DNA of 64,000 bases, taken from Burkholderiales bacterium PBB1. GTDB taxonomy: Bacteria > Pseudomonadota > Gammaproteobacteria > Burkholderiales > Burkholderiaceae_C. The stretch's first letter is position 1. Every line of letters begins with the position of its first letter. The stretch spans positions 186,001-250,000 of the forward strand of contig NKIN01000004.1 in NCBI GenBank assembly GCA_002255905.1, written 5' to 3'. Shown here in pieces: positions 1-64,000 of the stretch. The notes under the pieces were generated by a model. It saw nothing but the letters and a program-made list of their open reading frames with translations, searched no databases and was not told where the DNA came from. The position numbers were made by a program, and so were the translations under genes.

Positions 1-1415
1 TACAGCGCCGATGAGGTGGTGTCGCCGTTGCTGAAGGTGCCATTGCGCACCGGCGTCTGGAACACGTCGCTGGTGCTCGGGTTGTAGAGGTTGGCGTTCG
101 CCTGCGTCACGCCGGTCGGCAGGCCGAAACCGGGCGTCTTCTGCTTTTCGTGGATGAACTCCACTCCTCCGCTGAGCGAGTGCCTGAAGGTGCCGCTGCC
201 GATCTCGGCGGTGAGGTTGGTCTGGTTGGTCAGGATCTCGTTGGTCTGGTCCCGGCCCTGACGCGAGCGGCTCACGGTGTAGCCCGCGAAGTTGCTGCTG
301 GGAGACGCCAGCGTGCCGATGCCGGCCAGGGTGTTGACGCCGGTGAGCGTGCTTTCCAGTGTCAGGCGGCCGTAGCGCGAGGTGTTGCGCAGCGTGACGC
401 CGGGCGCCAGGTCGTGTTCGATGCGGGCGGTGAACATGTTGATGTTCACGTCCTCGTCGTCCGACTTCGCACCGTAGAAGTTCTTCGAGTTCACCTTCGG
501 CGGCTTGATGCCATTCGGCGTGAGCACCGCGTTGTAGAAGCTGCGCAGGCCCACCGTGGGCACGCCGCCGTCGGGCCGGTTGTTCTGCTGGCTGTGCAGC
601 AGATAGAAGTACACGCGGGTCGGTGTGTTCAGGCCGAAGGCGATCGACGGCGCGAAGCCGTAGCTCTTGCGCTCGACTTCATGGCGGCCGGGCACGCCGT
701 AGTCCTGTGCCACGAGGTTCAGCCGAATGGCACTGCCGGGAATGCCGATGTCGATCGGGCGGTTCAGGTCGGCGGTGGCGCGCTTGCGGCTGTGGGTGCC
801 GAGGCTGAGGCTGGCCGTGTTGTAGCCGTCGAGGAACGGCACCTTGGTCAGCAGGTTCACATAGCCCGACGACGTGCCGCGGCCGTTGTCAGCGCCCGAG
901 GGTCCTTTGACGACTTCGACCTGTTCGATGTTGAACACATCGCGCGAGATCGAACCCAGGTCGCGGATGCCGTCGACGAAGATGCTGCCCTGCGTGTCGA
1001 AGCCGCGCATGAAGATCGAGTCGCCGCTGGAGGTGTTGCCGTTCTCGCCGGCCAGCATCGTCACGCCCGGCGTGTTGCGCAGCGCCTCGGCCAGTGTCGT
1101 CGCGCCTTGCTCGCGCAGCAGCTCCTTCTTGATCACGGTGATGGTCTGCGGCGTGTCCACCAGCGGCTGGGTGAACTTCGGCGACGACATGGCCTCGGCC
1201 TTGTAAGGCACCTCGGCTGCCGACTTGACCTTGACCTCGGGCAGCACCGCGTTTCGCGCCGGCGCCGAGGCTGCCGCCGCCGGGGGCGTGGCTTGCTGCG
1301 CCTGCGCTGCAACGGGCAGGGCCAGGGCCGCCACCGCAGCGGCAGACTGGGTCAAATGAAAGGAACGAAAGTGACGAGAGGGACGGGCGTGCGGGCGGGA
1401 CTGGATGTGAGCCAT
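1..1415 (-). CDS. TonB-dependent siderophore receptor (Fiu-like), 3' end outside the window
   Basis: This is an outer-membrane receptor that would import ferric siderophores using TonB/ExbBD energy. The ATG at 1415 opens a protein with a signal peptide ending near AQAQ, then a plug domain with the TonB-receptor hallmarks: an early VKVKSAAEVPYK segment, DTPQTITVI, LRNTPGV, FMRGFD, VDGIRD and VEVVKGPSGADNGRG. The SGYVNLLTK stretch and the wording of the plug resemble catecholate receptors of the Fiu type. About 471 residues of plug and early barrel are visible; the rest runs off the left edge. A Fur box lies about 155 bp upstream, so iron repression is likely. The exact ligand cannot be told from sequence. 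Confidence 0.9.
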   Translation of the reverse strand, partial: MAHIQSRPHARPSRHFRSFHLTQSAAAVAALALPVAAQAQQATPPAAAASAPARNAVLPEVKVKSAAEVPYKAEAMSSPKFTQPLVDTPQTITVIKKELLREQGATTLAEALRNTPGVTMLAGENGNTSSGDSIFMRGFDTQGSIFVDGIRDLGSISRDVFNIEQVEVVKGPSGADNGRGTSSGYVNLLTKVPFLDGYNTASLSLGTHSRKRATADLNRPIDIGIPGSAIRLNLVAQDYGVPGRHEVERKSYGFAPSIAFGLNTPTRVYFYLLHSQQNNRPDGGVPTVGLRSFYNAVLTPNGIKPPKVNSKNFYGAKSDDEDVNINMFTARIEHDLAPGVTLRNTSRYGRLTLESTLTGVNTLAGIGTLASPSSNFAGYTVSRSRQGRDQTNEILTNQTNLTAEIGSGTFRHSLSGGVEFIHEKQKTPGFGLPTGVTQANANLYNPSTSDVFQTPVRNGTFSNGDTTSSAL

Positions 1416-1570
1416 GGTTTTCCTCGAGAGTGGTCGTAAGGGGTCGAAACCGCAAAAAAGCGCAGAGGCTGGCTTTCTGCAGCGATCTCGACCGCGACCC
1501 GGCGCGGAAAACAGATGGCTTGAAGCAGATGGCTGACCGGATTGCAGTCAGCCATCGACCGCAATCAGGT

Positions 1571-1589
1571 GAAGATGATAATCATTCCC
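1571..1589 (-). promoter_or_regulatory. Fur box upstream of the siderophore receptor
   Basis: The 19 bases match the classical Fur box (GATAATGATAATCATTATC) at 15 of 19 positions, including the unbroken core ATGATAATCATT. It sits about 155 bp upstream of the receptor start in a 255-bp gene-free interval between the receptor and a diguanylate cyclase gene whose 3' end abuts it. A Fur protein is encoded at 12.7 kb in this window. Confidence 0.75.
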
Positions 1590-1670
1590 ATTAAGTTTTG
1601 TCAATCAACGGCATCACCGCCTCGACAGGCGTCGTCGACGCGCCGGTCCCGAGGCTGCATGCCTGCCAGA

Positions 1671-3299
1671 TCACGCACCGAAGCCGATGTCATGGCTCCA
1701 GAACACCGTCGCAGACCGTGTCCGCTTGGCCCGGTAGAGGGCGGCGTCGGCGCGATCCATCAGTTCCTCGAGGCGCAGCACGTCGTCGTGTTGAGCCACC
1801 ATGACACCCATGCTGCAGCCGATCGCCAGGGTCTTGCCGTCGCGCTCGATCGGCGCCTCCAGTGCCGCGCGCACCCGATCGGTGAGCGCCGGCAATTGCG
1901 CGGGTGCGACATCTCTCAGCAGCGCGCAGAACTCGTCGCCACCCAATCGCGCCACGATGTCGCCGGCCCGGAAGAATTTGCGCAGGCGCTCACCGACCAC
2001 GCGCAGCACCTCGTCTCCTGCCGCATGCCCCAGCGTGTCGTTGATCGGCTTGAACTTGTCCAGGTCCATCGACAGCAGGGCGATCGACTGGCCCTGCATC
2101 CTGCAAGCCGACATCGCTGCGGTGGCCGCCGGCATGAATGCGCGCCGGTTGGGCAGGCCGGTGAGGGCGTCGGTGTTGGCCGATGCGCTGATCGGGCGCA
2201 CGAGCCGGTAGGCCAATGCGCTGACCGCCAGCACCGACAACACCAGCGAGGCCAGGATCCAGCCCTGCACGGCAGCGGCCGCGTCCAGCAGCGCGGGCAC
2301 CGCCTGGTTGTCGAGCTTGCCGATCCAGATCCACACGTCCCCGTCGGCCGACGACGCGAGCGCCTTGACCCGCATGAAGGAGTAGTCGCCCCCGGTCGAC
2401 ACCCGGATCAGTTCGGCCGGCATCGCCGGGTCGGTGCCGATGGGGGCCTGACCGCTGCGGGTGTCGGCCGGCCTGGCATCTCCATCGGCCAGTGCACGCT
2501 GCAGTTGCGCGAAGGTCCGCTGCGCAAGGTCGGGGCTCAATGACGAGGCCAGCACGCGAGGCGGGTCTCCGGGGCGAGCGCTGGAGACGATCAGCTCGAA
2601 TCCGGTGAGCTTCGAGAGCCGCCGCGCGAAGCCGTCATCGATCGCGATCGTTCCTCGCAACGTGGCGATCGGCCGTGGTGCCAGGATGTCCGCATTGCGG
2701 TAGATGACCAGTTGCGGCGAGCCGGCGTCTCGCACCACGGTGAAATCCAGCAGGTTGACGGAGACCCTGGGCGCCAATTCGGTGGACTTGGACGGTGCCC
2801 CCGCCCATGGCTGAACCGAATACAGGATGCGCGTGCTGCGTGCCTGGTGGTTCTCCAGCATGGAATCGATGGTCGGCTGGTCGTGGGTGGCCACCGCCTG
2901 CCGCAGGCCGTACTCCGACGCCATCAGCTTGGTGCCGGCCGCCAGATTTTCCTGTTCCTCGAAGACCTGGTTCTGCACGGTCAGGTAGCCGCCCTGCAGG
3001 ACATCGCGGATGGCCGCCAACGTCAGCCCATCGTGCCGGGACTTCAGAAACACCATCAGGCCGACCTGGATCGCGATCAGCGTCAGCGCCAGACAGATCA
3101 CCAGCCGGCGCTCGTTCGTGAATGCGCCCGCCATGCGCATCGGCAGGCGCAGCGCGAGCGGCCTTGCGGGTCGCGCAGGCACGGCGCCCTCGCCCGAGCC
3201 CGCCCAGGGTGTGGGCGGTGCCGCGGGTGGCCCGTGTGTATCGGCGTGGCTGACCATCACGGCAAGATCGTCCGCAGACGGGCCGGACTTGAGCCCCAT
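1671..3299 (-). CDS. Membrane diguanylate cyclase (sensor domain plus GGDEF)
   Basis: This protein should make cyclic di-GMP from two GTP. It is 542 residues long: a proline-rich cytoplasmic N-terminus, a transmembrane helix around residues 65-86, a periplasmic sensor region of roughly 250 residues (CHASE4-like in layout, not verified), a second helix around 345-365, and a C-terminal GGDEF domain. The domain starts at DALTGLPNRR and has an intact RLGGDEF active site. An RxxD motif (RAGD) lies five residues before GGDEF, matching the product-inhibition I-site. No EAL domain is present. The first ATG is used here, but an internal ATG around residue 53 would remove the proline-rich part and could be the real start. 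Confidence 0.9.
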   Translation of the reverse strand: MGLKSGPSADDLAVMVSHADTHGPPAAPPTPWAGSGEGAVPARPARPLALRLPMRMAGAFTNERRLVICLALTLIAIQVGLMVFLKSRHDGLTLAAIRDVLQGGYLTVQNQVFEEQENLAAGTKLMASEYGLRQAVATHDQPTIDSMLENHQARSTRILYSVQPWAGAPSKSTELAPRVSVNLLDFTVVRDAGSPQLVIYRNADILAPRPIATLRGTIAIDDGFARRLSKLTGFELIVSSARPGDPPRVLASSLSPDLAQRTFAQLQRALADGDARPADTRSGQAPIGTDPAMPAELIRVSTGGDYSFMRVKALASSADGDVWIWIGKLDNQAVPALLDAAAAVQGWILASLVLSVLAVSALAYRLVRPISASANTDALTGLPNRRAFMPAATAAMSACRMQGQSIALLSMDLDKFKPINDTLGHAAGDEVLRVVGERLRKFFRAGDIVARLGGDEFCALLRDVAPAQLPALTDRVRAALEAPIERDGKTLAIGCSMGVMVAQHDDVLRLEELMDRADAALYRAKRTRSATVFWSHDIGFGA

Positions 3300-3400
3300 C
3301 GGGGGCTCGTATCCCCCTATCCGCGCAGCGCCCAGACACCTTCAGCGATGCAGCATGCACCGCGCCGACCATCGGGCGTGCGACCCTGGCCGCCGCCGCG

Positions 3401-3715
3401 TCAATGCAGCTGGTCGGGCCGGCGTGTTTTGCGAAACGACTTCGGTGTGTAGACGTTGCCGGTCCACTCGCCGTCATCATCCACCGGCTTGCCAGCGCGG
3501 GCGCGCCGGATCACGGCTTCGGCCTCGGCGCGGGCCAGACGCCGCGATGTGCGCCAGTGCCACAGCTGCAGTGCGCCGTGGCGCAGCGTCCAGCCCCAGC
3601 CGCGCAGGGTGCGATCGAAGCGCTGGCGGTGTGCCAGAGGCAGGCACAGCCGCACCAGCAGCACCGCGCAGACGGCCAACGTCAGTCCGGCGAGCAGGGG
3701 TTCGGCGAGGTCCAT
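3401..3715 (-). CDS. Small membrane protein of unknown function
   Basis: A 104-residue protein that I do not recognise. Residues 5-28 form one hydrophobic helix (LLAGLTLAVCAVLLVRLCLPLA); the rest is arginine-rich and basic, ending in a hydrophilic tail. It lies between the diguanylate cyclase and the HD-GYP-like gene, all on the minus strand, with gaps of about 100 and 70 bp. The topology suggests a single-pass inner-membrane protein with a cytoplasmic basic domain. No functional motif is visible. Confidence 0.6.
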   Translation of the reverse strand: MDLAEPLLAGLTLAVCAVLLVRLCLPLAHRQRFDRTLRGWGWTLRHGALQLWHWRTSRRLARAEAEAVIRRARAGKPVDDDGEWTGNVYTPKSFRKTRRPDQLH

Positions 3716-3787
3716 GGCGCTGTATTTTGCGTGTGCCGGGTTCGCAGGTCACGCGCGACGCGGGCACGATCGGAGGCCGACCCCGCC

Positions 3788-5056
3788 TCAGGCGCTGATC
3801 GTCAGCCGCTGGCAGACGCGGTCCAGGCGCTGGGTGTCCTGGTCGGTCAGCAAGCCTGCGCGCAGCCGCACCGCACGCTCGATGCGTCGCAGCCGGTAGC
3901 GCAACTCGCCTTCCACGGCCTCCACCTCGGCGGCGTTGGGCGAGGCCACCGGATCGAGGTGCCACAGGCCGGTGGTGGTCAGGCCGCGGCGCAGGCGGTT
4001 CAGCAGGTACTCGGTCAGCGCCAGCGCCCCTTGCAGGTCCTCGGACATGGCCTCGTGCAGCAGTGCGGCGGCCGCGTCGCTGGCATCGTCCATCACCGAC
4101 GAGAGCTTGTTCAGGCGGGTCTTCAATTCATCGGTGCGGCAGTGCGCCACCGTGGGCGGCTGCTCGCGCACCACCTGGGCGATCAGTCCGACCCAGCGCA
4201 GGTCGAATTCGCCAGGCACCACCCGCAGCGCAACGCTCGCGCGCGACAGCGGTGCCTGCTCGTCCGCGAGCGCGGCCAGCGTCGACTCGGTGACGGCGAG
4301 CAGCCGGCCGAGCGCAGACACCTCGTCACCCTGCAGGCAGTGCGGGAAACCCGAGCCGTCCATCCGCTCATGGTGCTCCGCGATCGCACGGGCAATGTCG
4401 GCCGGGTAGTCGGTGAGCTGCTTGAGCAGCAGGCTGCCCACGTGCGGGTGCACGACGAGCTGCTGGTAGCTCAGGAAATCGACCGTGCGTTCGGCTTCAG
4501 CTTCGCCGTATTCCGGGCCGATGTACATCTCGCCCAGGTCGTGCAGCAGGCCGCACAGCATGGCCGCGCGCAGATCGGCGGCGTTGCCGCCATGGGTCAG
4601 CATCAGCGCCCCGTTCAGGGCCATGGCGTGGACCGCATGCTCGAACCGCGCCGGACTGCTGGCGCGAGACGCACTCAGCAGCAGCTGCGCCACCGGGTGC
4701 ACCGGCAGCGCCGCCGCTTCGCGCAGCAGGGCGTCGGCATGCGGGTGCAGCAGGGAGGCCAATGCGATGGGCTCGTACAGCAGCGCCTGGACCGCATCGG
4801 CCAGCGTGCGCGCGGTGACGCCATCCTCGACCTTCAGGCAGCTCTCCAGCGGCTCTTTGAGCTGCCGATCGAGCAGCTTGCGCTGCAATGCCTGCGAGAC
4901 GGGCAGGTCCTGCGCCCACAGCTTGATGCCGGCGATGTCGAAGATGTCGCGTGCGGCGATGATTTTCTGGGTCTGGCTGGCGTCGAGGATCGTCGCCAGC
5001 GCGTGGGGATTGGCAGAGGAAAAGTCGGTGGCGATGGCCGCGGCGGGTTGGGTCAT
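3788..5056 (-). CDS. HD-GYP-like / HDOD-type signalling protein
   Basis: A 422-residue cytoplasmic protein with an HD-superfamily domain in its middle. It has LLHDLGEMYI and HHERMDGSGFP, which correspond to the HDxGK and HHExxDGxGYP motifs of HD-GYP cyclic di-GMP phosphodiesterases, but two canonical positions differ (K to E after HD, Y to F in GYP). It may be a divergent phosphodiesterase or a binding-only relative. The ATG at 5056 is preferred over an upstream in-frame codon at 5167 because GGAG lies about 7 nt before it and the family-like sequence begins there. Its neighbour two genes away is a diguanylate cyclase, which fits a c-di-GMP theme. Confidence 0.75.
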   Translation of the reverse strand: MTQPAAAIATDFSSANPHALATILDASQTQKIIAARDIFDIAGIKLWAQDLPVSQALQRKLLDRQLKEPLESCLKVEDGVTARTLADAVQALLYEPIALASLLHPHADALLREAAALPVHPVAQLLLSASRASSPARFEHAVHAMALNGALMLTHGGNAADLRAAMLCGLLHDLGEMYIGPEYGEAEAERTVDFLSYQQLVVHPHVGSLLLKQLTDYPADIARAIAEHHERMDGSGFPHCLQGDEVSALGRLLAVTESTLAALADEQAPLSRASVALRVVPGEFDLRWVGLIAQVVREQPPTVAHCRTDELKTRLNKLSSVMDDASDAAAALLHEAMSEDLQGALALTEYLLNRLRRGLTTTGLWHLDPVASPNAAEVEAVEGELRYRLRRIERAVRLRAGLLTDQDTQRLDRVCQRLTISA

Positions 5057-5207
5057 GGCGACTCCGGTTTCAAGGTTGTATCGGTTTGTCGTCAAACCGG
5101 CGCCGGACTGTAGGGGGGCATTCCCGCACCCGTGCCGCAGGTGCCTCGGGGCCGACCGACCCTGCACCGGCAGGCCTTCGATAATGCGGTTCGATCAGGC
5201 CTGCCCC

Positions 5208-6581
5208 ATGACCACCTCCTCAAACAGCCCATCTGCTTCGTCCGTCCATGCCGCTTGGCAGCAACGCAGCGCGGCGAGCGTGTGGCACCCCTGCACGCAG
5301 ATGAAGCGCCTGGGCGAGGCGCCGCCGCTGGCGATCGCGCGGGCGCAGGGGCCATGGCTCGAAGATGTCGACGGCCTGCGCTACTTCGATGCCACCAGCT
5401 CCTGGTGGGTCAACCTGTTCGGCCATGCCGACGCACGCATCAACGCCGCGCTCAAGCACCAGCTCGACACGCTCGAGCACGTGATGCTGGCCGGCTGCAC
5501 CCACGCACCAGCGGTGGAGTTGGCCGAGCGCCTGTCGGCGCGCACCGGCCATGCGCTGGGCCACACCTTTTTCGCGAGCGATGGCGCTTCGGCGGTCGAG
5601 ATCGCGCTGAAGATGAGCTTCCACAGCTGGAAGAACCGCGGCCTGGGCGACAAGCGCGAATTCGTCTGCCTGCGACACGGCTACCACGGCGAGACCATCG
5701 GTGCACTCGCGGTCACCGATGTGGCCGTCTTCCGCGATGCCTACGACCCGCTGCTGATGCGCGCCCATGTGGTGATGGCCCCCGACGCCCGGCAGGCGGC
5801 GCCGGGCGAGTCGGCGGCCGAGGTGGCGCAGCGCGCGGTGGCCGAGCTGGCGATGCTGTTGGAATCACGCGCCGGGCAGGTCGCCGCGCTGATCATCGAG
5901 CCGCTGGTGCAGTGCGCTGCCGGCATGGCGATGCACGATGCGGCCTACCTGCGCGAGGTGCGCGCGCTGTGCGATCGCCACCAGGTGCACCTGATCGCCG
6001 ACGAGATCGCGGTCGGCTGCGGGCGCACCGGCACCTTCTTCGCGTTCGAGCAGGCGTCGCCCGAGGGCGGGCCGACGATCTGGCCCGACCTGCTGTGTCT
6101 GTCGAAAGGCATCAGCGGCGGCTACCTGCCGCTGTCGCTGGTGCTGGCCACCGACGCGATCTACGAGGCGTTTCTCGACGACGACACCGCGCGGGGCTTC
6201 CTGCACTCGCACTCGTACACCGGCAACCCGCTGGCCTGCCGCGCTGCGCTGGCGGTGCTGGACCGCTTCGATGACGAGCCGGTGTTGCAGCGCAACCGCG
6301 AGACCGGTGCGCTCCTCACGACGGCGCTCGCGGCGCGGCTCGAGGGTGATGCACGCATCGAGCACGTGCGTCAGCGCGGCATGATCTGGGCGTTCGATGT
6401 GCGTGAAGCGCATGCCGGGGTTCGTTTCGCCGAACGTTTCCACCTGGCGGGCCGCGCGCGGGGCCTGCTGATCCGACCGATCGGCCGCACGGTGTACCTG
6501 ATGCCGCCGTATGTGCTGAACGACGAGCATGTCGCCTACCTCTCCGAGCGCGTGGTGGCCACGTTGCATGCGGTGCTGTGA
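5208..6581 (+). CDS. bioA: Adenosylmethionine-8-amino-7-oxononanoate aminotransferase
   Basis: BioA transfers the amino group of S-adenosylmethionine to 8-amino-7-oxononanoate, giving diaminopelargonate in biotin synthesis. The 457-residue length is normal. Visible class-III aminotransferase features are SSWWVNLFGH near the N-terminus, the FFASDGASAVEIALKM cofactor segment, HGYHGET, IADEIAVGCGRTG, and the PLP lysine in CLSKGISGGYLPLS. The ATG at 5208 is used; an in-frame ATG at 5184 would add eight residues. It is the first gene of bioA-bioF-bioD, with 27 bp to bioF. Confidence 0.95.
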   Translation: MTTSSNSPSASSVHAAWQQRSAASVWHPCTQMKRLGEAPPLAIARAQGPWLEDVDGLRYFDATSSWWVNLFGHADARINAALKHQLDTLEHVMLAGCTHAPAVELAERLSARTGHALGHTFFASDGASAVEIALKMSFHSWKNRGLGDKREFVCLRHGYHGETIGALAVTDVAVFRDAYDPLLMRAHVVMAPDARQAAPGESAAEVAQRAVAELAMLLESRAGQVAALIIEPLVQCAAGMAMHDAAYLREVRALCDRHQVHLIADEIAVGCGRTGTFFAFEQASPEGGPTIWPDLLCLSKGISGGYLPLSLVLATDAIYEAFLDDDTARGFLHSHSYTGNPLACRAALAVLDRFDDEPVLQRNRETGALLTTALAARLEGDARIEHVRQRGMIWAFDVREAHAGVRFAERFHLAGRARGLLIRPIGRTVYLMPPYVLNDEHVAYLSERVVATLHAVL

Positions 6582-6608
6582 GCACCGGCCGTTGACCCGC
6601 CCATCGCG

Positions 6609-7826
6609 ATGCTGAAGCACCTCGAACAGCAGCTGGCCGAGCGCGAGGCGCAGTCGCTGCGCCGCCATCGTCGCATCGCCGAGACCGCCTGCGCGCCCCG
6701 CCAGACCGTCAGCGCACACGATGGCCTCCCGCGTGAGTTGCTGGCCTTCTGCAGCAACGATTACCTGGGCCTGGCCAACCATCCGCTCCTGATCGAGGCG
6801 CTGGCCGAGGGTGCGCAGCGCTACGGTGCCGGCAGCGGCGCCTCGCACCTGATCAGTGGACATTCGCGCGCGCACGCACTGCTGGAAGATGACCTCGCCG
6901 AGATGCTGTCGTCGCAGGGCCCCGAGGTCCGTGCGCTGACGTTCTGCACCGGCTACATGGCCAACATGGCGCTGCTGACGGCGCTGGGTGACGCTCAGAC
7001 AACGATCTACACCGACCTGCTGAACCACGCCTCGCTGATCGATGGCGCGCGGCTGGCCAAGGCAGCCGTCTACACCTATCCGCACAACGATCTCGCCGGC
7101 CTCGACCGCCGGATTTCGGCCTGCAGCACGCCGCGCAAGCTGATCGTGACCGACGGCGTCTTCAGCATGGACGGTGATCTGGCGCGGCTGCCCGAGCTGC
7201 TGACGCTCGCCGAGCGGCACGATGCCTGGCTCGTGGTGGACGACGCGCACGGCTTCGGCGTGCTGGGCGAGCAGGGGCGCGGCGTGCTGTCGCATTTCGG
7301 ATTGCGCAGCGAGCGCCTGATCTGCATGGGCACGCTGGGCAAGGCGGCCGGTGTGGCCGGGGCCTTCGTCGCGGCGCACCGCACCGTCATCGACTGGCTG
7401 GTGCAGAGCGCGCGGCCCTACATCTACACCACCGCCTCGCCGCCGGCGGTGGCGCACGCGGTGCGCGCCAGTCTGCAGTTGATCCGTCGCGACGAAGGCG
7501 AGCAGCGTCGGCGGCATCTGGCAGCGCTGGTGGCCGCCTTCCGGCGCGGCGTGCCCGAGGTGCTGGGCGATCTGTTGCGTGACCGTGGCTGGCAGCTGGC
7601 CGCCTCGCAGACTGCGATCCAGCCGCTGATCGTGGGCCGCAGCGAAGACGCGCTGGCGATGTCGGCGGCGCTCGAGTCGCAGGGCCTCTGGGTGCCCGCG
7701 ATCCGGCCGCCCACCGTGCCTTCGGGCGGTGCGCGGCTGCGCATCACCTTCAGCGCAGCGCATGGCGTGGGGGATGTCGAGCGGCTGTTGTCGGCGCTGG
7801 CGCTGGCAGGAAAGGACATGGCATGA
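6609..7826 (+). CDS. bioF: 8-amino-7-oxononanoate synthase
   Basis: BioF is a PLP enzyme that condenses pimeloyl-ACP (or -CoA) with L-alanine to give 8-amino-7-oxononanoate, the substrate of the BioA enzyme encoded just upstream. The 405 residues include the alpha-oxoamine synthase motifs [34 protein letters not shown] and the PLP lysine in [10 protein letters not shown]. The stop overlaps the bioD start by four bases (ATGA), implying translational coupling. Confidence 0.96.
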
Positions 7827-8731
7827 CCATGATGTTGGGGGCGGGTGACCCGCCGACCGTGTTGCCTGTGGCCGAGTCGGCCGTGGCGGACGAGCCCGAG
7901 GCGCTGCCGCAAGCCGTGGTGGACGCAGGCCGCAGCCAGCCCTTGCGCGGTTGCTTCGTCACCGGTACCGACACCGAGGTCGGCAAGACCACGGTCACGG
8001 CCGGCCTGCTGCATGCGCTGGCGCGGCAGGGTCTGCGCGTGGCCGGCTACAAACCAGTGGCCGCCGGTGCCGTTTGGCAGGCGGCCGCCACTGGCCCGGA
8101 CGGGCATTGGCACAACGAGGATGTCGAAGCCCTGCACGCCGCGAGTTCCATCGAGCTGACGCGCAGCGAGGTCTGTCCGTGTCTGCTCGAAGAAGCCTGC
8201 GCACCGCATCTGGCGGCGCGGCTCGAGGGCGGGCGCATCGAGCCCGCGCTGTTGATCGCCGGCGCCCATCGGCTGATGCCGCGCTGCGATGTGTTGGTGG
8301 TCGAAGGCGCAGGCGGTTTCTGTGTGCCCCTGGTCGAGTCGCAGGCCTTCAGCGAAGCGCCTGCGGTGTCAGATGACACTGTCGCCGCAACCCCCGACAC
8401 CGATTGGGGCACCGACGACCTGGCCGTTGCCCTTGATTTGCCGGTGATCCTGGTCGTGGGCCTGCGGCTGGGGTGCATCAACCATGCGCTGCTGACCGCC
8501 GAAGCCGTCACAGCGCGCGGGCTGCGGCTGGCCGGCTGGGTCGCCAACCGCATCGAGCCCACCATGCCGCACGCTCAGCTCAACATCGACACGCTGGCCC
8601 GCGCACTGCAGCAGCGCCACGACGCCCCGTTGCTGGGGGTGGTGTCCTACCACGTGCCCGCATCGGCGGCCGCGGTGGCCGAGGAACTGCGCATCGACGC
8701 CGTGCTCGAGGCGCTAGGGCTGCAGGGCTGA
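7823..8731 (+). CDS. bioD: Dethiobiotin synthetase with N-terminal extension
   Basis: BioD closes the ureido ring of dethiobiotin from diaminopelargonate, CO2 and ATP. The P-loop [10 protein letters not shown] begins about 45 residues in; [17 protein letters not shown] and [15 protein letters not shown] follow. At 302 residues it is longer than the usual ~225: there is an unconserved N-terminal leader of about 40 residues and an acidic insert of about 20 residues after [11 protein letters not shown]. The start overlaps bioF (ATGA); internal starts are possible, so the leader may be an annotation artefact. bioB is not found next to this cluster. Confidence 0.93.
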
Positions 8732-8802
8732 AACACCCTCCACGAGTATCTCCGCCGACGGGTGGTCGGCCCCCGTCAACCGCCACACGTCAAAATCAGG
8801 GG

Positions 8803-9984
8803 ATGAACGATCGTTATCAGGAACAACGTCCCCTCGTGCGCAGCAGTCCGGAGGACGAACAGGCCGCGGTGCGGGTGGACCGGGCGCAAACCGAGTTGAT
8901 GCATGGGCGGGCCGTCTGCCTGACGGGCCTGGCGCATGACCAGACGGCCGCCAGTGGCCCCTGCCACCTGGTGGCAGCGGTCGAAACACTGAACGCAGAC
9001 CGGCTGGCCTGGCTGGCTTCCTGGGGTGCGCCGTTGCAGCTGCTGCTCACCGCCGAGCGGGCCTCGACCTTGGGGCTGTCGCTGTCCGCGCAGCCGGGCT
9101 CCGCGGTGTCGATCGCGCTGCCTGCCGGTGTCTCGCTGGAGGCGTTGCTGGAGCTGGCCGCGGTGACGCCCGCCTCGGGCCAGTCGATGCCCACGGCATC
9201 GCTGTCGGTCTTGCCGCAGTCGACGGTGCAGCAGCAGGTCTTCGACGCCGCCCTGGCACTGGCCAAGAACGGTCGCCTGATGCCGGCCTTGCTGGTGGCC
9301 GAGCTGCCAGCGACCGCTGCCGCGCAGCTGACCGCGGCGCAGCTGTTGTCGGTGTCCACCGCCGACGTGCAGCGTGCACCGGCCCGTGGCGAGCGCAGCC
9401 TGCGCCGTGTCAGCGACGCCCAGGTGGCCATCGAGGCGCATGAGGACTGCGAAGTGGTGCTGTTTCGCGAGGACGCGGGCGGCGCCGAACACCTGGCCAT
9501 CATCGTCGGCCAGCCCGATTTCACGCAGCCCGTGCCGCTGCGGCTGCATTCAGCCTGCCTGACCGGCGATCTGCTGGGCAGCCTGCGCTGCGACTGTGGT
9601 GATCAGTTGCGGCGCGCCATCACCCGGCTGGCAGAGCACGGCGGCGTGCTGCTGTACCTGCAGCAAGAAGGCCGCTCGATCGGACTGGCGAACAAGCTGC
9701 GCGCCTATCGCCTGCAGGACGAAGGTCTCGACACCATCGATGCCGACCGCTACCTGGGCTTCATGGCCGACGAGCGCGACTACACACCGGCGCTGGCGAT
9801 GCTGAAGTCGCTCGGTATCAAGCGGGTGCGCCTGCTGACCAACAACCCACGCAAGATCGCCGCGATCGAAGCCGGCGGCATCGAGGTGGTCGAGCGGCTG
9901 GCCCTGTACGGGCCGGTGAACCCCTACAACGCCCGCTACATCGAGACCAAGCAGCAGCGCGCGGGGCACCTCAAGGAAGACTGA
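8803..9984 (+). CDS. ribA: GTP cyclohydrolase II (long form with N-terminal domain)
   Basis: RibA opens the GTP ring, releasing formate and pyrophosphate, in the first step of riboflavin synthesis. The C-terminal half contains the zinc site CLTGD...LRCDCG, then LQQEGRSIGLANKLRAY and RVRLLTNNPRK. The residue before the first zinc cysteine is Ala (HSACLTGD) where E. coli RibA has Glu (HSECLTGD). The 393 residues are nearly twice the E. coli length; the first ~190 form an extra domain that lacks obvious DHBP synthase catalytic motifs. The ATG at 8803 follows an AGGGG ribosome-binding site. It sits 71 bp after bioD and converges on exbD. Confidence 0.88.
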   Translation: MNDRYQEQRPLVRSSPEDEQAAVRVDRAQTELMHGRAVCLTGLAHDQTAASGPCHLVAAVETLNADRLAWLASWGAPLQLLLTAERASTLGLSLSAQPGSAVSIALPAGVSLEALLELAAVTPASGQSMPTASLSVLPQSTVQQQVFDAALALAKNGRLMPALLVAELPATAAAQLTAAQLLSVSTADVQRAPARGERSLRRVSDAQVAIEAHEDCEVVLFREDAGGAEHLAIIVGQPDFTQPVPLRLHSACLTGDLLGSLRCDCGDQLRRAITRLAEHGGVLLYLQQEGRSIGLANKLRAYRLQDEGLDTIDADRYLGFMADERDYTPALAMLKSLGIKRVRLLTNNPRKIAAIEAGGIEVVERLALYGPVNPYNARYIETKQQRAGHLKED

Positions 9985-10015
9985 GCATCAGCGCCTGCCC
10001 CCGGCGCGACACCCG

Positions 10016-10456
10016 TCAGGGCGTTGCGGAGGGTGCAGCCGACGGCGGGGCCACGGCCACGAATCCGATGCGCGTCAGCCCGCCTTTCTGGACGATGCCG
10101 ATCACCTCTGCCACGCGGCCGTACGGCACGGCCTGATCGGCGCGCAGCTGGACCTCGGTCTGCGGGTTGGCCTGAGCCAGTTCAGCGACCTGCTGCGCGA
10201 GCGCGGTGGCGTCGATTTCCGCGTCGGCCAGGAAAAGCCGGCCGTTGGTGTCGATCGACACCGCGATGAAGGTGGGGGTGTCGCTGGGCTGCGCGGCGTC
10301 CGACTTGGGCAGGTCCAGCTTCAGGCTGCTGGTCATCAGCGGCGCGGTGATCATGAAGATGACCAGCAGCACCAGCATCACGTCGATCAACGGCGTCATG
10401 TTGATGTCGCTCATCGGCTGCGGGCCGGAGGTGCGTTCGAGGCGTCCGAAGGCCAT
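10016..10456 (-). CDS. exbD: ExbD/TolR-type proton-channel subunit
   Basis: This is a partner of ExbB/TolQ that couples the proton gradient to TonB or TolA. The 146-residue protein has a short cytoplasmic N-terminus, one transmembrane helix containing PLIDVMLVLLVIFMI, and a periplasmic domain. Asp25 in that helix is the proton-carrying residue of the family. It follows exbB with a gap of two bases. Whether the pair serves TonB or Tol cannot be decided from sequence; the Fur-boxed siderophore receptor in the window makes TonB use attractive. Confidence 0.9.
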   Translation of the reverse strand: MAFGRLERTSGPQPMSDINMTPLIDVMLVLLVIFMITAPLMTSSLKLDLPKSDAAQPSDTPTFIAVSIDTNGRLFLADAEIDATALAQQVAELAQANPQTEVQLRADQAVPYGRVAEVIGIVQKGGLTRIGFVAVAPPSAAPSATP

Positions 10457-10458
10457 CT

Positions 10459-11133
10459 TCAGCTCCCGCGTGCAGGTGTCCCGTGGGTGTCGGTATCGGC
10501 CTGCATTTCGCGCAGATCGTGCGCAAAGCCCTCGAGCTCGGCCTCGCAGGCGCCGACCATCTTGCCGAAGATGTTGAATGCCAGCACCGCCGGAATCGCC
10601 ACCGCCAGGCCCGCGGCCGTCATGACCAGCGCTTCGCCCACCGGGCCGGACACGCGCTCGATGGTGATCGTGCCGGCAGACGCAATGCTGACCAGCGCGT
10701 GATAGATGCCCCACACGGTGCCGAACAGACCGATGAAGGGCGCGGTGCTGCCGATCGATGCCAGCACCACCTGGCCGAATTGCAGCTGCCGCAGCACCGC
10801 ATGCAGGGCGTCCCGCAGCCGGCGCGTCAGCTGCGACGCGCGCTGACCATGCGCTTCGAGCGTGTGCACGTTGGGCTGCGCGATTGCAGCGGCCAGCAAG
10901 GGCGTGAGCACCTGTTCGCGGTCGAAGGCAGCGAGCTGGGTGCGTGCGGTCTGCAGATCGGCAGCGGCCCAGAACGCCGGGACCGCTCGGGTGATGTCGC
11001 TGCGCACGCGGCGCAGCAGCCAGCCCTTCCAGAAGATCAGCACCCAAGCGCTGATCGACATCATCAGCAGCAGCAGCGCGACACTGCGCGTGATGAGATC
11101 GCCCTGGTCCCAGAACTGGCTGAAGCCGCTCAT
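10459..11133 (-). CDS. exbB: MotA/TolQ/ExbB proton-channel protein
   Basis: This is a 224-residue inner-membrane protein of the MotA/TolQ/ExbB family. It has an N-terminal helix (residues ~18-36), a long cytoplasmic loop, and two more helices around residues 130-152 and 165-190 with the family segments GSTAPFIGLFGTVWGI and ALVMTAAGLAVAIPAVLAFN. It lies between dapB and exbD on the minus strand; the dapB-exbB gap is 37 bp, so bamE-dapB-exbB-exbD probably form one transcript. Confidence 0.92.
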   Translation of the reverse strand: MSGFSQFWDQGDLITRSVALLLLMMSISAWVLIFWKGWLLRRVRSDITRAVPAFWAAADLQTARTQLAAFDREQVLTPLLAAAIAQPNVHTLEAHGQRASQLTRRLRDALHAVLRQLQFGQVVLASIGSTAPFIGLFGTVWGIYHALVSIASAGTITIERVSGPVGEALVMTAAGLAVAIPAVLAFNIFGKMVGACEAELEGFAHDLREMQADTDTHGTPARGS

Positions 11134-11170
11134 CGCGTGATCCTCGGTTCGGGCACGAAGTGGCCGTGGC

Positions 11171-12043
11171 TCATGTCAACCCCAACACATCGTTCATGTC
11201 GAAGACGCCGTTCGACCGCGTAGCAAGGAAGCGCGCTGCGCGCAGGCTACCCTGCGCGTAGGTGGCGCGGCTCGAACTCTTGTGGCTGATCTCGATGCGC
11301 TCGCCGATGCCCGCGAACAGCACCGTGTGGTCGCCCACGACATCGCCGCCACGGATCGTTGCGAAGCCGATGGTGGATGGATCGCGCTCGCCAGTGACGC
11401 CCTCGCGGCCGTACACCGCACACGTCTTCAGGTCACGCCCGAGCGCCTCAGCGACCACCTCGCCCATCTTCAGCGCGGTACCGCTCGGGGCGTCGACCTT
11501 GTGGCGGTGATGCGCTTCGATGATCTCGATGTCATAGCCTGCGCTGAGCATGCGCGCGGCGGTGTCCAGCAGCTTCAGGACCACATTCACGCCCACGCTC
11601 ATGTTGGGCGCCATCATGATGGCGATGTGACGGGCGTGGTCGGCGATCTCGGCCTTCTGCGCTTCGGTGAAGCCGGTGGTGCCGATCACTGCCTTGACGC
11701 CCAGCTCACGGCACACGGCCAGATGTGCCAGCGTTCCGGCGGGTCGAGTGAAATCGATCAGCACCTGCGCAGTGGCCAGGCCCTTGCGCAGGTCGGCGGT
11801 GATGGTCACGCCGCTGGTGTGTCCGGCAAAGGCTGCGGCATCCTGCCCCAGCGCCGGGCTGTCGGCCAGATCCAGCGCACCGCTGAGCACCATGTCGTCG
11901 CTGGCTGCGATGACCGCTTCGATCAGCATGCGCCCCATGCGGCCCGAAGCACCGGCGATGGCGACTCTGAGTCGGTCCGCACCGTCGGCTGCAGTGCGCG
12001 ACGTGCCGGCCCCGGTCGCGGATGCTTCCGCCGGCAGCCCCAT
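11171..12043 (-). CDS. dapB: 4-hydroxy-tetrahydrodipicolinate reductase
   Basis: DapB reduces the dihydrodipicolinate precursor with NAD(P)H in lysine and diaminopimelate synthesis. The dinucleotide motif [13 protein letters not shown] starts near residue 28 after a leader of about 24 variable residues; the catalytic HH..K segment is [20 protein letters not shown]. The 290 residues exceed the usual ~270 because of the leader. The ATG overlaps the bamE stop by one base (TGATG). Confidence 0.95.
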
Positions 12044-12591
12044 CAGCGCGGCGGCTCCAGCGGCGGGTAGACACGGCCTGGCGGCACGGTCGGGGGTTCA
12101 ACCACCGGCTGTTTCGGGGGGGGCTTCAAGGATTGCAACTCGTCGGCGCTCAAGGCAAGTGGCCGTGGCTTGCCACCCGAGGAGGCTGAGTCGATCGATG
12201 CCACGAAGGCTTCTTCGGCGGGCAGCTCGCCACCAGTGTCCACGCTGACCAGGCGGTCGCCCTGAAACATCACCACCACCCGCCGCAGTTGAGGCTCGGT
12301 GCCGCGGCGGCGTATCGTGAAGACGTAGTCCCAGCGGTCGCCGTGGAAGACGTCGGTCAGCAGCGGCGAGCCGAGCAGGTCGCGCACCTGGGCCCGAGGC
12401 ATCCCGATCTGCACCCGCGAGATCAGTTCCTTGGTGAGCACATTGCCTTGCACGACCTCGACGCTGTAGGGCCTGGCGATGTTCGTGAGGCTCTCTTTGG
12501 ACATCAGGTTCTCGCAGCCTGCGAGCCCGACGGTCATTCCGACAGCGCCAAGCATCAGCAGGCTGGAGCGAACCGTTGAAATCAGTCGCAT
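12043..12591 (-). CDS. bamE: Outer-membrane assembly lipoprotein BamE
   Basis: BamE is a small lipoprotein of the BAM complex that inserts beta-barrel proteins into the outer membrane. The 182-residue product has a lipoprotein signal peptide with lipobox LAGC (Cys26), then a SmpA/OmlA domain ([48 protein letters not shown]). A proline-rich tail of ~40 residues follows, which is longer than in E. coli. It is transcribed divergently from fur, a common arrangement in Burkholderiales. Confidence 0.93.
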
Positions 12592-12630
12592 GGCAGATTC
12601 AAGGATTCACGCAGCGCAAACCCGACTCGA

Positions 12631-12649
12631 TATGATCGAATCATTCTAG
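12631..12649. promoter_or_regulatory. Overlapping divergent promoter elements of bamE and fur, with inverted repeat
   Basis: The 97-bp gap between bamE and fur holds TATGAT at 12631-12636 (candidate -10 for fur) and TAGAAT on the minus strand at 12649-12644 (candidate -10 for bamE). Between them, ATGAT-CGA-ATCAT (12632-12644) is a perfect inverted repeat. Its half-sites resemble Fur half-sites but the spacer is 3 rather than 1 base, so autoregulation by Fur is only a guess. Confidence 0.35.
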
Positions 12650-12688
12650 CGGTAGGGGCTGTGACCCGATCGCCCCACGGGAGCCACC

Positions 12689-13117
12689 ATGTCGAACGCT
12701 GACGAACTCAAGAGCAGCGGCTTGAAAGCCACCTTGCCGCGGATCAAGATCCTGGAAGTCTTCCAGCAGGCCGTCCAGCGGCACCTGACCGCCGAGGACG
12801 TGTACAAGGTGTTGCTTGCCGATGGCTCCGACGTGGGTCTGGCCACGGTGTACCGGGTGCTGATGCAGTTCGAACAGGCAGGCATCCTGTCGCGCAATCA
12901 TTTCGAGTCCGGCAAGTCGGTGTTCGAGCTCAACGAGGGCAAGCACCACGATCACCTGGTGTGCCTGGACTGTGGTCGCGTCGAGGAATTTTTCGACGCC
13001 GAGATCGAAAAGCGGCAACGCGCGGTTGCTCAGGCTAGGGGCTTCGATCTGCAGGAACACGCACTGTCGCTGTATGCGGTGTGCGCCAAGAAGAACTGCA
13101 CACACAAGCCGCGTTGA
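12689..13117 (+). CDS. fur: Ferric uptake regulator
   Basis: Fur is an Fe2+-responsive repressor of iron-uptake genes. The 142 residues match the family length: a winged helix ([27 protein letters not shown]), the [11 protein letters not shown] metal motif, and a C-terminal CAKKNC pair. The start is the ATG at 12689. Its likely target in the window is the receptor at 1-1415. It converges on hprK. Confidence 0.96.
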
Positions 13118-13159
13118 ATTTGCGCGGGTGGGGTCAATCGCACGACTGAGCGCTGCAGA

Positions 13160-14113
13160 TCATTCCATGCCGCGCTCGAGCGCGCGCTGGTGCCGCTCGA
13201 TGAATTCCTTGTAGGTGTCGATCCCGCGCAGCTGCAAGATGGTGTTGCGCACGGCGGCTTCGACCAGCACCGCGAGGTTGCGGCCGGCATCCACCGCGAT
13301 GACCGACTTGCGCACCGGCACGTCGAGGATGTTCTCGTACAGCGGTTCGTAGGGCAGCCGCTCGAACTCGCGTTCCATCGTTTCCTTGCGCACCAGGTGC
13401 ACGATCAGCTTGACGCGCATTTTCCGGCGGACCGCGGTTTCACCGAAGATGGCCTTGATGTCGAGCAGGCCGATGCCCCGAACCTCGAGCAGGTTCATCA
13501 GCAGTTCCGGACAACGGCCCTCCAGGGCGCTCTGCGACATCCGGTAGATGTCGACCGCATCGTCGGCCACCAGGCCATGGCCGCGAGAGATCAGCTCCAG
13601 ACCCAGCTCGCTCTTGCCCAGACCCGACTCGCCCGTCAGCAAGACACCCAGGCCCAGGATGTCCATGAAGACACCGTGACGCGTCGTGCGTTCTGCGAAC
13701 AGCTGGCTCAGGTAGCCGCGCACCATGTCGATGACCTGGCCGGCTGACTCGGCGGTGACGAACAGCGGGATCGCTGCGCGTTCGCACATCGCGACCAGCC
13801 GGTCGGGTGGCGTTTGTCCGTCGGCAACGATGACCACCGGGGGCTCCAGCGTCACGATGCGCTGAATGCGCCGCTCCTGGTCCTCCGCCGATGCGTCCAG
13901 CAAGTAGGCCACCTCGCGACGCCCGACCAACTGCACCCGGTAAGGATGGATGTAGTTGAGATAGCCCACCAGATCGGCAGCCGATTGCGCATTGCGCACC
14001 GCCGCTTCGTCGAAGCGGCGTTCCGGGTGCGCATGGCCTGCCAGCCATTCCCATCGCAGCGCGACACGGTGGTGTTCGAACAGCGCTTCAGCACTGATGA
14101 CGATGGGCTTCAT
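13160..14113 (-). CDS. hprK: HPr kinase/phosphorylase
   Basis: HprK phosphorylates and dephosphorylates a serine of HPr-like proteins; in proteobacteria it belongs to the nitrogen-type or incomplete PTS. The 317 residues contain the P-loop GESGLGKSE, the following segment [13 protein letters not shown], and the signature [21 protein letters not shown]. The 73-bp gap after ptsN is consistent with an operon hpf-ptsN-hprK. The usual downstream gene rapZ is absent; fur converges instead. Confidence 0.95.
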
Positions 14114-14186
14114 GTCGGAACGGTGTGCTGTCTGGGTCGACCGCTGTGAGCCGCGCGGGAGATTCGGGCGGTGCTCCGTCGCCGCG

Positions 14187-14657
14187 TCAAGCCACGGATT
14201 TCAGCGGTTCCCAATTGGCGATCAGCTCGTGCACCTTGGCCGCCGGATTTTCTGTCTTCAGACGTTCACGCAACTCCCGGTCGCTCAGCATTTCGGCGAT
14301 CTCCGACAGGATCTCGAGGTGTCGCTGCGTGGCCGCCTCCGGCACCAACAGGAAGATCATCAGCGTGACGGGCTCGTCGTCCGGTGCGTCGAACGGAATC
14401 GCTTGCTGTACCCGGATCACGGCGGCCAGGGGATTCTTCAAGCCCTTGATGCGTCCGTGCGGAATGGCTACGCCATGCCCGAGGCCGGTCGAGCCCAGCC
14501 GTTCTCGCGCAAACAGGTTGTCGGTGACGGTCGCGCGGGCCACCGCATGCTGATTTTCAAACAGCAAGCCGACGTGTTCGAACACGCGCTTTTTGCTGGT
14601 GGCGTCCACATCGACCAGCACATTGCTGGCGGGCAGGATGGCAGCGAGACGGTTCAT
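14187..14657 (-). CDS. ptsN: PTS IIA-like nitrogen-regulatory protein
   Basis: PtsN (EIIA-Ntr) is the phosphorylated end of the nitrogen PTS and regulates K+ uptake and metabolism by protein contacts. The 156-residue protein has the phosphorylated histidine in [11 protein letters not shown] (His67). The ATG at 14657 is chosen; an in-frame TTG four codons upstream is less likely. Its neighbours hpf and hprK are its usual partners, but rpoN, normally before hpf, is not here. Confidence 0.94.
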
Positions 14658-14837
14658 CGGGGTGTCCAAGCGGCAACTTCAGCGGAAGCCTCGTTGCGCA
14701 CTGCCGTGGGGATGACGGAGGATGCGCGGTGCGGGTCAGGTTGGAACGACCACGAACCAGAAAGCATTGTGCACATGATGTTGCGTTGCAGCAATGTGAA
14801 GAAATCCCCGGTCTCGGGGGTGTGGTTTCCAAAGGCG

Positions 14838-14863
14838 AAACAGCGGCCGTCAGGCCGCTGTTT
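14838..14863 (-). terminator. Hairpin after hpf
   Basis: A perfect 11-bp stem with a GTCA loop (AAACAGCGGCC paired with GGCCGCTGTTT) lies 24 bp after the hpf stop. On the minus strand the stem ends in TTT followed by CGCC, so the T tract is short. It is probably a terminator or partial terminator that separates hpf from ptsN expression. Confidence 0.6.
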
Positions 14864-14886
14864 CTAAGAGCATTGTGGTTGAAGCG

Positions 14887-15228
14887 TCAAGCCACCTGGG
14901 CATCCAGTCGTTTTGCCGCCACGTGGTGGTGGTCTTGCAGCTTGCCCTTGTGGCGACACACCTGTCGATCGAGCTTGTCCATCAATTGATCGATGGCGGC
15001 GTACATGTCTTCGCACGATTGCTCTACAAAGATGTCCTTGCCTTTGACGTGCAGTGTCACTTCGGCCTTCTGCCGGCGCTCCTTCTCTCTGAGCTTCTCG
15101 ACCGATAGCAGCACGGTGACATCGACCACCTGATCGAAGTGGCGTGTGACCCGGTCCAGCTTGGTGAGCACGTACTCTCGCAGAGAGGGCGTGATGTCGA
15201 GGTGATGGCCGCTGATCGTCAAGTTCAT
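14887..15228 (-). CDS. hpf: Ribosome hibernation-promoting factor (short form)
   Basis: HPF binds the 30S subunit and helps form inactive ribosome dimers in stationary phase. The 113-residue length is that of short HPF/YfiA proteins. Typical features are [20 protein letters not shown] at the start, the basic [14 protein letters not shown] strand, and [18 protein letters not shown]. It heads the hpf-ptsN-hprK series, divergent from corA. Confidence 0.94.
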
Positions 15229-15439
15229 GAAAACCCCTTTCGCACGGATGGAAGACAGGAGGCACAGGGGTGGGTCTCGTCACCTACAAGGGCTGGCGCG
15301 ACCCGACCTGTGAGGACATCTTGCGCCTGATCGGCGAGTTGGGCAAGGCTGAAAGCGATTCCATGGGTATCGATTTGCGTGCGCTTTGTCCCGCAAGGCC
15401 CGATGCGATAATTTTCGCTGTCGCTTCGCTGGGGCTTCC

Positions 15440-16399
15440 ATGCTCAATGTCTTTTCGCTGGCCCATGGCCGGCTGTTCCAGGAAGAGATCGAAAGCCGCG
15501 ACGCGCTGTCCAACGTGCAGCCGGTGTGGGTCGACCTCGATGCCCCCACGGCAGAAGAAAAAGGCTGGATTGCGCAGCACTTCGGCGTCACGATCCCCGA
15601 AGACGCGGTCGACGACGATCTTGAAGAATCAGCCCGTTTTTACGAAGAAGACAACGGTGAGCTGCACATACGCAGCGATTTCCTGATCGATGACGACGAA
15701 ACGCCGCGCAACGTCCGGGTCGCGTTCATCCTGTTCAAGAACGTGCTGTTCTCGGTGCATGGCGAGGAACTGCCCGTGTTCCGGTTGCTTCGGCTGCGCG
15801 CGCGCCGCATTCCAGCGCTGATCGAAGATGCGAAAGACGTGCTGCTGAAGCTCTACGACGCCGACGCCGAGTACAGCGCCGATGCGCTGGAAGGCATCTA
15901 TGACGCCCTCGAAAAAGTCAGCCAGCGGGTGCTCAAGGAAGATGTCAACGATGCCGTCGCCGCCGAAGCGCTGTCGGCCATCGCGAAGGAGGAAGACCTG
16001 AATGGCCGTATCCGGCGCAATGTCATGGACACCCGGCGTGCGGTCAGCTTCATGATGCGCAGCCGCCTGCTCAATGCCGAGCAGTTCGAGGAAGCGCGGC
16101 AGATCATGCGCGACATCGATTCGCTGGACAGCCACACCACCTTCTTGTTCGACAAGATCAACTTCCTGATGAACGCGACCGTCGGTTTCATCAACATCAA
16201 CCAGAACAAGATCATCAAGCTCTTCTCCGTGGCCAGCGTCGGGCTGCTGCCGCCAACGCTGATTGCCAGCGTCTATGGCATGAACTTCCAGGCCATGCCC
16301 GAATTGCAGTGGCAATACGGGTATCCCTTTGCCATCGCCTTGATGGTGGCCTCGGTCGCCGTGCCCTTCATCTACTTTCGCCGCAAGGGTTGGCTGTGA
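15440..16399 (+). CDS. corA: CorA magnesium/cobalt transporter
   Basis: CorA is a pentameric Mg2+ channel in the inner membrane. The 319 residues include a cytoplasmic funnel domain and two C-terminal helices, the first ending in the signature YGMNF. The C-terminus IYFRRKGWL is typical. The ATG at 15440 is preferred over an upstream in-frame codon at 15386. A GATAAT hexamer at 15407-15412 is a possible -10. Confidence 0.95.
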   Translation: MLNVFSLAHGRLFQEEIESRDALSNVQPVWVDLDAPTAEEKGWIAQHFGVTIPEDAVDDDLEESARFYEEDNGELHIRSDFLIDDDETPRNVRVAFILFKNVLFSVHGEELPVFRLLRLRARRIPALIEDAKDVLLKLYDADAEYSADALEGIYDALEKVSQRVLKEDVNDAVAAEALSAIAKEEDLNGRIRRNVMDTRRAVSFMMRSRLLNAEQFEEARQIMRDIDSLDSHTTFLFDKINFLMNATVGFININQNKIIKLFSVASVGLLPPTLIASVYGMNFQAMPELQWQYGYPFAIALMVASVAVPFIYFRRKGWL

Positions 16400-16403
16400 A
16401 CCG

Positions 16404-16574
16404 ATGAAGGACAAGTGGCTGCTGATGGTCGGTGGCCTGGTGGTGGTCATCGCCGTGTTCGGTTTGAAGGTCTGGCACGCGCAAGGCATCTGCGGTGACC
16501 TGGGCGGCCGCTGGGCGGGCGGCGAGTGCTATTTCGACGAGAAGCCTGCTGTCGCAGGCGTGCCCCGCCGGTGA
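16404..16574 (+). CDS. 56-residue single-pass membrane protein
   Basis: A short frame beginning 5 bp after the corA stop encodes a lysine-bearing N-terminus, one hydrophobic helix (residues 5-24) and an exported-looking tail with two cysteines (ICGDLGGRWAGGECYF). The stop overlaps a GTG start of the next gene (GTGA). Tight packing between corA and the transporter and the clean topology support a real gene. I do not recognise it. Confidence 0.6.
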   Translation: MKDKWLLMVGGLVVVIAVFGLKVWHAQGICGDLGGRWAGGECYFDEKPAVAGVPRR

Positions 16575-17758
16575 CTGCATCTCCGGCCGATCAGTCAGGC
16601 CCGACCTCCGAGCGCATCGCCTTGATCGCCCTGCTGCGGGTGGCCTGTGCCACCACGCTGATGGTGATGTCGTTCTCGATGCTGCAGCCCGTGCTTGCGG
16701 TTCGGCTGCAGACCGCGGGCGTCAGCGCCTCGGCGATCGGCGTGCTGGCGATGCTGCCGTTCCTGACCGTGGCGCTGATGGTGCCGCTGATGCCACAGGT
16801 GTTTGCGCGGCTGGGGGTGGCCACCGCCTACCGCATCGGCATGAGCCTGGAGGCGCTGGCCACGCTGGGCTATGCGGTGACCACCGATTACGCGCTGTGG
16901 TGTGCCTTGGCGGTGCTGGGGGGCATCGGCGCCGCGGCCGTCTGGAATGGCACCGAGGCACTGATCGCCCACAACGCACCGCCCGGCCGTCGGGGGCGCT
17001 TCACCGGGCTGTACCAAAGTGCGCTGGGTGCCGCGCTCGCGGTCGGGCCTTTCCTTCCGGGCTTGTTGCCGCTGTCGCCACAGGCGCTGACGGTGTTCGC
17101 CGCGTCACTGATGCTCGTGGGGTTGTTCGTGACCTTCGGCCGCGGTGTCGCTGCGCTGCAGGCCAGCCACGAGGATGCGCTGCCGACGGGTCTGTGGGCC
17201 ACGATCTGCAGCGTGCCGGGGCTGGTGACGATCGCCTTTGCCGGGGGCGTGTTCGAGGCCGGCCTCGGTTCGATCACCACCGCCTACGGTTCCCAGTCGG
17301 GCCTGTCACTCGCCGCCGCGACGTCGCTGGCCGGCGCGCTCGGTCTGGGCAGTTTTGCCTTGCAGTATCCCTGCGGCTGGTTGTCCGATCACATGCCGCC
17401 ACGCACCGTCTTCGGCCTGGCCGGCGCGCTGCTGTTGAGTGCCTCCGCAGCGTTTGCTGCAGCGGTGGTCTGGCCGCCGGTGCTGTGGCTCTGCGCCTTC
17501 ATCTGGGGCGCGGTCGGAGGCGCGCTGTACACGCTGACGATGATCCGCGTGGCGCATCAGTTCGCGTCATCGTCGGCCATCGCCGGCACGGCCGCGATGA
17601 TCACCGGCTACACCGTCGGCGGGGCGATCGGCCCGTCGTTCAGCGGCCTGATGATCGACCACTTCGGCGCTCACGGACAGGCGGCGTGGCTCAGCGTGCT
17701 GTCGGTCGTGGTCCTGGTGCTCTCGCGCCGCTTCTCGGGCACGGCCGGGCACACCTGA
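16571..17758 (+). CDS. MFS transporter
   Basis: A 395-residue major facilitator with about 12 hydrophobic segments and no obvious substrate motif. The GTG at 16571 is chosen as start because it overlaps the preceding stop; an upstream in-frame ATG (16526) would overlap the small protein. The family resembles drug or metabolite exporters. The following gene is convergent, with a 15-bp gap. Confidence 0.8.
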   Translation: MTASPADQSGPTSERIALIALLRVACATTLMVMSFSMLQPVLAVRLQTAGVSASAIGVLAMLPFLTVALMVPLMPQVFARLGVATAYRIGMSLEALATLGYAVTTDYALWCALAVLGGIGAAAVWNGTEALIAHNAPPGRRGRFTGLYQSALGAALAVGPFLPGLLPLSPQALTVFAASLMLVGLFVTFGRGVAALQASHEDALPTGLWATICSVPGLVTIAFAGGVFEAGLGSITTAYGSQSGLSLAAATSLAGALGLGSFALQYPCGWLSDHMPPRTVFGLAGALLLSASAAFAAAVVWPPVLWLCAFIWGAVGGALYTLTMIRVAHQFASSSAIAGTAAMITGYTVGGAIGPSFSGLMIDHFGAHGQAAWLSVLSVVVLVLSRRFSGTAGHT

Positions 17759-17773
17759 GGCCGTCGATGCGCC

Positions 17774-18226
17774 TCAGGAATTCGCTCGCCGCTTCAGCCA
17801 GCGCATGAGCGCGCCGACGCCGGGCAGTTTTTCGTACAGTTCCTCGGCCACGTCCCAGTAGTCGCGGTGCAGCGTGATCAGCCCGTGGGCATCAAGCTTC
17901 AGGTGCGAGGCGCCACGCACCGTCTGCCATTCGCGGCTGAAGCGCCTGAAGCGGAAGATGAAATCCCAGGTCAGCACGCACTGGTCGCCTTGCGCCACCA
18001 CGTCGTGGATGACGAAACGCGGTGCCTCCAGCGCCACGTACATGTGCTCGAACACTTGCTGTATCGCCAGCACGCCACGCACTTCGTTGAAGGGGTCCTT
18101 GAACTCGGCGTCTGGCGCATAGAACTCGCCGAGCCGGGGCAGATCGGCGGGCGTCAGGCCTTCGAAGGCTTCGATGATGCGTGCCACGCGGGGGTCGTGG
18201 CTGCGTGCGGCTGAATCGTGGGTCAT
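17774..18226 (-). CDS. SnoaL/NTF2-like protein
   Basis: This 150-residue protein has the cone-shaped NTF2-like fold signature: an N-terminal helix, YAPDAEFKDPFNEVRG, HDVVAQGDQCVLTWDF, and LITLHRDYWDVAEELY. The family includes small isomerases, hydratases and binding proteins, so the reaction is open. It is the last gene of the leftward lipid-remodelling operon, 7 bp after the SDR gene. The ATG at 18226 is used rather than a codon 51 bp upstream, which would overlap the SDR gene. Confidence 0.8.
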   Translation of the reverse strand: MTHDSAARSHDPRVARIIEAFEGLTPADLPRLGEFYAPDAEFKDPFNEVRGVLAIQQVFEHMYVALEAPRFVIHDVVAQGDQCVLTWDFIFRFRRFSREWQTVRGASHLKLDAHGLITLHRDYWDVAEELYEKLPGVGALMRWLKRRANS

Positions 18227-18233
18227 GGGGTGG

Positions 18234-19007
18234 CTACAACCCCGTGACGCGTCGGATAGCCCGAAAGTACAGGCCATCGCCGAGGTGGCTCAGCGCCTTC
18301 AGGAAACGCGTGAACCGCTTCGGGAAATGGATTTCGAACTCCCCCGCCGCCCAGCCGGCCAGCATCTCCTGCGCAGCCTCTTCAGGCTGGATCAGCGCCG
18401 GCATCTTGAACTCGTTCTGTGCTGTCAGCGGTGTCTCGACGAAGCCCGGGCAGATCACCGACACGCCAACGCCCTGCGGCTGCAGATCGAGGTACAGCGT
18501 CTGCGCCAGATTGATCAGCGCCGCCTTGGTCGGCCCGTAGGCCAGCGCATTCGGCAGGCCGCGGTAGCCTGCGACGCTCGCCACCAGGCTGATGTGCCCC
18601 GACTTCTGCCGCAGCAGCACCGGCAACACCGCGTCCAGCATGTACAGCGCGCCGACGTAGTTGACCTTGTCGTGCTGCAGCATCTGATCCAGATCGAAGG
18701 CGGTCGCGCGCAAGGCCGCGTAATGCCCGGCGCAGTACAGCGCCATGTCCAGCCGGCCGAAGCGCGCGACGATGCGCTGCACAGCGCGGGCCATGGCCTC
18801 GCGGTCGGTGGCGTCGAGCGGGATGCCCAGGCTGTCCGCATGCGCAGCTTCGAACGCCGCGAGGGCTGCCGCATTGCGCGCCGACACGATCACCTTCGCG
18901 CCGCGTGCATGCAGCAGTTGCGCCGTGGCAAGGCCGATGCCGCTCGAGGCCCCGACCAACCAGACCACGCGGCCATGCCAGTCGCTGATGCGTGGGTTCA
19001 AGGACAT
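18234..19007 (-). CDS. Short-chain dehydrogenase/reductase
   Basis: A 257-residue SDR with the cofactor motif GASSGIG, a CAGHY segment in place of NAG, and the catalytic Ser...YGPTK (Tyr-x-x-x-Lys) arrangement. It would oxidise or reduce a hydroxyl or keto group with NAD(P)H; the substrate is unknown. SDR genes of this kind accompany FAD oxidase, DUF1365 and CFA-synthase genes in other proteobacteria, which suggests a lipid-linked substrate. A 109-bp gap with two hairpins separates it from the DUF3833 gene. Confidence 0.87.
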   Translation of the reverse strand: MSLNPRISDWHGRVVWLVGASSGIGLATAQLLHARGAKVIVSARNAAALAAFEAAHADSLGIPLDATDREAMARAVQRIVARFGRLDMALYCAGHYAALRATAFDLDQMLQHDKVNYVGALYMLDAVLPVLLRQKSGHISLVASVAGYRGLPNALAYGPTKAALINLAQTLYLDLQPQGVGVSVICPGFVETPLTAQNEFKMPALIQPEEAAQEMLAGWAAGEFEIHFPKRFTRFLKALSHLGDGLYFRAIRRVTGL

Positions 19008-19017
19008 GACGGCGCCC

Positions 19018-19055
19018 CGATCGACGGGGTCGTCGATCGACCCTCCGAGAGGGTC
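19018..19055. repeat. Two tandem hairpins between DUF3833 and SDR genes
   Basis: Two perfect inverted repeats lie side by side: CGATCGAC/GTCGATCG (8-bp stem, 6-nt loop) and GACCCTC/GAGGGTC (7-bp stem, 3-nt loop). They occupy the only long gap inside the leftward operon. No T tract follows, so an RNA-processing or stability role is more likely than termination. Confidence 0.5.
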
Positions 19056-19116
19056 GGGCCTTGCTTGGGGCGGCCCGGCGCGGCGGCCCGCGCGCTGCCA
19101 ACAGCCAGACGGGTCC

Positions 19117-19650
19117 TCATGGTTTGTAAAAGGACAGCGTCACATCACCCAGCCGCACTCCGAACTTGCTCATCACCGCCTTGTTCAGCATCACGTGCTC
19201 GTCCATCAGGTACATCCAGTCATCGAACTGCACCTCGTAGGTCTTGCCGTCGACCGGCAGGTTCAGCGTGTAGCTCCACTGGAATGCGTTGCCCGCGCTC
19301 TGGCCCTGGGCCGTGCCGACCACATCGGCGGCGGTACCGGTGTAGCGCCCGTTGGGCAGCTTCTTCAGGTACCAGATGCGCTGCTGCTTCTCGCCGTCGT
19401 TGTAGGTGAATCGCTCGTCGAGCACGCCATCGTCGCCTTGCCAGCTGCATTTCATCAGCACGGTGAAGCGGCGCACCACCTTGCCCGAGCGGTCGGTGAA
19501 CAGCCCGTGCGCGGTGATGTCGCCATCGAAGTAGGCCTTCAGATCGAGCACCGGCTTTTCGGCGGCGTAATCGGCCGGCGTCGGTCCGGCACAGGAAGCC
19601 AGCAAGGCCAGGGCAGCCACGGCCAGCGCTCGCGTCAAGAATCTGTTCAT
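19117..19650 (-). CDS. DUF3833 lipoprotein
   Basis: A 177-residue lipoprotein with signal peptide and lipobox LASC near residue 20. The body matches the DUF3833 family as I recall it: LDLKAYFDGDITAHGLF, FTVLMKCSWQGD, LPNGRYTGTAADVVG, and a closing DEHVMLNKAVMSKFGVRLGDVTLSF. Members sit in clusters with CFA-synthase-like and FAD-oxidase genes and have no assigned reaction. The start overlaps the end of the MFS gene by four bases. Confidence 0.85.
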   Translation of the reverse strand: MNRFLTRALAVAALALLASCAGPTPADYAAEKPVLDLKAYFDGDITAHGLFTDRSGKVVRRFTVLMKCSWQGDDGVLDERFTYNDGEKQQRIWYLKKLPNGRYTGTAADVVGTAQGQSAGNAFQWSYTLNLPVDGKTYEVQFDDWMYLMDEHVMLNKAVMSKFGVRLGDVTLSFYKP

Positions 19651-20978
19651 GGTGTTTTCCGGGCGTGGTGGATCAGCAGGAGGTACAGCAACAGGGCCGC
19701 GCCCGCTTTCAGCAGGCAAGGCAACAGGCAATAGGCGGTGGTCAACGCAGACAGGGCCTGCGGGCTGTCGCTGCCGGGTGCGTAGCCGAACCATGACAAG
19801 GCAGGCAGCGCCACGCCAGCAGCCAGCGCTAGGTTCAGTTTGGTCGCGAAATTCCACCAGCCGAAGTACGCGCCCTCCGACTGCGCGCCATGCCCCGCGC
19901 GCTGGATCACACCGGCAAGGATGGCACTGGGCAAGGTCAGGTCGGCACCGAGCGCGATGCCGCTGAGCGTGCACACGACGGTATAGGCGACCACGTCGCC
20001 CGCGCCCAGTGTCGTCGCGCCGCTGAACACCGCGATGGCCAGAACCATGCTGATCAGCCACGCGCGCTCCAGCCCAACCCAGCGCACCGCCCGCACCCAC
20101 AGCGGGATCGACAACGCGCCCGCCGCGAAATAGCTCGCAAGAAACAAGGGCTCGAACGACGATGCCTGCAGTCGGTCGCGGATGAAGAACAGCACCAGCG
20201 TTGCTGGCACAGCACTCGCGATGCCATTCACCAGGTACACCGTCAGCAAACGCCGGAACGCTGGTGTCGCGAACGGCAGGCGCATCGATACCGGGCGCGC
20301 CGAAGGACTGGACGGGGCCGGTGTCGGCGCAGCGCGCAGGCACAGCACCCCGATGGCCAGCACCACCGCGAACACGCCGGTTGTCACCGCCATTCCCGTC
20401 AGCGATGGCAGCACACTGGCGACCAGCACGCCGACCAGCGCCAGGCCCTCCCGCCAAGCGACGATGCGCGCCCGCTGCGGCGCATCGCCGCCGAGCCGCG
20501 CGCCCCACGACTGGTGCACCACCGTGACGACGCTGTAACCGAGGTAGGTCACCGCCAGCGTCACGGCGCACCACACCAGCAAGGCCGATTCGCCCCGGAC
20601 TTGCGGAAAGAACAGTGCGGCGAAGCCGGCTGCCAGCACCACAGCTGCCATCAGGATCACCCACCAGGCGCGCCGGCCTCCGAGAGCAAGCCATCCGTCG
20701 GCGGCCCGCCCGATCAGCGGATCGGCAACAGCATCGAGTGCCCGCGCCCCCAGCAGCACCGCGCCCAAGGTGCCCAGTGGAATGCCGAACTCGGTGGCGT
20801 AGTGGTTGGGCAGCACCACGTAAAGCGGCAACGCCACGAAAGCCAGCGGCAAGCCCAGCGCACCGTAGCGCACGCCTTGTCGCCAACGTACCGAACCGAC
20901 ATCGCCGCTGTCGGCCGGGAAAGCGTCCGGGTCGATCGTGGCCGCCTCGTGGCGGCGGGCGGCGGCGTGCGAGGTCAC
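19647..20978 (-). CDS. MFS transporter of the lipid-remodelling operon
   Basis: A 443-residue transporter with 12 predicted helices, similar in layout to the glycoside-pentoside-cation (MelB-like) group: LGARALDAVADPLIGRAADG and GGRRAWWVILMAAVV in the first half and YFGWWNFATKLNLALAAG in the second. The role here is probably export or flipping of a lipid-related compound, by context only. It lies 11 bp after the chalcone-isomerase-like gene and overlaps the DUF3833 gene (ATGA). Confidence 0.82.
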   Translation of the reverse strand: MTSHAAARRHEAATIDPDAFPADSGDVGSVRWRQGVRYGALGLPLAFVALPLYVVLPNHYATEFGIPLGTLGAVLLGARALDAVADPLIGRAADGWLALGGRRAWWVILMAAVVLAAGFAALFFPQVRGESALLVWCAVTLAVTYLGYSVVTVVHQSWGARLGGDAPQRARIVAWREGLALVGVLVASVLPSLTGMAVTTGVFAVVLAIGVLCLRAAPTPAPSSPSARPVSMRLPFATPAFRRLLTVYLVNGIASAVPATLVLFFIRDRLQASSFEPLFLASYFAAGALSIPLWVRAVRWVGLERAWLISMVLAIAVFSGATTLGAGDVVAYTVVCTLSGIALGADLTLPSAILAGVIQRAGHGAQSEGAYFGWWNFATKLNLALAAGVALPALSWFGYAPGSDSPQALSALTTAYCLLPCLLKAGAALLLYLLLIHHARKTP

Positions 20979-20989
20979 GGGCAGAGCGC

Positions 20990-21574
20990 TCAGGAGCCGT
21001 TCGGGGCGCCGGCCAGCAACGCCTCGCGCAGCCGGGGCTCGGAGGTGCGTGTCGACAGCCAGATGCCGAAGAACAGCCGTGTGAATTCGGCGTCGCGGAT
21101 CTCGCCGGTGAGCCTGCCGTTGACGAAATAGCGCGCCGCCACGCCGGGCACCTGCACGCCGGTCGTGCGATCGCCCGCGGCGACGTTCGGGAAGGCCTGC
21201 TTCATGGCGTTCAGCCAGCGGGTCGCTTTCTCAGGGGCGATCGGCCCGCTGCGCCGCATTTCCTCGATCGAGCGTTCGGCGATGTCGACGTTGTCGAAGC
21301 CGCGCGCATATTCAAGTTCAAGCGCCAGTGGCACCTGGTCGTAGCGCGCCACGTCGAATTCGGGCCCGGCCCACAGCCTCGCGTCGTAGACGTGGAACAG
21401 CATGAACGTCAATCGACCACTGCCGAGCAGCCGCGCGCCCGGCAATTCACTGCGCACCTCGGGCGGCAGGGGCGGCACCGATCGGGCCAGCGCTGGCGTG
21501 AGGGCAGCGCACGCCAGTGGCCAAGCCAGCAGCGCCCGGCGGTGGCTGTCGACGGTGGAGTGCGGTCTCGTCAT
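20990..21574 (-). CDS. Chalcone isomerase-like exported protein
   Basis: A 194-residue protein whose body (VRSELPGARLLGSGRLTFMLFHVYDARLW split over two strands, then YARGFDNVDIAERSIEEMRR and RYFVNGRLTGEI) fits the chalcone-isomerase-like family of bacteria, a fold that binds fatty acids in plant relatives. An RR pair before a hydrophobic stretch suggests a Sec or Tat signal peptide. The ATG at 21574 is chosen; it begins one base after the CFA-synthase stop codon. Confidence 0.75.
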   Translation of the reverse strand: MTRPHSTVDSHRRALLAWPLACAALTPALARSVPPLPPEVRSELPGARLLGSGRLTFMLFHVYDARLWAGPEFDVARYDQVPLALELEYARGFDNVDIAERSIEEMRRSGPIAPEKATRWLNAMKQAFPNVAAGDRTTGVQVPGVAARYFVNGRLTGEIRDAEFTRLFFGIWLSTRTSEPRLREALLAGAPNGS

Positions 21575-21575
21575 C

Positions 21576-22802
21576 TCAGTCGCGTTGCAGGGTGAACTGC
21601 ATGACATCGGTGTTGCCCATCGTGAACGCAGCCTCGCAGTAGGCGAGGTAGAACTCCCAGATGCGCATGAAGCGACTGTCGAAGCCGAGCTGGCGCACCG
21701 GCCCTTCCTGGCTCAGAAATCGTTGCCGCCAGCGCAGCAGCGTCTCGGCGTAGTCCAGCCCGAAAGCCAGCTCGCCCACCACGCGCAGGCCCGCGCGGGC
21801 CGCGGCCTTGCGAAACTCGGTCGGGCTGGGCAACAACCCGCCGGGAAAGATGTACTGCTGGATGAAGTCGGTGGAGTGAACGTAGCGCTCGAACAGGTCG
21901 TCGCGGATCACGATGCTCTGCACACAGGCCTTGCCGCCAGGCTTCAGCTGGGCGCTGACGGTGTCGAAGAAGCTGGGCCAGTACTCGCGACCCACCGCTT
22001 CGAACATCTCGATCGAGGCAATCGCGTCGAACGGCGCATCGCTGCCGGTGTTCAGCTCGCGGTAATCCTGGAAACGCAGGTCGCCGGGCAAGGCTGCATC
22101 GGCGAGGCGCTTCTGTGCCCATGCAAGCTGCTCGCTCGACAGCGTGACGCCCGTGACGGTGGCCCCGAATTCGCGTGCGGCGCATTCGGCCAGCGCACCC
22201 CAACCGCAGCCGATCTCCAGCACCCGGTCACCCGGCTTGACGCCGCACTCGGTGAGTGCGCGCCGGACTTTGGCCCATTGGGCCTCTTCCATCGGTCGCG
22301 CGCGGTCACCTTCGAACCAGGCGCTGGAGTAGTTCATCGTCGGGTCCAGCCACAGTCGATAGAACTCGTTGCCAAGGTCGTAGTGCGCGTGGATGTTCTT
22401 CTTGCTGCCCGAACGCGAATTGCGATTCAGCCAGTGCTTCGCGCGGTACAACAGTGCACCCCACCAGCTTCCGTAGACGAGGGATTCGACCTCGCTGCGG
22501 TTGGCGATCAGCAGCTTGAGCAGTGCCACCGGGTCGGGGGATGTCCAGTCGCCCGCAATGAAGCTTTCGGCAAAGCCGATGTCGCCAGAGCGGATCGTGG
22601 CCCCGCAGACGTTCCAGTTGACCAGACGCATGCTGGCGCGCAGTCCGCCATCGACGGCCTGGCCGACATGCAGGCCGCTGCCATCGGGCAACTGGATGTC
22701 CAGCGTGCCGTGCTTCAGATTCTTCAGCAGCCCGAACACGGCGCGGGCGGCCGCCGGAGCGGTGTCGGGCAGGGTCGCAGGGGAAAGTGTGGTGGTGCTC
22801 AT
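21576..22802 (-). CDS. Cyclopropane-fatty-acid-synthase-family methyltransferase
   Basis: A 408-residue SAM-dependent enzyme of the CFA synthase family, which methylates or cyclopropanates double bonds in membrane phospholipids. Seen are KKNIHAHYDLGNEFYRLWLD, the SAM-binding VLEIGCGWGALAE, YRELNTGSDAPFDAIASIEMFEAVG and the C-terminal FDSRFMRIWEFYLAYCEAAF. Homologues in photo-oxidative-stress clusters include the UfaM-type methyltransferases of furan fatty acid synthesis, so the product could be a methylated or furan lipid instead of a cyclopropane. The ATG at 22802 is preferred over a GTG one codon earlier. Confidence 0.92.
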   Translation of the reverse strand: MSTTTLSPATLPDTAPAAARAVFGLLKNLKHGTLDIQLPDGSGLHVGQAVDGGLRASMRLVNWNVCGATIRSGDIGFAESFIAGDWTSPDPVALLKLLIANRSEVESLVYGSWWGALLYRAKHWLNRNSRSGSKKNIHAHYDLGNEFYRLWLDPTMNYSSAWFEGDRARPMEEAQWAKVRRALTECGVKPGDRVLEIGCGWGALAECAAREFGATVTGVTLSSEQLAWAQKRLADAALPGDLRFQDYRELNTGSDAPFDAIASIEMFEAVGREYWPSFFDTVSAQLKPGGKACVQSIVIRDDLFERYVHSTDFIQQYIFPGGLLPSPTEFRKAAARAGLRVVGELAFGLDYAETLLRWRQRFLSQEGPVRQLGFDSRFMRIWEFYLAYCEAAFTMGNTDVMQFTLQRD

Positions 22803-22857
22803 CACGTCGAAGGCAGAGAGGCAGCAAAAACTGAAAGCATAAAAGCAGGGCGCGCTT

Positions 22858-23670
22858 TCAGCGCGTCACGAACACGGCAGGTGGTGAGGGTTTGCGCCAG
22901 AACGGCACCCGCTTGACCCACAGGCGCAGCGCCTGCCAGTGGATCCGGCCGATCACCCCCAACGTCATCAGCGGCATGCCGAAGAAGGCCCGACGCAGGC
23001 TGCGCGCCGACATCACTTCAAGCTCGCCTGACACGCTGGTCTGGATCAGCGCACCGAGCTCGTCGTCGTGGTCGATGCGGGCCACTGTCCTCGCGATCAC
23101 ATTACGCCCCATGCCGCTCGTTGGATGCGCGGTGCTGTGCATGAAGCGGAACCGATAGTGTCCGTTCACCGCGCAGAACGGGGACACATGGAACACCTTG
23201 GTGGCTGTCTGTTCCCTGCCGTAGCCGAGTTGCGGTCCGTGCAGCAGGTAGCAATGCCGCTCGCCGAAGGTGTTGTTGACCTCGACCACCACCGCCGCCA
23301 ACGTACCGTCCGTGCGATGGCAGTACCAGAAGCTCACCGGTTTGAAGGTGTGGCCGAGCACGCGTGGATAGCAGTGCAACCAGACCTCGCCGCGCGCGTC
23401 GGTGATGCCGTCACGCAGCAGCAGTTCATCGAGCCAGGCCAGGCAGTCGGCGCGGCCATCACCATGGTCGCGATCGTGAAAGCTGATCAGCCCGAAGCGG
23501 TTGCGTGCCAGTGCCGCATGCGGTTCAGCCCGAAGCCGGCGCAGGGGCAGCATCAGAAAGTACGTCGGGTAGGCAAAGCGGTTCAACGCCGGTCGCAACC
23601 GGGTGTGGCGCACCTGCCCGAAGCCGATCAATGGGTCAGGCAGTGCGGTGTTGGCGAGGCTCACGGTCAT
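22858..23670 (-). CDS. DUF1365 protein
   Basis: A 270-residue protein of the DUF1365 family: GQVRHTRLRPALNRFAYPTYF at the start, LGHTFKPVSFWYC and FHVSPFC in the middle. It is almost always found beside the FAD amine-oxidase-like protein and a CFA-synthase homologue. No catalytic mechanism is established to my knowledge. It overlaps the FAD gene by four bases (ATGA), so the two are translationally coupled. Confidence 0.92.
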   Translation of the reverse strand: MTVSLANTALPDPLIGFGQVRHTRLRPALNRFAYPTYFLMLPLRRLRAEPHAALARNRFGLISFHDRDHGDGRADCLAWLDELLLRDGITDARGEVWLHCYPRVLGHTFKPVSFWYCHRTDGTLAAVVVEVNNTFGERHCYLLHGPQLGYGREQTATKVFHVSPFCAVNGHYRFRFMHSTAHPTSGMGRNVIARTVARIDHDDELGALIQTSVSGELEVMSARSLRRAFFGMPLMTLGVIGRIHWQALRLWVKRVPFWRKPSPPAVFVTR

Positions 23671-24980
23671 GCGGCCACCGGCACGGGGCGTGGTTCGGTC
23701 TGGGCCCAGCGGCGGCGCAGCCCGTCGACCACCGCGAGACCGGACATCAGCCCGTCTTCATGGAAGCCGTAGCGTGTCCAGGCGCCACAGAACCAGGTGT
23801 GCGCCTCGCCCTGCAGCGACGGCACCCGCTGCTGCGCTGCGATCGCGGCGGCGTCGAATACCGGGTGGGCGTAGTCGTACTCACCCTGCACGGTGTCTGC
23901 GCGCGGTTCGCTGATCGGATTGAGGGACACCACGACCGGTGTCTTGAAGGGCAGCGGTTGCAACCGGTTGATCAGGTAGTGCAGGCAGACTGCGGTCGAC
24001 TCGCGCGAGCCGTTGCCGGCGCGCTCGTAGTTCCATGCCGCCCAGGCGATCTTGCGGCGTGGCAGCACAACGGCGTCGGTGTGCAGCACCGCGCGGTTGC
24101 GGTGATAGCGGATCGCGCCCAGCACTTCGCGCTCGGCCACAGTGGCATCGGCCAGCAGCGCCAGCGACTGGTCGCTGTGGCAGGCGAGCACGACCTCATC
24201 GAACAGCTCGGTGCCGTGGTCGGTGGCCACGCTGACGCGGCCACCGCTCGGCGAGCGCCGCACGCTGCGCACCGGCGTGTGGAGCCGTGCATCGGGAATG
24301 TGGCGCAACAGCTTCTCGACGTACTGCCGCGCGCCGCCTTGCACGGTGTACCAGCGCGGGCGGTTCGTCACCTGGATCAGCCCGTGGTTGTGGCAGAAGC
24401 GGATCATCGTGGCGATGGGAAACCGCAGCATCTGATCGGTCGGACACGACCAGATGCAGCCGATCATCGGCAGGAAATACCAGTCGCGAAACTCGACGCT
24501 GAAGCGGTGATCGGCCAGGAAATCGCCAATGGCTTGTTGCTGCTCAATGGCCGTCCCGTGCTCTGCCAGCTCAGTGGCCAGGCGATTGAAGCGTGTCAGG
24601 TCGCGCAACATCCGCCAGAAGGCGGGGCGCATCAGGTTGCGGCGCTGCGCGAACACGCTGTTCAGGTCGCTGCCGCTCCACTCCAGGTCGATGTCGGGCA
24701 CCTGAACCGAGAACGACATGTCCGACAGCGCTGTGGGCACCTGCAAGTCGCCGAACAGCGCGATCAGCTTCGGGTAGGTGCGCTCGTTGAAGACGAGGAA
24801 ACCGGTGTCAACGCCATGCGTCTGGCCTTCGAGGGTGATGTCGACCGTGTGCGTGTGCCCACCGAAATAGGCCCCAGCTTCGAACAGCGTGACCTGCGCT
24901 TCGCCTGCCAAGGCGTGTGCAACCGACAGACCGGAGATGCCCGAGCCAACGACGGCGACGCGGCGGACGCCGTCAGACAC
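23667..24980 (-). CDS. FAD-dependent amine oxidase-like protein
   Basis: A 437-residue flavoprotein of the NAD/FAD-binding COG2907 type. The Rossmann motif VAVVGSGISGLSVAHAL is at the extreme N-terminus, followed by FEAG, GGHTHTVD and a C-terminal GAWTRYGFHEDGLMSG flavin segment. It probably oxidises a lipid or lipid-linked substrate with DUF1365. The start is GTG at 24980: AGGAGG lies 8 bases before it. A farther ATG at 25010 would overlap a hairpin with T tract and has no such site. It is the first gene of the eight-gene leftward operon. Confidence 0.92.
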   Translation of the reverse strand: MSDGVRRVAVVGSGISGLSVAHALAGEAQVTLFEAGAYFGGHTHTVDITLEGQTHGVDTGFLVFNERTYPKLIALFGDLQVPTALSDMSFSVQVPDIDLEWSGSDLNSVFAQRRNLMRPAFWRMLRDLTRFNRLATELAEHGTAIEQQQAIGDFLADHRFSVEFRDWYFLPMIGCIWSCPTDQMLRFPIATMIRFCHNHGLIQVTNRPRWYTVQGGARQYVEKLLRHIPDARLHTPVRSVRRSPSGGRVSVATDHGTELFDEVVLACHSDQSLALLADATVAEREVLGAIRYHRNRAVLHTDAVVLPRRKIAWAAWNYERAGNGSRESTAVCLHYLINRLQPLPFKTPVVVSLNPISEPRADTVQGEYDYAHPVFDAAAIAAQQRVPSLQGEAHTWFCGAWTRYGFHEDGLMSGLAVVDGLRRRWAQTEPRPVPVAA

Positions 24981-25041
24981 AGGGCTGTTCCTCCTGATGC
25001 ACCAAAACAAAAGCGGCGATGGTGTCCTGGAAGGACATCAT
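24973..25041 (-). CDS. Possible 22-residue leader peptide of the FAD operon
   Basis: A short frame (MMSFQDTIAAF... ending in EEQPCV) begins inside the hairpin at 25048-25012 and stops at 24973, overlapping the GTG start of the FAD gene. Ribosomes on it would disrupt the hairpin and could couple translation to the FAD gene. There is only a weak purine stretch before its ATG. It is offered as a hypothesis, not a confirmed gene. Confidence 0.25.
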   Translation of the reverse strand: MMSFQDTIAAFVLVHQEEQPCV

Positions 25042-25048
25042 CGCCGCT
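25012..25048 (-). terminator. Hairpin with T tract in the leader of the FAD operon
   Basis: A 16-bp stem with one G-T pair and a 5-nt loop. On the minus strand it is followed at once by TTTTGTTTT, the form of an intrinsic terminator. It ends 31 nt before the GTG start of the FAD gene. It either ends readthrough from gpx or acts as an attenuator in the operon leader. Confidence 0.65.
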
Positions 25049-25422
25049 CTGCATAAAGAGGCTGCACAGCGCCCGGGGGCGAATAACGGAGGGAGGAGGA
25101 ATGAAAACCGCCGCCGGATTTCGATCGGTCGTGCCGATGGGCTGTGCAACGCGAAACCGGTTACAAAGACACTCGCCAGCCGACACCTTTCAATTTCGGG
25201 AAAAACGTCTCTGCCGATAAACGCGAGTGTCGTCAAGCGTTGACAGTGATTATAGACATTAAAACGACACGGTGGTTCCCCTAGTTCCGCAGAGGTTTCT
25301 GGGTTTGGGCCAACTGGAGGTGGATCGTGCCGGTGTCCGCGGCCGTCAGAGGTGGATGTGGCGTAATGAACCATGCTGTCCAAAATGTAACTGAACGGTA
25401 TATCCGGGTTCGAGCGACGGTT
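25049..25422. other. Gene-free interval between gpx and the FAD operon leader
   Basis: About 370 bp with lower GC than the surroundings. Apart from the promoter/operator candidate at 25232-25254 I see no credible coding frame; the longest open frames are unsupported by ribosome sites or family similarity. The stretch is long for a leader in this genome and suggests a regulated untranslated region. Confidence 0.5.
25232..25254 (-). promoter_or_regulatory. Candidate promoter and operator of the leftward lipid operon
   Basis: On the minus strand TATAAT lies at 25254-25249, with no good -35 upstream. Just downstream, GTCAA-N3-TTGAC (25232-25244) is a perfect palindrome covering the expected start point. 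Such a position fits a repressor that blocks RNA polymerase, as CarH/LitR proteins do in the dark. The site has not been compared with known LitR operators. Confidence 0.45.
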
Positions 25423-26013
25423 TCACGGCGCGGCCAGCAGCTTTTCGATGGTCTCAATGAACGACTTGTCGTCGGGCGCGGTCAGTGCGCTGTAGCTCTC
25501 CACGGTCGTGCCGTCCTTGGCGATCACGTACTTGTGGAAATTCCAGCGCGGCGCCGAGCCGGTCGCCTTACGCAGTTCGGCGTACAGCGGATTGACATCA
25601 GCGCCGGCGCTGGTCGACACCCGGGTCTTGGTGAACATTGGAAACTTGACGCCGAACGTGCTGGAGCAGAACGCCGCAATCTCCTGGTTGCTTCCGGGCT
25701 CCTGGCTGCCGAAGTCATTGGATGGAAAGCCCAGAACCACCAGACCACGCTCCCGATACCGGGCATACAGGGCTTCCAACCCCTTGTATTGCGAGGTGAA
25801 GCCGCAGTAGCTGGCGGTGTTCACGACCACGACGACCTTGCCGCTGTACTGGCACAAGTTCTGCGGTTTTTCGTCCTGCAGGCGCAGCATGCTGCGGTCC
25901 AACAGCGCGGGACAGCCCGCGGCATGAGCGCTCGCCGCGCAACCCATCAGCAACCCGGCCGCAATCAGTGATTTCAGTCGGGTTCTGAGCACTCGGATGT
26001 TGAAGGCGTCCAT
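25423..26013 (-). CDS. Exported glutathione peroxidase family protein
   Basis: A 196-residue thiol peroxidase with an N-terminal signal peptide (cleavage near AHAAG). The family motifs are VVVVNTASYCGFTSQYKGL with the peroxidatic cysteine, FPSNDFGSQEPGS, and RWNFHKYVIAKDG. It would reduce hydrogen or lipid peroxides in the periplasm. It is divergent from the MerR-type photoreceptor gene with a 63-bp gap, so the two may share control. Peroxidases of this family occur in singlet-oxygen regulons. Confidence 0.9.
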   Translation of the reverse strand: MDAFNIRVLRTRLKSLIAAGLLMGCAASAHAAGCPALLDRSMLRLQDEKPQNLCQYSGKVVVVVNTASYCGFTSQYKGLEALYARYRERGLVVLGFPSNDFGSQEPGSNQEIAAFCSSTFGVKFPMFTKTRVSTSAGADVNPLYAELRKATGSAPRWNFHKYVIAKDGTTVESYSALTAPDDKSFIETIEKLLAAP

Positions 26014-26076
26014 ACAGTGTCCTGGTCAAGATGTCGGCAAGAAAGTATATTGCGACCACTGAGATCCTGACGCGCC

Positions 26077-27015
26077 ATGAGTGATTCCACACGCAGTCTG
26101 AAATCGCTGACCCTGGCCATCGCAGCCGTCGAGCGCGATACCGGCCTGACCAAAGACACGCTGCGCGTCTGGGAGCGCCGCTATGGCTTCCCGCAACCTG
26201 AGCGGGACGCGAACGGCGAGCGCGCCTACCCTCTCGATCAGGTCGAGAAGCTTCGCATTGTCAAACGGCTGATGGACGGCGGGCACCGTCCCGGACGACT
26301 GGTGCCGATGCCGCTCGATGCGCTGGTCGAGCTCAGCGAGAACACCGTCGACGTGCCACGACGTTCCCAGGGCAGTCGCGGGGAGCCTGACCTCAAGTCC
26401 TACCTTGCCTTGATGCGTTCGCACGACATGGACGCCCTGCGCCGCCTGTTACTGCAAGCACAGATGCGCTTGGGCCTCTCGCGTTTCGTCCTCGATGTGG
26501 TGCTGCCTCTGAACACGCTGGTCGGCGATGCCTGGATGCGCGGCCAGCTCGAAATCTTCGAAGAGCACGCCTACATCGAATGTCTACAAGGCGTGCTTCG
26601 GCAGGCGCTGGCCGGTATCCCCGAAGCCGCGCCGCTCGATCGCCCGCGCGTGCTGCTGACAACATTGCCGGGCGAACCGCACGGCCTGGGGCTTCTGCTG
26701 GCCGAGGCCTTGTTCGCGCTGGATGGCGCGCGCGTGTTGTCGCTGGGGGTGCAGACGCCCGTGTGGGACATCTCGCTGGCGGCCGTGGCCTACCGCTGCG
26801 ACATCGTCGCGCTGGGATTCACCGGCTGCATGAACCCGAATCAGGTCGTCGACGGACTGAACGAGCTGCGCAGCAAACTGCCCCCGGAGGTGGAGTTGTG
26901 GGTTGGCGGTTCGGCACCGGTGCTGCACCGCCGGCCGGTCGAGGGCGTGATGGCGTTCGCCTCCTTGCAGGACATCCACCCGCAGCTCGAGCGCTGGCGG
27001 CACGGCGGCGCCTGA
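26077..27015 (+). CDS. MerR-family regulator with B12-binding photoreceptor domain (LitR/CarH type)
   Basis: A 312-residue light-sensing regulator candidate. Residues 12-75 form a MerR DNA-binding domain (TGLTKDTLRVWERRYGFP). A helical domain follows with Trp153 and Glu163-His164, exactly the Wx9EH signature of adenosylcobalamin photoreceptors. The Rossmann-type B12 domain has GEPHGLG, fitting the ExHxxG motif whose histidine (His202) binds cobalt in CarH. In CarH-type proteins, dark tetramers bind operators and light breaks them up. Neighbours are photolyase and DUF2256 downstream, and gpx and a lipid operon divergent. The TGATG overlap with DUF2256 indicates an operon. Confidence 0.92.
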   Translation: MSDSTRSLKSLTLAIAAVERDTGLTKDTLRVWERRYGFPQPERDANGERAYPLDQVEKLRIVKRLMDGGHRPGRLVPMPLDALVELSENTVDVPRRSQGSRGEPDLKSYLALMRSHDMDALRRLLLQAQMRLGLSRFVLDVVLPLNTLVGDAWMRGQLEIFEEHAYIECLQGVLRQALAGIPEAAPLDRPRVLLTTLPGEPHGLGLLLAEALFALDGARVLSLGVQTPVWDISLAAVAYRCDIVALGFTGCMNPNQVVDGLNELRSKLPPEVELWVGGSAPVLHRRPVEGVMAFASLQDIHPQLERWRHGGA

Positions 27016-27188
27016 TGGGGCCGGTGGCGGCATTCCGTGGCAACAAGTCAACCTTGCCGCAAAAGACCTGCCTGAGCTGCCAGCGACCGATGAGCTGGCG
27101 CCGCGCGTGGGCGAAGAACTGGGCCGAGGTGAAGTACTGCTCCGATCGGTGCCGAAGCCAGGCGGGGCGCCCGACCCCGACGCGATGA
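27015..27188 (+). CDS. DUF2256 small cysteine protein
   Basis: A 57-residue protein matching the DUF2256 family: LPQKTCLSCQRPMSWRRAW, then AEVKYCSDRCR. The CxxC...CxxxC arrangement suggests a metal (zinc) site. The family is strongly tied to cryptochrome/photolyase genes, and here it overlaps the regulator (TGATG) and the photolyase (ATGA). Its function is not known. Confidence 0.9.
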   Translation: MGPVAAFRGNKSTLPQKTCLSCQRPMSWRRAWAKNWAEVKYCSDRCRSQAGRPTPTR

Positions 27189-28759
27189 CCGGCACGCCGC
27201 GTCGGCTGGTGCTGGTGCTCGGCGATCAGCTCACACTGGACAGTCCGGCGTTGAAGGGGCTGGATGCGGTCCACGACCGCGTGCTGATGATCGAAGCCCC
27301 TGGCGAAGCGACCGAGGTCTGGAGCCACAAGGCGCGCATTGCGCTGTTCATCTCGGGCCTGCGCCACTTTCGCGATGCCCTGCGCGAGGCGGGCCATGCA
27401 GTCGACTATGTCTCGCTGAACGACAGCGACGAGCCCACGCTGACCGGCCGACTGGCCCAGCAGTTGAAGCGCCTGAGGCCCGACATCCTGCGGGTGCTGG
27501 AGCCTGGCGAATGGCGATTGCAGCAAGGCATCGCCGCCACGGCGCGCGAAGCCGGCGTGACGCTACAGTGGCTCGACGACGCGCACTTCCTGTGCTCGCG
27601 CGCTGACTTTGCGCGCTGGGCGAGCCCGTACCGCGGCAGTTTGCGGATGGAATACTTCTACCGCGAGATGCGGCGCCGGCACCGGGTGCTGATCGACCAC
27701 GTGGCGACAAAGCCCGACCAGCCTGAAGGGGGTCAGTGGAACTACGACGCCGACAACCGCAAGGGCTATCCGAAGTGCGGGCCTGGTCTGATCCCACCGC
27801 CTGAAATCTTCGCGCCCGATGCGTTGACACGCGAGGTGCTGGCCGATGTCGAGCGGCTGTTTTCGGCTCACCCCGGTTCACTCGCGCACTTTTTCTGGCC
27901 CGTCACGCGCGCGCAGGCGCTCATCGCATTGCAGGCCTTCATTGACCACCGGCTCGTCAACTTCGGTCACTATCAGGACGCGATGTGGTCGGGTACGCCG
28001 TTTGGTTGGCACTCGCTGCTGGCGAGCAGTCTGAACCTGCACCTGCTCGACCCGCGCGAAGTGATCGCAGCGGCTGAGCAGGCCTACCGCAGCGGCCACG
28101 CGCCGCTGGCTGCCGTGGAAGGTTTCATCAGGCAGATCCTGGGCTGGCGGGAATTCATCCGCGGCGTCTACTGGCGTGACATGCCGCAGATGGCCGAGGC
28201 CAATCATTACCACCACCACCGGCCGCTGCCGCGCTGGTTCTGGACCGGCCAGACCCGGATGGCCTGCGCGCGCGACGCGATCGAGCAGACCTTGCAGTAC
28301 GGCTACGCGCACCATATCCAGCGGCTGATGGTGACGGGCCTGTTCGGTCTGCTCGCCGAGATCGATCCGAAGCAGGTGGCCGCCTGGTACCTGGCTGTGT
28401 ATGTCGATGCCGTCGAATGGGCCGAGCTGCCCAATGTGTCCGGCATGGCCCTCTACGCCGACGGTGGGCGCTACACCAGCAAGCCGTATGTCGCCTCGGG
28501 GGCGTACATCCAGCGGATGAGCAACCACTGTGGGCAGTGCGCTTACGCACCGGACGCCAAGTCGGGCCAGGCCAACGGCAAGCCACTTTGCCCATACACG
28601 GTGCTGTACTGGCATTTCCTGGATCGCCACGAGGGCGCGCTGAGCGCCAACCCACGCACCGCCCTGATGGCCCGCAACGTGGCGCGCCTGCAGCCCGCGC
28701 AGCGCGAGCGCATCCGTGCCGATGCGCAGCGCGTACTCGACCAGCTCGATGACCTTTGA
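27185..28759 (+). CDS. FeS-type photolyase/cryptochrome (PhrB/CryB family)
   Basis: A 524-residue member of the iron-sulfur bacterial cryptochrome and (6-4) photolyase family (COG3046). The N-terminal LVLVLGDQLTLDSP is the family opening; the C-terminal catalytic region has GWREFIRGVYWRDMP and GYAHHIQRLMVTG. Four cysteines for a 4Fe-4S cluster are seen: RMACARDA, NHCGQC and PLCPY. It should repair UV (6-4) photoproducts or act as a blue-light sensor, using FAD. It is third in the regulator-DUF2256-photolyase operon. Confidence 0.93.
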   Translation: MTGTPRRLVLVLGDQLTLDSPALKGLDAVHDRVLMIEAPGEATEVWSHKARIALFISGLRHFRDALREAGHAVDYVSLNDSDEPTLTGRLAQQLKRLRPDILRVLEPGEWRLQQGIAATAREAGVTLQWLDDAHFLCSRADFARWASPYRGSLRMEYFYREMRRRHRVLIDHVATKPDQPEGGQWNYDADNRKGYPKCGPGLIPPPEIFAPDALTREVLADVERLFSAHPGSLAHFFWPVTRAQALIALQAFIDHRLVNFGHYQDAMWSGTPFGWHSLLASSLNLHLLDPREVIAAAEQAYRSGHAPLAAVEGFIRQILGWREFIRGVYWRDMPQMAEANHYHHHRPLPRWFWTGQTRMACARDAIEQTLQYGYAHHIQRLMVTGLFGLLAEIDPKQVAAWYLAVYVDAVEWAELPNVSGMALYADGGRYTSKPYVASGAYIQRMSNHCGQCAYAPDAKSGQANGKPLCPYTVLYWHFLDRHEGALSANPRTALMARNVARLQPAQRERIRADAQRVLDQLDDL

Positions 28760-28845
28760 ATCGCGCGCACCACGGCGCTCCTCCGGCATGCCACGCCGGG
28801 GCAACGCGACTAAACTTGGGTTCGTTTCAAATAGCCCGACCCATC

Positions 28846-29724
28846 ATGTCCAGCATGCTTTATCCCGAACTTTTCAAGCAGCTCGAAGCCGTGCGCTGGA
28901 GCATGGACACGGACATCCCCTGGGATCGCTTTGATGCCAGCCTGCTCACCGACGAGCAGGCGCAGACGATCAAGATGAACGCGATCACCGAGTGGGCGGC
29001 GCTGCCCGCCACCGAGATGTTCCTGCGCGACAACCGCGACGACAGCGACTTCTCCGCCTTCATGAGCGTCTGGTTCTTCGAGGAACAGAAGCATTCGCTG
29101 GTGCTGATGGAGTACCTGCGGCGCTTCCGGCCCGATCTGGTGCCCACCGAAGCCGAGCTGCACGAGGTGCGTTTCGAATTCGATCCAGCACCCGCGCTTG
29201 AAACGCTGATGATGCATTTCTGCGGCGAGATCCGGCTCAACCACTGGTACCGCCGGGCGGCCGAATGGCATCACGAGCCGGTGATCAAGGCCATCTACGA
29301 GACCCTGGCCCGCGACGAGGCCCGCCACGGCGGGGCCTACCTGCGCTACATGAAGCGCGCGCTGAACAATGCGGGTGACGAGGCCCGCGCGGCGTTTGCC
29401 AAGGTTGGCGTGCTGATGGCCAGCGCCCGCCGTACCGCGCAGGCGCTGCACCCGACCAACCTGCATGTGAACGAAAGCCTGTTCCCGCGGGACACGGTGC
29501 AAAGCCGGCTGCCCGATCCGGTCTGGCTCGAGGCCTGGCTCGACCGGCAGATCCACTTCGATGCTGAATGGGAAGGCAAGGTGGTCGATCGCATCCTGCA
29601 CAACATGAGCCTGCTGATGGAGCGCAGCTTTGCGACGGTGCAGGAGTTGAACCGCTTCCGCAAGGAAGTCACGGCCCGGCTCGCCGCGGCGGCCCAACCC
29701 GACGCGGGCATTGCGCCGGCCTGA
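28846..29724 (+). CDS. Ferritin-like di-iron protein, desaturase-like
   Basis: A 292-residue helical protein with two carboxylate/histidine motifs: WFFEEQKHSL (ExxH) and LARDEARHGG (ExxH). This matches the ferritin-like superfamily with the layout of acyl-ACP desaturases. The true substrate is unknown; a fatty-acid role is attractive because the divergent operon holds a CFA-type methyltransferase. The ATG at 28846 is chosen because strong conservation-like sequence starts there. The gap to the photolyase is 86 bp. Confidence 0.75.
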   Translation: MSSMLYPELFKQLEAVRWSMDTDIPWDRFDASLLTDEQAQTIKMNAITEWAALPATEMFLRDNRDDSDFSAFMSVWFFEEQKHSLVLMEYLRRFRPDLVPTEAELHEVRFEFDPAPALETLMMHFCGEIRLNHWYRRAAEWHHEPVIKAIYETLARDEARHGGAYLRYMKRALNNAGDEARAAFAKVGVLMASARRTAQALHPTNLHVNESLFPRDTVQSRLPDPVWLEAWLDRQIHFDAEWEGKVVDRILHNMSLLMERSFATVQELNRFRKEVTARLAAAAQPDAGIAPA

Positions 29725-29786
29725 GCCGCGCTGCGCCTGCGCGAGCGCCCACCGGGTTGACCGACCCAGCCCGATGTGCCCGGCCC

Positions 29787-30260
29787 ATGAGTGACTTCAC
29801 TGACAAGCTGTGTCCGCCCAGCGAGGTCGAGCAGCGTATCGCCGCGTTGCCCCGTCCGGTGGTGTTCACCAATGGCGTGTTCGATCTGCTGCACCGTGGT
29901 CATGTCACCTGCCTCGCCCGGGCCCGCGCGCTCGGTGCGAGTCTGGTCGTGGGGCTGAACAGCGATATCTCGGCGCGTGGCCTGGGCAAGGGCCCGGATC
30001 GCCCGCTGAACAGCCAGTACGACCGGGCCTGCGTGCTAGCCGCGCTGGAAAGCGTCAGCCTGGTGATCACTTTCGATGAGGCAACGCCGATCGAATTGCT
30101 CAAGCGCGTGCGACCTCAGTGGTATGTCAAGGGCGGCGACTACGACATCGAGACGCTGGCCGAAACCGCGCTGGTGCGCAGCTGGGGCGGCAACGCCCGC
30201 GCACTGCCGTTTGTCGACGGGCAGTCCACCACCGCCCTGGTTCAACGCATCCGCGCTTGA
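29787..30260 (+). CDS. rfaE2: D-glycero-beta-D-manno-heptose 1-phosphate adenylyltransferase
   Basis: This enzyme makes ADP-heptose for the LPS inner core. The 157-residue cytidylyltransferase fold has VVFTNGVFDLLHRGHVTCL, with the HxGH motif, and VGLNSDISARGLGKG. The kinase half (RfaE1) is not fused, which is normal in betaproteobacteria. It converges on glnE with a 19-bp gap. Confidence 0.93.
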   Translation: MSDFTDKLCPPSEVEQRIAALPRPVVFTNGVFDLLHRGHVTCLARARALGASLVVGLNSDISARGLGKGPDRPLNSQYDRACVLAALESVSLVITFDEATPIELLKRVRPQWYVKGGDYDIETLAETALVRSWGGNARALPFVDGQSTTALVQRIRA

Positions 30261-30279
30261 TCGATCCTGAAGGGTCGTC

Positions 30280-33060
30280 TCAGCCGAACACCGCCTGCCA
30301 CAGCGCCAGCACGGCACTGCGCTGCGCCGCCATGGCGTCCTGCGGCACCTGGGTCGGGTGCTCGTCGAGGCGCGCGGCGTGCTGTGCTCGGCGCAGATCG
30401 CGGTAGGCGTCGGCTGCAGCAGTGCCGATCGAGGGCGGCAACAGGCCTGCGGCTTCTGCCCGCTGCAGCAGGGCGATGTTGCCGACGTTCGGGATCAGTT
30501 CCGGGTGCGTCTTGCTGTGTTCGAGCACCAGCACCTGCACCGCGAATTCGACGTCCATCATGCCGCCGGGGCTGTGCTTGATGTCGAACATCGTGCTTTG
30601 AACGGGGTGCGCTGCCGCCACCTTGTCGCGCATCGTTCGCACCTCGGCGCGCAGTGCGAGCGGGTCACGTGGTGCGGCCAGCACCTCGCGGCGTACGGCA
30701 TCGAACGGTGAGGCCAGGGCCGGGTCGCCGGCGCAGAAACGAGCGCGTGTCAGGGCCTGGTGTTCCCAGGTCCAGGCGGTGTTGCTGCCGCGGCCGGTCT
30801 GGTACTTCTCGAAGCTCGTGATCGAGGTCACCAGCATGCCCGAGCCGCCGTTTGGCCGCAGCGCGGTGTCGATGTCGAAGAGTTCGCCCGCTGCGGTGCG
30901 CAGCGTCAGCCAGCCGATCAGCTTGCGCACGAAGGCCGCATAGACCTCGCTGGCCTTGTCGGAATCCGGCTCGCCGGCGTCGTCGTAGAGGAAGACGACA
31001 TCGAGGTCGCTGCCGTAACCCAACTCCTTGCCACCGAGCTTGCCATAGGCGATGACGGCGATCTGCGGCAGCTCGCGGTGCCGCTGCTTGAGGTGCTTCC
31101 AGGCCCAGCGGATGGCGCAGGCGAGCGTGGCATCGGCCAGTGCCGACAGATCATCGGCGACCTGCTCGACGCTGATGTGGCCTTCAACGTCGCGCACCAG
31201 CGTGCGAAACACCTCTGCATGGTGCGCACGACGCAGTGTGTCGAGCAGCGCCTCTTCGTCGACCTGGCCCGAGCGGCCCCAGGCGGCGTAGCGGGCCTCG
31301 AGGTCGGCGGTGAACTCGTGGGCATCGAAGCGGCTGTGCAGCAGACGCTCATCGGCCAGTTCGTCAACGACACCCGGATGCAGCATCAGGTAGCGGATGG
31401 GCCAGCGCGCCAGCCCCAGCAGCCGCAACAGCCGGTTCTGTACCTCGGGCCGTTCGGCCAGCAACGCGATGTAGCTTTCGCGGCGCAGCAGCGGTTCCAG
31501 CCAGTCGATGAACCGGGCCGCGGCGTCGATCGTGCAGCGGCCGTCTTTCACCGCGTCGGCGGCGCGCAGCACCAATTTGGCCAGGCGGGCCTTGCTCTCG
31601 TCGCGCAGCACCTTGATCTTTGGATGCTCGCACCAAGGCTGGACCCGCGCGGCCAGCGCCTCGGGCAATCGGGCGAGGAATTCGCCGCTGTCCACCGGTT
31701 GCGTGCTGGGCACGCAGCCCCGGCAGCTGATGCCCTGCGCGTTCGCGGGTGCCGGCTGACCCTCGTGCAGCAGGGCATCGAACTCGGTGGCAACGAATTC
31801 GCGGATCTCGCACAGCCGATCGAGCAGCTCGCAGGTGTCAGCGGTGCAACTCAGGTCCAGGCTGCCAGCGATCCAGCGCAGATCGGCATCGGCGCTGGGC
31901 AGCAGATGCGTCTGTTGATCGTCGAGGAACTGGATACGGTGTTCGAGCCGCCGCAAAAAGATGTAGGCGTCGGCCAATCGCGCGGCACTGGCAGGCTTCA
32001 TCAGGCCACCGGCGGCCAGCTTGTCGAGCGCCTTCAGGGTCGAGCGGGTACGGATCTCCGGGAACTGGCCGCCGCGCACCACCAGCAGCAGCTGCACGAT
32101 GAACTCGATCTCGCGGATGCCGCCACGCGAGAGCTTCACATCGTTGGCCCGTTCGGGCCGCCCGGCCGCCCGGCGCTGCGCTTCCTCGCGCACCTTGCGG
32201 TGCAATTGCCGAAGGCCCTCGAACACGCCGTAGTCCAGATAACGCCGATAGACAAAGGCATTGACGGTACTGCGCAGGGCCTGGATCTGGGGCGTGGCAA
32301 TGCTGGCCCGGGGGGCGACGACGCGGCTCTTCAACCAGGCAAAGCGTTCCCATTCGCGCCCTTGTGCCTGCAGGTAGTCCTCCAGCATCGGCAGGCTGAC
32401 GACCGGTGGACCCGAATTGCCATTCGGACGCAGCGCCAGATCGACACGGAACACGAAGCCGTCTTCGGTGGTGTCGCCGATCAGCGTGTACAGGCTGCGC
32501 ACCACCTGCGAAAAATACTCGTGGGCGCTGATCTGCTGCGGTCCGGTGGTTTCACCGCCGTCCTCGTAGACGTAGATCAGGTCGATGTCCGAGGACACGT
32601 TCAATTCGCGCGCGCCGAGCTTGCCCATGCCGACGATCCAGAACTCGATGCGCCGGCCGGCTGAGTTGAGCGGTGGTCCAGTGCGCGCATCCTGTTCGGC
32701 CATCGCGTGGGCCAGCGCGCGGTCCAGCGTGGTCTCCGCGAGCTCGGTCATCGCGGCAGTGATGTCGGCCATGGCCGCACCTTGTTCGATGTCCAGCACC
32801 GCCAGCCGCTCCAGCACCAGCTGGCGGGTCACCCTGAGCGCACTGGCGAGGGTGCGACCACCATCAACGAAGCGCTGGATCAGATCGGCAATGACCGCCG
32901 ATCGCGGCAGCCCTGGCGGCAACATGCCCAGCTCGTCGGCGTAACGGCGCCGTATGCGCTGCACGAAGCGGCTGTGGTCGGCGCGGGCCGACCCGATGGT
33001 GTGGGTGGCAGACACCACTGAGCTCGAATTCGCGACAGTGTCGGAGCGGAGGGAACCCAT
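30280..33060 (-). CDS. glnE: Glutamine synthetase adenylyltransferase/adenylyl-removing enzyme
   Basis: GlnE adds and removes AMP on glutamine synthetase in response to PII. The 926 residues carry two nucleotidyltransferase domains: the N-terminal removase with GMGKLGARELNVSSDIDLIY and the C-terminal transferase with YGKLGGKELGYGSDLDVVFLY. Length and order match the family. The ATG at 33060 is divergent from the yhdP gene. Confidence 0.96.
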   Translation of the reverse strand: MGSLRSDTVANSSSVVSATHTIGSARADHSRFVQRIRRRYADELGMLPPGLPRSAVIADLIQRFVDGGRTLASALRVTRQLVLERLAVLDIEQGAAMADITAAMTELAETTLDRALAHAMAEQDARTGPPLNSAGRRIEFWIVGMGKLGARELNVSSDIDLIYVYEDGGETTGPQQISAHEYFSQVVRSLYTLIGDTTEDGFVFRVDLALRPNGNSGPPVVSLPMLEDYLQAQGREWERFAWLKSRVVAPRASIATPQIQALRSTVNAFVYRRYLDYGVFEGLRQLHRKVREEAQRRAAGRPERANDVKLSRGGIREIEFIVQLLLVVRGGQFPEIRTRSTLKALDKLAAGGLMKPASAARLADAYIFLRRLEHRIQFLDDQQTHLLPSADADLRWIAGSLDLSCTADTCELLDRLCEIREFVATEFDALLHEGQPAPANAQGISCRGCVPSTQPVDSGEFLARLPEALAARVQPWCEHPKIKVLRDESKARLAKLVLRAADAVKDGRCTIDAAARFIDWLEPLLRRESYIALLAERPEVQNRLLRLLGLARWPIRYLMLHPGVVDELADERLLHSRFDAHEFTADLEARYAAWGRSGQVDEEALLDTLRRAHHAEVFRTLVRDVEGHISVEQVADDLSALADATLACAIRWAWKHLKQRHRELPQIAVIAYGKLGGKELGYGSDLDVVFLYDDAGEPDSDKASEVYAAFVRKLIGWLTLRTAAGELFDIDTALRPNGGSGMLVTSITSFEKYQTGRGSNTAWTWEHQALTRARFCAGDPALASPFDAVRREVLAAPRDPLALRAEVRTMRDKVAAAHPVQSTMFDIKHSPGGMMDVEFAVQVLVLEHSKTHPELIPNVGNIALLQRAEAAGLLPPSIGTAAADAYRDLRRAQHAARLDEHPTQVPQDAMAAQRSAVLALWQAVFG

Positions 33061-33225
33061 GGGTCGGTCTGAGGCTCTGTGCTAGATTGTCTCGGGGCGC
33101 TTGTAACCCGGATGGCAACGCTGGCGTGAATGCGAGTGCAACACGCCCTTCAGGCGTTGAACCCGTCCCAGGCTTCCAGCCCCACCACGCCGACGCACTG
33201 CCCATCCCGGCGCCCCGCACCACCG

Positions 33226-36200
33226 ATGCCTGCCCCCCAAGACGACGCCATCGCTGCCCTGTTGCCTCCACGTGTCGCCGCAGTGCGGTGGCAGATTCGC
33301 GCCATCAAGGCACTGGGCCTGCTGCTGGTCGCAGCCTGGGGCCTGTTGATCGCGGCGTGGATCGCATTGCACTCGGTCATTTTGCCGCACATCGACCGAT
33401 GGCGAGCGCCGATCGAACAGTACGCCAGCCAGTTTCTGGGACAGCCTGTGCGCATCGGCGAGGTCATCGTCAACAGCCATGGCTGGCTGCCGACGCTGGA
33501 GTTGCGCGACGTGACTTTGTTCGGCGCGCAGGCCAGAACCGTGTTGCAACTGCCCCGGGTGGTCGGTGCGTTGTCGGCAAAGTCCATCTTTGCCTTGCAG
33601 CCGCGCTTCACGCAGTTGCTGATCGATGGTGCCGATCTCGAGGTGCACCGCGATGCCGACGGCAGGGTCTTCGTGGCTGGTTTCGAGGTCAACGCCGCCC
33701 ACAGCGATCACCGACCGTTGTCCAGCTGGCTGTTCAAGCAGCACGAAGTGGTCTTGCGCAACGGCGTCGTGCGCTGGAGCGATGCACTGCACCCCAGCGA
33801 GCCACAGCGCTTCACCGATGTGCAGTGGGTGATGCGAAACAGCCTGCGCCGCCATGAGCTGCGCATCGATGTGACGCCGCCCGAGAACTGGGGAGACCGC
33901 GTCACGCTGATCGGGCGTTTCACCCAACCGCTGTGGGCCGAGCCGTCCGACTGGAGGCGCTGGCGCGGGACCTTGTATGCCAGTGTGCCTAAGCTGGATG
34001 TCGCCGCCTTGCAGCCGCACGTCACGCTGCCCGCGGGGCTGACGCAGGCCCACGGCGCCGTGCGGGCGTGGATCGACGTGGCCGAGGGTCAGGCCGACGT
34101 GGCCACGCTGGATGTGGCGCTGCGCGAAGTGCGCCTGAAGCCGCACCCCGACCGCGATGCGCTGGCGTTTGCGGAGATGTCCGGGCGGCTGGTCGGCCGG
34201 CGTGATGCGCAGGGCATGGCGCTGGAGGCGCGCGAGTTCGGCTTCGCCACGTCTGACGGTCTGCGCTGGCCCGCCAGCACGGTGGCCGTGCGCTGGCAGC
34301 AGTCACCGACAGGTGAGGTGACCAGTGGCCAGCTAAGCGCCGAACACCTGGACCTCGCCCTGATGGCACAGGTCGCTCAGCGGCTTCAGTTCGGTGATGT
34401 CGCCGATCGGTGGCTGGCCGAGCTGAACCCGCGCGGTCGTCTCGAGGGCGTCAAGCTGAGCTGGGACGGTGCCTCAGGCGCCAACTCAATGGCAGCCGCC
34501 CCGGTGGCCGGCAGCGCAGCCTCGGCTGTCGACTGGCGTTTGCCCCCGCGGTACGACCTGCGCGCCACGGTGAGCGGCCTGGTGCTGGCCGCTGCGGCGG
34601 CGGTCGATCCGCAGGAGGTGGGTCGACCGGGCGTGCGCAACGCCGACCTGGTGCTCCGCGCCAGCGAGCAGGGCGGTGAGCTGAGGCTTTCGATGAAACA
34701 GGGCGAGCTGGATCTGCCCGGGGTGCTCGCCGAGCCGCAGTTGCCGCTGGATCGCCTGGACGCGGTGTTCCACTGGCGCATCGAGACGCCGCGCACGCCC
34801 GGCGCGCTGCCGCAGGTGGTGGTGAAGGTGCCGCAAGCCAGTTTCGCCAATGCCGATCTGCAGGGCGAAGTCCATGGCAGCTGGTCGACCGGCACCGCGA
34901 CGCCTGCAAGCACTCCGGGTGGCGATCCGCGGTTTCCCGGTCGACTCGAACTGGACGGCCTGTTGACCGAGGCCGTGGCTGCGCGCGTTGCGCGCTACTT
35001 GCCCGTGGGCATCGACGCCGAGGCGCGGCATTACGTTGAACACGCCGTGCAGGCGGGGCGCTTGTCGCGCATCAGCATTCGCGTGAAGGGCGATCTGAAC
35101 GAGTTTCCGTTCGCCGACGGGCACACTGCCAGTGACGGCGAGTTCCGCCTGGTGGGTCAGGTCGAGGATCTCCGCTTCGCCTATGTGCCCAGCTGGCCCG
35201 CGACCGCAGCCGAACCAGCCTACGTCTCGCCGTGGCCCGTGCTCGAAGCCCTGAGCGGCGAACTGGTCTTCGACCGGCTGTCGATGGAGATCCGCAACGC
35301 CCAGGCGACCACACAAGGTGTGAAGCTGACCGGTGTCCAGGGTGGCATCAAGCGACTGGACGAACGACCGGTGCTGGTGCTCGAGGGCGCCGGACGTGGC
35401 GGCGTGACCGACATGCTGCGCTACGTCAACGCGTCGCCAGTGGGAGGCTGGATCGGCAATGCGCTGGCGCAGAGCACGGCCACCGGCCAGGCCGACCTGA
35501 AGCTGACGCTGACGGTGCCGTTGGCCACGCCGCCGGCCACCACGGTGCGCGGCAGTGTGGCGCTGGCGGCCAGCGACTTCCGGCTGCGACCCGGCACCCC
35601 GGTGCTCAGTGGCGCGCGGGGCCGCATCGATTTTTCGCAGCAGGGTTTTTCCATCGTTGGTGGCGCCGGCAAGCTGCTTGGCGGCGACCTGACCATCGAC
35701 GGCGGCGTGCAGCCCGATGGATCGATGCGTTTTGCGGCCCAAGGCACCCTGACCGCCGAGGGGCTGCGGCGCAGCGGCGAGGTCGGAGCCCCGGCGCTGG
35801 CCCGCCTCGCCTCGTCGCTGAGCGGACAGACGACCTACCGTGTCGCGCTGAATCTGGTGAACGGGAAGCCCGACTTGCTGGTCACCAGCAACCTCGTCGG
35901 CCTGGGCAGCGATTTGCCCTCACCGTTGCGCAAGGCGGCCGACGCTCCCCTCGCGCTGCGCTTCCAGACCTCGTCGCTCGCGGAGGCCGCGACCACCACG
36001 GCCGGGCCCGCCCGCGACGTGCTCAGGCTCGACCTCGGCAATCTGCTGCAGGCGCAGTATGTGCGTGACGTCTCCACCGGGACCCCCCGTGTACTGCGCG
36101 GGGGTATCGGTGTGATGGAGCCGGCGCAGCTGCCCCCGTCCGGCGTGGCTGCCACGCTGAACCTCACGAGCGTGAACCTGGGCGACTGGCAGCGGCTGGG

Positions 36201-37524
36201 AGACGGCCTCGTCGCGGTGCCCGGCACTGCCGCAGGCAGCGAGACCAGCGCGGTGGCGGCGACCTCCACGGGCTACCTGCCCACCTCGATCGGCCTGCGG
36301 GCACAAGAGGTGCAGATCGGCAGTCGCCGGCTCAATCAGGTGGTCGCCAAGGTGGCGATGGAGGGTCCGCTGTGGCGGGTCAACCTCGAGTCCGAGCAGG
36401 CGAGCGGCACCATCGAGTACCGACCACCGCGCGCCGTGCCGGCCGCCGCAGCGATCAATGGCGATGGTGGTGCGGCCGGCGCGGCGGGTCGCATCTATGC
36501 CCGGCTCACGCGGCTGTCGCTGCCCAAGGAGGACACCTCGGATGTCGAGACGCTGCTCGATCAGCCGCCCCAGTCGGTTCCAGCGCTCGACATCGTCGTC
36601 GACGACCTGGTGCTGCGAGGCAAACGGCTCGGCCGGATGGAGCTGGATGCGGTGAACCGTGCAGGCGCCCGCGAGTGGCGCCTGACGCGCCTGGCGCTGA
36701 CCACGCCCGAGGCGAAACTCACCGCCAGCGGCAACTGGGCGGCGGTGTCTGGCGGTGCTGGCAGTCCGCCCGATGTCTCCACCGCACCTGCCACCGCGCG
36801 CCGCGTGACGCTGAACTTCAATCTCGAACTGGGCAATGGCGGCGCACTGATCGAACGCCTGGGATTCGGCAAGCTGGTCAAGGGAGGCAAGGGCGGCCTG
36901 TCCGGGCAGATTGCGTGGGACGGTTCGCCGCTGTCGATGGACTACCCGAGCCTGACCGGGCAGATCAACCTGTCGGTGGCTGCGGGGCAGTTCCTCAAGG
37001 CCGACCCCGGTGTGGGGCGGCTGCTGGGTGTGCTGAGTCTGCAGGCATTGCCCAGGCGGTTCGTGCTCGACTTCCGTGATGTGTTCCAGCAGGGTTTTGC
37101 CTTCGACGACATCAGTGGTGACCTGCAGATCGCCAAGGGCGTGGCACAGACGAACAACCTGCGCATGCGCGGTGTGCAAGCGGCGGTGTTGATGGAGGGC
37201 AAGGCCGACATCGAACAGGAGACCCAGGACCTGCGCGTGATCGTGGTGCCGGAGATCGATGCGGGCACGGCCTCACTGGCGTATGCGGCCATCAATCCTG
37301 CGATCGGGCTGGGCGCGTTTCTGGCGCAGACCTTGTTCAGCAAGCCCCTGATCGCTGCCAGCACGCGGGAATTCCGCATCACCGGCTCCTGGGCCGACCC
37401 GAAGGTCGACAAGGTCGAGCGCGGTCTCACCGACGCCGTGCCCAACATCCCGGCGCCGAGCGTGGCGCCGCCGCCGTCCATCCCTGCGGCCTCGTCGGCC
37501 AGTGATTCCGAAGGAAAGCCATGA
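33226..37524 (+). CDS. yhdP: YhdP-family AsmA-like membrane protein
   Basis: A very large (1432-residue) protein anchored by one N-terminal helix (around residues 27-50) with a long periplasmic body. Repeated beta-rich AsmA-like segments and the C-terminal AsmA_2-type region (GFAFDDISGDLQIAKGVAQTNNLRMRGVQAAVLMEG) mark the YhdP family. These proteins are thought to bridge the periplasm and carry phospholipids to the outer membrane. ATG at 33226 is chosen; 33130 is possible. It overlaps the nitrilase gene by four bases. Confidence 0.9.
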   Translation: MPAPQDDAIAALLPPRVAAVRWQIRAIKALGLLLVAAWGLLIAAWIALHSVILPHIDRWRAPIEQYASQFLGQPVRIGEVIVNSHGWLPTLELRDVTLFGAQARTVLQLPRVVGALSAKSIFALQPRFTQLLIDGADLEVHRDADGRVFVAGFEVNAAHSDHRPLSSWLFKQHEVVLRNGVVRWSDALHPSEPQRFTDVQWVMRNSLRRHELRIDVTPPENWGDRVTLIGRFTQPLWAEPSDWRRWRGTLYASVPKLDVAALQPHVTLPAGLTQAHGAVRAWIDVAEGQADVATLDVALREVRLKPHPDRDALAFAEMSGRLVGRRDAQGMALEAREFGFATSDGLRWPASTVAVRWQQSPTGEVTSGQLSAEHLDLALMAQVAQRLQFGDVADRWLAELNPRGRLEGVKLSWDGASGANSMAAAPVAGSAASAVDWRLPPRYDLRATVSGLVLAAAAAVDPQEVGRPGVRNADLVLRASEQGGELRLSMKQGELDLPGVLAEPQLPLDRLDAVFHWRIETPRTPGALPQVVVKVPQASFANADLQGEVHGSWSTGTATPASTPGGDPRFPGRLELDGLLTEAVAARVARYLPVGIDAEARHYVEHAVQAGRLSRISIRVKGDLNEFPFADGHTASDGEFRLVGQVEDLRFAYVPSWPATAAEPAYVSPWPVLEALSGELVFDRLSMEIRNAQATTQGVKLTGVQGGIKRLDERPVLVLEGAGRGGVTDMLRYVNASPVGGWIGNALAQSTATGQADLKLTLTVPLATPPATTVRGSVALAASDFRLRPGTPVLSGARGRIDFSQQGFSIVGGAGKLLGGDLTIDGGVQPDGSMRFAAQGTLTAEGLRRSGEVGAPALARLASSLSGQTTYRVALNLVNGKPDLLVTSNLVGLGSDLPSPLRKAADAPLALRFQTSSLAEAATTTAGPARDVLRLDLGNLLQAQYVRDVSTGTPRVLRGGIGVMEPAQLPPSGVAATLNLTSVNLGDWQRLGDGLVAVPGTAAGSETSAVAATSTGYLPTSIGLRAQEVQIGSRRLNQVVAKVAMEGPLWRVNLESEQASGTIEYRPPRAVPAAAAINGDGGAAGAAGRIYARLTRLSLPKEDTSDVETLLDQPPQSVPALDIVVDDLVLRGKRLGRMELDAVNRAGAREWRLTRLALTTPEAKLTASGNWAAVSGGAGSPPDVSTAPATARRVTLNFNLELGNGGALIERLGFGKLVKGGKGGLSGQIAWDGSPLSMDYPSLTGQINLSVAAGQFLKADPGVGRLLGVLSLQALPRRFVLDFRDVFQQGFAFDDISGDLQIAKGVAQTNNLRMRGVQAAVLMEGKADIEQETQDLRVIVVPEIDAGTASLAYAAINPAIGLGAFLAQTLFSKPLIAASTREFRITGSWADPKVDKVERGLTDAVPNIPAPSVAPPPSIPAASSASDSEGKP

Positions 37525-38363
37525 AGATCGCCGCCTTGCAGATGGTTGCCACGCCCGATGTGCACCGCAACCTCGCGGTGGCCCAACGGCTGATGGCGCA
37601 GGCCGCCGATGCGGGCGCCACGCTGGTGGCACTGCCGGAGTACTTCTGCCTGATGGGCCACAGCGATCACGACAAGCTCGCGATCGCCGAGGAAGCGGGC
37701 GCCGGCCCGATCCAGGAAAGCTTGGCCGCTGCAGCCCGGCGCCACGGCCTGTGGGTGATCGGTGGCACGCTGCCGATCCGCAGCGACGACGCTGACCATG
37801 TCTACAACGCTTGCTGCGTCTATGCGCCCGATGGCACGCAGGCCGCGCGCTACGACAAGATCCACTTGTTCTGTTTCGACAACGGCCGCGAGCGCTACGA
37901 CGAGGGCCGCGTGCTGCGCGGTGGCATTGAGCCGGTGGCATTCAGCGCAGGCGTGCCGGGGATGTCGGCATCGATCCGGGTCGGTCTGAGCATCTGCTAC
38001 GACCTGCGTTTCCCTGAGCTGTACCGCACGCTGATGGCCACGCCCGGTCAACCGCCCTGCGACCTGATTGCGGTGCCCGCCGCGTTCACCCACACCACCG
38101 GCCAGGCGCACTGGGAGTTGCTGCTCCGCGCCCGCGCGGTCGAGAACCAGTGCTACGTGATCGCGTCGGCGCAAGGGGGGCTGCACGAGAACGGGCGCCG
38201 CACCTGGGGCCACAGCATGGTCATCGACCCGTGGGGCGAGGTGCTCGCGGTGCAGGCCGAAGGCGAGGGCGTGGTGCTGGCCGAGCTCGATCTGGATCGG
38301 CTGGCCGCCGTGCGCGCACAGTTGCCGGCGCTGACGCACCGGCGTCCGGACGGGCGTTTCTGA
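37521..38363 (+). CDS. Nitrilase-superfamily amidase
   Basis: A 280-residue carbon-nitrogen hydrolase with the Glu-Lys-Cys triad: Glu40 (LPEYFCLMG), Lys113 (YDKIHLFCFD) and Cys159 (GLSICYDLRFPELYR). The DLRFPELYR form and the length match the Nit1/Nit2 branch (omega-amidase or deaminated-glutathione amidase), which repairs side products of transamination. It is coupled to yhdP by an ATGA overlap, a pairing seen in other Burkholderiales by recall. Confidence 0.9.
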   Translation: MKIAALQMVATPDVHRNLAVAQRLMAQAADAGATLVALPEYFCLMGHSDHDKLAIAEEAGAGPIQESLAAAARRHGLWVIGGTLPIRSDDADHVYNACCVYAPDGTQAARYDKIHLFCFDNGRERYDEGRVLRGGIEPVAFSAGVPGMSASIRVGLSICYDLRFPELYRTLMATPGQPPCDLIAVPAAFTHTTGQAHWELLLRARAVENQCYVIASAQGGLHENGRRTWGHSMVIDPWGEVLAVQAEGEGVVLAELDLDRLAAVRAQLPALTHRRPDGRF

Positions 38364-38364
38364 C

Positions 38365-39897
38365 TCAGCCCGCAGGCGGCGGCACCGCGGCCGCGATGAC
38401 CTGAGCGACGGCTGCGGTCAGCCGTTTGCCGTAGGACACGTGCAGGAACTCGTTGGGCCCGTGGGCGTTGCTCTTCGGGCCGAGCACGCCGCACACCAGC
38501 ATCTGCGCGTCGGGGAAGCCCTGCTGCAGCAGGCTCATCAGCGGGATCGTGCCGCCTTGACCGATGTAGCCGCACGAGGTGCCGAACTGCTGTTGCGAGG
38601 CGGCGTTCAGCGCGTCTTCGAGCCAAGGCGCCAAGGTCGGCGCGTTCCAACCCGTTGCGCCTGAGGGTTGACCGCCGCCACTGCCGCCCGATCGCCCATC
38701 GGCGCTGAAGGTCACCTTCGCGTTGTAGGGCGCGTTGTCCTCGAGCAGCGCCTTCAGCCGGGCCGCGGCCTCGTTGCCATCGACGAGCGGTGGCAGGCGC
38801 AGGCTGAGCTTGAAGGCGGTGTAAGGCCGAAGCACATTGCCGGCGCTGCGCATCTCGGGAAAGCCGTCAGCCCCGGTGACGCTGAGTGTCGGCTTCCAGG
38901 TGCGACGGATCAGGGCCTCGAACGGGTCGGTGGTGGTGGGCAGTGTGGGCCCGCCGTCGGCGCCGCAGGCCCATGGAAAGCGTTTCCACACCTCGCCACC
39001 CAGGGCCTGTGCCGTGGCGCGGGCCTGCGCGACGCGATCGGCCGGGATCTCGCAGTGGAAGCTCTCCGGCAGCAGCTCCCCGGTCTTCGAGTCTTCCAGG
39101 CGGTCGAGCAGCTGGCGCAGGATGCGAAAGCTTGAGGGCACCAGGCCGCTCGAGTCGCCCGAGTGCACGCCCTCGGTCAGCACCTCGACCTTCAGCACGC
39201 CGCTGACCATGCCGCGCAGACTGGTGGTCAGCCACAGCTGGTCGTAGTTGCCGGCACCGCTGTCCAGGCACACCACCAGGCCGACACGGCCGAGTTGGGG
39301 CCGCAAGGCATCGATGTAGGCCGGCAGGTCGTACGAGCCGCTTTCCTCGCAGCTCTCGATGAGGCCGACGCAACGCGGGCGCGGAATGCCTTGCGCATCG
39401 AGCGCCATGATGGCTGTCAGTGCGGCATAGACGGCATAGCCGTCGTCGGCGCCGCCGCGGCCGTACAGCAGACCGTTCTCCAGCTTCGGCGCCCAGGGGC
39501 CGAGGTCGTTGCGCCAGCCGTTGAACTCGGGCTGCTTGTCGAGGTGGCCGTACATCAGCACCGTGGGCGCATCGCTCGCGTTGCCGCCCGCGCAGGTCGC
39601 CGGCACGTCGAAGAAGATCACCGGCGTTCGGCCCGGCAGACGCACCACCTCGAGCCGGAGCCCCGCCACCGATTGCCGCTCGACCCATTGCGCGGCATCG
39701 CGGATCACGCGCTCGATGTGGCCGTGCGCCTGCCAGTCGGCATCGAACATCGGGCTCTTGGCCGGGATCGCGATGTAGTCGATCAGCGCCGGCACGATGG
39801 CCTCGTCCCAGGTGCGATCGCAGAACCGCGCGATGGCGGCAGCCTGCTCGGGTGCCGAGGGTGAGGGCGGGGGCAACGAGGGGTCGCGCGCATTCAT
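38365..39897 (-). CDS. M20-family metallopeptidase
   Basis: A 510-residue zinc peptidase or amidohydrolase. Metal ligands expected from the family are visible: LMYGHLDKQPE, GRGGADDGYA, ESCEESGS, VCLDSGAG and SNAHGPNEF. The length fits dipeptidase/carboxypeptidase relatives with a dimerisation domain in the middle (GVHSGDSSG). Substrate unknown. The start overlaps the stop of the sensor kinase (TGATG). Confidence 0.9.
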   Translation of the reverse strand: MNARDPSLPPPSPSAPEQAAAIARFCDRTWDEAIVPALIDYIAIPAKSPMFDADWQAHGHIERVIRDAAQWVERQSVAGLRLEVVRLPGRTPVIFFDVPATCAGGNASDAPTVLMYGHLDKQPEFNGWRNDLGPWAPKLENGLLYGRGGADDGYAVYAALTAIMALDAQGIPRPRCVGLIESCEESGSYDLPAYIDALRPQLGRVGLVVCLDSGAGNYDQLWLTTSLRGMVSGVLKVEVLTEGVHSGDSSGLVPSSFRILRQLLDRLEDSKTGELLPESFHCEIPADRVAQARATAQALGGEVWKRFPWACGADGGPTLPTTTDPFEALIRRTWKPTLSVTGADGFPEMRSAGNVLRPYTAFKLSLRLPPLVDGNEAAARLKALLEDNAPYNAKVTFSADGRSGGSGGGQPSGATGWNAPTLAPWLEDALNAASQQQFGTSCGYIGQGGTIPLMSLLQQGFPDAQMLVCGVLGPKSNAHGPNEFLHVSYGKRLTAAVAQVIAAAVPPPAG

Positions 39898-41465
39898 CAG
39901 CGTTCTCCAGGGGGGCTCACCGCCAGTGTAGGAGTGCCGTCGCCTGCGGTCGCATCGCGTACCGCAGCAAAGCGCAGGGTGAATCGCACACCTGGGCCGA
40001 AAGGCGCATCGGCCGGGTCGCCCGGCTGCGCGCGCGGCGGCAGGTTGGCGTCGGAGATCTGCAGCTCGGCGCGGTGCTGGGTGGCGATCTGGCGCACGAT
40101 CGCCAGGCCCAGACCAGAGCCGTCAACCTGGGTGCCGAGCAGCCGGTAGAAAGGGCGAAACACCTGCTCGCGCTCGGACAGCGGAATGCCCGGCCCGGAG
40201 TCCTCGACCTGGATCGTCATGGACTCGCCGAGCAGATCCTCGATCACCCGCACCGTGACCACGCCACCGGCCGGTGTGTAGTGCAGCGCGTTGTCGACCA
40301 GGTTGCGAATCAGCTCGCCCAGCAGCAGGCGGTGGCCCCAGATCTTCAGGCCATTGGACGCGCTGGTGACTCCGCCATCTGAGGCGGCGACGCCCGGACC
40401 TTCGTAGCCCAGGTCGATGCGCTTGTCGAGCGCGCGCGGCACGAAGTCCTGCACCGTCTCGACGGCCAGTTCAGCCAGATCGACCGGCACCAGCGCGATG
40501 GCGTGCTCGCGGGCCTCGGCGCGCGCCATGGACAGCAGCTGGTTGACCATGTGCGCCGCCCGCTCGCTGGAGCGCGCGATCTGTCGCAGCGAGCGCTTGA
40601 TGTCGGCCGGCGCGCTGCGGCCGGCGTCGATGTCGCGCTGCGCCAGTTCGGCTTGCATGCGCAGCCCCGCCAGCGGCGTCTTGAGTTGATGTGCCGCGTC
40701 GGACAGGAATCGCTTCTGCGAGCCCATCGAGCGGTCGAGCCGTGCCAGCAGGTCGTTGATGGCACGCACCAGCGGAGACACCTCTTCCGGTGCATCGCGT
40801 TCGTCGATCGGGCTCAGATCGCTGCTGTCGCGCTTGCGGATGCGCTGTTGCAATTCATTCAGCGGTGCAATGCCGCGCACCAGTGCCAGCCACACCAGCA
40901 GCACCGCCAGCGGCAGGATGACGAACTGCGGCAGGATCACGCCCTTGATGATTTCCGTGGCCAGCCGCGAGCGCTTGCCCAGGGTTTCGGCCACCTGCAC
41001 CAGCGGTGCTGCATCGCCGGGGCGCCCTGGCACATCGACCCACAGGTAGGCCACGCGCACGCTCTCGTCGTGGATGGTGTCGTCGCGGTAGCGCAGCTCG
41101 CCGGGCGGCGCGCGGTCTTCTTCGGACGGCACCGCCAGCGCGCGGTCGCCACTGAGGTACTCGCCGCGCAGGCCCAGCACCTGATAGAACACATCGTCGG
41201 CTTCGTCGGCGCGCAGGATTTCCGAGGCACCCGCAGGCAGCGTGAAGACAGCGGTGGGGGTGCCCGCCGTGGCTGCGACCGCGACCTGCTTGGACAGCAC
41301 CCGCACCATGTCGGCCAGCTCGCGGTCGTAAGGCCGGTTGGCGATGCCCTGCGCGACCAGCCAGGTCAGCACCACGCTCATCGGCCACAGCACCAGCAAG
41401 GGCGCGAGCATCCAGTCGAGGATCTCGCCGAAGAGGGAACGTTGCTCGCGCGGGGTGGTGGCCAT
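39897..41465 (-). CDS. Sensor histidine kinase (TctE/QseC type)
   Basis: A 522-residue inner-membrane kinase with a helix near residues 20-40, a periplasmic sensor, a second helix near 175-198, and the catalytic core. The H-box FLSDAAHQLKTPLAG places the phosphorylated His at 259; the N-box is NLVDNALHYTP and the G-box is VEDSGPGIP. Its partner regulator lies 15 bp upstream. TctE-type kinases often sense tricarboxylates; the ligand here is not known. Confidence 0.92.
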   Translation of the reverse strand: MATTPREQRSLFGEILDWMLAPLLVLWPMSVVLTWLVAQGIANRPYDRELADMVRVLSKQVAVAATAGTPTAVFTLPAGASEILRADEADDVFYQVLGLRGEYLSGDRALAVPSEEDRAPPGELRYRDDTIHDESVRVAYLWVDVPGRPGDAAPLVQVAETLGKRSRLATEIIKGVILPQFVILPLAVLLVWLALVRGIAPLNELQQRIRKRDSSDLSPIDERDAPEEVSPLVRAINDLLARLDRSMGSQKRFLSDAAHQLKTPLAGLRMQAELAQRDIDAGRSAPADIKRSLRQIARSSERAAHMVNQLLSMARAEAREHAIALVPVDLAELAVETVQDFVPRALDKRIDLGYEGPGVAASDGGVTSASNGLKIWGHRLLLGELIRNLVDNALHYTPAGGVVTVRVIEDLLGESMTIQVEDSGPGIPLSEREQVFRPFYRLLGTQVDGSGLGLAIVRQIATQHRAELQISDANLPPRAQPGDPADAPFGPGVRFTLRFAAVRDATAGDGTPTLAVSPPGER

Positions 41466-41480
41466 GAAATCCGACGTTTC

Positions 41481-42152
41481 TCAGGCCGATATTTTCTCCA
41501 GACAGTAGCCCAGCCCGCGCACGGTCGCAATGCGCACCGGGCCCTGCTCGATCTTCTTGCGCAGGCGGTGGATGTAGACCTCGATCGCGTTGTTGCTGAC
41601 CTCTTCGCCCCACTCGCACAGATGCTCGACCAGCTGGTCCTTGCTGACCAGCCGCCCGGCGCGTTGCAGCAGCACTTCCAGCAGGCTGATCTCGCGCGCC
41701 GACAGCTCGATCATCTGGTCGTTGATGTAGGCGACGCGCCCGGTGGCGTCGAAGGCGAGCGGCCCGTGCTTGATCACGCTCGACGCGGTGCCCAGTCCGC
41801 GCCGCGTCAGCGCCCGCACGCGCGCCTCCAGCTCCTGCAGCGAGAACGGTTTGGCCATGTAGTCGTCGGCGCCGAGGTCCAGGCCCTTGACGCGCTGCTC
41901 GACGCTGTCGGCCGCGGTGAGGATCAGCACCGGCACGTTCGAGCCGCGCGCGCGCAGCTTGCGCAGCACCTCCAGACCGTGAACCTTGGGCAGGCCCAGG
42001 TCGAGGATCACCATGTCGAACTCGTGCGAGGCCAATGCCGCATCGGCCTCACTGCCGCTGCTGACCTGGTCGACCGCATAGCCCGCACTGCGCAGCGATC
42101 GCAGCAGGCCGTCGGCCAGCACCTGGTCGTCTTCGGCAATCAGAACCCGCAT
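41481..42152 (-). CDS. OmpR-family response regulator
   Basis: A 223-residue regulator: a receiver domain with Asp51 (ILDLGLPKVHG) as phosphorylation site and Lys in AKPFSLQELEAR, followed by a winged-helix DNA-binding domain ending in VRIATVRGLGYCLE. It starts the regulator-kinase-M20 operon on the minus strand, divergent from recA. Confidence 0.94.
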   Translation of the reverse strand: MRVLIAEDDQVLADGLLRSLRSAGYAVDQVSSGSEADAALASHEFDMVILDLGLPKVHGLEVLRKLRARGSNVPVLILTAADSVEQRVKGLDLGADDYMAKPFSLQELEARVRALTRRGLGTASSVIKHGPLAFDATGRVAYINDQMIELSAREISLLEVLLQRAGRLVSKDQLVEHLCEWGEEVSNNAIEVYIHRLRKKIEQGPVRIATVRGLGYCLEKISA

Positions 42153-42318
42153 CCCTGTGTCCTTTCGGCTGACCCGGCACCTCAGTTGCCGGCGTGTCGG
42201 TCCAGTTTAGGGTTGGCCTCGTCCTTCATGAGGGCTGGCGCATGGCTGTATACCCGTAGCCTCGGGTTCCGCTCCATCCCCCTAGGCTCGATATCAATGT
42301 CAGAAATCGCCCCTAGAC

Positions 42319-42338
42319 TACTGTACAGACATCCAGCT
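42319..42338 (+). promoter_or_regulatory. LexA (SOS) box of recA
   Basis: CTGT-N8-CCAG at 42321-42336 differs from the consensus CTGT-N8-ACAG at one base. It overlaps the expected -35 of a promoter whose -10 is probably CATAAT at 42344-42349, with 42374 as the recA start. The arrangement fits LexA repression. Confidence 0.7.
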
Positions 42339-42373
42339 TTTGCCATAATCCATCCGTCACTCCGGAGAACCCC

Positions 42374-43450
<1,077 letters not shown>

Positions 43451-43509
43451 TCTGCGCGGTGGCGTGACATGACGCGGCCCCAGCGCGTGGCGGCAGGGCG
43501 CCCGGCACG

Positions 43510-44007
43510 ATGAAGCCGCGGCTGTCACTGAAGGGCCGGGCGCTGCAGTTGCTGGCGCAGCGAGAACACAGCCGGCTGGAACTGCGTCGCAAGCTGCTGC
43601 GGCGCTTGCGTGACGATGCCCGCCGCAACGACGCCGGAGAGCAAGGCAGCCCGGCTGATCTGCAGGCCGAGGTCGAAGCCGTGCTGGATTGGCTGCAAGC
43701 CCGCCGCTACCTGAGCGATGAGCGCTTCGTCGAAAGCCGGGTTCATGCGCGGGCATCGCGCTTCGGCAACCTGCGCATCCACCAGGAGCTGTCGCAGCAT
43801 GGGGTCGAGCTCACGCCAGCGATCGCTGGCGAGTTGCGCGGCAGCGAAAGGGCCCGGGCGCACGAGGTGCAGCGGCGCAAATTCGGCGCGCTCCCTGCCA
43901 CGCCAGCCGACCGCGCGCGACAGGCGCGTTTTTTGGCCGGGCGGGGGTTCTCGGCCGAGGTGGTCTGGCAGGTGTTGCGCGGTTCGGCTGAAGGCGACAG
44001 CGAATGA
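43510..44007 (+). CDS. recX: RecX regulatory protein
   Basis: RecX trims RecA filaments. The 165-residue product has helical repeats: LLAQREHSRLELRRKLLRR, YLSDERFVESRVHARASRFGNLRI, FLAGRGFSAEVVWQVL. The position right after recA settles the identity. It may be cotranscribed with recA under LexA control. Confidence 0.94.
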   Translation: MKPRLSLKGRALQLLAQREHSRLELRRKLLRRLRDDARRNDAGEQGSPADLQAEVEAVLDWLQARRYLSDERFVESRVHARASRFGNLRIHQELSQHGVELTPAIAGELRGSERARAHEVQRRKFGALPATPADRARQARFLAGRGFSAEVVWQVLRGSAEGDSE

Positions 44008-44306
44008 CGACACATCGCGATCAAAGCCATCAAATGGCTGCGCGTTCCACGCGTTTGACTCCATGTGCATGCAACGGCGGCGCACGGCAACGTGCACCCT
44101 TACCAGGCTGAGCGCAGGTTCTCTGTACAGGTCGGCGTCAGGCAAGCCCCAGAAAATTGGCGCGCCGCACGTCTGAAAGCAGCCGCCTCGGGTGCTCGGC
44201 AAAGCTCCGATCGAGTCGCCTGCACGGCCGGTCTGGACCACGCCGGGATATCCCTCGCTTGCAACGATAATCGCGGCTGATTTATTCCCAGTCAGAAAGC
44301 CCCCGA
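44008..44306. other. Gene-free interval before sucC
   Basis: About 300 bp between recX and sucC with no coding frame I can support. A GATAAT hexamer at 44266-44271 is a possible -10 for sucCD, but no good -35 is visible. No hairpin terminator stands out. Confidence 0.4.
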
Positions 44307-45470
<1,164 letters not shown>

Positions 45471-45489
45471 GGCCTAAGGAATTCAAGCC

Positions 45490-46383
45490 ATGTCCATCTA
45501 CATCAACAAAGACACCAAGGTCATCACGCAAGGCATCACTGGCAAGACGGGGCAGTTCCACACCCTGGGCTGCCAGGCCTATGCCAACGGCAAGAATGCA
45601 TTCGTCGCCGGCGTGAACCCGAAGAAGGCGGGCGAACGCTTCTCCGACATCCCCATTTATGCCTCGGTCCAGGAAGCGAAGGGCCAGACTGGCGCCACCG
45701 TCTCGGTGATCTACGTGCCGCCTGCGGGCGCTGCTGCGGCGATCTGGGAGGCGGTCGAAGCCGACCTCGATCTGGCGATCTGCATCACCGAAGGCATTCC
45801 CGTGCGTGACATGCTGGAAGTGCGCAACAAGATGAAGGCCAAGGAGGCGGCAGGCGGAAAGCGCACGCTGCTGCTGGGCCCCAACTGCCCCGGCCTGATC
45901 ACGCCAGAAGAAATCAAGATCGGCATCATGCCGGGCCACATCCACCGCAAGGGCCGCATCGGTGTCGTCTCGCGCTCCGGCACGCTGACCTATGAAGCCG
46001 TGGCTCAGCTGACCGAGATCGGCTTGGGCCAATCGTCGGCCGTCGGCATCGGTGGCGACCCGATCAACGGCCTCAAGCACATCGATGTGATGAAGGCCTT
46101 CAACGACGACCCGGACACCGACGCCGTGATCATGATCGGCGAGATCGGCGGCCCGGACGAGGCGGAAGCCGCCCGCTGGTGCAAGCTGAACATGAAGAAG
46201 CCGATTGTTGGATTCATCGCGGGCGTCACGGCCCCTCCGGGCAAACGCATGGGCCACGCCGGTGCGCTGATCTCGGGCGGCGCCGATACGGCCGATGCCA
46301 AGCTCGCCATCATGGAAGAGTGCGGCTTCACGGTCACGCGCAACCCGTCCGAGATGGGCAAGCTGCTCAAGAAGCTGCTCTGA
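45490..46383 (+). CDS. sucD: Succinyl-CoA synthetase alpha subunit
   Basis: SucD carries the phosphohistidine and CoA-binding site. The 297 residues have [22 protein letters not shown] and [17 protein letters not shown] with the active-site His. It is followed without a gap by a cytochrome P450 gene that overlaps its stop (TGATG). Confidence 0.98.
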
Positions 46384-47795
46384 TGCCCGACAGGCGCCGG
46401 GCGTCGGCGTTTCCTGCGCCGCCCGGCGCGCCCATCCCCGGGCGGCTCGACGCCCGGGCGGTGCTGGGGCGGGCGGTGATCGACGCCGAGTTCCTGCGCG
46501 ATCCGTATCCGACCTACCGTGTGCTGCGCGAAGCCGCGCCGCTGGTCTGGAGTGACGAGTTTTTCGGTGGCGCCTGGCTGGTGACGCGCCACGCCGATGT
46601 CGAACTCGTGCTGCGCGATGCGCGCTTCTCGGCACAACGCACCGGAGGCTGGGTCATGCAGCCCGCTGACGCGGCCCACGCAGGGCGCAGCGGCCTGCAA
46701 GGCTTCCAGCGCTTGTTCGCCCGGGCGATGATCTTCCTCGATGCACCAGACCACACCCGTGTGCGCCAGGTGATGTCGGCTGCCTTTCGGCCTGCCGATC
46801 TGCAACGTCTGGTGCCGCGCATCGAGCGGGCCGTGGCTGAGCGGCTTTCGGCAGTGGATGCTGGCGCTCCTTTCGATTTTGTCGGCGTACTCGCACGCCC
46901 CCTGCCGGCCCAGGTGATCGCTTGGCTGATGGGCCTGGACGATGCCGAGGGTGCGGTGTCGGCCGATGTCGTGGCGTGGTCCGACGAGCTGGCCCATTTC
47001 GTCGGCGCGCCTGCACCCAACCACGCGCAAGCCTTGAGCGCCCAGACCGCGCTGCTCGCGATGGCCCGATATTTCGATGGGCTGCTCGCACGGCGGCGCG
47101 CCGCACTGACCCGTGGGGCCGAGCCGTGCGACGACCTGATCGGCCGGCTGCTGCAGGCCGAGCGCGATGGCCAGATTCGCGGCAGCGCCGAGCTGCTGGC
47201 GCAGTGCGTGATGCTGCTGTTCGCCGGCCATGAAACCACGCGCCATCTGCTGGCCAATGGCCTGCGCACGCTGCTGTCGCATCCGGAGCAGTGGCGCCAG
47301 TTGCAACGTGATCGGGCATTGCTTCCCGGGGCGGTGCGAGAACTGCTGCGCTTTGACAGCCCGGTGCAGTACACCGGCCGCCGGGTGACGACCGACCTGG
47401 TGCTGCACGGGCAGGCCTTGCGCCGGGGAGATCTTCTCGTTGCCCTCATCGGCGCGGCCAACCGCGACCCGGCGCGGCACGAGCGCCCCAACGAACTGGA
47501 CATCACCCGCCGGCCCGCGCCGCCGCTGGCTTTCGGGCAGGGCCCGCATGTGTGCATCGGCGCAGCGCTGACACTGATGGAGGCGCAGGCCGTTTTCGCA
47601 CAGCTGCTCGAGCGCTGGCCCGACCTGGCGCTGACCCCGGGCGCGCCAACCCACTGGACCGGCAACGCCCTGTACCGAGGTCTCAACGAGCTGTCGTTGC
47701 AGTGCTCGGCCCTGATGGCGGCCACCCCGGCGGAGGCACCTACACTGCCGCCTTCTCCTACCGCCCGTTCATCGGAACCCGCATGCAAGCCTTGA
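46383..47795 (+). CDS. Cytochrome P450
   Basis: A 470-residue soluble bacterial P450. The oxygen-binding I-helix has LLFAGHETTRHLL, the ExxR motif is in RELLRFDSP, and the haem ligand lies in FGQGPHVCIGAAL. It should hydroxylate an unknown substrate with a redox partner encoded elsewhere. Its start overlaps the sucD stop by one base, an unexpected coupling of a TCA enzyme and a monooxygenase. Confidence 0.92.
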   Translation: MPDRRRASAFPAPPGAPIPGRLDARAVLGRAVIDAEFLRDPYPTYRVLREAAPLVWSDEFFGGAWLVTRHADVELVLRDARFSAQRTGGWVMQPADAAHAGRSGLQGFQRLFARAMIFLDAPDHTRVRQVMSAAFRPADLQRLVPRIERAVAERLSAVDAGAPFDFVGVLARPLPAQVIAWLMGLDDAEGAVSADVVAWSDELAHFVGAPAPNHAQALSAQTALLAMARYFDGLLARRRAALTRGAEPCDDLIGRLLQAERDGQIRGSAELLAQCVMLLFAGHETTRHLLANGLRTLLSHPEQWRQLQRDRALLPGAVRELLRFDSPVQYTGRRVTTDLVLHGQALRRGDLLVALIGAANRDPARHERPNELDITRRPAPPLAFGQGPHVCIGAALTLMEAQAVFAQLLERWPDLALTPGAPTHWTGNALYRGLNELSLQCSALMAATPAEAPTLPPSPTARSSEPACKP

Positions 47796-48505
47796 TGACC
47801 CCGGAGTTCTGGATCGCCGTCGGCCAGATCATCATGATCGACATCCTGCTCGGCGGCGACAACGCGGTGGTCATCGCACTGGCTTGCCGCAAGCTGCCGC
47901 CGGCCCAGCGCCGTCAGGGCATCCTGTGGGGCACGGCAGGGGCCATCGTGTTGCGCGTGATCCTGATCTTCTTCGCGTTGCAGCTGCTGGCGATCCCCTT
48001 GCTGAAGCTGGTCGGCGCCATCCTGCTGGTGTGGATCGGTGTGAAGCTGCTGCTGCCCGAAGACGATGACGGCCACGCCAACATCGAAGGCAGCGACAAG
48101 CTGTGGGGTGCCGTGAAGACGGTCATCGTGGCCGATCTCGTGATGAGCCTCGACAACGTGATCGCCATTGCCGGTGCCGCCGAAACCGCCGGCGGCGACC
48201 ACACGATGCCGCTGGTCATCTTCGGCCTGCTGGTCAGCATCCCCATCATCGTCTGGGGCAGCCAACTGGTCATCAAGCTGATGGACCGCTACCCGCTCAT
48301 CATCACGCTGGGCGCGATGCTGCTGGGGTGGATCGCCGGCACGATGGCGGTCGGTGACCCTGCGCTGACCAACCCTGAAGTCATGCCGCAGCTGCCCAAG
48401 CTGCCGCCCGATGGCTGGATCAAGTACGCCGCTGGCGTGGCCGGTGCACTGCTGGTCTACGCGACCGGCCGCGGCCTGCAGGCGCGGCGCGGCGCCTCTG
48501 GCTGA
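47783..48505 (+). CDS. TerC-family membrane protein (YjbE type)
   Basis: A 240-residue integral protein of the TerC family with the paired acidic motifs IDILLGGDNAVVIAL and VADLVMSLDNVIAIAG, which are linked to metal (Mn2+) export. Roughly seven helices. The ATG at 47783 has a GGAA ribosome site; the ATG at 47795, exactly overlapping the P450 stop (TGATG), is the alternative. No riboswitch leader is present, unlike the second TerC gene at 59.7 kb. Confidence 0.88.
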   Translation: MQALMTPEFWIAVGQIIMIDILLGGDNAVVIALACRKLPPAQRRQGILWGTAGAIVLRVILIFFALQLLAIPLLKLVGAILLVWIGVKLLLPEDDDGHANIEGSDKLWGAVKTVIVADLVMSLDNVIAIAGAAETAGGDHTMPLVIFGLLVSIPIIVWGSQLVIKLMDRYPLIITLGAMLLGWIAGTMAVGDPALTNPEVMPQLPKLPPDGWIKYAAGVAGALLVYATGRGLQARRGASG

Positions 48506-48516
48506 GAGAGCAGGCC

Positions 48517-49479
48517 ATGACTCAGGCGTTCGACCGTGACCGGCTGGGTCGCTACCGGATCGAACGCCTGCTGGGCCGTGGCGCCATGGGCGCGGTGGTG
48601 CTGGGCCGCGATGCCGACACGGGGCGTCAGGCAGCCATCAAGACCTTGTCGTTGTCAAACGAGTTCTCCGCCGACGAAGTGATCGAAGCGCGCGCGCGCT
48701 TCTTCCGTGAAGCCGACGCCGCTCGTCGGCTACAGCACCCGGACATCGTGACGATCTACGACACCGGCCAGGCCGGCCCGCTGGCCTACATCGCGATGGA
48801 ATACGTTGTCGGCCACGATCTGCAGCGCCACACCGAGGTCGGTCAGCTGTTGCCACTGCCGCTGGTTGTGCACATCGGTGCGCGGGTGGCCCACGCGCTG
48901 GCCCATGCCCACCGCCAGGGCGTGATCCACCGCGATGTCAAGCCTGCCAACGTGATGATCGATGCGTCGGCCGGCGTGGTGAAAGTCACCGACTTCGGTG
49001 TGGCCCGCATCGCCGATGCCTGCCGCACCCGGACCGGCATGCTGCTGGGCACGCCCACCTACATGTCGCCCGAGCAGCTGTCCGGCCTAAGGGTCGATGG
49101 GCGCACCGATTTGTACTCGCTGGGCGTCACGCTGTTCCAGCTGCTGACCGGCGCGCTGCCCTACTGCGGCGAATCGATGGCGCGCCTGATGTACGGCATC
49201 GTCAACGAGGTGGCACCCGATGTGCGCACGCTGCGCCCTGACGTGCCGCAAGCGTTGGCCAGCGTGCTGGCGCAGACGCTGGCCAAGGCGCCTGAGGCCC
49301 GCTACGCCGATGGGCTCCAACTCGCCCAGGCCTTGGACGCCGTGGCTGCACTGTGGCCTGGCGCGCCGCTGGCCCTGCCGAGCGATGTGGCACCCGCCAC
49401 CGCCACCCCCGAAGTGGATACTTTTGCCTCGACCGTGAAATCGTCACGCCCCGATCCGGGGCACAATTCCGCTCCGTGA
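48517..49479 (+). CDS. Serine/threonine protein kinase
   Basis: A 320-residue eukaryotic-like kinase with a complete catalytic domain: glycine loop LGRGAMGAVVLG, AIKTL lysine, HRDVKPANV catalytic loop, DFG, and GTPTYMSPEQL activation segment. There is no transmembrane helix, unlike PknB-type kinases; a short C-terminal tail is rich in Ser/Thr. It is followed by a PP2C phosphatase and an FHA protein. Confidence 0.94.
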   Translation: MTQAFDRDRLGRYRIERLLGRGAMGAVVLGRDADTGRQAAIKTLSLSNEFSADEVIEARARFFREADAARRLQHPDIVTIYDTGQAGPLAYIAMEYVVGHDLQRHTEVGQLLPLPLVVHIGARVAHALAHAHRQGVIHRDVKPANVMIDASAGVVKVTDFGVARIADACRTRTGMLLGTPTYMSPEQLSGLRVDGRTDLYSLGVTLFQLLTGALPYCGESMARLMYGIVNEVAPDVRTLRPDVPQALASVLAQTLAKAPEARYADGLQLAQALDAVAALWPGAPLALPSDVAPATATPEVDTFASTVKSSRPDPGHNSAP

Positions 49480-49604
49480 CTGCCCCTGCCCCTACCGACT
49501 GCCGACGTCACCAGCCGCTCCAACGGCCCGCGCGGCAGCGGTTTTGGCAAAGTGGCTCGCGCTGACGCGTTTCCCCACTCCTGCCCGAGCCCCCGCTGCT
49601 TTAC

Positions 49605-50387
49605 ATGCCGTTCGAGTTTTTCAGCGCCACCGACACCGGCCGCGCGCGCAACAACAACGAGGACTCGGTGGCGGTCGACCCGGCTTCGGCGCTGGTGGTG
49701 CTGGCCGACGGCATGGGGGGCTACAACGCGGGTGAGGTCGCCAGCCAGATGGCCACTTCCTTCATCAGCACCGAACTTGGCCGTTGGCTCACCGAGGCCG
49801 CTTCCAATGCCACCGATGCCGACGTGCGCCGGGCGATGGACATCTGCGTGGACAACGCCAACCGCGCCATCTTCAATGCCGCCAGCACCAACCCGCAGTA
49901 TGCCGGCATGGGCACGACGCTCGTGGTGGGCGTGTTCCGCGAAGGACGGCTGCTGCTGGGCCATGTCGGCGACTCACGCGGCTACCGGCTGCGCGCCGGG
50001 AAGTTCATGCGCATCACCCACGACCATTCGCTGCTGCAGGAGCAGATCGACGCCGGGCTGATCACAGAAGAGCAGGCCGCGTTCTCCTCCAACAAGAACC
50101 TGGTGACCCGCGCCGTGGGTGTCGAAGACAGCGTGATGCTGGAGTCGCACCTGCACGAGTTGCTGCCCGGCGATCTGGTGCTGCTGTGCTCTGACGGGCT
50201 GTCGGACATGCTCGACGACGAGCACATTGGCCAGCTGCTGCAGTCCGGCGACGATCTCGAGGCACTGGCTCACGCCCTGATTTCCGCCGCCAACGAAGCC
50301 GGCGGAAAAGATAACATTGCCGTCATCTTGGCGCGAGTTCAAGCAGCAGCGGGGGCTGGGCGGTCCTGGTGGCCGTTCAAGCGCTGA
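49605..50387 (+). CDS. PP2C-family protein phosphatase
   Basis: A 260-residue Ser/Thr phosphatase with the metal-binding motifs ARNNNEDSV, LADGMGGYNAGE, HVGDSRGYRLR, CSDGLSDML and GGKDNIAV. It would oppose the neighbouring kinase. The first ATG is at 49605, 125 bp after the kinase stop, with no other gene between. Confidence 0.94.
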   Translation: MPFEFFSATDTGRARNNNEDSVAVDPASALVVLADGMGGYNAGEVASQMATSFISTELGRWLTEAASNATDADVRRAMDICVDNANRAIFNAASTNPQYAGMGTTLVVGVFREGRLLLGHVGDSRGYRLRAGKFMRITHDHSLLQEQIDAGLITEEQAAFSSNKNLVTRAVGVEDSVMLESHLHELLPGDLVLLCSDGLSDMLDDEHIGQLLQSGDDLEALAHALISAANEAGGKDNIAVILARVQAAAGAGRSWWPFKR

Positions 50388-50458
50388 GTCGCACAACGGC
50401 TCGACCGCCCGCGCAACCATCTTCCGCCACGACGACACAACAATAGACGAGGTCAAGC

Positions 50459-51121
50459 ATGGGCAAACTGGTGGTATCGCTCGACGGCGTGGTGATCAAG
50501 GAAGTGCAGATCACCAAGGACAAGACCACGCTCGGACGCCGGCCCTACAACGACATCGTCATCGACAACCTGGCCGTCAGCGGCGAACACGCCGTGCTGC
50601 AGATGCTGGGCGCCGATGTCTTCATCGAAGACCTGAACAGCACCAACGGCACCTACATCAACGGCAAGGCCGTCAAGAAGCAGCTGCTGGCGCACAACGA
50701 CACCGTCGAGATCGGCAAATACAAGATCAAGTTCCTGGTGGCCGACGGCGGCGACTACGAAGCCACCCAGATCCTGCGCCCAGGTACCCAGACACAGCAG
50801 CCACCCGGTCTGCAGCGAGCCTCCGGCTTCGGCGGCCCTTCGGGTTTTGGCGCCTTGGGCGGCGCTGCGTCGATCAAGGTCTTGAACGGGGCGGCTGCGG
50901 GTCGCGAAGTCAGCCTGACCAAGGTGGTCACCACCATCGGCAAGCCCGGCGTGCAGGTCGCGTCGATCACGAAGCGGCCAACCGGCTACGTGTTCGCGCA
51001 CGTGGAGGGCGCTGCACGCCCCACCGTCAACGGCAACCCGCTGGTCACCGAGACCACCCAGCTGCGCGATGGTGACGTGATCGAACTGGCGGGCACGCAG
51101 ATGCAATTCATCAACCGGTAG
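50459..51121 (+). CDS. FHA-domain protein, likely kinase substrate
   Basis: A 220-residue protein with an N-terminal FHA domain (TLGRRPYNDIVIDN, SGEHAVL, STNGTYING) that binds phosphothreonine, a Gly/Pro-rich linker, and a second FHA-like domain (TTIGKPGVQV, PTVNGNPLV, LRDGDVIELAGTQMQF). The linker starts with YEATQIL; Thr103 is in the TQ context that kinases of this type phosphorylate in GarA- and Fha-like proteins. It completes a kinase-phosphatase-FHA set. Confidence 0.92.
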   Translation: MGKLVVSLDGVVIKEVQITKDKTTLGRRPYNDIVIDNLAVSGEHAVLQMLGADVFIEDLNSTNGTYINGKAVKKQLLAHNDTVEIGKYKIKFLVADGGDYEATQILRPGTQTQQPPGLQRASGFGGPSGFGALGGAASIKVLNGAAAGREVSLTKVVTTIGKPGVQVASITKRPTGYVFAHVEGAARPTVNGNPLVTETTQLRDGDVIELAGTQMQFINR

Positions 51122-51315
51122 CCGAGGTGGGGGCGCACCGCTTGTGCGCCTGCCGTGAATCTTTCACGGCGACCTCTGCTCGGTTCAGTACCGCAGCGTG
51201 ACCTTGCTGCAAACGCGACTTCCGCCCCTTGTCGGCGCTGGCGCTCGGCCTCAATATTTGGCGCAGTCCTCGATGCGTCCAGCGCCGTGCCCGTTCTCGC
51301 TTCTGCCCCCACCCC

Positions 51316-52095
51316 ATGACCCTGCGCGTGCTCGGCTGTTCCGGCTCGATCGCGGCGGGTTGCAAAACCACTGCTTTTCTGCTCGATGACGATGTGCTGA
51401 TCGACGCCGGCAGTGGCGTCGGCGACCTGTCGCTCGATGCGCTGACGCGCATTGACCATGTGTTCATCAGCCACTCTCACCTCGACCACATCCTGTCAAT
51501 TGCCTTGCTGGCTGACAGCGTGATGCGCGCCCGATTGGCTCAGGGCCGCGGGCCGATCCAGGTGCATGCGTTGCCCGAGACCCTGGCAGCACTGCGCACC
51601 CACATCTTCAATGGCGTCATCTGGCCCGACTTCACCCGCTTGCCCAGTGCCGACAGTCCGGTGTTGCGCCTGTTGCCGTTCGTGGTGGGTGATGTGCTGA
51701 CAGGCCTGGGCCGCAAGCGGCGCCGCATCGAGGTGCTGAGCGCAGCCCACACCGTGCCGGCCGTCGGCTTTGCGGTCGATGACGGGCGCTGGGTCTACAG
51801 CGGCGACACCGGCCCCAACCCAGCGCTGTGGCAGCGACTGCGGACGATGCCCGTGGCGCACCTCGTCATCGAAACAGCGTTCAGCGACGAGGAGCGCCAA
51901 CTGGCCGAGATCAGCCGCCACCTGTGTCCGACGGCGCTCGGCCAGGAGCTGATGCAACTGGCCGGCAGCGTCGATGTGGGCATCACCCACATCAAGCCCG
52001 GCGAGATGGACGCGGTGATGGCCGAGATCGGCCGCCTGCGCCTGCCGCACAAGGTCCGCGCCCTCAGCGCGGGTGACGACCTGAGGCTGGTCTGA
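51316..52095 (+). CDS. Metallo-beta-lactamase-fold hydrolase (class II cyclic-nucleotide phosphodiesterase-like)
   Basis: A 259-residue enzyme with the metal motif FISHSHLDHIL and LGCSGSIAAGCKTTAFLLD at the N-terminus; the layout resembles class II 3',5'-cyclic-nucleotide phosphodiesterases (PF02112). The ATG at 51316 is selected because MTLRVLGCSGS is the family start; a codon 87 bp upstream is in frame. It follows the FHA gene after 194 bp and precedes pilA. Confidence 0.82.
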   Translation: MTLRVLGCSGSIAAGCKTTAFLLDDDVLIDAGSGVGDLSLDALTRIDHVFISHSHLDHILSIALLADSVMRARLAQGRGPIQVHALPETLAALRTHIFNGVIWPDFTRLPSADSPVLRLLPFVVGDVLTGLGRKRRRIEVLSAAHTVPAVGFAVDDGRWVYSGDTGPNPALWQRLRTMPVAHLVIETAFSDEERQLAEISRHLCPTALGQELMQLAGSVDVGITHIKPGEMDAVMAEIGRLRLPHKVRALSAGDDLRLV

Positions 52096-52100
52096 CCTGA

Positions 52101-54489
<2,389 letters not shown>

Positions 54490-54710
54490 GTCTGAGTCGG
54501 GCCGATTGCGATGCCGCTCTTGCGGGGAAAGCGAACCGAAGCTTGACCTGCGGGCGTAGCCTCCGACTGGGTCGCCGCGATTACGATCGCGCACTCAGAA
54601 GGAACGTGACATGGCCGTAACACCCGACAGCTCCAGATTCGAACTCCAGGCCGGGTTGTGTTGCTGCTGAAGGCGTCACCTCGACGCGTGTGAGGACACG
54701 AACGGCCTCG

Positions 54711-56549
54711 ATGGACTACCCACCCTCCGGGCACTTTGCCCAGCGGCTGCTTTTCGCTATCGCCGCCCTCCTTGCCACCGTGCCAGCCGCACTGCTGGCG
54801 GTCAATCTTCCTCCTTCCGCCACATTCCTGAATCAGGCGGCTGCGGTGTCGGGATGGGGTGCGTTTTGCTCAGTGCTTGCGCTGCCGCTAATCCGCAGGT
54901 CCTCCCTGTTTCCGCGGCAAGTGGACGGTGGGCTCTGGTCTTTGCTGCTCGCCCTCGCCGTGCTGATCGTCGCGTGTGGCATGTCCTGGGCCATCCACGG
55001 TCTGCCCGCATCGATGGCCTTGTCTGCCGTCGGCCTGTTGGCTGCTGCCGGCCTGGTGGCAGTGATGGGGGCGGCAACGATGGCCTCTGGCGGTGGGGTG
55101 GCCGCGTTTCGTGCGCTGTGCATGGCGTTGACGGTGGCCGGCGTGCTCAGTGTGGCCGTGGGCATGGTGCAGGTGTTTGCCCCCTCGTGGGCCGATGGCG
55201 AGTGGATCGCTAACACGGCGCTGGAAGGCCGCGCGTCTGGCAATCTGCGCCAGCCCAACCACCTGAGCAGCCTGCTGCTGTGGTCGTTGGTGGGCGCGAT
55301 GTGGCTCTCCGCATCGCTGCAGGGCCAACGCTCGCGGCTGGCGCGCACAGGGTTGTTGGTGCTGATGGCGGGCTTCATCTTCGGTCTGGTTCTCAGCGGT
55401 TCGCGCACGGGCATGTTGGGCGTCCTCGCGCTGGCCGCTTGGGGTGCCCTCGATCGCACCTTGTCGCGGCGATCACGCCTCGTGTTGTGTCTGTCGCCCG
55501 TGGTCTACGCGCTGTGCTGGGCAGGGCTGACCAGCTGGGCCGACCTCACAGGCCATGTGTTCGGTGGCGCCGCGCGGCTGCGCAACGAGACCGACATTTC
55601 CAGTTCGCGGTTCGGCATCTGGTCTGACACGCTGGGACTGATCGCTCAGCACCCGTGGCTTGGCGTGGGTTGGGGTGAGTTCAACCTGGCCTGGTCGCTG
55701 ACGCCATTCCCGCATCGGCCGGGGGCGTTCTTCGACCACACGCACAACCTGTTGCTGCAGTGGGCGGTCGAGCTGGGGATCCCGCTCGCGCTGTCGGTCA
55801 GTGCGCTGATGAGCTGGGCGATGTGGCGTGGCTGGTGCGCCAGTCGCCAGAGAGTGAAGGCGGCCGATCTTGAGCACGCGCGGCTGCTGCGCTCGGCGTG
55901 GATGATGGTGCTGCTGGTGATCTGGCACAGCCTGCTCGAGTACCCGCTGTGGTATGCCTATTTCCTGCTTCCGGCGGCTTTCGCCTGGGGCCTGTGCCTG
56001 GGTGCGGATAGCGCCAGGCCGGTGCTGCGAGGCTCGCCGTCGGATGCAAGCCCGTTGCGGATGCCACCGGTTCGGCAGGGCGTCACCGCCCAAGGTGTGG
56101 CGCTGTTGGCTGCTGCGCTGATGCTTGCGGCCGGTGGCCTGGCCTCGGTGATCGACTACCTGCCGGTGGTGGCCATCTTTGAGCCTGCCGACGACGCCCC
56201 ACCGCTGGCGGACCGGATCGCGGCGGGGCGTCGCACCTGGCTGTTTTCACATCACGCCGATTACGCTGCGGCCACCACCAGCCAGTCGCCCGACGACGTA
56301 CTGCGCGCCATGGACGGTGCAAAGCACTTCCTGCTCGATACCCGGCTGATGATGGCGTGGGCGAACGCACTGGCCGAGGTCGGCGACATCGAGCGTGCGC
56401 GGCACGTGGCTGCACGATTGCGTGAATTCCACAATGCCGCGTCGAAGGCCTTCTTTGCGCCGTGTGACGACAAACCCGATGCGGCCGCCGAGCCGCCGTT
56501 CCAGTGCGTGGCACCCTCGCGCGAGCTGGACTACCGGGACTTCAGATAA
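54711..56549 (+). CDS. Second PglL/Wzy-family ligase
   Basis: A 612-residue membrane protein similar in plan to the previous gene: about 12 helices, QPNHLSSLLLWSLVG, GVGWGEFNLAW, and FFDHTHNLLLQWAVELGIP with the HxHN motif, followed by a soluble C-terminal domain. It might be a second oligosaccharyltransferase, an O-antigen-type ligase or polymerase. An in-frame GTG at 54690 is an alternative start. The 221-bp gap before it contains no gene or tRNA. Confidence 0.85.
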   Translation: MDYPPSGHFAQRLLFAIAALLATVPAALLAVNLPPSATFLNQAAAVSGWGAFCSVLALPLIRRSSLFPRQVDGGLWSLLLALAVLIVACGMSWAIHGLPASMALSAVGLLAAAGLVAVMGAATMASGGGVAAFRALCMALTVAGVLSVAVGMVQVFAPSWADGEWIANTALEGRASGNLRQPNHLSSLLLWSLVGAMWLSASLQGQRSRLARTGLLVLMAGFIFGLVLSGSRTGMLGVLALAAWGALDRTLSRRSRLVLCLSPVVYALCWAGLTSWADLTGHVFGGAARLRNETDISSSRFGIWSDTLGLIAQHPWLGVGWGEFNLAWSLTPFPHRPGAFFDHTHNLLLQWAVELGIPLALSVSALMSWAMWRGWCASRQRVKAADLEHARLLRSAWMMVLLVIWHSLLEYPLWYAYFLLPAAFAWGLCLGADSARPVLRGSPSDASPLRMPPVRQGVTAQGVALLAAALMLAAGGLASVIDYLPVVAIFEPADDAPPLADRIAAGRRTWLFSHHADYAAATTSQSPDDVLRAMDGAKHFLLDTRLMMAWANALAEVGDIERARHVAARLREFHNAASKAFFAPCDDKPDAAAEPPFQCVAPSRELDYRDFR

Positions 56550-56573
56550 GGCGCGAACCGCGCCGTTGGCGTC

Positions 56574-57134
56574 TCAGCGTGCAGCCTCCTGGCTGACCCA
56601 GTCGCCCGATTTGCCGCCGTGCTTCTCGAGCACCTGGATCTCGCCCATCACCATGCCGCGGTCGGCAGCCTTGCACATGTCGTAGATCGTGAGCAGGCCG
56701 ATCTGCACAGCGGTCAGCGCCTCCATTTCGACGCCGGTTCGGCCCCGCGTCTCGACCTGGGCGGTGCAGCGAATGACGCAGGCAGCGCGGTCGATGTCGA
56801 AATCGATGACGACCCGGGTGATGGGCAAGGGGTGGCACAGCGGAATCAGATCGGCGGTGCGTTTGGCGGCCTGGATCGCGGCAATGCGTGCGACGCCCAG
56901 CACATCACCTTTCTTTGCCTGGCCGCCATCGATCAGCGCCAGTGTGGCTGGCAACATGCGGATCTCACCCCTGGCCCGCGCGACACGGTGGGTTTCGGCC
57001 TTCGCTGACACATCGACCATGTGCGCCTGCCCAACGGCATCGAAATGCGTCAGCGGCGAACCGGTTGGTGCGGCAAACGCCAAGGGCTCGTCGGGAAGAC
57101 TGGCGGGGCCCGTGCCTTCGGCAGATGGGGTCAT
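56574..57134 (-). CDS. moaC: Cyclic pyranopterin monophosphate synthase
   Basis: MoaC makes cyclic pyranopterin monophosphate in molybdenum-cofactor synthesis. The 186 residues have the family motifs [19 protein letters not shown], and [24 protein letters not shown]. The ATG at 57134 is selected. It is a single gene here, convergent with the second ligase. Confidence 0.95.
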
Positions 57135-57252
57135 GGTGAGCAACAAAGCAGCAATGTCCTGCTGGCATCATAGTGATGCGGGGCGGTTGATGGCGGCATC
57201 GGAACTGTTGCGCCGATCAACACTCTGACTCACCACCTCTGCGAAAGTCTTC

Positions 57253-58962
57253 TTGATCCGCAAACCCGTCCGCCTCTACCGTACCGCACGGCCTCTGTCG
57301 TGTCGGGCTCGGCTCGGGCTGCTCAGCATGGCCGTGATGGCGTGCGTGTGGGCATCTGGCGCCCAGGCCCAGAACAACCTCCCGGCACTCGGCGACAGCG
57401 CGTCCGAGGACTTCAGCCTGACGACCGAGCGGCATCTGGGCGACGCGATCATGCGCGACATCCGGCGCGATCCGGACTACCTCGACGATCCGATCCTGCT
57501 GGAGTATTTGCAATCGCTTTGGCAACCTCTGCTGGCGGCCGCCAAGGTGCGTGGCGATCTCGGCGAAGACCTGAGCGAGCGGTTTCCCTACCAGCCCTTC
57601 CTGGTCAAGGATCCCAGCGTCAATGCGTTTGCGCTGCCTGGCGGATACATGGGTGTGCACCTCGGCTTGATGGCGATCACGCAGACCCGTGATGAGCTGG
57701 CCTCGGTGCTGGCGCACGAGATGACGCACATCAACCAGCGCCACATCGCCCGCAGTTTCGCCAACAGCCGGCAGCAGTCACTGATCAGCATCGCAGCCAC
57801 CATCCTTGGCGTGATCGCCGCCACCCAGTCTGGTGGCGGTGACGCTGCCGGTGCGCTGATCACCAGCGGACAGGCGGTCGGCATCCAGGGGCAATTGAAC
57901 TTCTCGCGTGACATGGAGCGCGAAGCCGATCGCATCGGGGCGTCGGTGATGACCAGTGCGGGCTTCGATCCCGCAGGCATGGCGTCGATGTTCGAACGAT
58001 TGCAGAAGGCCTCGCGCTTGAACGACAGCGGCAACTTTCCCTATCTGCGCAGCCACCCGCTGACCACCGCGCGCATCGGCGAGGCCCGTGCGCGACTGGA
58101 GGCCGGCGAAGCCTCAGGCACCTCGGTGCTGCCCCCCGTGGTGCTGGTCTCGGGATCGATCGCGACGCCGCTCGAGCACACTGCCGCGCTGGCGCGTGCC
58201 CGCGTGCTGATGGACCCGCGTGTCGAGGCGCTGCAGCGCTGGCAACGGCTGGACATCGAGAACGCGTCCGGCGATGCCACCCGCACCGAGCAGTTCGCCG
58301 ATGCGTATTCGGCCGCATTGGCATCCAGCCTGTTGCGCGACTGGTCGCGTGCCGATGTGTCGATCAAGAAGGCGCTGGACCTCGCGCTGGGCAGCGCAGC
58401 GCCGAAGGCCGTGTCTACGGCCGACACCCTGCCGCCGGTGGATCCGCGTGCCGTGCGTGCGGTGCTGCTGCTTGCCACCGAATCGCAATTGCAGCGTGGC
58501 GATGCGCTGCGGGCGCAAGCCACCTTGGCCCGGCTGACCAAGCCCGCAGCGGGACCGGTGGTTGCCCAGGCCACGCCCACCTCGCGCCCGGTCATGCTGC
58601 TGGGCGCGCAGATCGCGCTGGCGTTGAACACCAGCAAGGACGACGAAGCGCTGCGGCAGGTCTCAGAGCAGTTGCAGACCTGGGTCGCGCGCTACCCCTC
58701 CGATCCCGAGGCCTGGGCCATGCTGGGCCGGGTCTCGGCGCAGTTCGGCTGGGGCCTGCGGTCGCTGCGTGCCGATGCGGAATCGCACTACGCGATGGGC
58801 GACCTGCGGGGGGCCATCGACCGCCTGCGTGCCGGCCAGAACCTGGCTCGCAGCAACCAGGCCATGGCCGATTTCGTCGAGTCGTCGGTCATCGATTCGC
58901 GCCTGCGCGTGATCGAGGCACAGCGCAAGCAACTGCTGACGGAGCAGCTCGGCTACCAGTGA
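57253..58962 (+). CDS. bepA: M48 metalloprotease with TPR tail (BepA-like)
   Basis: A 569-residue periplasmic protease/chaperone that surveys outer-membrane protein assembly. A signal peptide ends near AQAQ; the zinc motif is LAHEMTHINQRH (His155, Glu156, His159) and the third ligand lies in MEREADRIG. The C-terminal third is helical with TPR-like repeats, as in BepA/YfgC. The only plausible start is TTG at 57253, because the first in-frame ATG leaves a poor signal peptide. Confidence 0.9.
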   Translation: MIRKPVRLYRTARPLSCRARLGLLSMAVMACVWASGAQAQNNLPALGDSASEDFSLTTERHLGDAIMRDIRRDPDYLDDPILLEYLQSLWQPLLAAAKVRGDLGEDLSERFPYQPFLVKDPSVNAFALPGGYMGVHLGLMAITQTRDELASVLAHEMTHINQRHIARSFANSRQQSLISIAATILGVIAATQSGGGDAAGALITSGQAVGIQGQLNFSRDMEREADRIGASVMTSAGFDPAGMASMFERLQKASRLNDSGNFPYLRSHPLTTARIGEARARLEAGEASGTSVLPPVVLVSGSIATPLEHTAALARARVLMDPRVEALQRWQRLDIENASGDATRTEQFADAYSAALASSLLRDWSRADVSIKKALDLALGSAAPKAVSTADTLPPVDPRAVRAVLLLATESQLQRGDALRAQATLARLTKPAAGPVVAQATPTSRPVMLLGAQIALALNTSKDDEALRQVSEQLQTWVARYPSDPEAWAMLGRVSAQFGWGLRSLRADAESHYAMGDLRGAIDRLRAGQNLARSNQAMADFVESSVIDSRLRVIEAQRKQLLTEQLGYQ

Positions 58963-58992
58963 GTCTTGCAGCGCGTTGCCACCGCGCCGGCT

Positions 58993-59346
58993 TCACTTCG
59001 ATGGAAAGAGCCGCTCCATCGCCACATCGATCACCATGCCGCACAGGCTGTAGATCAGGGAGCCGATCAGCGCGGCCGCGAAGCCGGTGACGTTGAAGCC
59101 CGACAGCACATGGGCTGCGAAATAGAACATCAGCGCGTTGATCACGAACAGGAACAGGCCCAGTGTGATCAGCGTGACCGGCAGCGTCAGCAGCACCAGA
59201 ATCGGTCTGAGCAGCGTGTTGAACAGCCCCAGCACGAACGCCGCCACCATGGCCGCGCCAAAACTGTTGACGGCGACGCCGGGATACAGATACGCCACCA
59301 GCAACAGCGCGGCCGCCAGCAGCAGCCATCGAACGATGATCTTCAT
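58993..59346 (-). CDS. Small four-helix membrane protein (phage holin family 4 type)
   Basis: A 117-residue protein with four hydrophobic helices and the conserved FNTLLRPILVLLTLPVTLITLGLFLFVINAL signature split over helices 2 and 3. Proteins of this Pfam type (PF04020) are common chromosomal membrane proteins despite the holin name; no prophage genes are nearby. The ATG at 59346 is used. The role is unknown. Confidence 0.85.
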   Translation of the reverse strand: MKIIVRWLLLAAALLLVAYLYPGVAVNSFGAAMVAAFVLGLFNTLLRPILVLLTLPVTLITLGLFLFVINALMFYFAAHVLSGFNVTGFAAALIGSLIYSLCGMVIDVAMERLFPSK

Positions 59347-59430
59347 GTGGCAAGAATAACCCGCTGCCGGCGCAGAAAACGAGGCGTCACCGCTGAAATC
59401 AGGCGCAAACCACGGCACAATCCTGCGTTG

Positions 59431-59567
59431 CTGAAGGGGGAGTAGCGAACGGCACCCCGCCGTCGCGGCAGCCCGTCAATACGGCCGGTGGCAGGAACGC
59501 CTCCGGCTCGGGCCCGCAGTCAGATCAGCCACCCCGTGGCAGGTCCTCACCCGCAAGACTCTTTGGC
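59431..59567 (+). ncRNA. yybP-ykoY (Mn2+) riboswitch
   Basis: The leader of the alx gene shows both conserved parts of the yybP-ykoY aptamer: GGGGAGTAGC near the 5' end (59437-59446) and GCAAGAC near the 3' end (59554-59560). A closing helix is found: 59431-59437 pairs with 59561-59567 at all seven positions (counting G-U pairs). This riboswitch senses Mn2+ and commonly precedes TerC/Alx and MntP exporters. The gene starts 99 bp downstream. Confidence 0.85.
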
Positions 59568-59666
59568 ACCTCGGTCGTTCGTGAGAGCGCTGTGGTGCTG
59601 TGCTTTGCAGCCATCAGTGCGACAACTTCGGCCGGGTCAGTCCAATCAACTTGACCGGGAGTTTTC

Positions 59667-60653
59667 ATGAGTTCTGTCGCGCCCGCATGGCTGTGGGGTT
59701 TCTTCTTGCTGTCGGTTCTGGCGGCGTTGTTCATCGATTTCGTCGTGCTGAAGAAGCAGGGTGCCCACGAGGTCTCCGTCAAGCAGGCGATCCGGTGGTC
59801 GCTGCTGTGGGTTGCGCTCAGCTTCGCCTTCAACGCCTTGTTCTGGTGGGCGCTGACGCAAAGCCCCGATCCCGCCGTGGTGGCGCAGGCCAACACGCGG
59901 GCCATGGAGTTCCTGACCGGCTACCTGATCGAAAAGTCGCTGGCCGTCGACAACATCTTCATCTTCTTGATGATCTTCACCTACTTCGCGGTGCCGCCTG
60001 AGTACCAGAAGCGCGTGCTGATGCTGGGCATCGTCGGAGCGATCGTGCTGCGCACTGTGATGATCCTCGTGGGCGGCTGGCTGATCGCGCAGTTCCACTG
60101 GGTGCTCTATGTGTTCGGTGCCTTCTTGTTGCTCACCGGTATCAAGATGTGGTGGGCCGCCGGCAAGGAGCAGTCGCTGGAAGACAACCCGGCGCTCAAG
60201 CTGATGCGCCGCCTGATGCCGGTGTCGAAAAACTTCGACGGTGAAAAGTTCTTCACTGTCGAGAACGGCAAGCGCATTGCCACGCCATTGCTCATGGTGG
60301 TGGCACTCGTGGGCATCACGGATGTGATCTTCGCGGTCGATTCGATCCCGGCCATCTTCGCGATCACCGACGATCCGTTCATCGTGCTCACCTCGAACAT
60401 CTTCGCGATCCTCGGCCTGCGTGCCATGTTCTTCCTGCTGGCCGCCGTGGCTGCGAAGTTCCACTTGCTGAGCTACGGCCTCGCGGTGATCCTGGTCTTC
60501 ATCGGGACCAAGATGCTGCTGATCGACGTCTACAAGATTCCGGTGCTGGTGTCGCTCGGGGTCGTCGTGGGCGTGCTCGCGATCACGATGGTGTGGAGTG
60601 CGCGTACCGCGCCGCGAACTGGTGATGTCAGTCGAAGCGACGTTTCCGCGTGA
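59667..60653 (+). CDS. alx: TerC/Alx-family manganese exporter
   Basis: A 328-residue membrane protein with about nine helices and the acidic motifs EKSLAVDNIFIFLMIF and FAVDSIPAIFAITDD of the Alx/TerC family. E. coli Alx exports Mn2+ under high Mn or high pH and carries the same riboswitch. AGGGAGTTTTC precedes the ATG. It is separate from the TerC homologue at 47.8 kb. Confidence 0.93.
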   Translation: MSSVAPAWLWGFFLLSVLAALFIDFVVLKKQGAHEVSVKQAIRWSLLWVALSFAFNALFWWALTQSPDPAVVAQANTRAMEFLTGYLIEKSLAVDNIFIFLMIFTYFAVPPEYQKRVLMLGIVGAIVLRTVMILVGGWLIAQFHWVLYVFGAFLLLTGIKMWWAAGKEQSLEDNPALKLMRRLMPVSKNFDGEKFFTVENGKRIATPLLMVVALVGITDVIFAVDSIPAIFAITDDPFIVLTSNIFAILGLRAMFFLLAAVAAKFHLLSYGLAVILVFIGTKMLLIDVYKIPVLVSLGVVVGVLAITMVWSARTAPRTGDVSRSDVSA

Positions 60654-60834
60654 CACGGACACGACATTCCGGTGTGCCGGGGGCAAGAATGCGTGTTTCT
60701 CCTAGGAAACTGGCTTCTCAACGCGCAGGGCAAGCAGTACCATCGGCGGCGCACGAAAGCTGTGACGACGAGGGCTCATGCGGCTCTCCGCCAGCCCCGG
60801 CACATCAACCCCTTATTTGATGGAGAGAACAGAC

Positions 60835-61200
60835 ATGGCAACTGCGAAGAAGGCTCCGGCCAAGAAAGCGGCACCCGCAAAGAAAGCCGCAGCCGTGAAG
60901 AAGGCGGTGGCCAAGCCCGCCGCCAAGAAGGCCGCTGCGCCAGCCGCGAAGCGCTCACCGAATGCGGCGTTCATGAAGGCGGTGACGCCGAGCCCGCAAC
61001 TGGCAGCGATCATTGGCGCGACGCCGGTGCCACGCACCGAGGTGACGAAGAAGCTGTGGGAGTACATCAAGGCCCACAAGCTGCAGGACGCAACCAAGAA
61101 GACGAACATCAACGCCGATGCGAAGCTGAAGGAAATCTTCAAGAAGCCTCAGGTCACGATGTTCGAAATGACCAAGCTGGTCAGTGCGCACCTGAAGTGA
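60835..61200 (+). CDS. SWIB/MDM2-domain protein with Ala/Lys/Pro-rich tail
   Basis: A 121-residue protein: an N-terminal ~40 residues made of AKK, APAKK and AVKK repeats, like histone H1 tails and bacterial nucleoid proteins, and a C-terminal SWIB domain (TEVTKKLWEYIKAHKLQD, NINADAKLKEIF, MFEMTKLVSAHLK). The tail likely binds DNA. SWIB is known from eukaryotic chromatin-remodelling complexes and Chlamydia; the bacterial role is unclear. The ATG at 60835 follows GGAGAG. Confidence 0.9.
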   Translation: MATAKKAPAKKAAPAKKAAAVKKAVAKPAAKKAAAPAAKRSPNAAFMKAVTPSPQLAAIIGATPVPRTEVTKKLWEYIKAHKLQDATKKTNINADAKLKEIFKKPQVTMFEMTKLVSAHLK

Positions 61201-61245
61201 TCTGGCTGGTGCCGGCGCGACGCTGTCGCGCAGGTGCTGTCAACG

Positions 61246-61277
61246 AAAAGGCCGACGCCAACGCGTCGGCCTTTTTT
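61246..61277 (+). terminator. Intrinsic terminator after the SWIB gene
   Basis: A 13-bp perfect stem (AAAAGGCCGACGC with GCGTCGGCCTTTT, loop CAAC) followed by T residues lies 45 bp after the stop. It isolates the SWIB gene from metH. Confidence 0.9.
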
Positions 61278-61310
61278 CATGGCTGACGGACGGCGCCTAG
61301 AATGTGAATT

Positions 61311-61400
61311 GCTCAAGGAGCGCTGCGAGAGCCCCGTCGGCACCCACTCGGCGGACAGGCTTCCAGGCTTGGGCAGGGCAGTCGTCAACCGCGCTCACCC
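61311..61400 (+). ncRNA. S-adenosylhomocysteine (SAH) riboswitch
   Basis: The leader of metH has the conserved pieces of the SAH riboswitch: GGAGCGCTGC (61317-61326), CCAGGCTTGGGC (61363-61374) and CCGCGCTC (61389-61396). P1 forms between 61311-61317 and 61368-61374; the pseudoknot forms between GAGCGC (61318-61323) and GCGCTC (61391-61396). SAH binding turns on metH or ahcY genes in beta- and gammaproteobacteria. The gene starts 45 bp later. Confidence 0.88.
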
Positions 61401-61445
61401 GACCCACGGGCCGTGGTGACAGCGCGGCCAGCAAGTGATGCCTCC

Positions 61446-64000
<2,555 letters not shown>

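Follow-up and report, generated by a model that had tools for sequence, protein, structure and literature searches.

B12-type regulators of the LitR family bind adenosylcobalamin (AdoCbl) and act as repressors in darkness; on illumination the Co-C bond is broken and the DNA is released. According to the available text of one source (PMC9758184), class II LitR clusters of Pseudomonas are light-induced, and a light-dependent spectrum is reported for the class III LitR of Burkholderia. The available parts of two further papers (PMC7380195, PMC4336711) place a periplasmic glutathione peroxidase in the RpoE-ChrR regulon of Shewanella. Among small RNAs, those of Rfam family RF02278, toxic small RNAs of Betaproteobacteria, are described from Burkholderia (PMC4603805, available part).

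The window analysed here is a stretch of 64,000 nucleotides from Burkholderiales bacterium PBB1 (contig NKIN01000004.1, positions 186,001 to 250,000). All of the genes named in an earlier sequence-only reading of this DNA were recovered by Pfam searches and reading of the ORFs, and the features of the locus are as follows:

17774-18277, minus strand: SnoaL-like protein, end gene of the lipid operon (PF12680, 65.3 bits)
18234-19007, minus strand: short-chain dehydrogenase, SDR (PF00106, 142.8 bits)
19117-19656, minus strand: DUF3833 protein (PF12915, 237.7 bits)
19647-20978, minus strand: MFS_2 transporter (PF13347, 172.5 bits)
20990-21607, minus strand: chalcone-isomerase-like protein, Chalcone_3 (PF16036, 39.5 bits)
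21576-22805, minus strand: SAM methyltransferase of the CFA family (CMAS), UfaM-like (PF02353, 266.8 bits)
22858-23670, minus strand: DUF1365 protein, UfaO-like (PF07103, 262.2 bits)
23667-24980, minus strand: FAD oxidase, UfaD-like, first gene of the lipid operon (PF01593, 53.9 bits; GTG at 24980 is the better start)
25004-25047, minus strand: second intrinsic-terminator-like hairpin, 5' of the FAD-oxidase gene (GCGGCGATGATGTCC-TTCC-AGGACACCATCGCCGC-TTTTGTTTT; leader fold z -4.1)
25053-25154, minus strand: structured RNA between gpx and the lipid operon (covariation; previously unannotated)
25252-25281, minus strand: sigmaE-type promoter, GGGGAAC-N17-GTCTAT (conserved among the nearer members of the genus)
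25423-26013, minus strand: glutathione peroxidase (gpx), probably exported (PF00255, 112.3 bits)
26018-26029, no strand assigned: LitR operator candidate TGTCCTGGTCAA (motif comparison, score 9/11)
26077-27015, plus strand: LitR/CarH-like MerR regulator with a B12-binding half (Pfam, PDB match, residue conservation)
27015-27188, plus strand: DUF2256 protein (PF10013, 73.2 bits)
27185-28759, plus strand: FeS-type (6-4) photolyase of the CryB family, phr (PF04244, DPRP, 236.9 bits)
28846-29724, plus strand: di-iron (ferritin-fold) protein (FA_desaturase_2, 33.7 bits on a short segment)

The regulator is the only LitR copy in its genome. Pfam searches identified MerR_1 (PF13411; 43.5 bits, cut-off 21.6) and B12-binding_2 (28.2 bits, cut-off 23), with B12-binding under its cut-off (21.4 bits, cut-off 32.1). 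The PDB match was CarH of Thermus (E 1.1e-23), with alignments to its chains spanning residues 12-252 and 12-281. The Wx9EH (W153, E163, H164) and ExHxxG (E200, H202, G205) signatures claimed earlier proved complete: W153, E163, H164, E200 and H202 were without variation in 35/35 aligned homologues and G205 was kept in at least 90% of them. The curated CarH equivalog (NF052513) reached 110.8 bits and missed its cut-off of 400; the window LitR is something other than this equivalog. The tested ligand residues support a B12-type regulator, for which AdoCbl binding and a light response are predicted, and an adenosyltransferase for coenzyme B12 is encoded in the same genome.

Downstream of litR, DUF2256 overlaps litR by one base (TGATG) and phr by four (ATGA), which makes translational coupling of the three genes likely and agrees with the rightward operon headed by litR that had been proposed. 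Against the PDB, the photolyase matched the PhrB (6-4) photolyase best (5kcm, E 1.6e-139); the four cysteines that align between them presumably hold the FeS cluster. The di-iron gene said to trail this operon is present (AurF was below its Pfam cut-off), yet is not specific to the unit: four genomes without detected LitR (G159, G296, G318, G383) have it next to gpx or next to the RNA, and as judged from gene order it is an older neighbour. On the opposite strand, the divergent gpx and eight-gene lipid operon were both found; export of the peroxidase is probable, its N-terminus being signal-like by eye. UfaD has been published with an NAD-FAD-binding domain and UfaO with DUF1365. The lipid operon holds UfaD (FAD), UfaO (DUF1365) and UfaM (CFA-type) counterparts at domain level, so that the operon appears to be of furan-fatty-acid type and its lipid products are predicted accordingly. 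Compared by domain with published lists, the core content of the RpoE-ChrR regulon (UfaD/O/M-like proteins, photolyase, SDR and glutathione peroxidase) is matched in the island, physically joined at one locus as the sequence-only reading had it.

A search for the same gene block in other Burkholderiales identified LitR in 120/399 genomes, and the lipid operon was divergent from litR in 46 of the 47 loci where this could be judged; the arrangement is thus common in the order. The window's own genome encodes photosynthetic reaction-centre proteins. LitR occurs in 32/40 reaction-centre genomes vs 88/359 others (p = 7e-12, with genomes counted regardless of shared ancestry). The sigma factor/ChrR pair reported as not visible in the window is, for ChrR, missing across the whole genome: TIGR02451 had no match in it (assembly 99.6% complete). 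ChrR was over the cut-off in 0/40 reaction-centre genomes. A PF12973 match over the cut-off in the own genome was rejected as ChrR, being a lone cupin. Mutual exclusion of ChrR and LitR across the order was likewise rejected (p = 1.0; one genome with both). The ECF11 promoter (TGATC-N17..20-CGTA) was absent before the island operons, its one match in the 64 kb lying inside the SDR gene. These genes might also be ordinary neighbours under separate control, held together by descent in the conserved glnE-rfaE2-di-iron-corA frame, which in several loci occurs with neither LitR nor the lipid operon present. This is very improbable, as the divergence of litR and the lipid operon is kept across many families in varied surroundings, even with the di-iron/rfaE2 pair on the other side.

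Comparison of litR upstream regions revealed a LitR-linked operator motif, TTGTCCWWGACAA, to which LitR is expected to bind. At least 10/11 positions were matched in 60/74 held-out regions (of the remainder, 11 scored 9, two 8 and one 7) vs 0.3% of control windows, 3.6% of which reached 9. The element forms an inverted repeat of 13 bp that frequently occurs twice, with 26 site pairs 62-64 bp apart in the held-out loci. Many relatives have two copies; the window has a single copy at 9/11, which overlaps the probable litR -35 and is near the gpx start. The pattern TGTCCWRGWCAA, composed after the window site was known, had one exact match in the 3.25-Mb genome, in the litR-gpx intergenic space. 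With one mismatch it was unenriched in that genome (46 matches vs 70 for the reversed control), and a wider LitR regulon there was dropped on this count. CarH-like 11-bp repeats at litR (nnCAAannnnn reading) were dropped when the wider set gave TTGTCCWWGACAA; the CarH-type tandem repeat nnnnTnnACAn was judged by eye only, the conserved element at litR being TTGTCCWWGACAA. The best window matches to the Pseudomonas-type operator TGTACA-N12-TGTACA were 10/12, both away from the island. A scan for sigma70-type promoters at litR found one vs 1.1 expected by chance.

The interval from gpx to the lipid operon contains a structured RNA with a three-way junction, a CCUCC-rich loop and a P1 stem followed by a U-rich tail. 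Covariation was seen at 22/25 pairs (332 two-sided cells, where shuffles gave 75; 0/500 shuffles as good). The core fold gained moderately over shuffles (z -2.3; 4/200 as good). A T-rich tail was found at 92/97 loci and at least two CCUCC in the loop at 97/97, the latter from models seeded at the window locus that also score the loop and so favour CCUCC-bearing matches. The loop motif of CcsR is CCUCCUCCC. A sigmaE-type promoter (GGAAC[TC]-N16..18-TC) precedes 73/89 RNA loci vs 0.85% of control windows and 0/89 on the opposite strand; its pattern suggests a sigmaE-type factor as the one acting. The RNA has one match in the own genome and was found in 108/150 genomes of the family at E 0.001, whether LitR was present or not; in two genomes (G127, G272), litR and the RNA are on separate contigs. 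Among 43 loci outside the main family without a model match, none had the window RNA structure by eye, while a crude fold test gave some hairpin-plus-T stretch in nine; L214 and L283 stand as two outliers.

None of the 4227 Rfam families reached its gathering score at the window RNA or in 18 further loci, and a B12 riboswitch or other Rfam element ahead of the lipid operon was thus rejected. Sub-threshold matches at the window RNA were ar7 (20.8 bits against 60, E 0.18), COG2827 (21.7 against 49.1) and, on the other strand, mir-Ro6-3 (23.4 against 79); in the further loci a single one touched the RNA (ncr1175 in L129, 28 against 60). In the accessible literature, which includes few subscription papers, no account was found of this RNA or of ufa genes controlled by LitR in Burkholderiales.

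The RNA is probably a trans-acting sRNA; its pyrimidine loop is complementary to Shine-Dalgarno sequences. Alternatively, it could serve the lipid operon as a cis-acting leader, either an attenuator or a ligand sensor: in 51/90 loci the FAD-oxidase match follows it at a distance of -7 to 144 bases, a terminator-like hairpin stands directly 5' of that gene in the window, and two outliers with a C-rich loop lacking CCUCC (L214, L283) also precede a FAD-oxidase gene. This is an unlikely role for the RNA on its own, since 39/90 loci have no FAD oxidase within 700 bases 3' (10 with convergent corA) and, among these, the T-rich end is retained in 37 and the promoter in 31, which fits a free-standing RNA gene. 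By eye, hairpins like that at 25004-25047 were present in L046-L052 and absent from L053, L054, L061 and L081.

The claim that the island is self-contained and driven by B12 could not be upheld. In the window's part of the genus, gpx, the sigmaE-type promoter, the RNA and two terminator-like hairpins lie between the litR-gpx promoter and the lipid operon, which makes a second input likely, one that need not depend on light. The operon starts 23 bases past the second terminator; since this gap leaves hardly any space for a promoter, transcription probably reaches the operon by reading through the RNA, and LitR alone is unlikely to control it. The control by LitR might even end at litR-DUF2256-phr and gpx, with the lipid operon belonging through the RNA promoter to a sigmaE-type regulon and indifferent to light and B12. 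The conserved promoter and the separating hairpins speak for this, as do the lack of an operator-like site ahead of the operon in the window's near relatives, and the occurrence of the RNA with FAD oxidase but without LitR (e.g. G296, L182; G383, L187). It is nevertheless rather doubtful: the operon is divergent from litR in nearly all litR loci, as counted above, and in L055-L058 and several other loci gpx is joined to the operon with too little space for the RNA. In the L055-L058 subclade of the genus the RNA was not found at this position and the gpx-operon gap is 29-32 bases, so the operon can dispense with it. Five relatives without an intervening gpx (L063, L067, L068, L078, L082) have operator-like sites of at least 9/11 in front of the FAD-oxidase gene, at distances of 38-230 bp.

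The reading preferred here, with moderate confidence, is a photoprotection island of a reaction-centre bacterium with two inputs, LitR/B12 and the sigmaE-type RNA promoter. In the dark, LitR with coenzyme B12 would sit at 26018-26029 and repress litR-DUF2256-phr and gpx; in the light, breakage of the Co-C bond would take LitR off the DNA, and photolyase and peroxidase would be produced. The second input, the promoter at 25252-25281, would give the structured RNA, which could end at its own U-tailed stem. Read-through into the lipid operon may start at this promoter, at the gpx promoter under LitR control, or at both. Light and envelope or photo-oxidative stress would then jointly govern membrane protection, with LitR substituting for the absent ChrR. 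A broader proposal is put forward tentatively: a new sigmaE-driven sRNA family (an anti-Shine-Dalgarno three-way junction of which most genomes sampled from a Comamonadaceae-like family carry one strong copy) may also be the transcribed leader and gate of the furan-fatty-acid operon, and LitR may replace ChrR over the singlet-oxygen gene set in phototrophic Burkholderiales, membrane protection there integrating light by way of LitR and envelope stress by way of the RNA promoter.

The LitR-linked operator, the link of LitR to reaction centres and the structured RNA go beyond the sequence-only reading. How phototrophic Betaproteobacteria cope with singlet oxygen from their own bacteriochlorophyll becomes directly testable, and TTGTCCWWGACAA leads to a testable regulon. 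If it is expressed, the RNA represents a conserved family of sRNAs that Rfam lacks, and its route to translation is evident. Rubrivivax gelatinosus IM 151 (L225), where litR, the RNA and ufaD, ufaO and ufaM-like genes occur in the same order, is a possible laboratory model.

Like class I LitR/CarH of Thermus, Bacillus and Myxococcus, the window LitR combines a MerR head with apparent four-helix and B12 halves and with the Wx9EH and ExHxxG residues; the class I neighbours are carotenoid genes, whereas those in the window are furan-fatty-acid, photolyase and peroxidase genes. In the available text, class I operators are tandem 11-bp repeats (PMC9304148) and the hosts are called non-phototrophic (PMC9758184), while here the conserved operator is an inverted repeat of 13 bp, without clear tandem repeats by eye, and the host has reaction-centre genes. 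The PplR/PmlR class II clusters of Pseudomonas similarly combine litR with photolyase, SDR, FAD oxidoreductase, UfaM and hypothetical genes (PMC9758184, available text). Unlike the window LitR, however, Pseudomonas class II LitR has a four-helix domain only and answers to a short LOV protein, and a full match to its operator is absent from the window. Class III of Burkholderia is also a LitR-type regulator in Burkholderiales, but its C-termini, in that source's available description, on which the comparison with this class rests, resemble no functional domain (PMC9758184), whereas the window LitR keeps the B12 ligand residues. UfaD/UfaO/UfaM, photolyases and SDR are shared with the RpoE-ChrR (ECF11) regulon of Rhodobacter, Shewanella and Vibrio (PMC7380195, PMC4336711, available parts); here ChrR and the ECF11 promoter are lacking and the genes are joined at one place. 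In Vibrio cholerae, a MerR-type light regulator (VCA0056) also adjoins phr, and shares the light response with ChrR, which regulates most of it (PMC5241685, available part). The RNA, finally, recalls the CcsR/cuckoo-type sRNAs of the alphaproteobacterial photo-oxidative response (PMC8307010, available part), but unlike these and RF02278 it forms a three-way junction with its T-rich end on the closing stem.

The window (G000:C15:186001-250000) belongs to a 3.25 Mb Burkholderiales genome that is 99.6% complete. All genes named in the sequence-only reading were found at the island (17774-29724), in which the litR-DUF2256-phr operon is divergent from gpx and an eight-gene lipid operon:

26077-27015, forward strand: litR, overlapping the DUF2256 gene by one base
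27015-27188, forward strand: DUF2256 gene, overlapping phr by four bases
27185-28759, forward strand: phr, photolyase gene, third of the overlapping litR-DUF2256-phr genes
25423-26013, reverse strand: gpx, glutathione peroxidase gene, first gene of the leftward arm

A gap of 442 bases separates gpx from the FAD oxidase gene, which is followed leftward by genes for DUF1365, a CFA-type methyltransferase, Chalcone_3, MFS_2, DUF3833, SDR and SnoaL. According to PMC7380195, UfaD, UfaO (DUF1365) and UfaM of Rhodobacter and Rhodopseudomonas produce a methylated furan fatty acid; likely counterparts of these three, matched at the level of domains, stand in a row in the lipid operon.

The putative regulator LitR, present once in the genome, aligns with Thermus CarH across both the MerR head and the B12 half. 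In all 35 homologues aligned, residues W153, E163, H164, E200 and H202 never vary, and at least 90% keep G205. The protein scores under the curated CarH equivalog threshold and its second B12 domain falls under the Pfam cut-off; it is therefore labelled B12-binding and LitR/CarH-like, a candidate rather than a proven member. A coenzyme B12 adenosyltransferase is encoded in the same genome. Elsewhere, one genome (G015) has four LitR-like matches, one copy with an inner stop, and a match split into two adjoining pieces (G250:C5:5503-6477) could come from a copy that is broken or has diverged.

Among forty loci fetched around litR, the lipid operon, or as much of it as the fetched DNA covers, is divergent from litR in 32, including L082, where it is partial. 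L074, L076, L084 and L085 show no such divergent operon, and in L083 it is co-directional with litR. Only 1.5-2.6 kb upstream of litR was available for L071, L073 and L077, too short to judge the operon; L077 has FAD oxidase and CFA matches on the opposite side of litR. A search of other Burkholderiales for the same gene block had been proposed in the sequence-only reading, and the block recurs: of 80 loci from named genomes, 47 extend 9 kb or more upstream of litR and were used for the divergence count, and the FAD oxidase, DUF1365 and CFA genes are divergent from litR in 46 of these, with gpx present in 22. The di-iron gene, previously taken to trail the litR operon, is present at 28846-29724, but together with rfaE2, glnE and corA it forms a frame that is still found in genomes without LitR and is older than the LitR unit. 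It is mostly accompanied by rfaE2 (29778-30260 in the window), and its identity inside the genus is 89-97%, versus 77-94% for LitR.

No match to ChrR (TIGR02451) was obtained in the window's own genome, which for ChrR extends genome-wide the earlier remark that no sigma factor/ChrR pair is visible. The sole PF12973 match over cut-off in this genome was rejected as ChrR, being a lone cupin; no sigma-factor-like ORF was seen by eye among those listed in the surrounding 3.3 kb. Two reaction-centre proteins (PF00124) are encoded, and the organism is probably a phototroph; the two Photo_RC genes lie side by side (G000:C8:588132-589799). In one sample of 399 Burkholderiales genomes, used for all three counts, LitR homologues (E 1e-20 or better) occur in 120, reaction-centre proteins in 40 and ChrR over cut-off in four, with five further matches under cut-off. 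LitR is found in 32 of the 40 reaction-centre genomes, leaving eight that lack it, versus 88 of 359 others (Fisher p 7e-12, from a hand tally uncorrected for relatedness), and ChrR over cut-off in none of the 40. LitR and ChrR occur together in one genome (G158); three family members (G189, G318, G341) have ChrR without LitR.

A candidate LitR operator, TTGTCCWWGACAA, was derived from the 40 litR loci. For a held-out test 80 loci were fetched, of which 74 remained once four near-identical loci and two with short upstream DNA were dropped. The best score was 11/11 in 32 loci, 10 in 28, 9 in 11, 8 in two and 7 in one; among 3438 control windows, 0.32% scored 10 or more and 3.6% reached 9. Sites are commonly doubled at a spacing of 62-64 bp (26 pairs), and the window has a single site scoring 9/11. 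This site is the one exact match in the genome to TGTCCWRGWCAA, a pattern composed so as to include it. With one mismatch, the pattern gave 46 matches in this genome versus 70 for its reverse; it is not enriched, and so no wider LitR regulon is visible. At five loci without gpx between, operator-like sites lie 38-230 bp upstream of the FAD oxidase gene.

Between gpx and the FAD oxidase gene there is also an unannotated structured RNA, preceded by a promoter-like sequence:

gpx/FAD oxidase gap, upstream of the conserved RNA element: promoter-like GGGGAAC-N17-GTCTAT
25154-25053, reverse strand: conserved RNA element, after the promoter-like sequence
25047-25004, reverse strand: second strong, T-tailed hairpin, 3' of the RNA element

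The complete leader folds more stably than 200 of 200 shuffles (z -4.1), while the 102-base core by itself stands out less, at z -2.3 with 4 of 200 shuffles as good. Covariation is stronger support for the RNA than folding energy. Both-side changes affect 8 of 25 pairs among 12 sequences and 22 of 25 among 97, the latter alignment being made against the model and hence biased towards it. In the larger set two-sided changes fill 332 cells, where shuffles average 75, and 93.0% of cells are paired, compared with 38-51% when partners are slid. The layout is a three-way junction closed by stem P1, in which P2 is a short hairpin and P3 bears a loop of 19-29 bases (mean 96% pyrimidine); all 97 sequences have two or more overlapping CCUCC in this loop. 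The tail 3' of P1 has at least four T in 92 of 97. GGAAC[TC]-N16..18-TC occurs within 180 bases upstream of the RNA in 73 of 89 loci (90 loci, less one with too little upstream DNA), in 0 of 89 on the opposite strand and in 0.85% of 8132 control windows; a tighter form ending TC..A is found in 41 of the 89.

The RNA was matched at E 1 or better in 114 of 150 genomes of the family; at an E of 0.001 or better, 108 remain. Most sampled family genomes carry one strong copy (25004-25154, reverse strand, in the window; L116-L205), and second matches, where listed, are weak. Its presence at 30 of 80 named-genome loci, including Rubrivivax, Rhizobacter, Methylibium and Polaromonas, suggests a Comamonadaceae-like group. 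Under strict filters it occurs in 13 of 399 genomes of the order sample (12 of the 14 from the family and one outside); the class sample has it in 3 of 204, all three from the family. It was not found at the gpx/FAD oxidase site in L055-L058, one subclade of the window's genus. Distant versions in L214 and L283 (8008-8098), upstream of a FAD oxidase gene, have the same three-way layout by eye and C-rich loops without CCUCC; from these, the RNA family may not be confined to the main group.

The RNA is independent of LitR, which is absent from 7 of the 12 RNA-bearing family genomes of the order sample; in G127 and G272 the two are on separate contigs. Across 90 mapped loci, one per genome from the 114 matching genomes, the FAD oxidase gene lies within 700 bases downstream of the RNA in 51 and a convergent corA in 10; gpx precedes the RNA in 40, and ten have no query gene on either side. 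The T-rich end and promoter are present in 46 of 51 and 42 of 50 copies followed by the FAD oxidase gene, and in 37 of 39 and 31 of 39 of those that are not. At five loci (L152, L163, L164, L201, L203) a convergent corA follows the RNA, and neither gpx nor the lipid operon was seen within the 6 kb fetched; the GGAAC-type promoter is retained at four of them.

In the dark, LitR-AdoCbl would most likely occupy the litR-gpx operator, which LitR would leave in the light. Since the lipid operon starts 23 bases past the second hairpin, its transcripts would probably run through the RNA, beginning at either the sigmaE-type promoter or gpx. This read-through, with the operator-like sites before the FAD oxidase gene where gpx is absent, would make the RNA a second gate between sensor and lipid operon in the family. 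Given its stand-alone copies, it is probably also an independent sRNA. The RNA matches no Rfam 15 family at gathering score and appears, from Rfam and the literature searched, to be undescribed so far.

The island itself is a variation on already known light-response systems. In Pseudomonas class II LitR clusters, light induces phr, ufaM and their neighbours via a LOV protein; a class III LitR of Burkholderia is mentioned as having no recognisable B12 domain (PMC9758184). The light response of V. cholerae is shared by MerR-phr and ChrR (PMC5241685), and the genes under ChrR-RpoE2 in Shewanella include phrB-cfa, one for a periplasmic GPX and one related to photolyases (PMC4336711). CarH operators consist of 11-bp repeats in tandem (PMC9304148), and the photo-oxidative response of Rhodobacter sphaeroides includes the sRNAs Pos19 and CcsR1-4 (PMC8307010).
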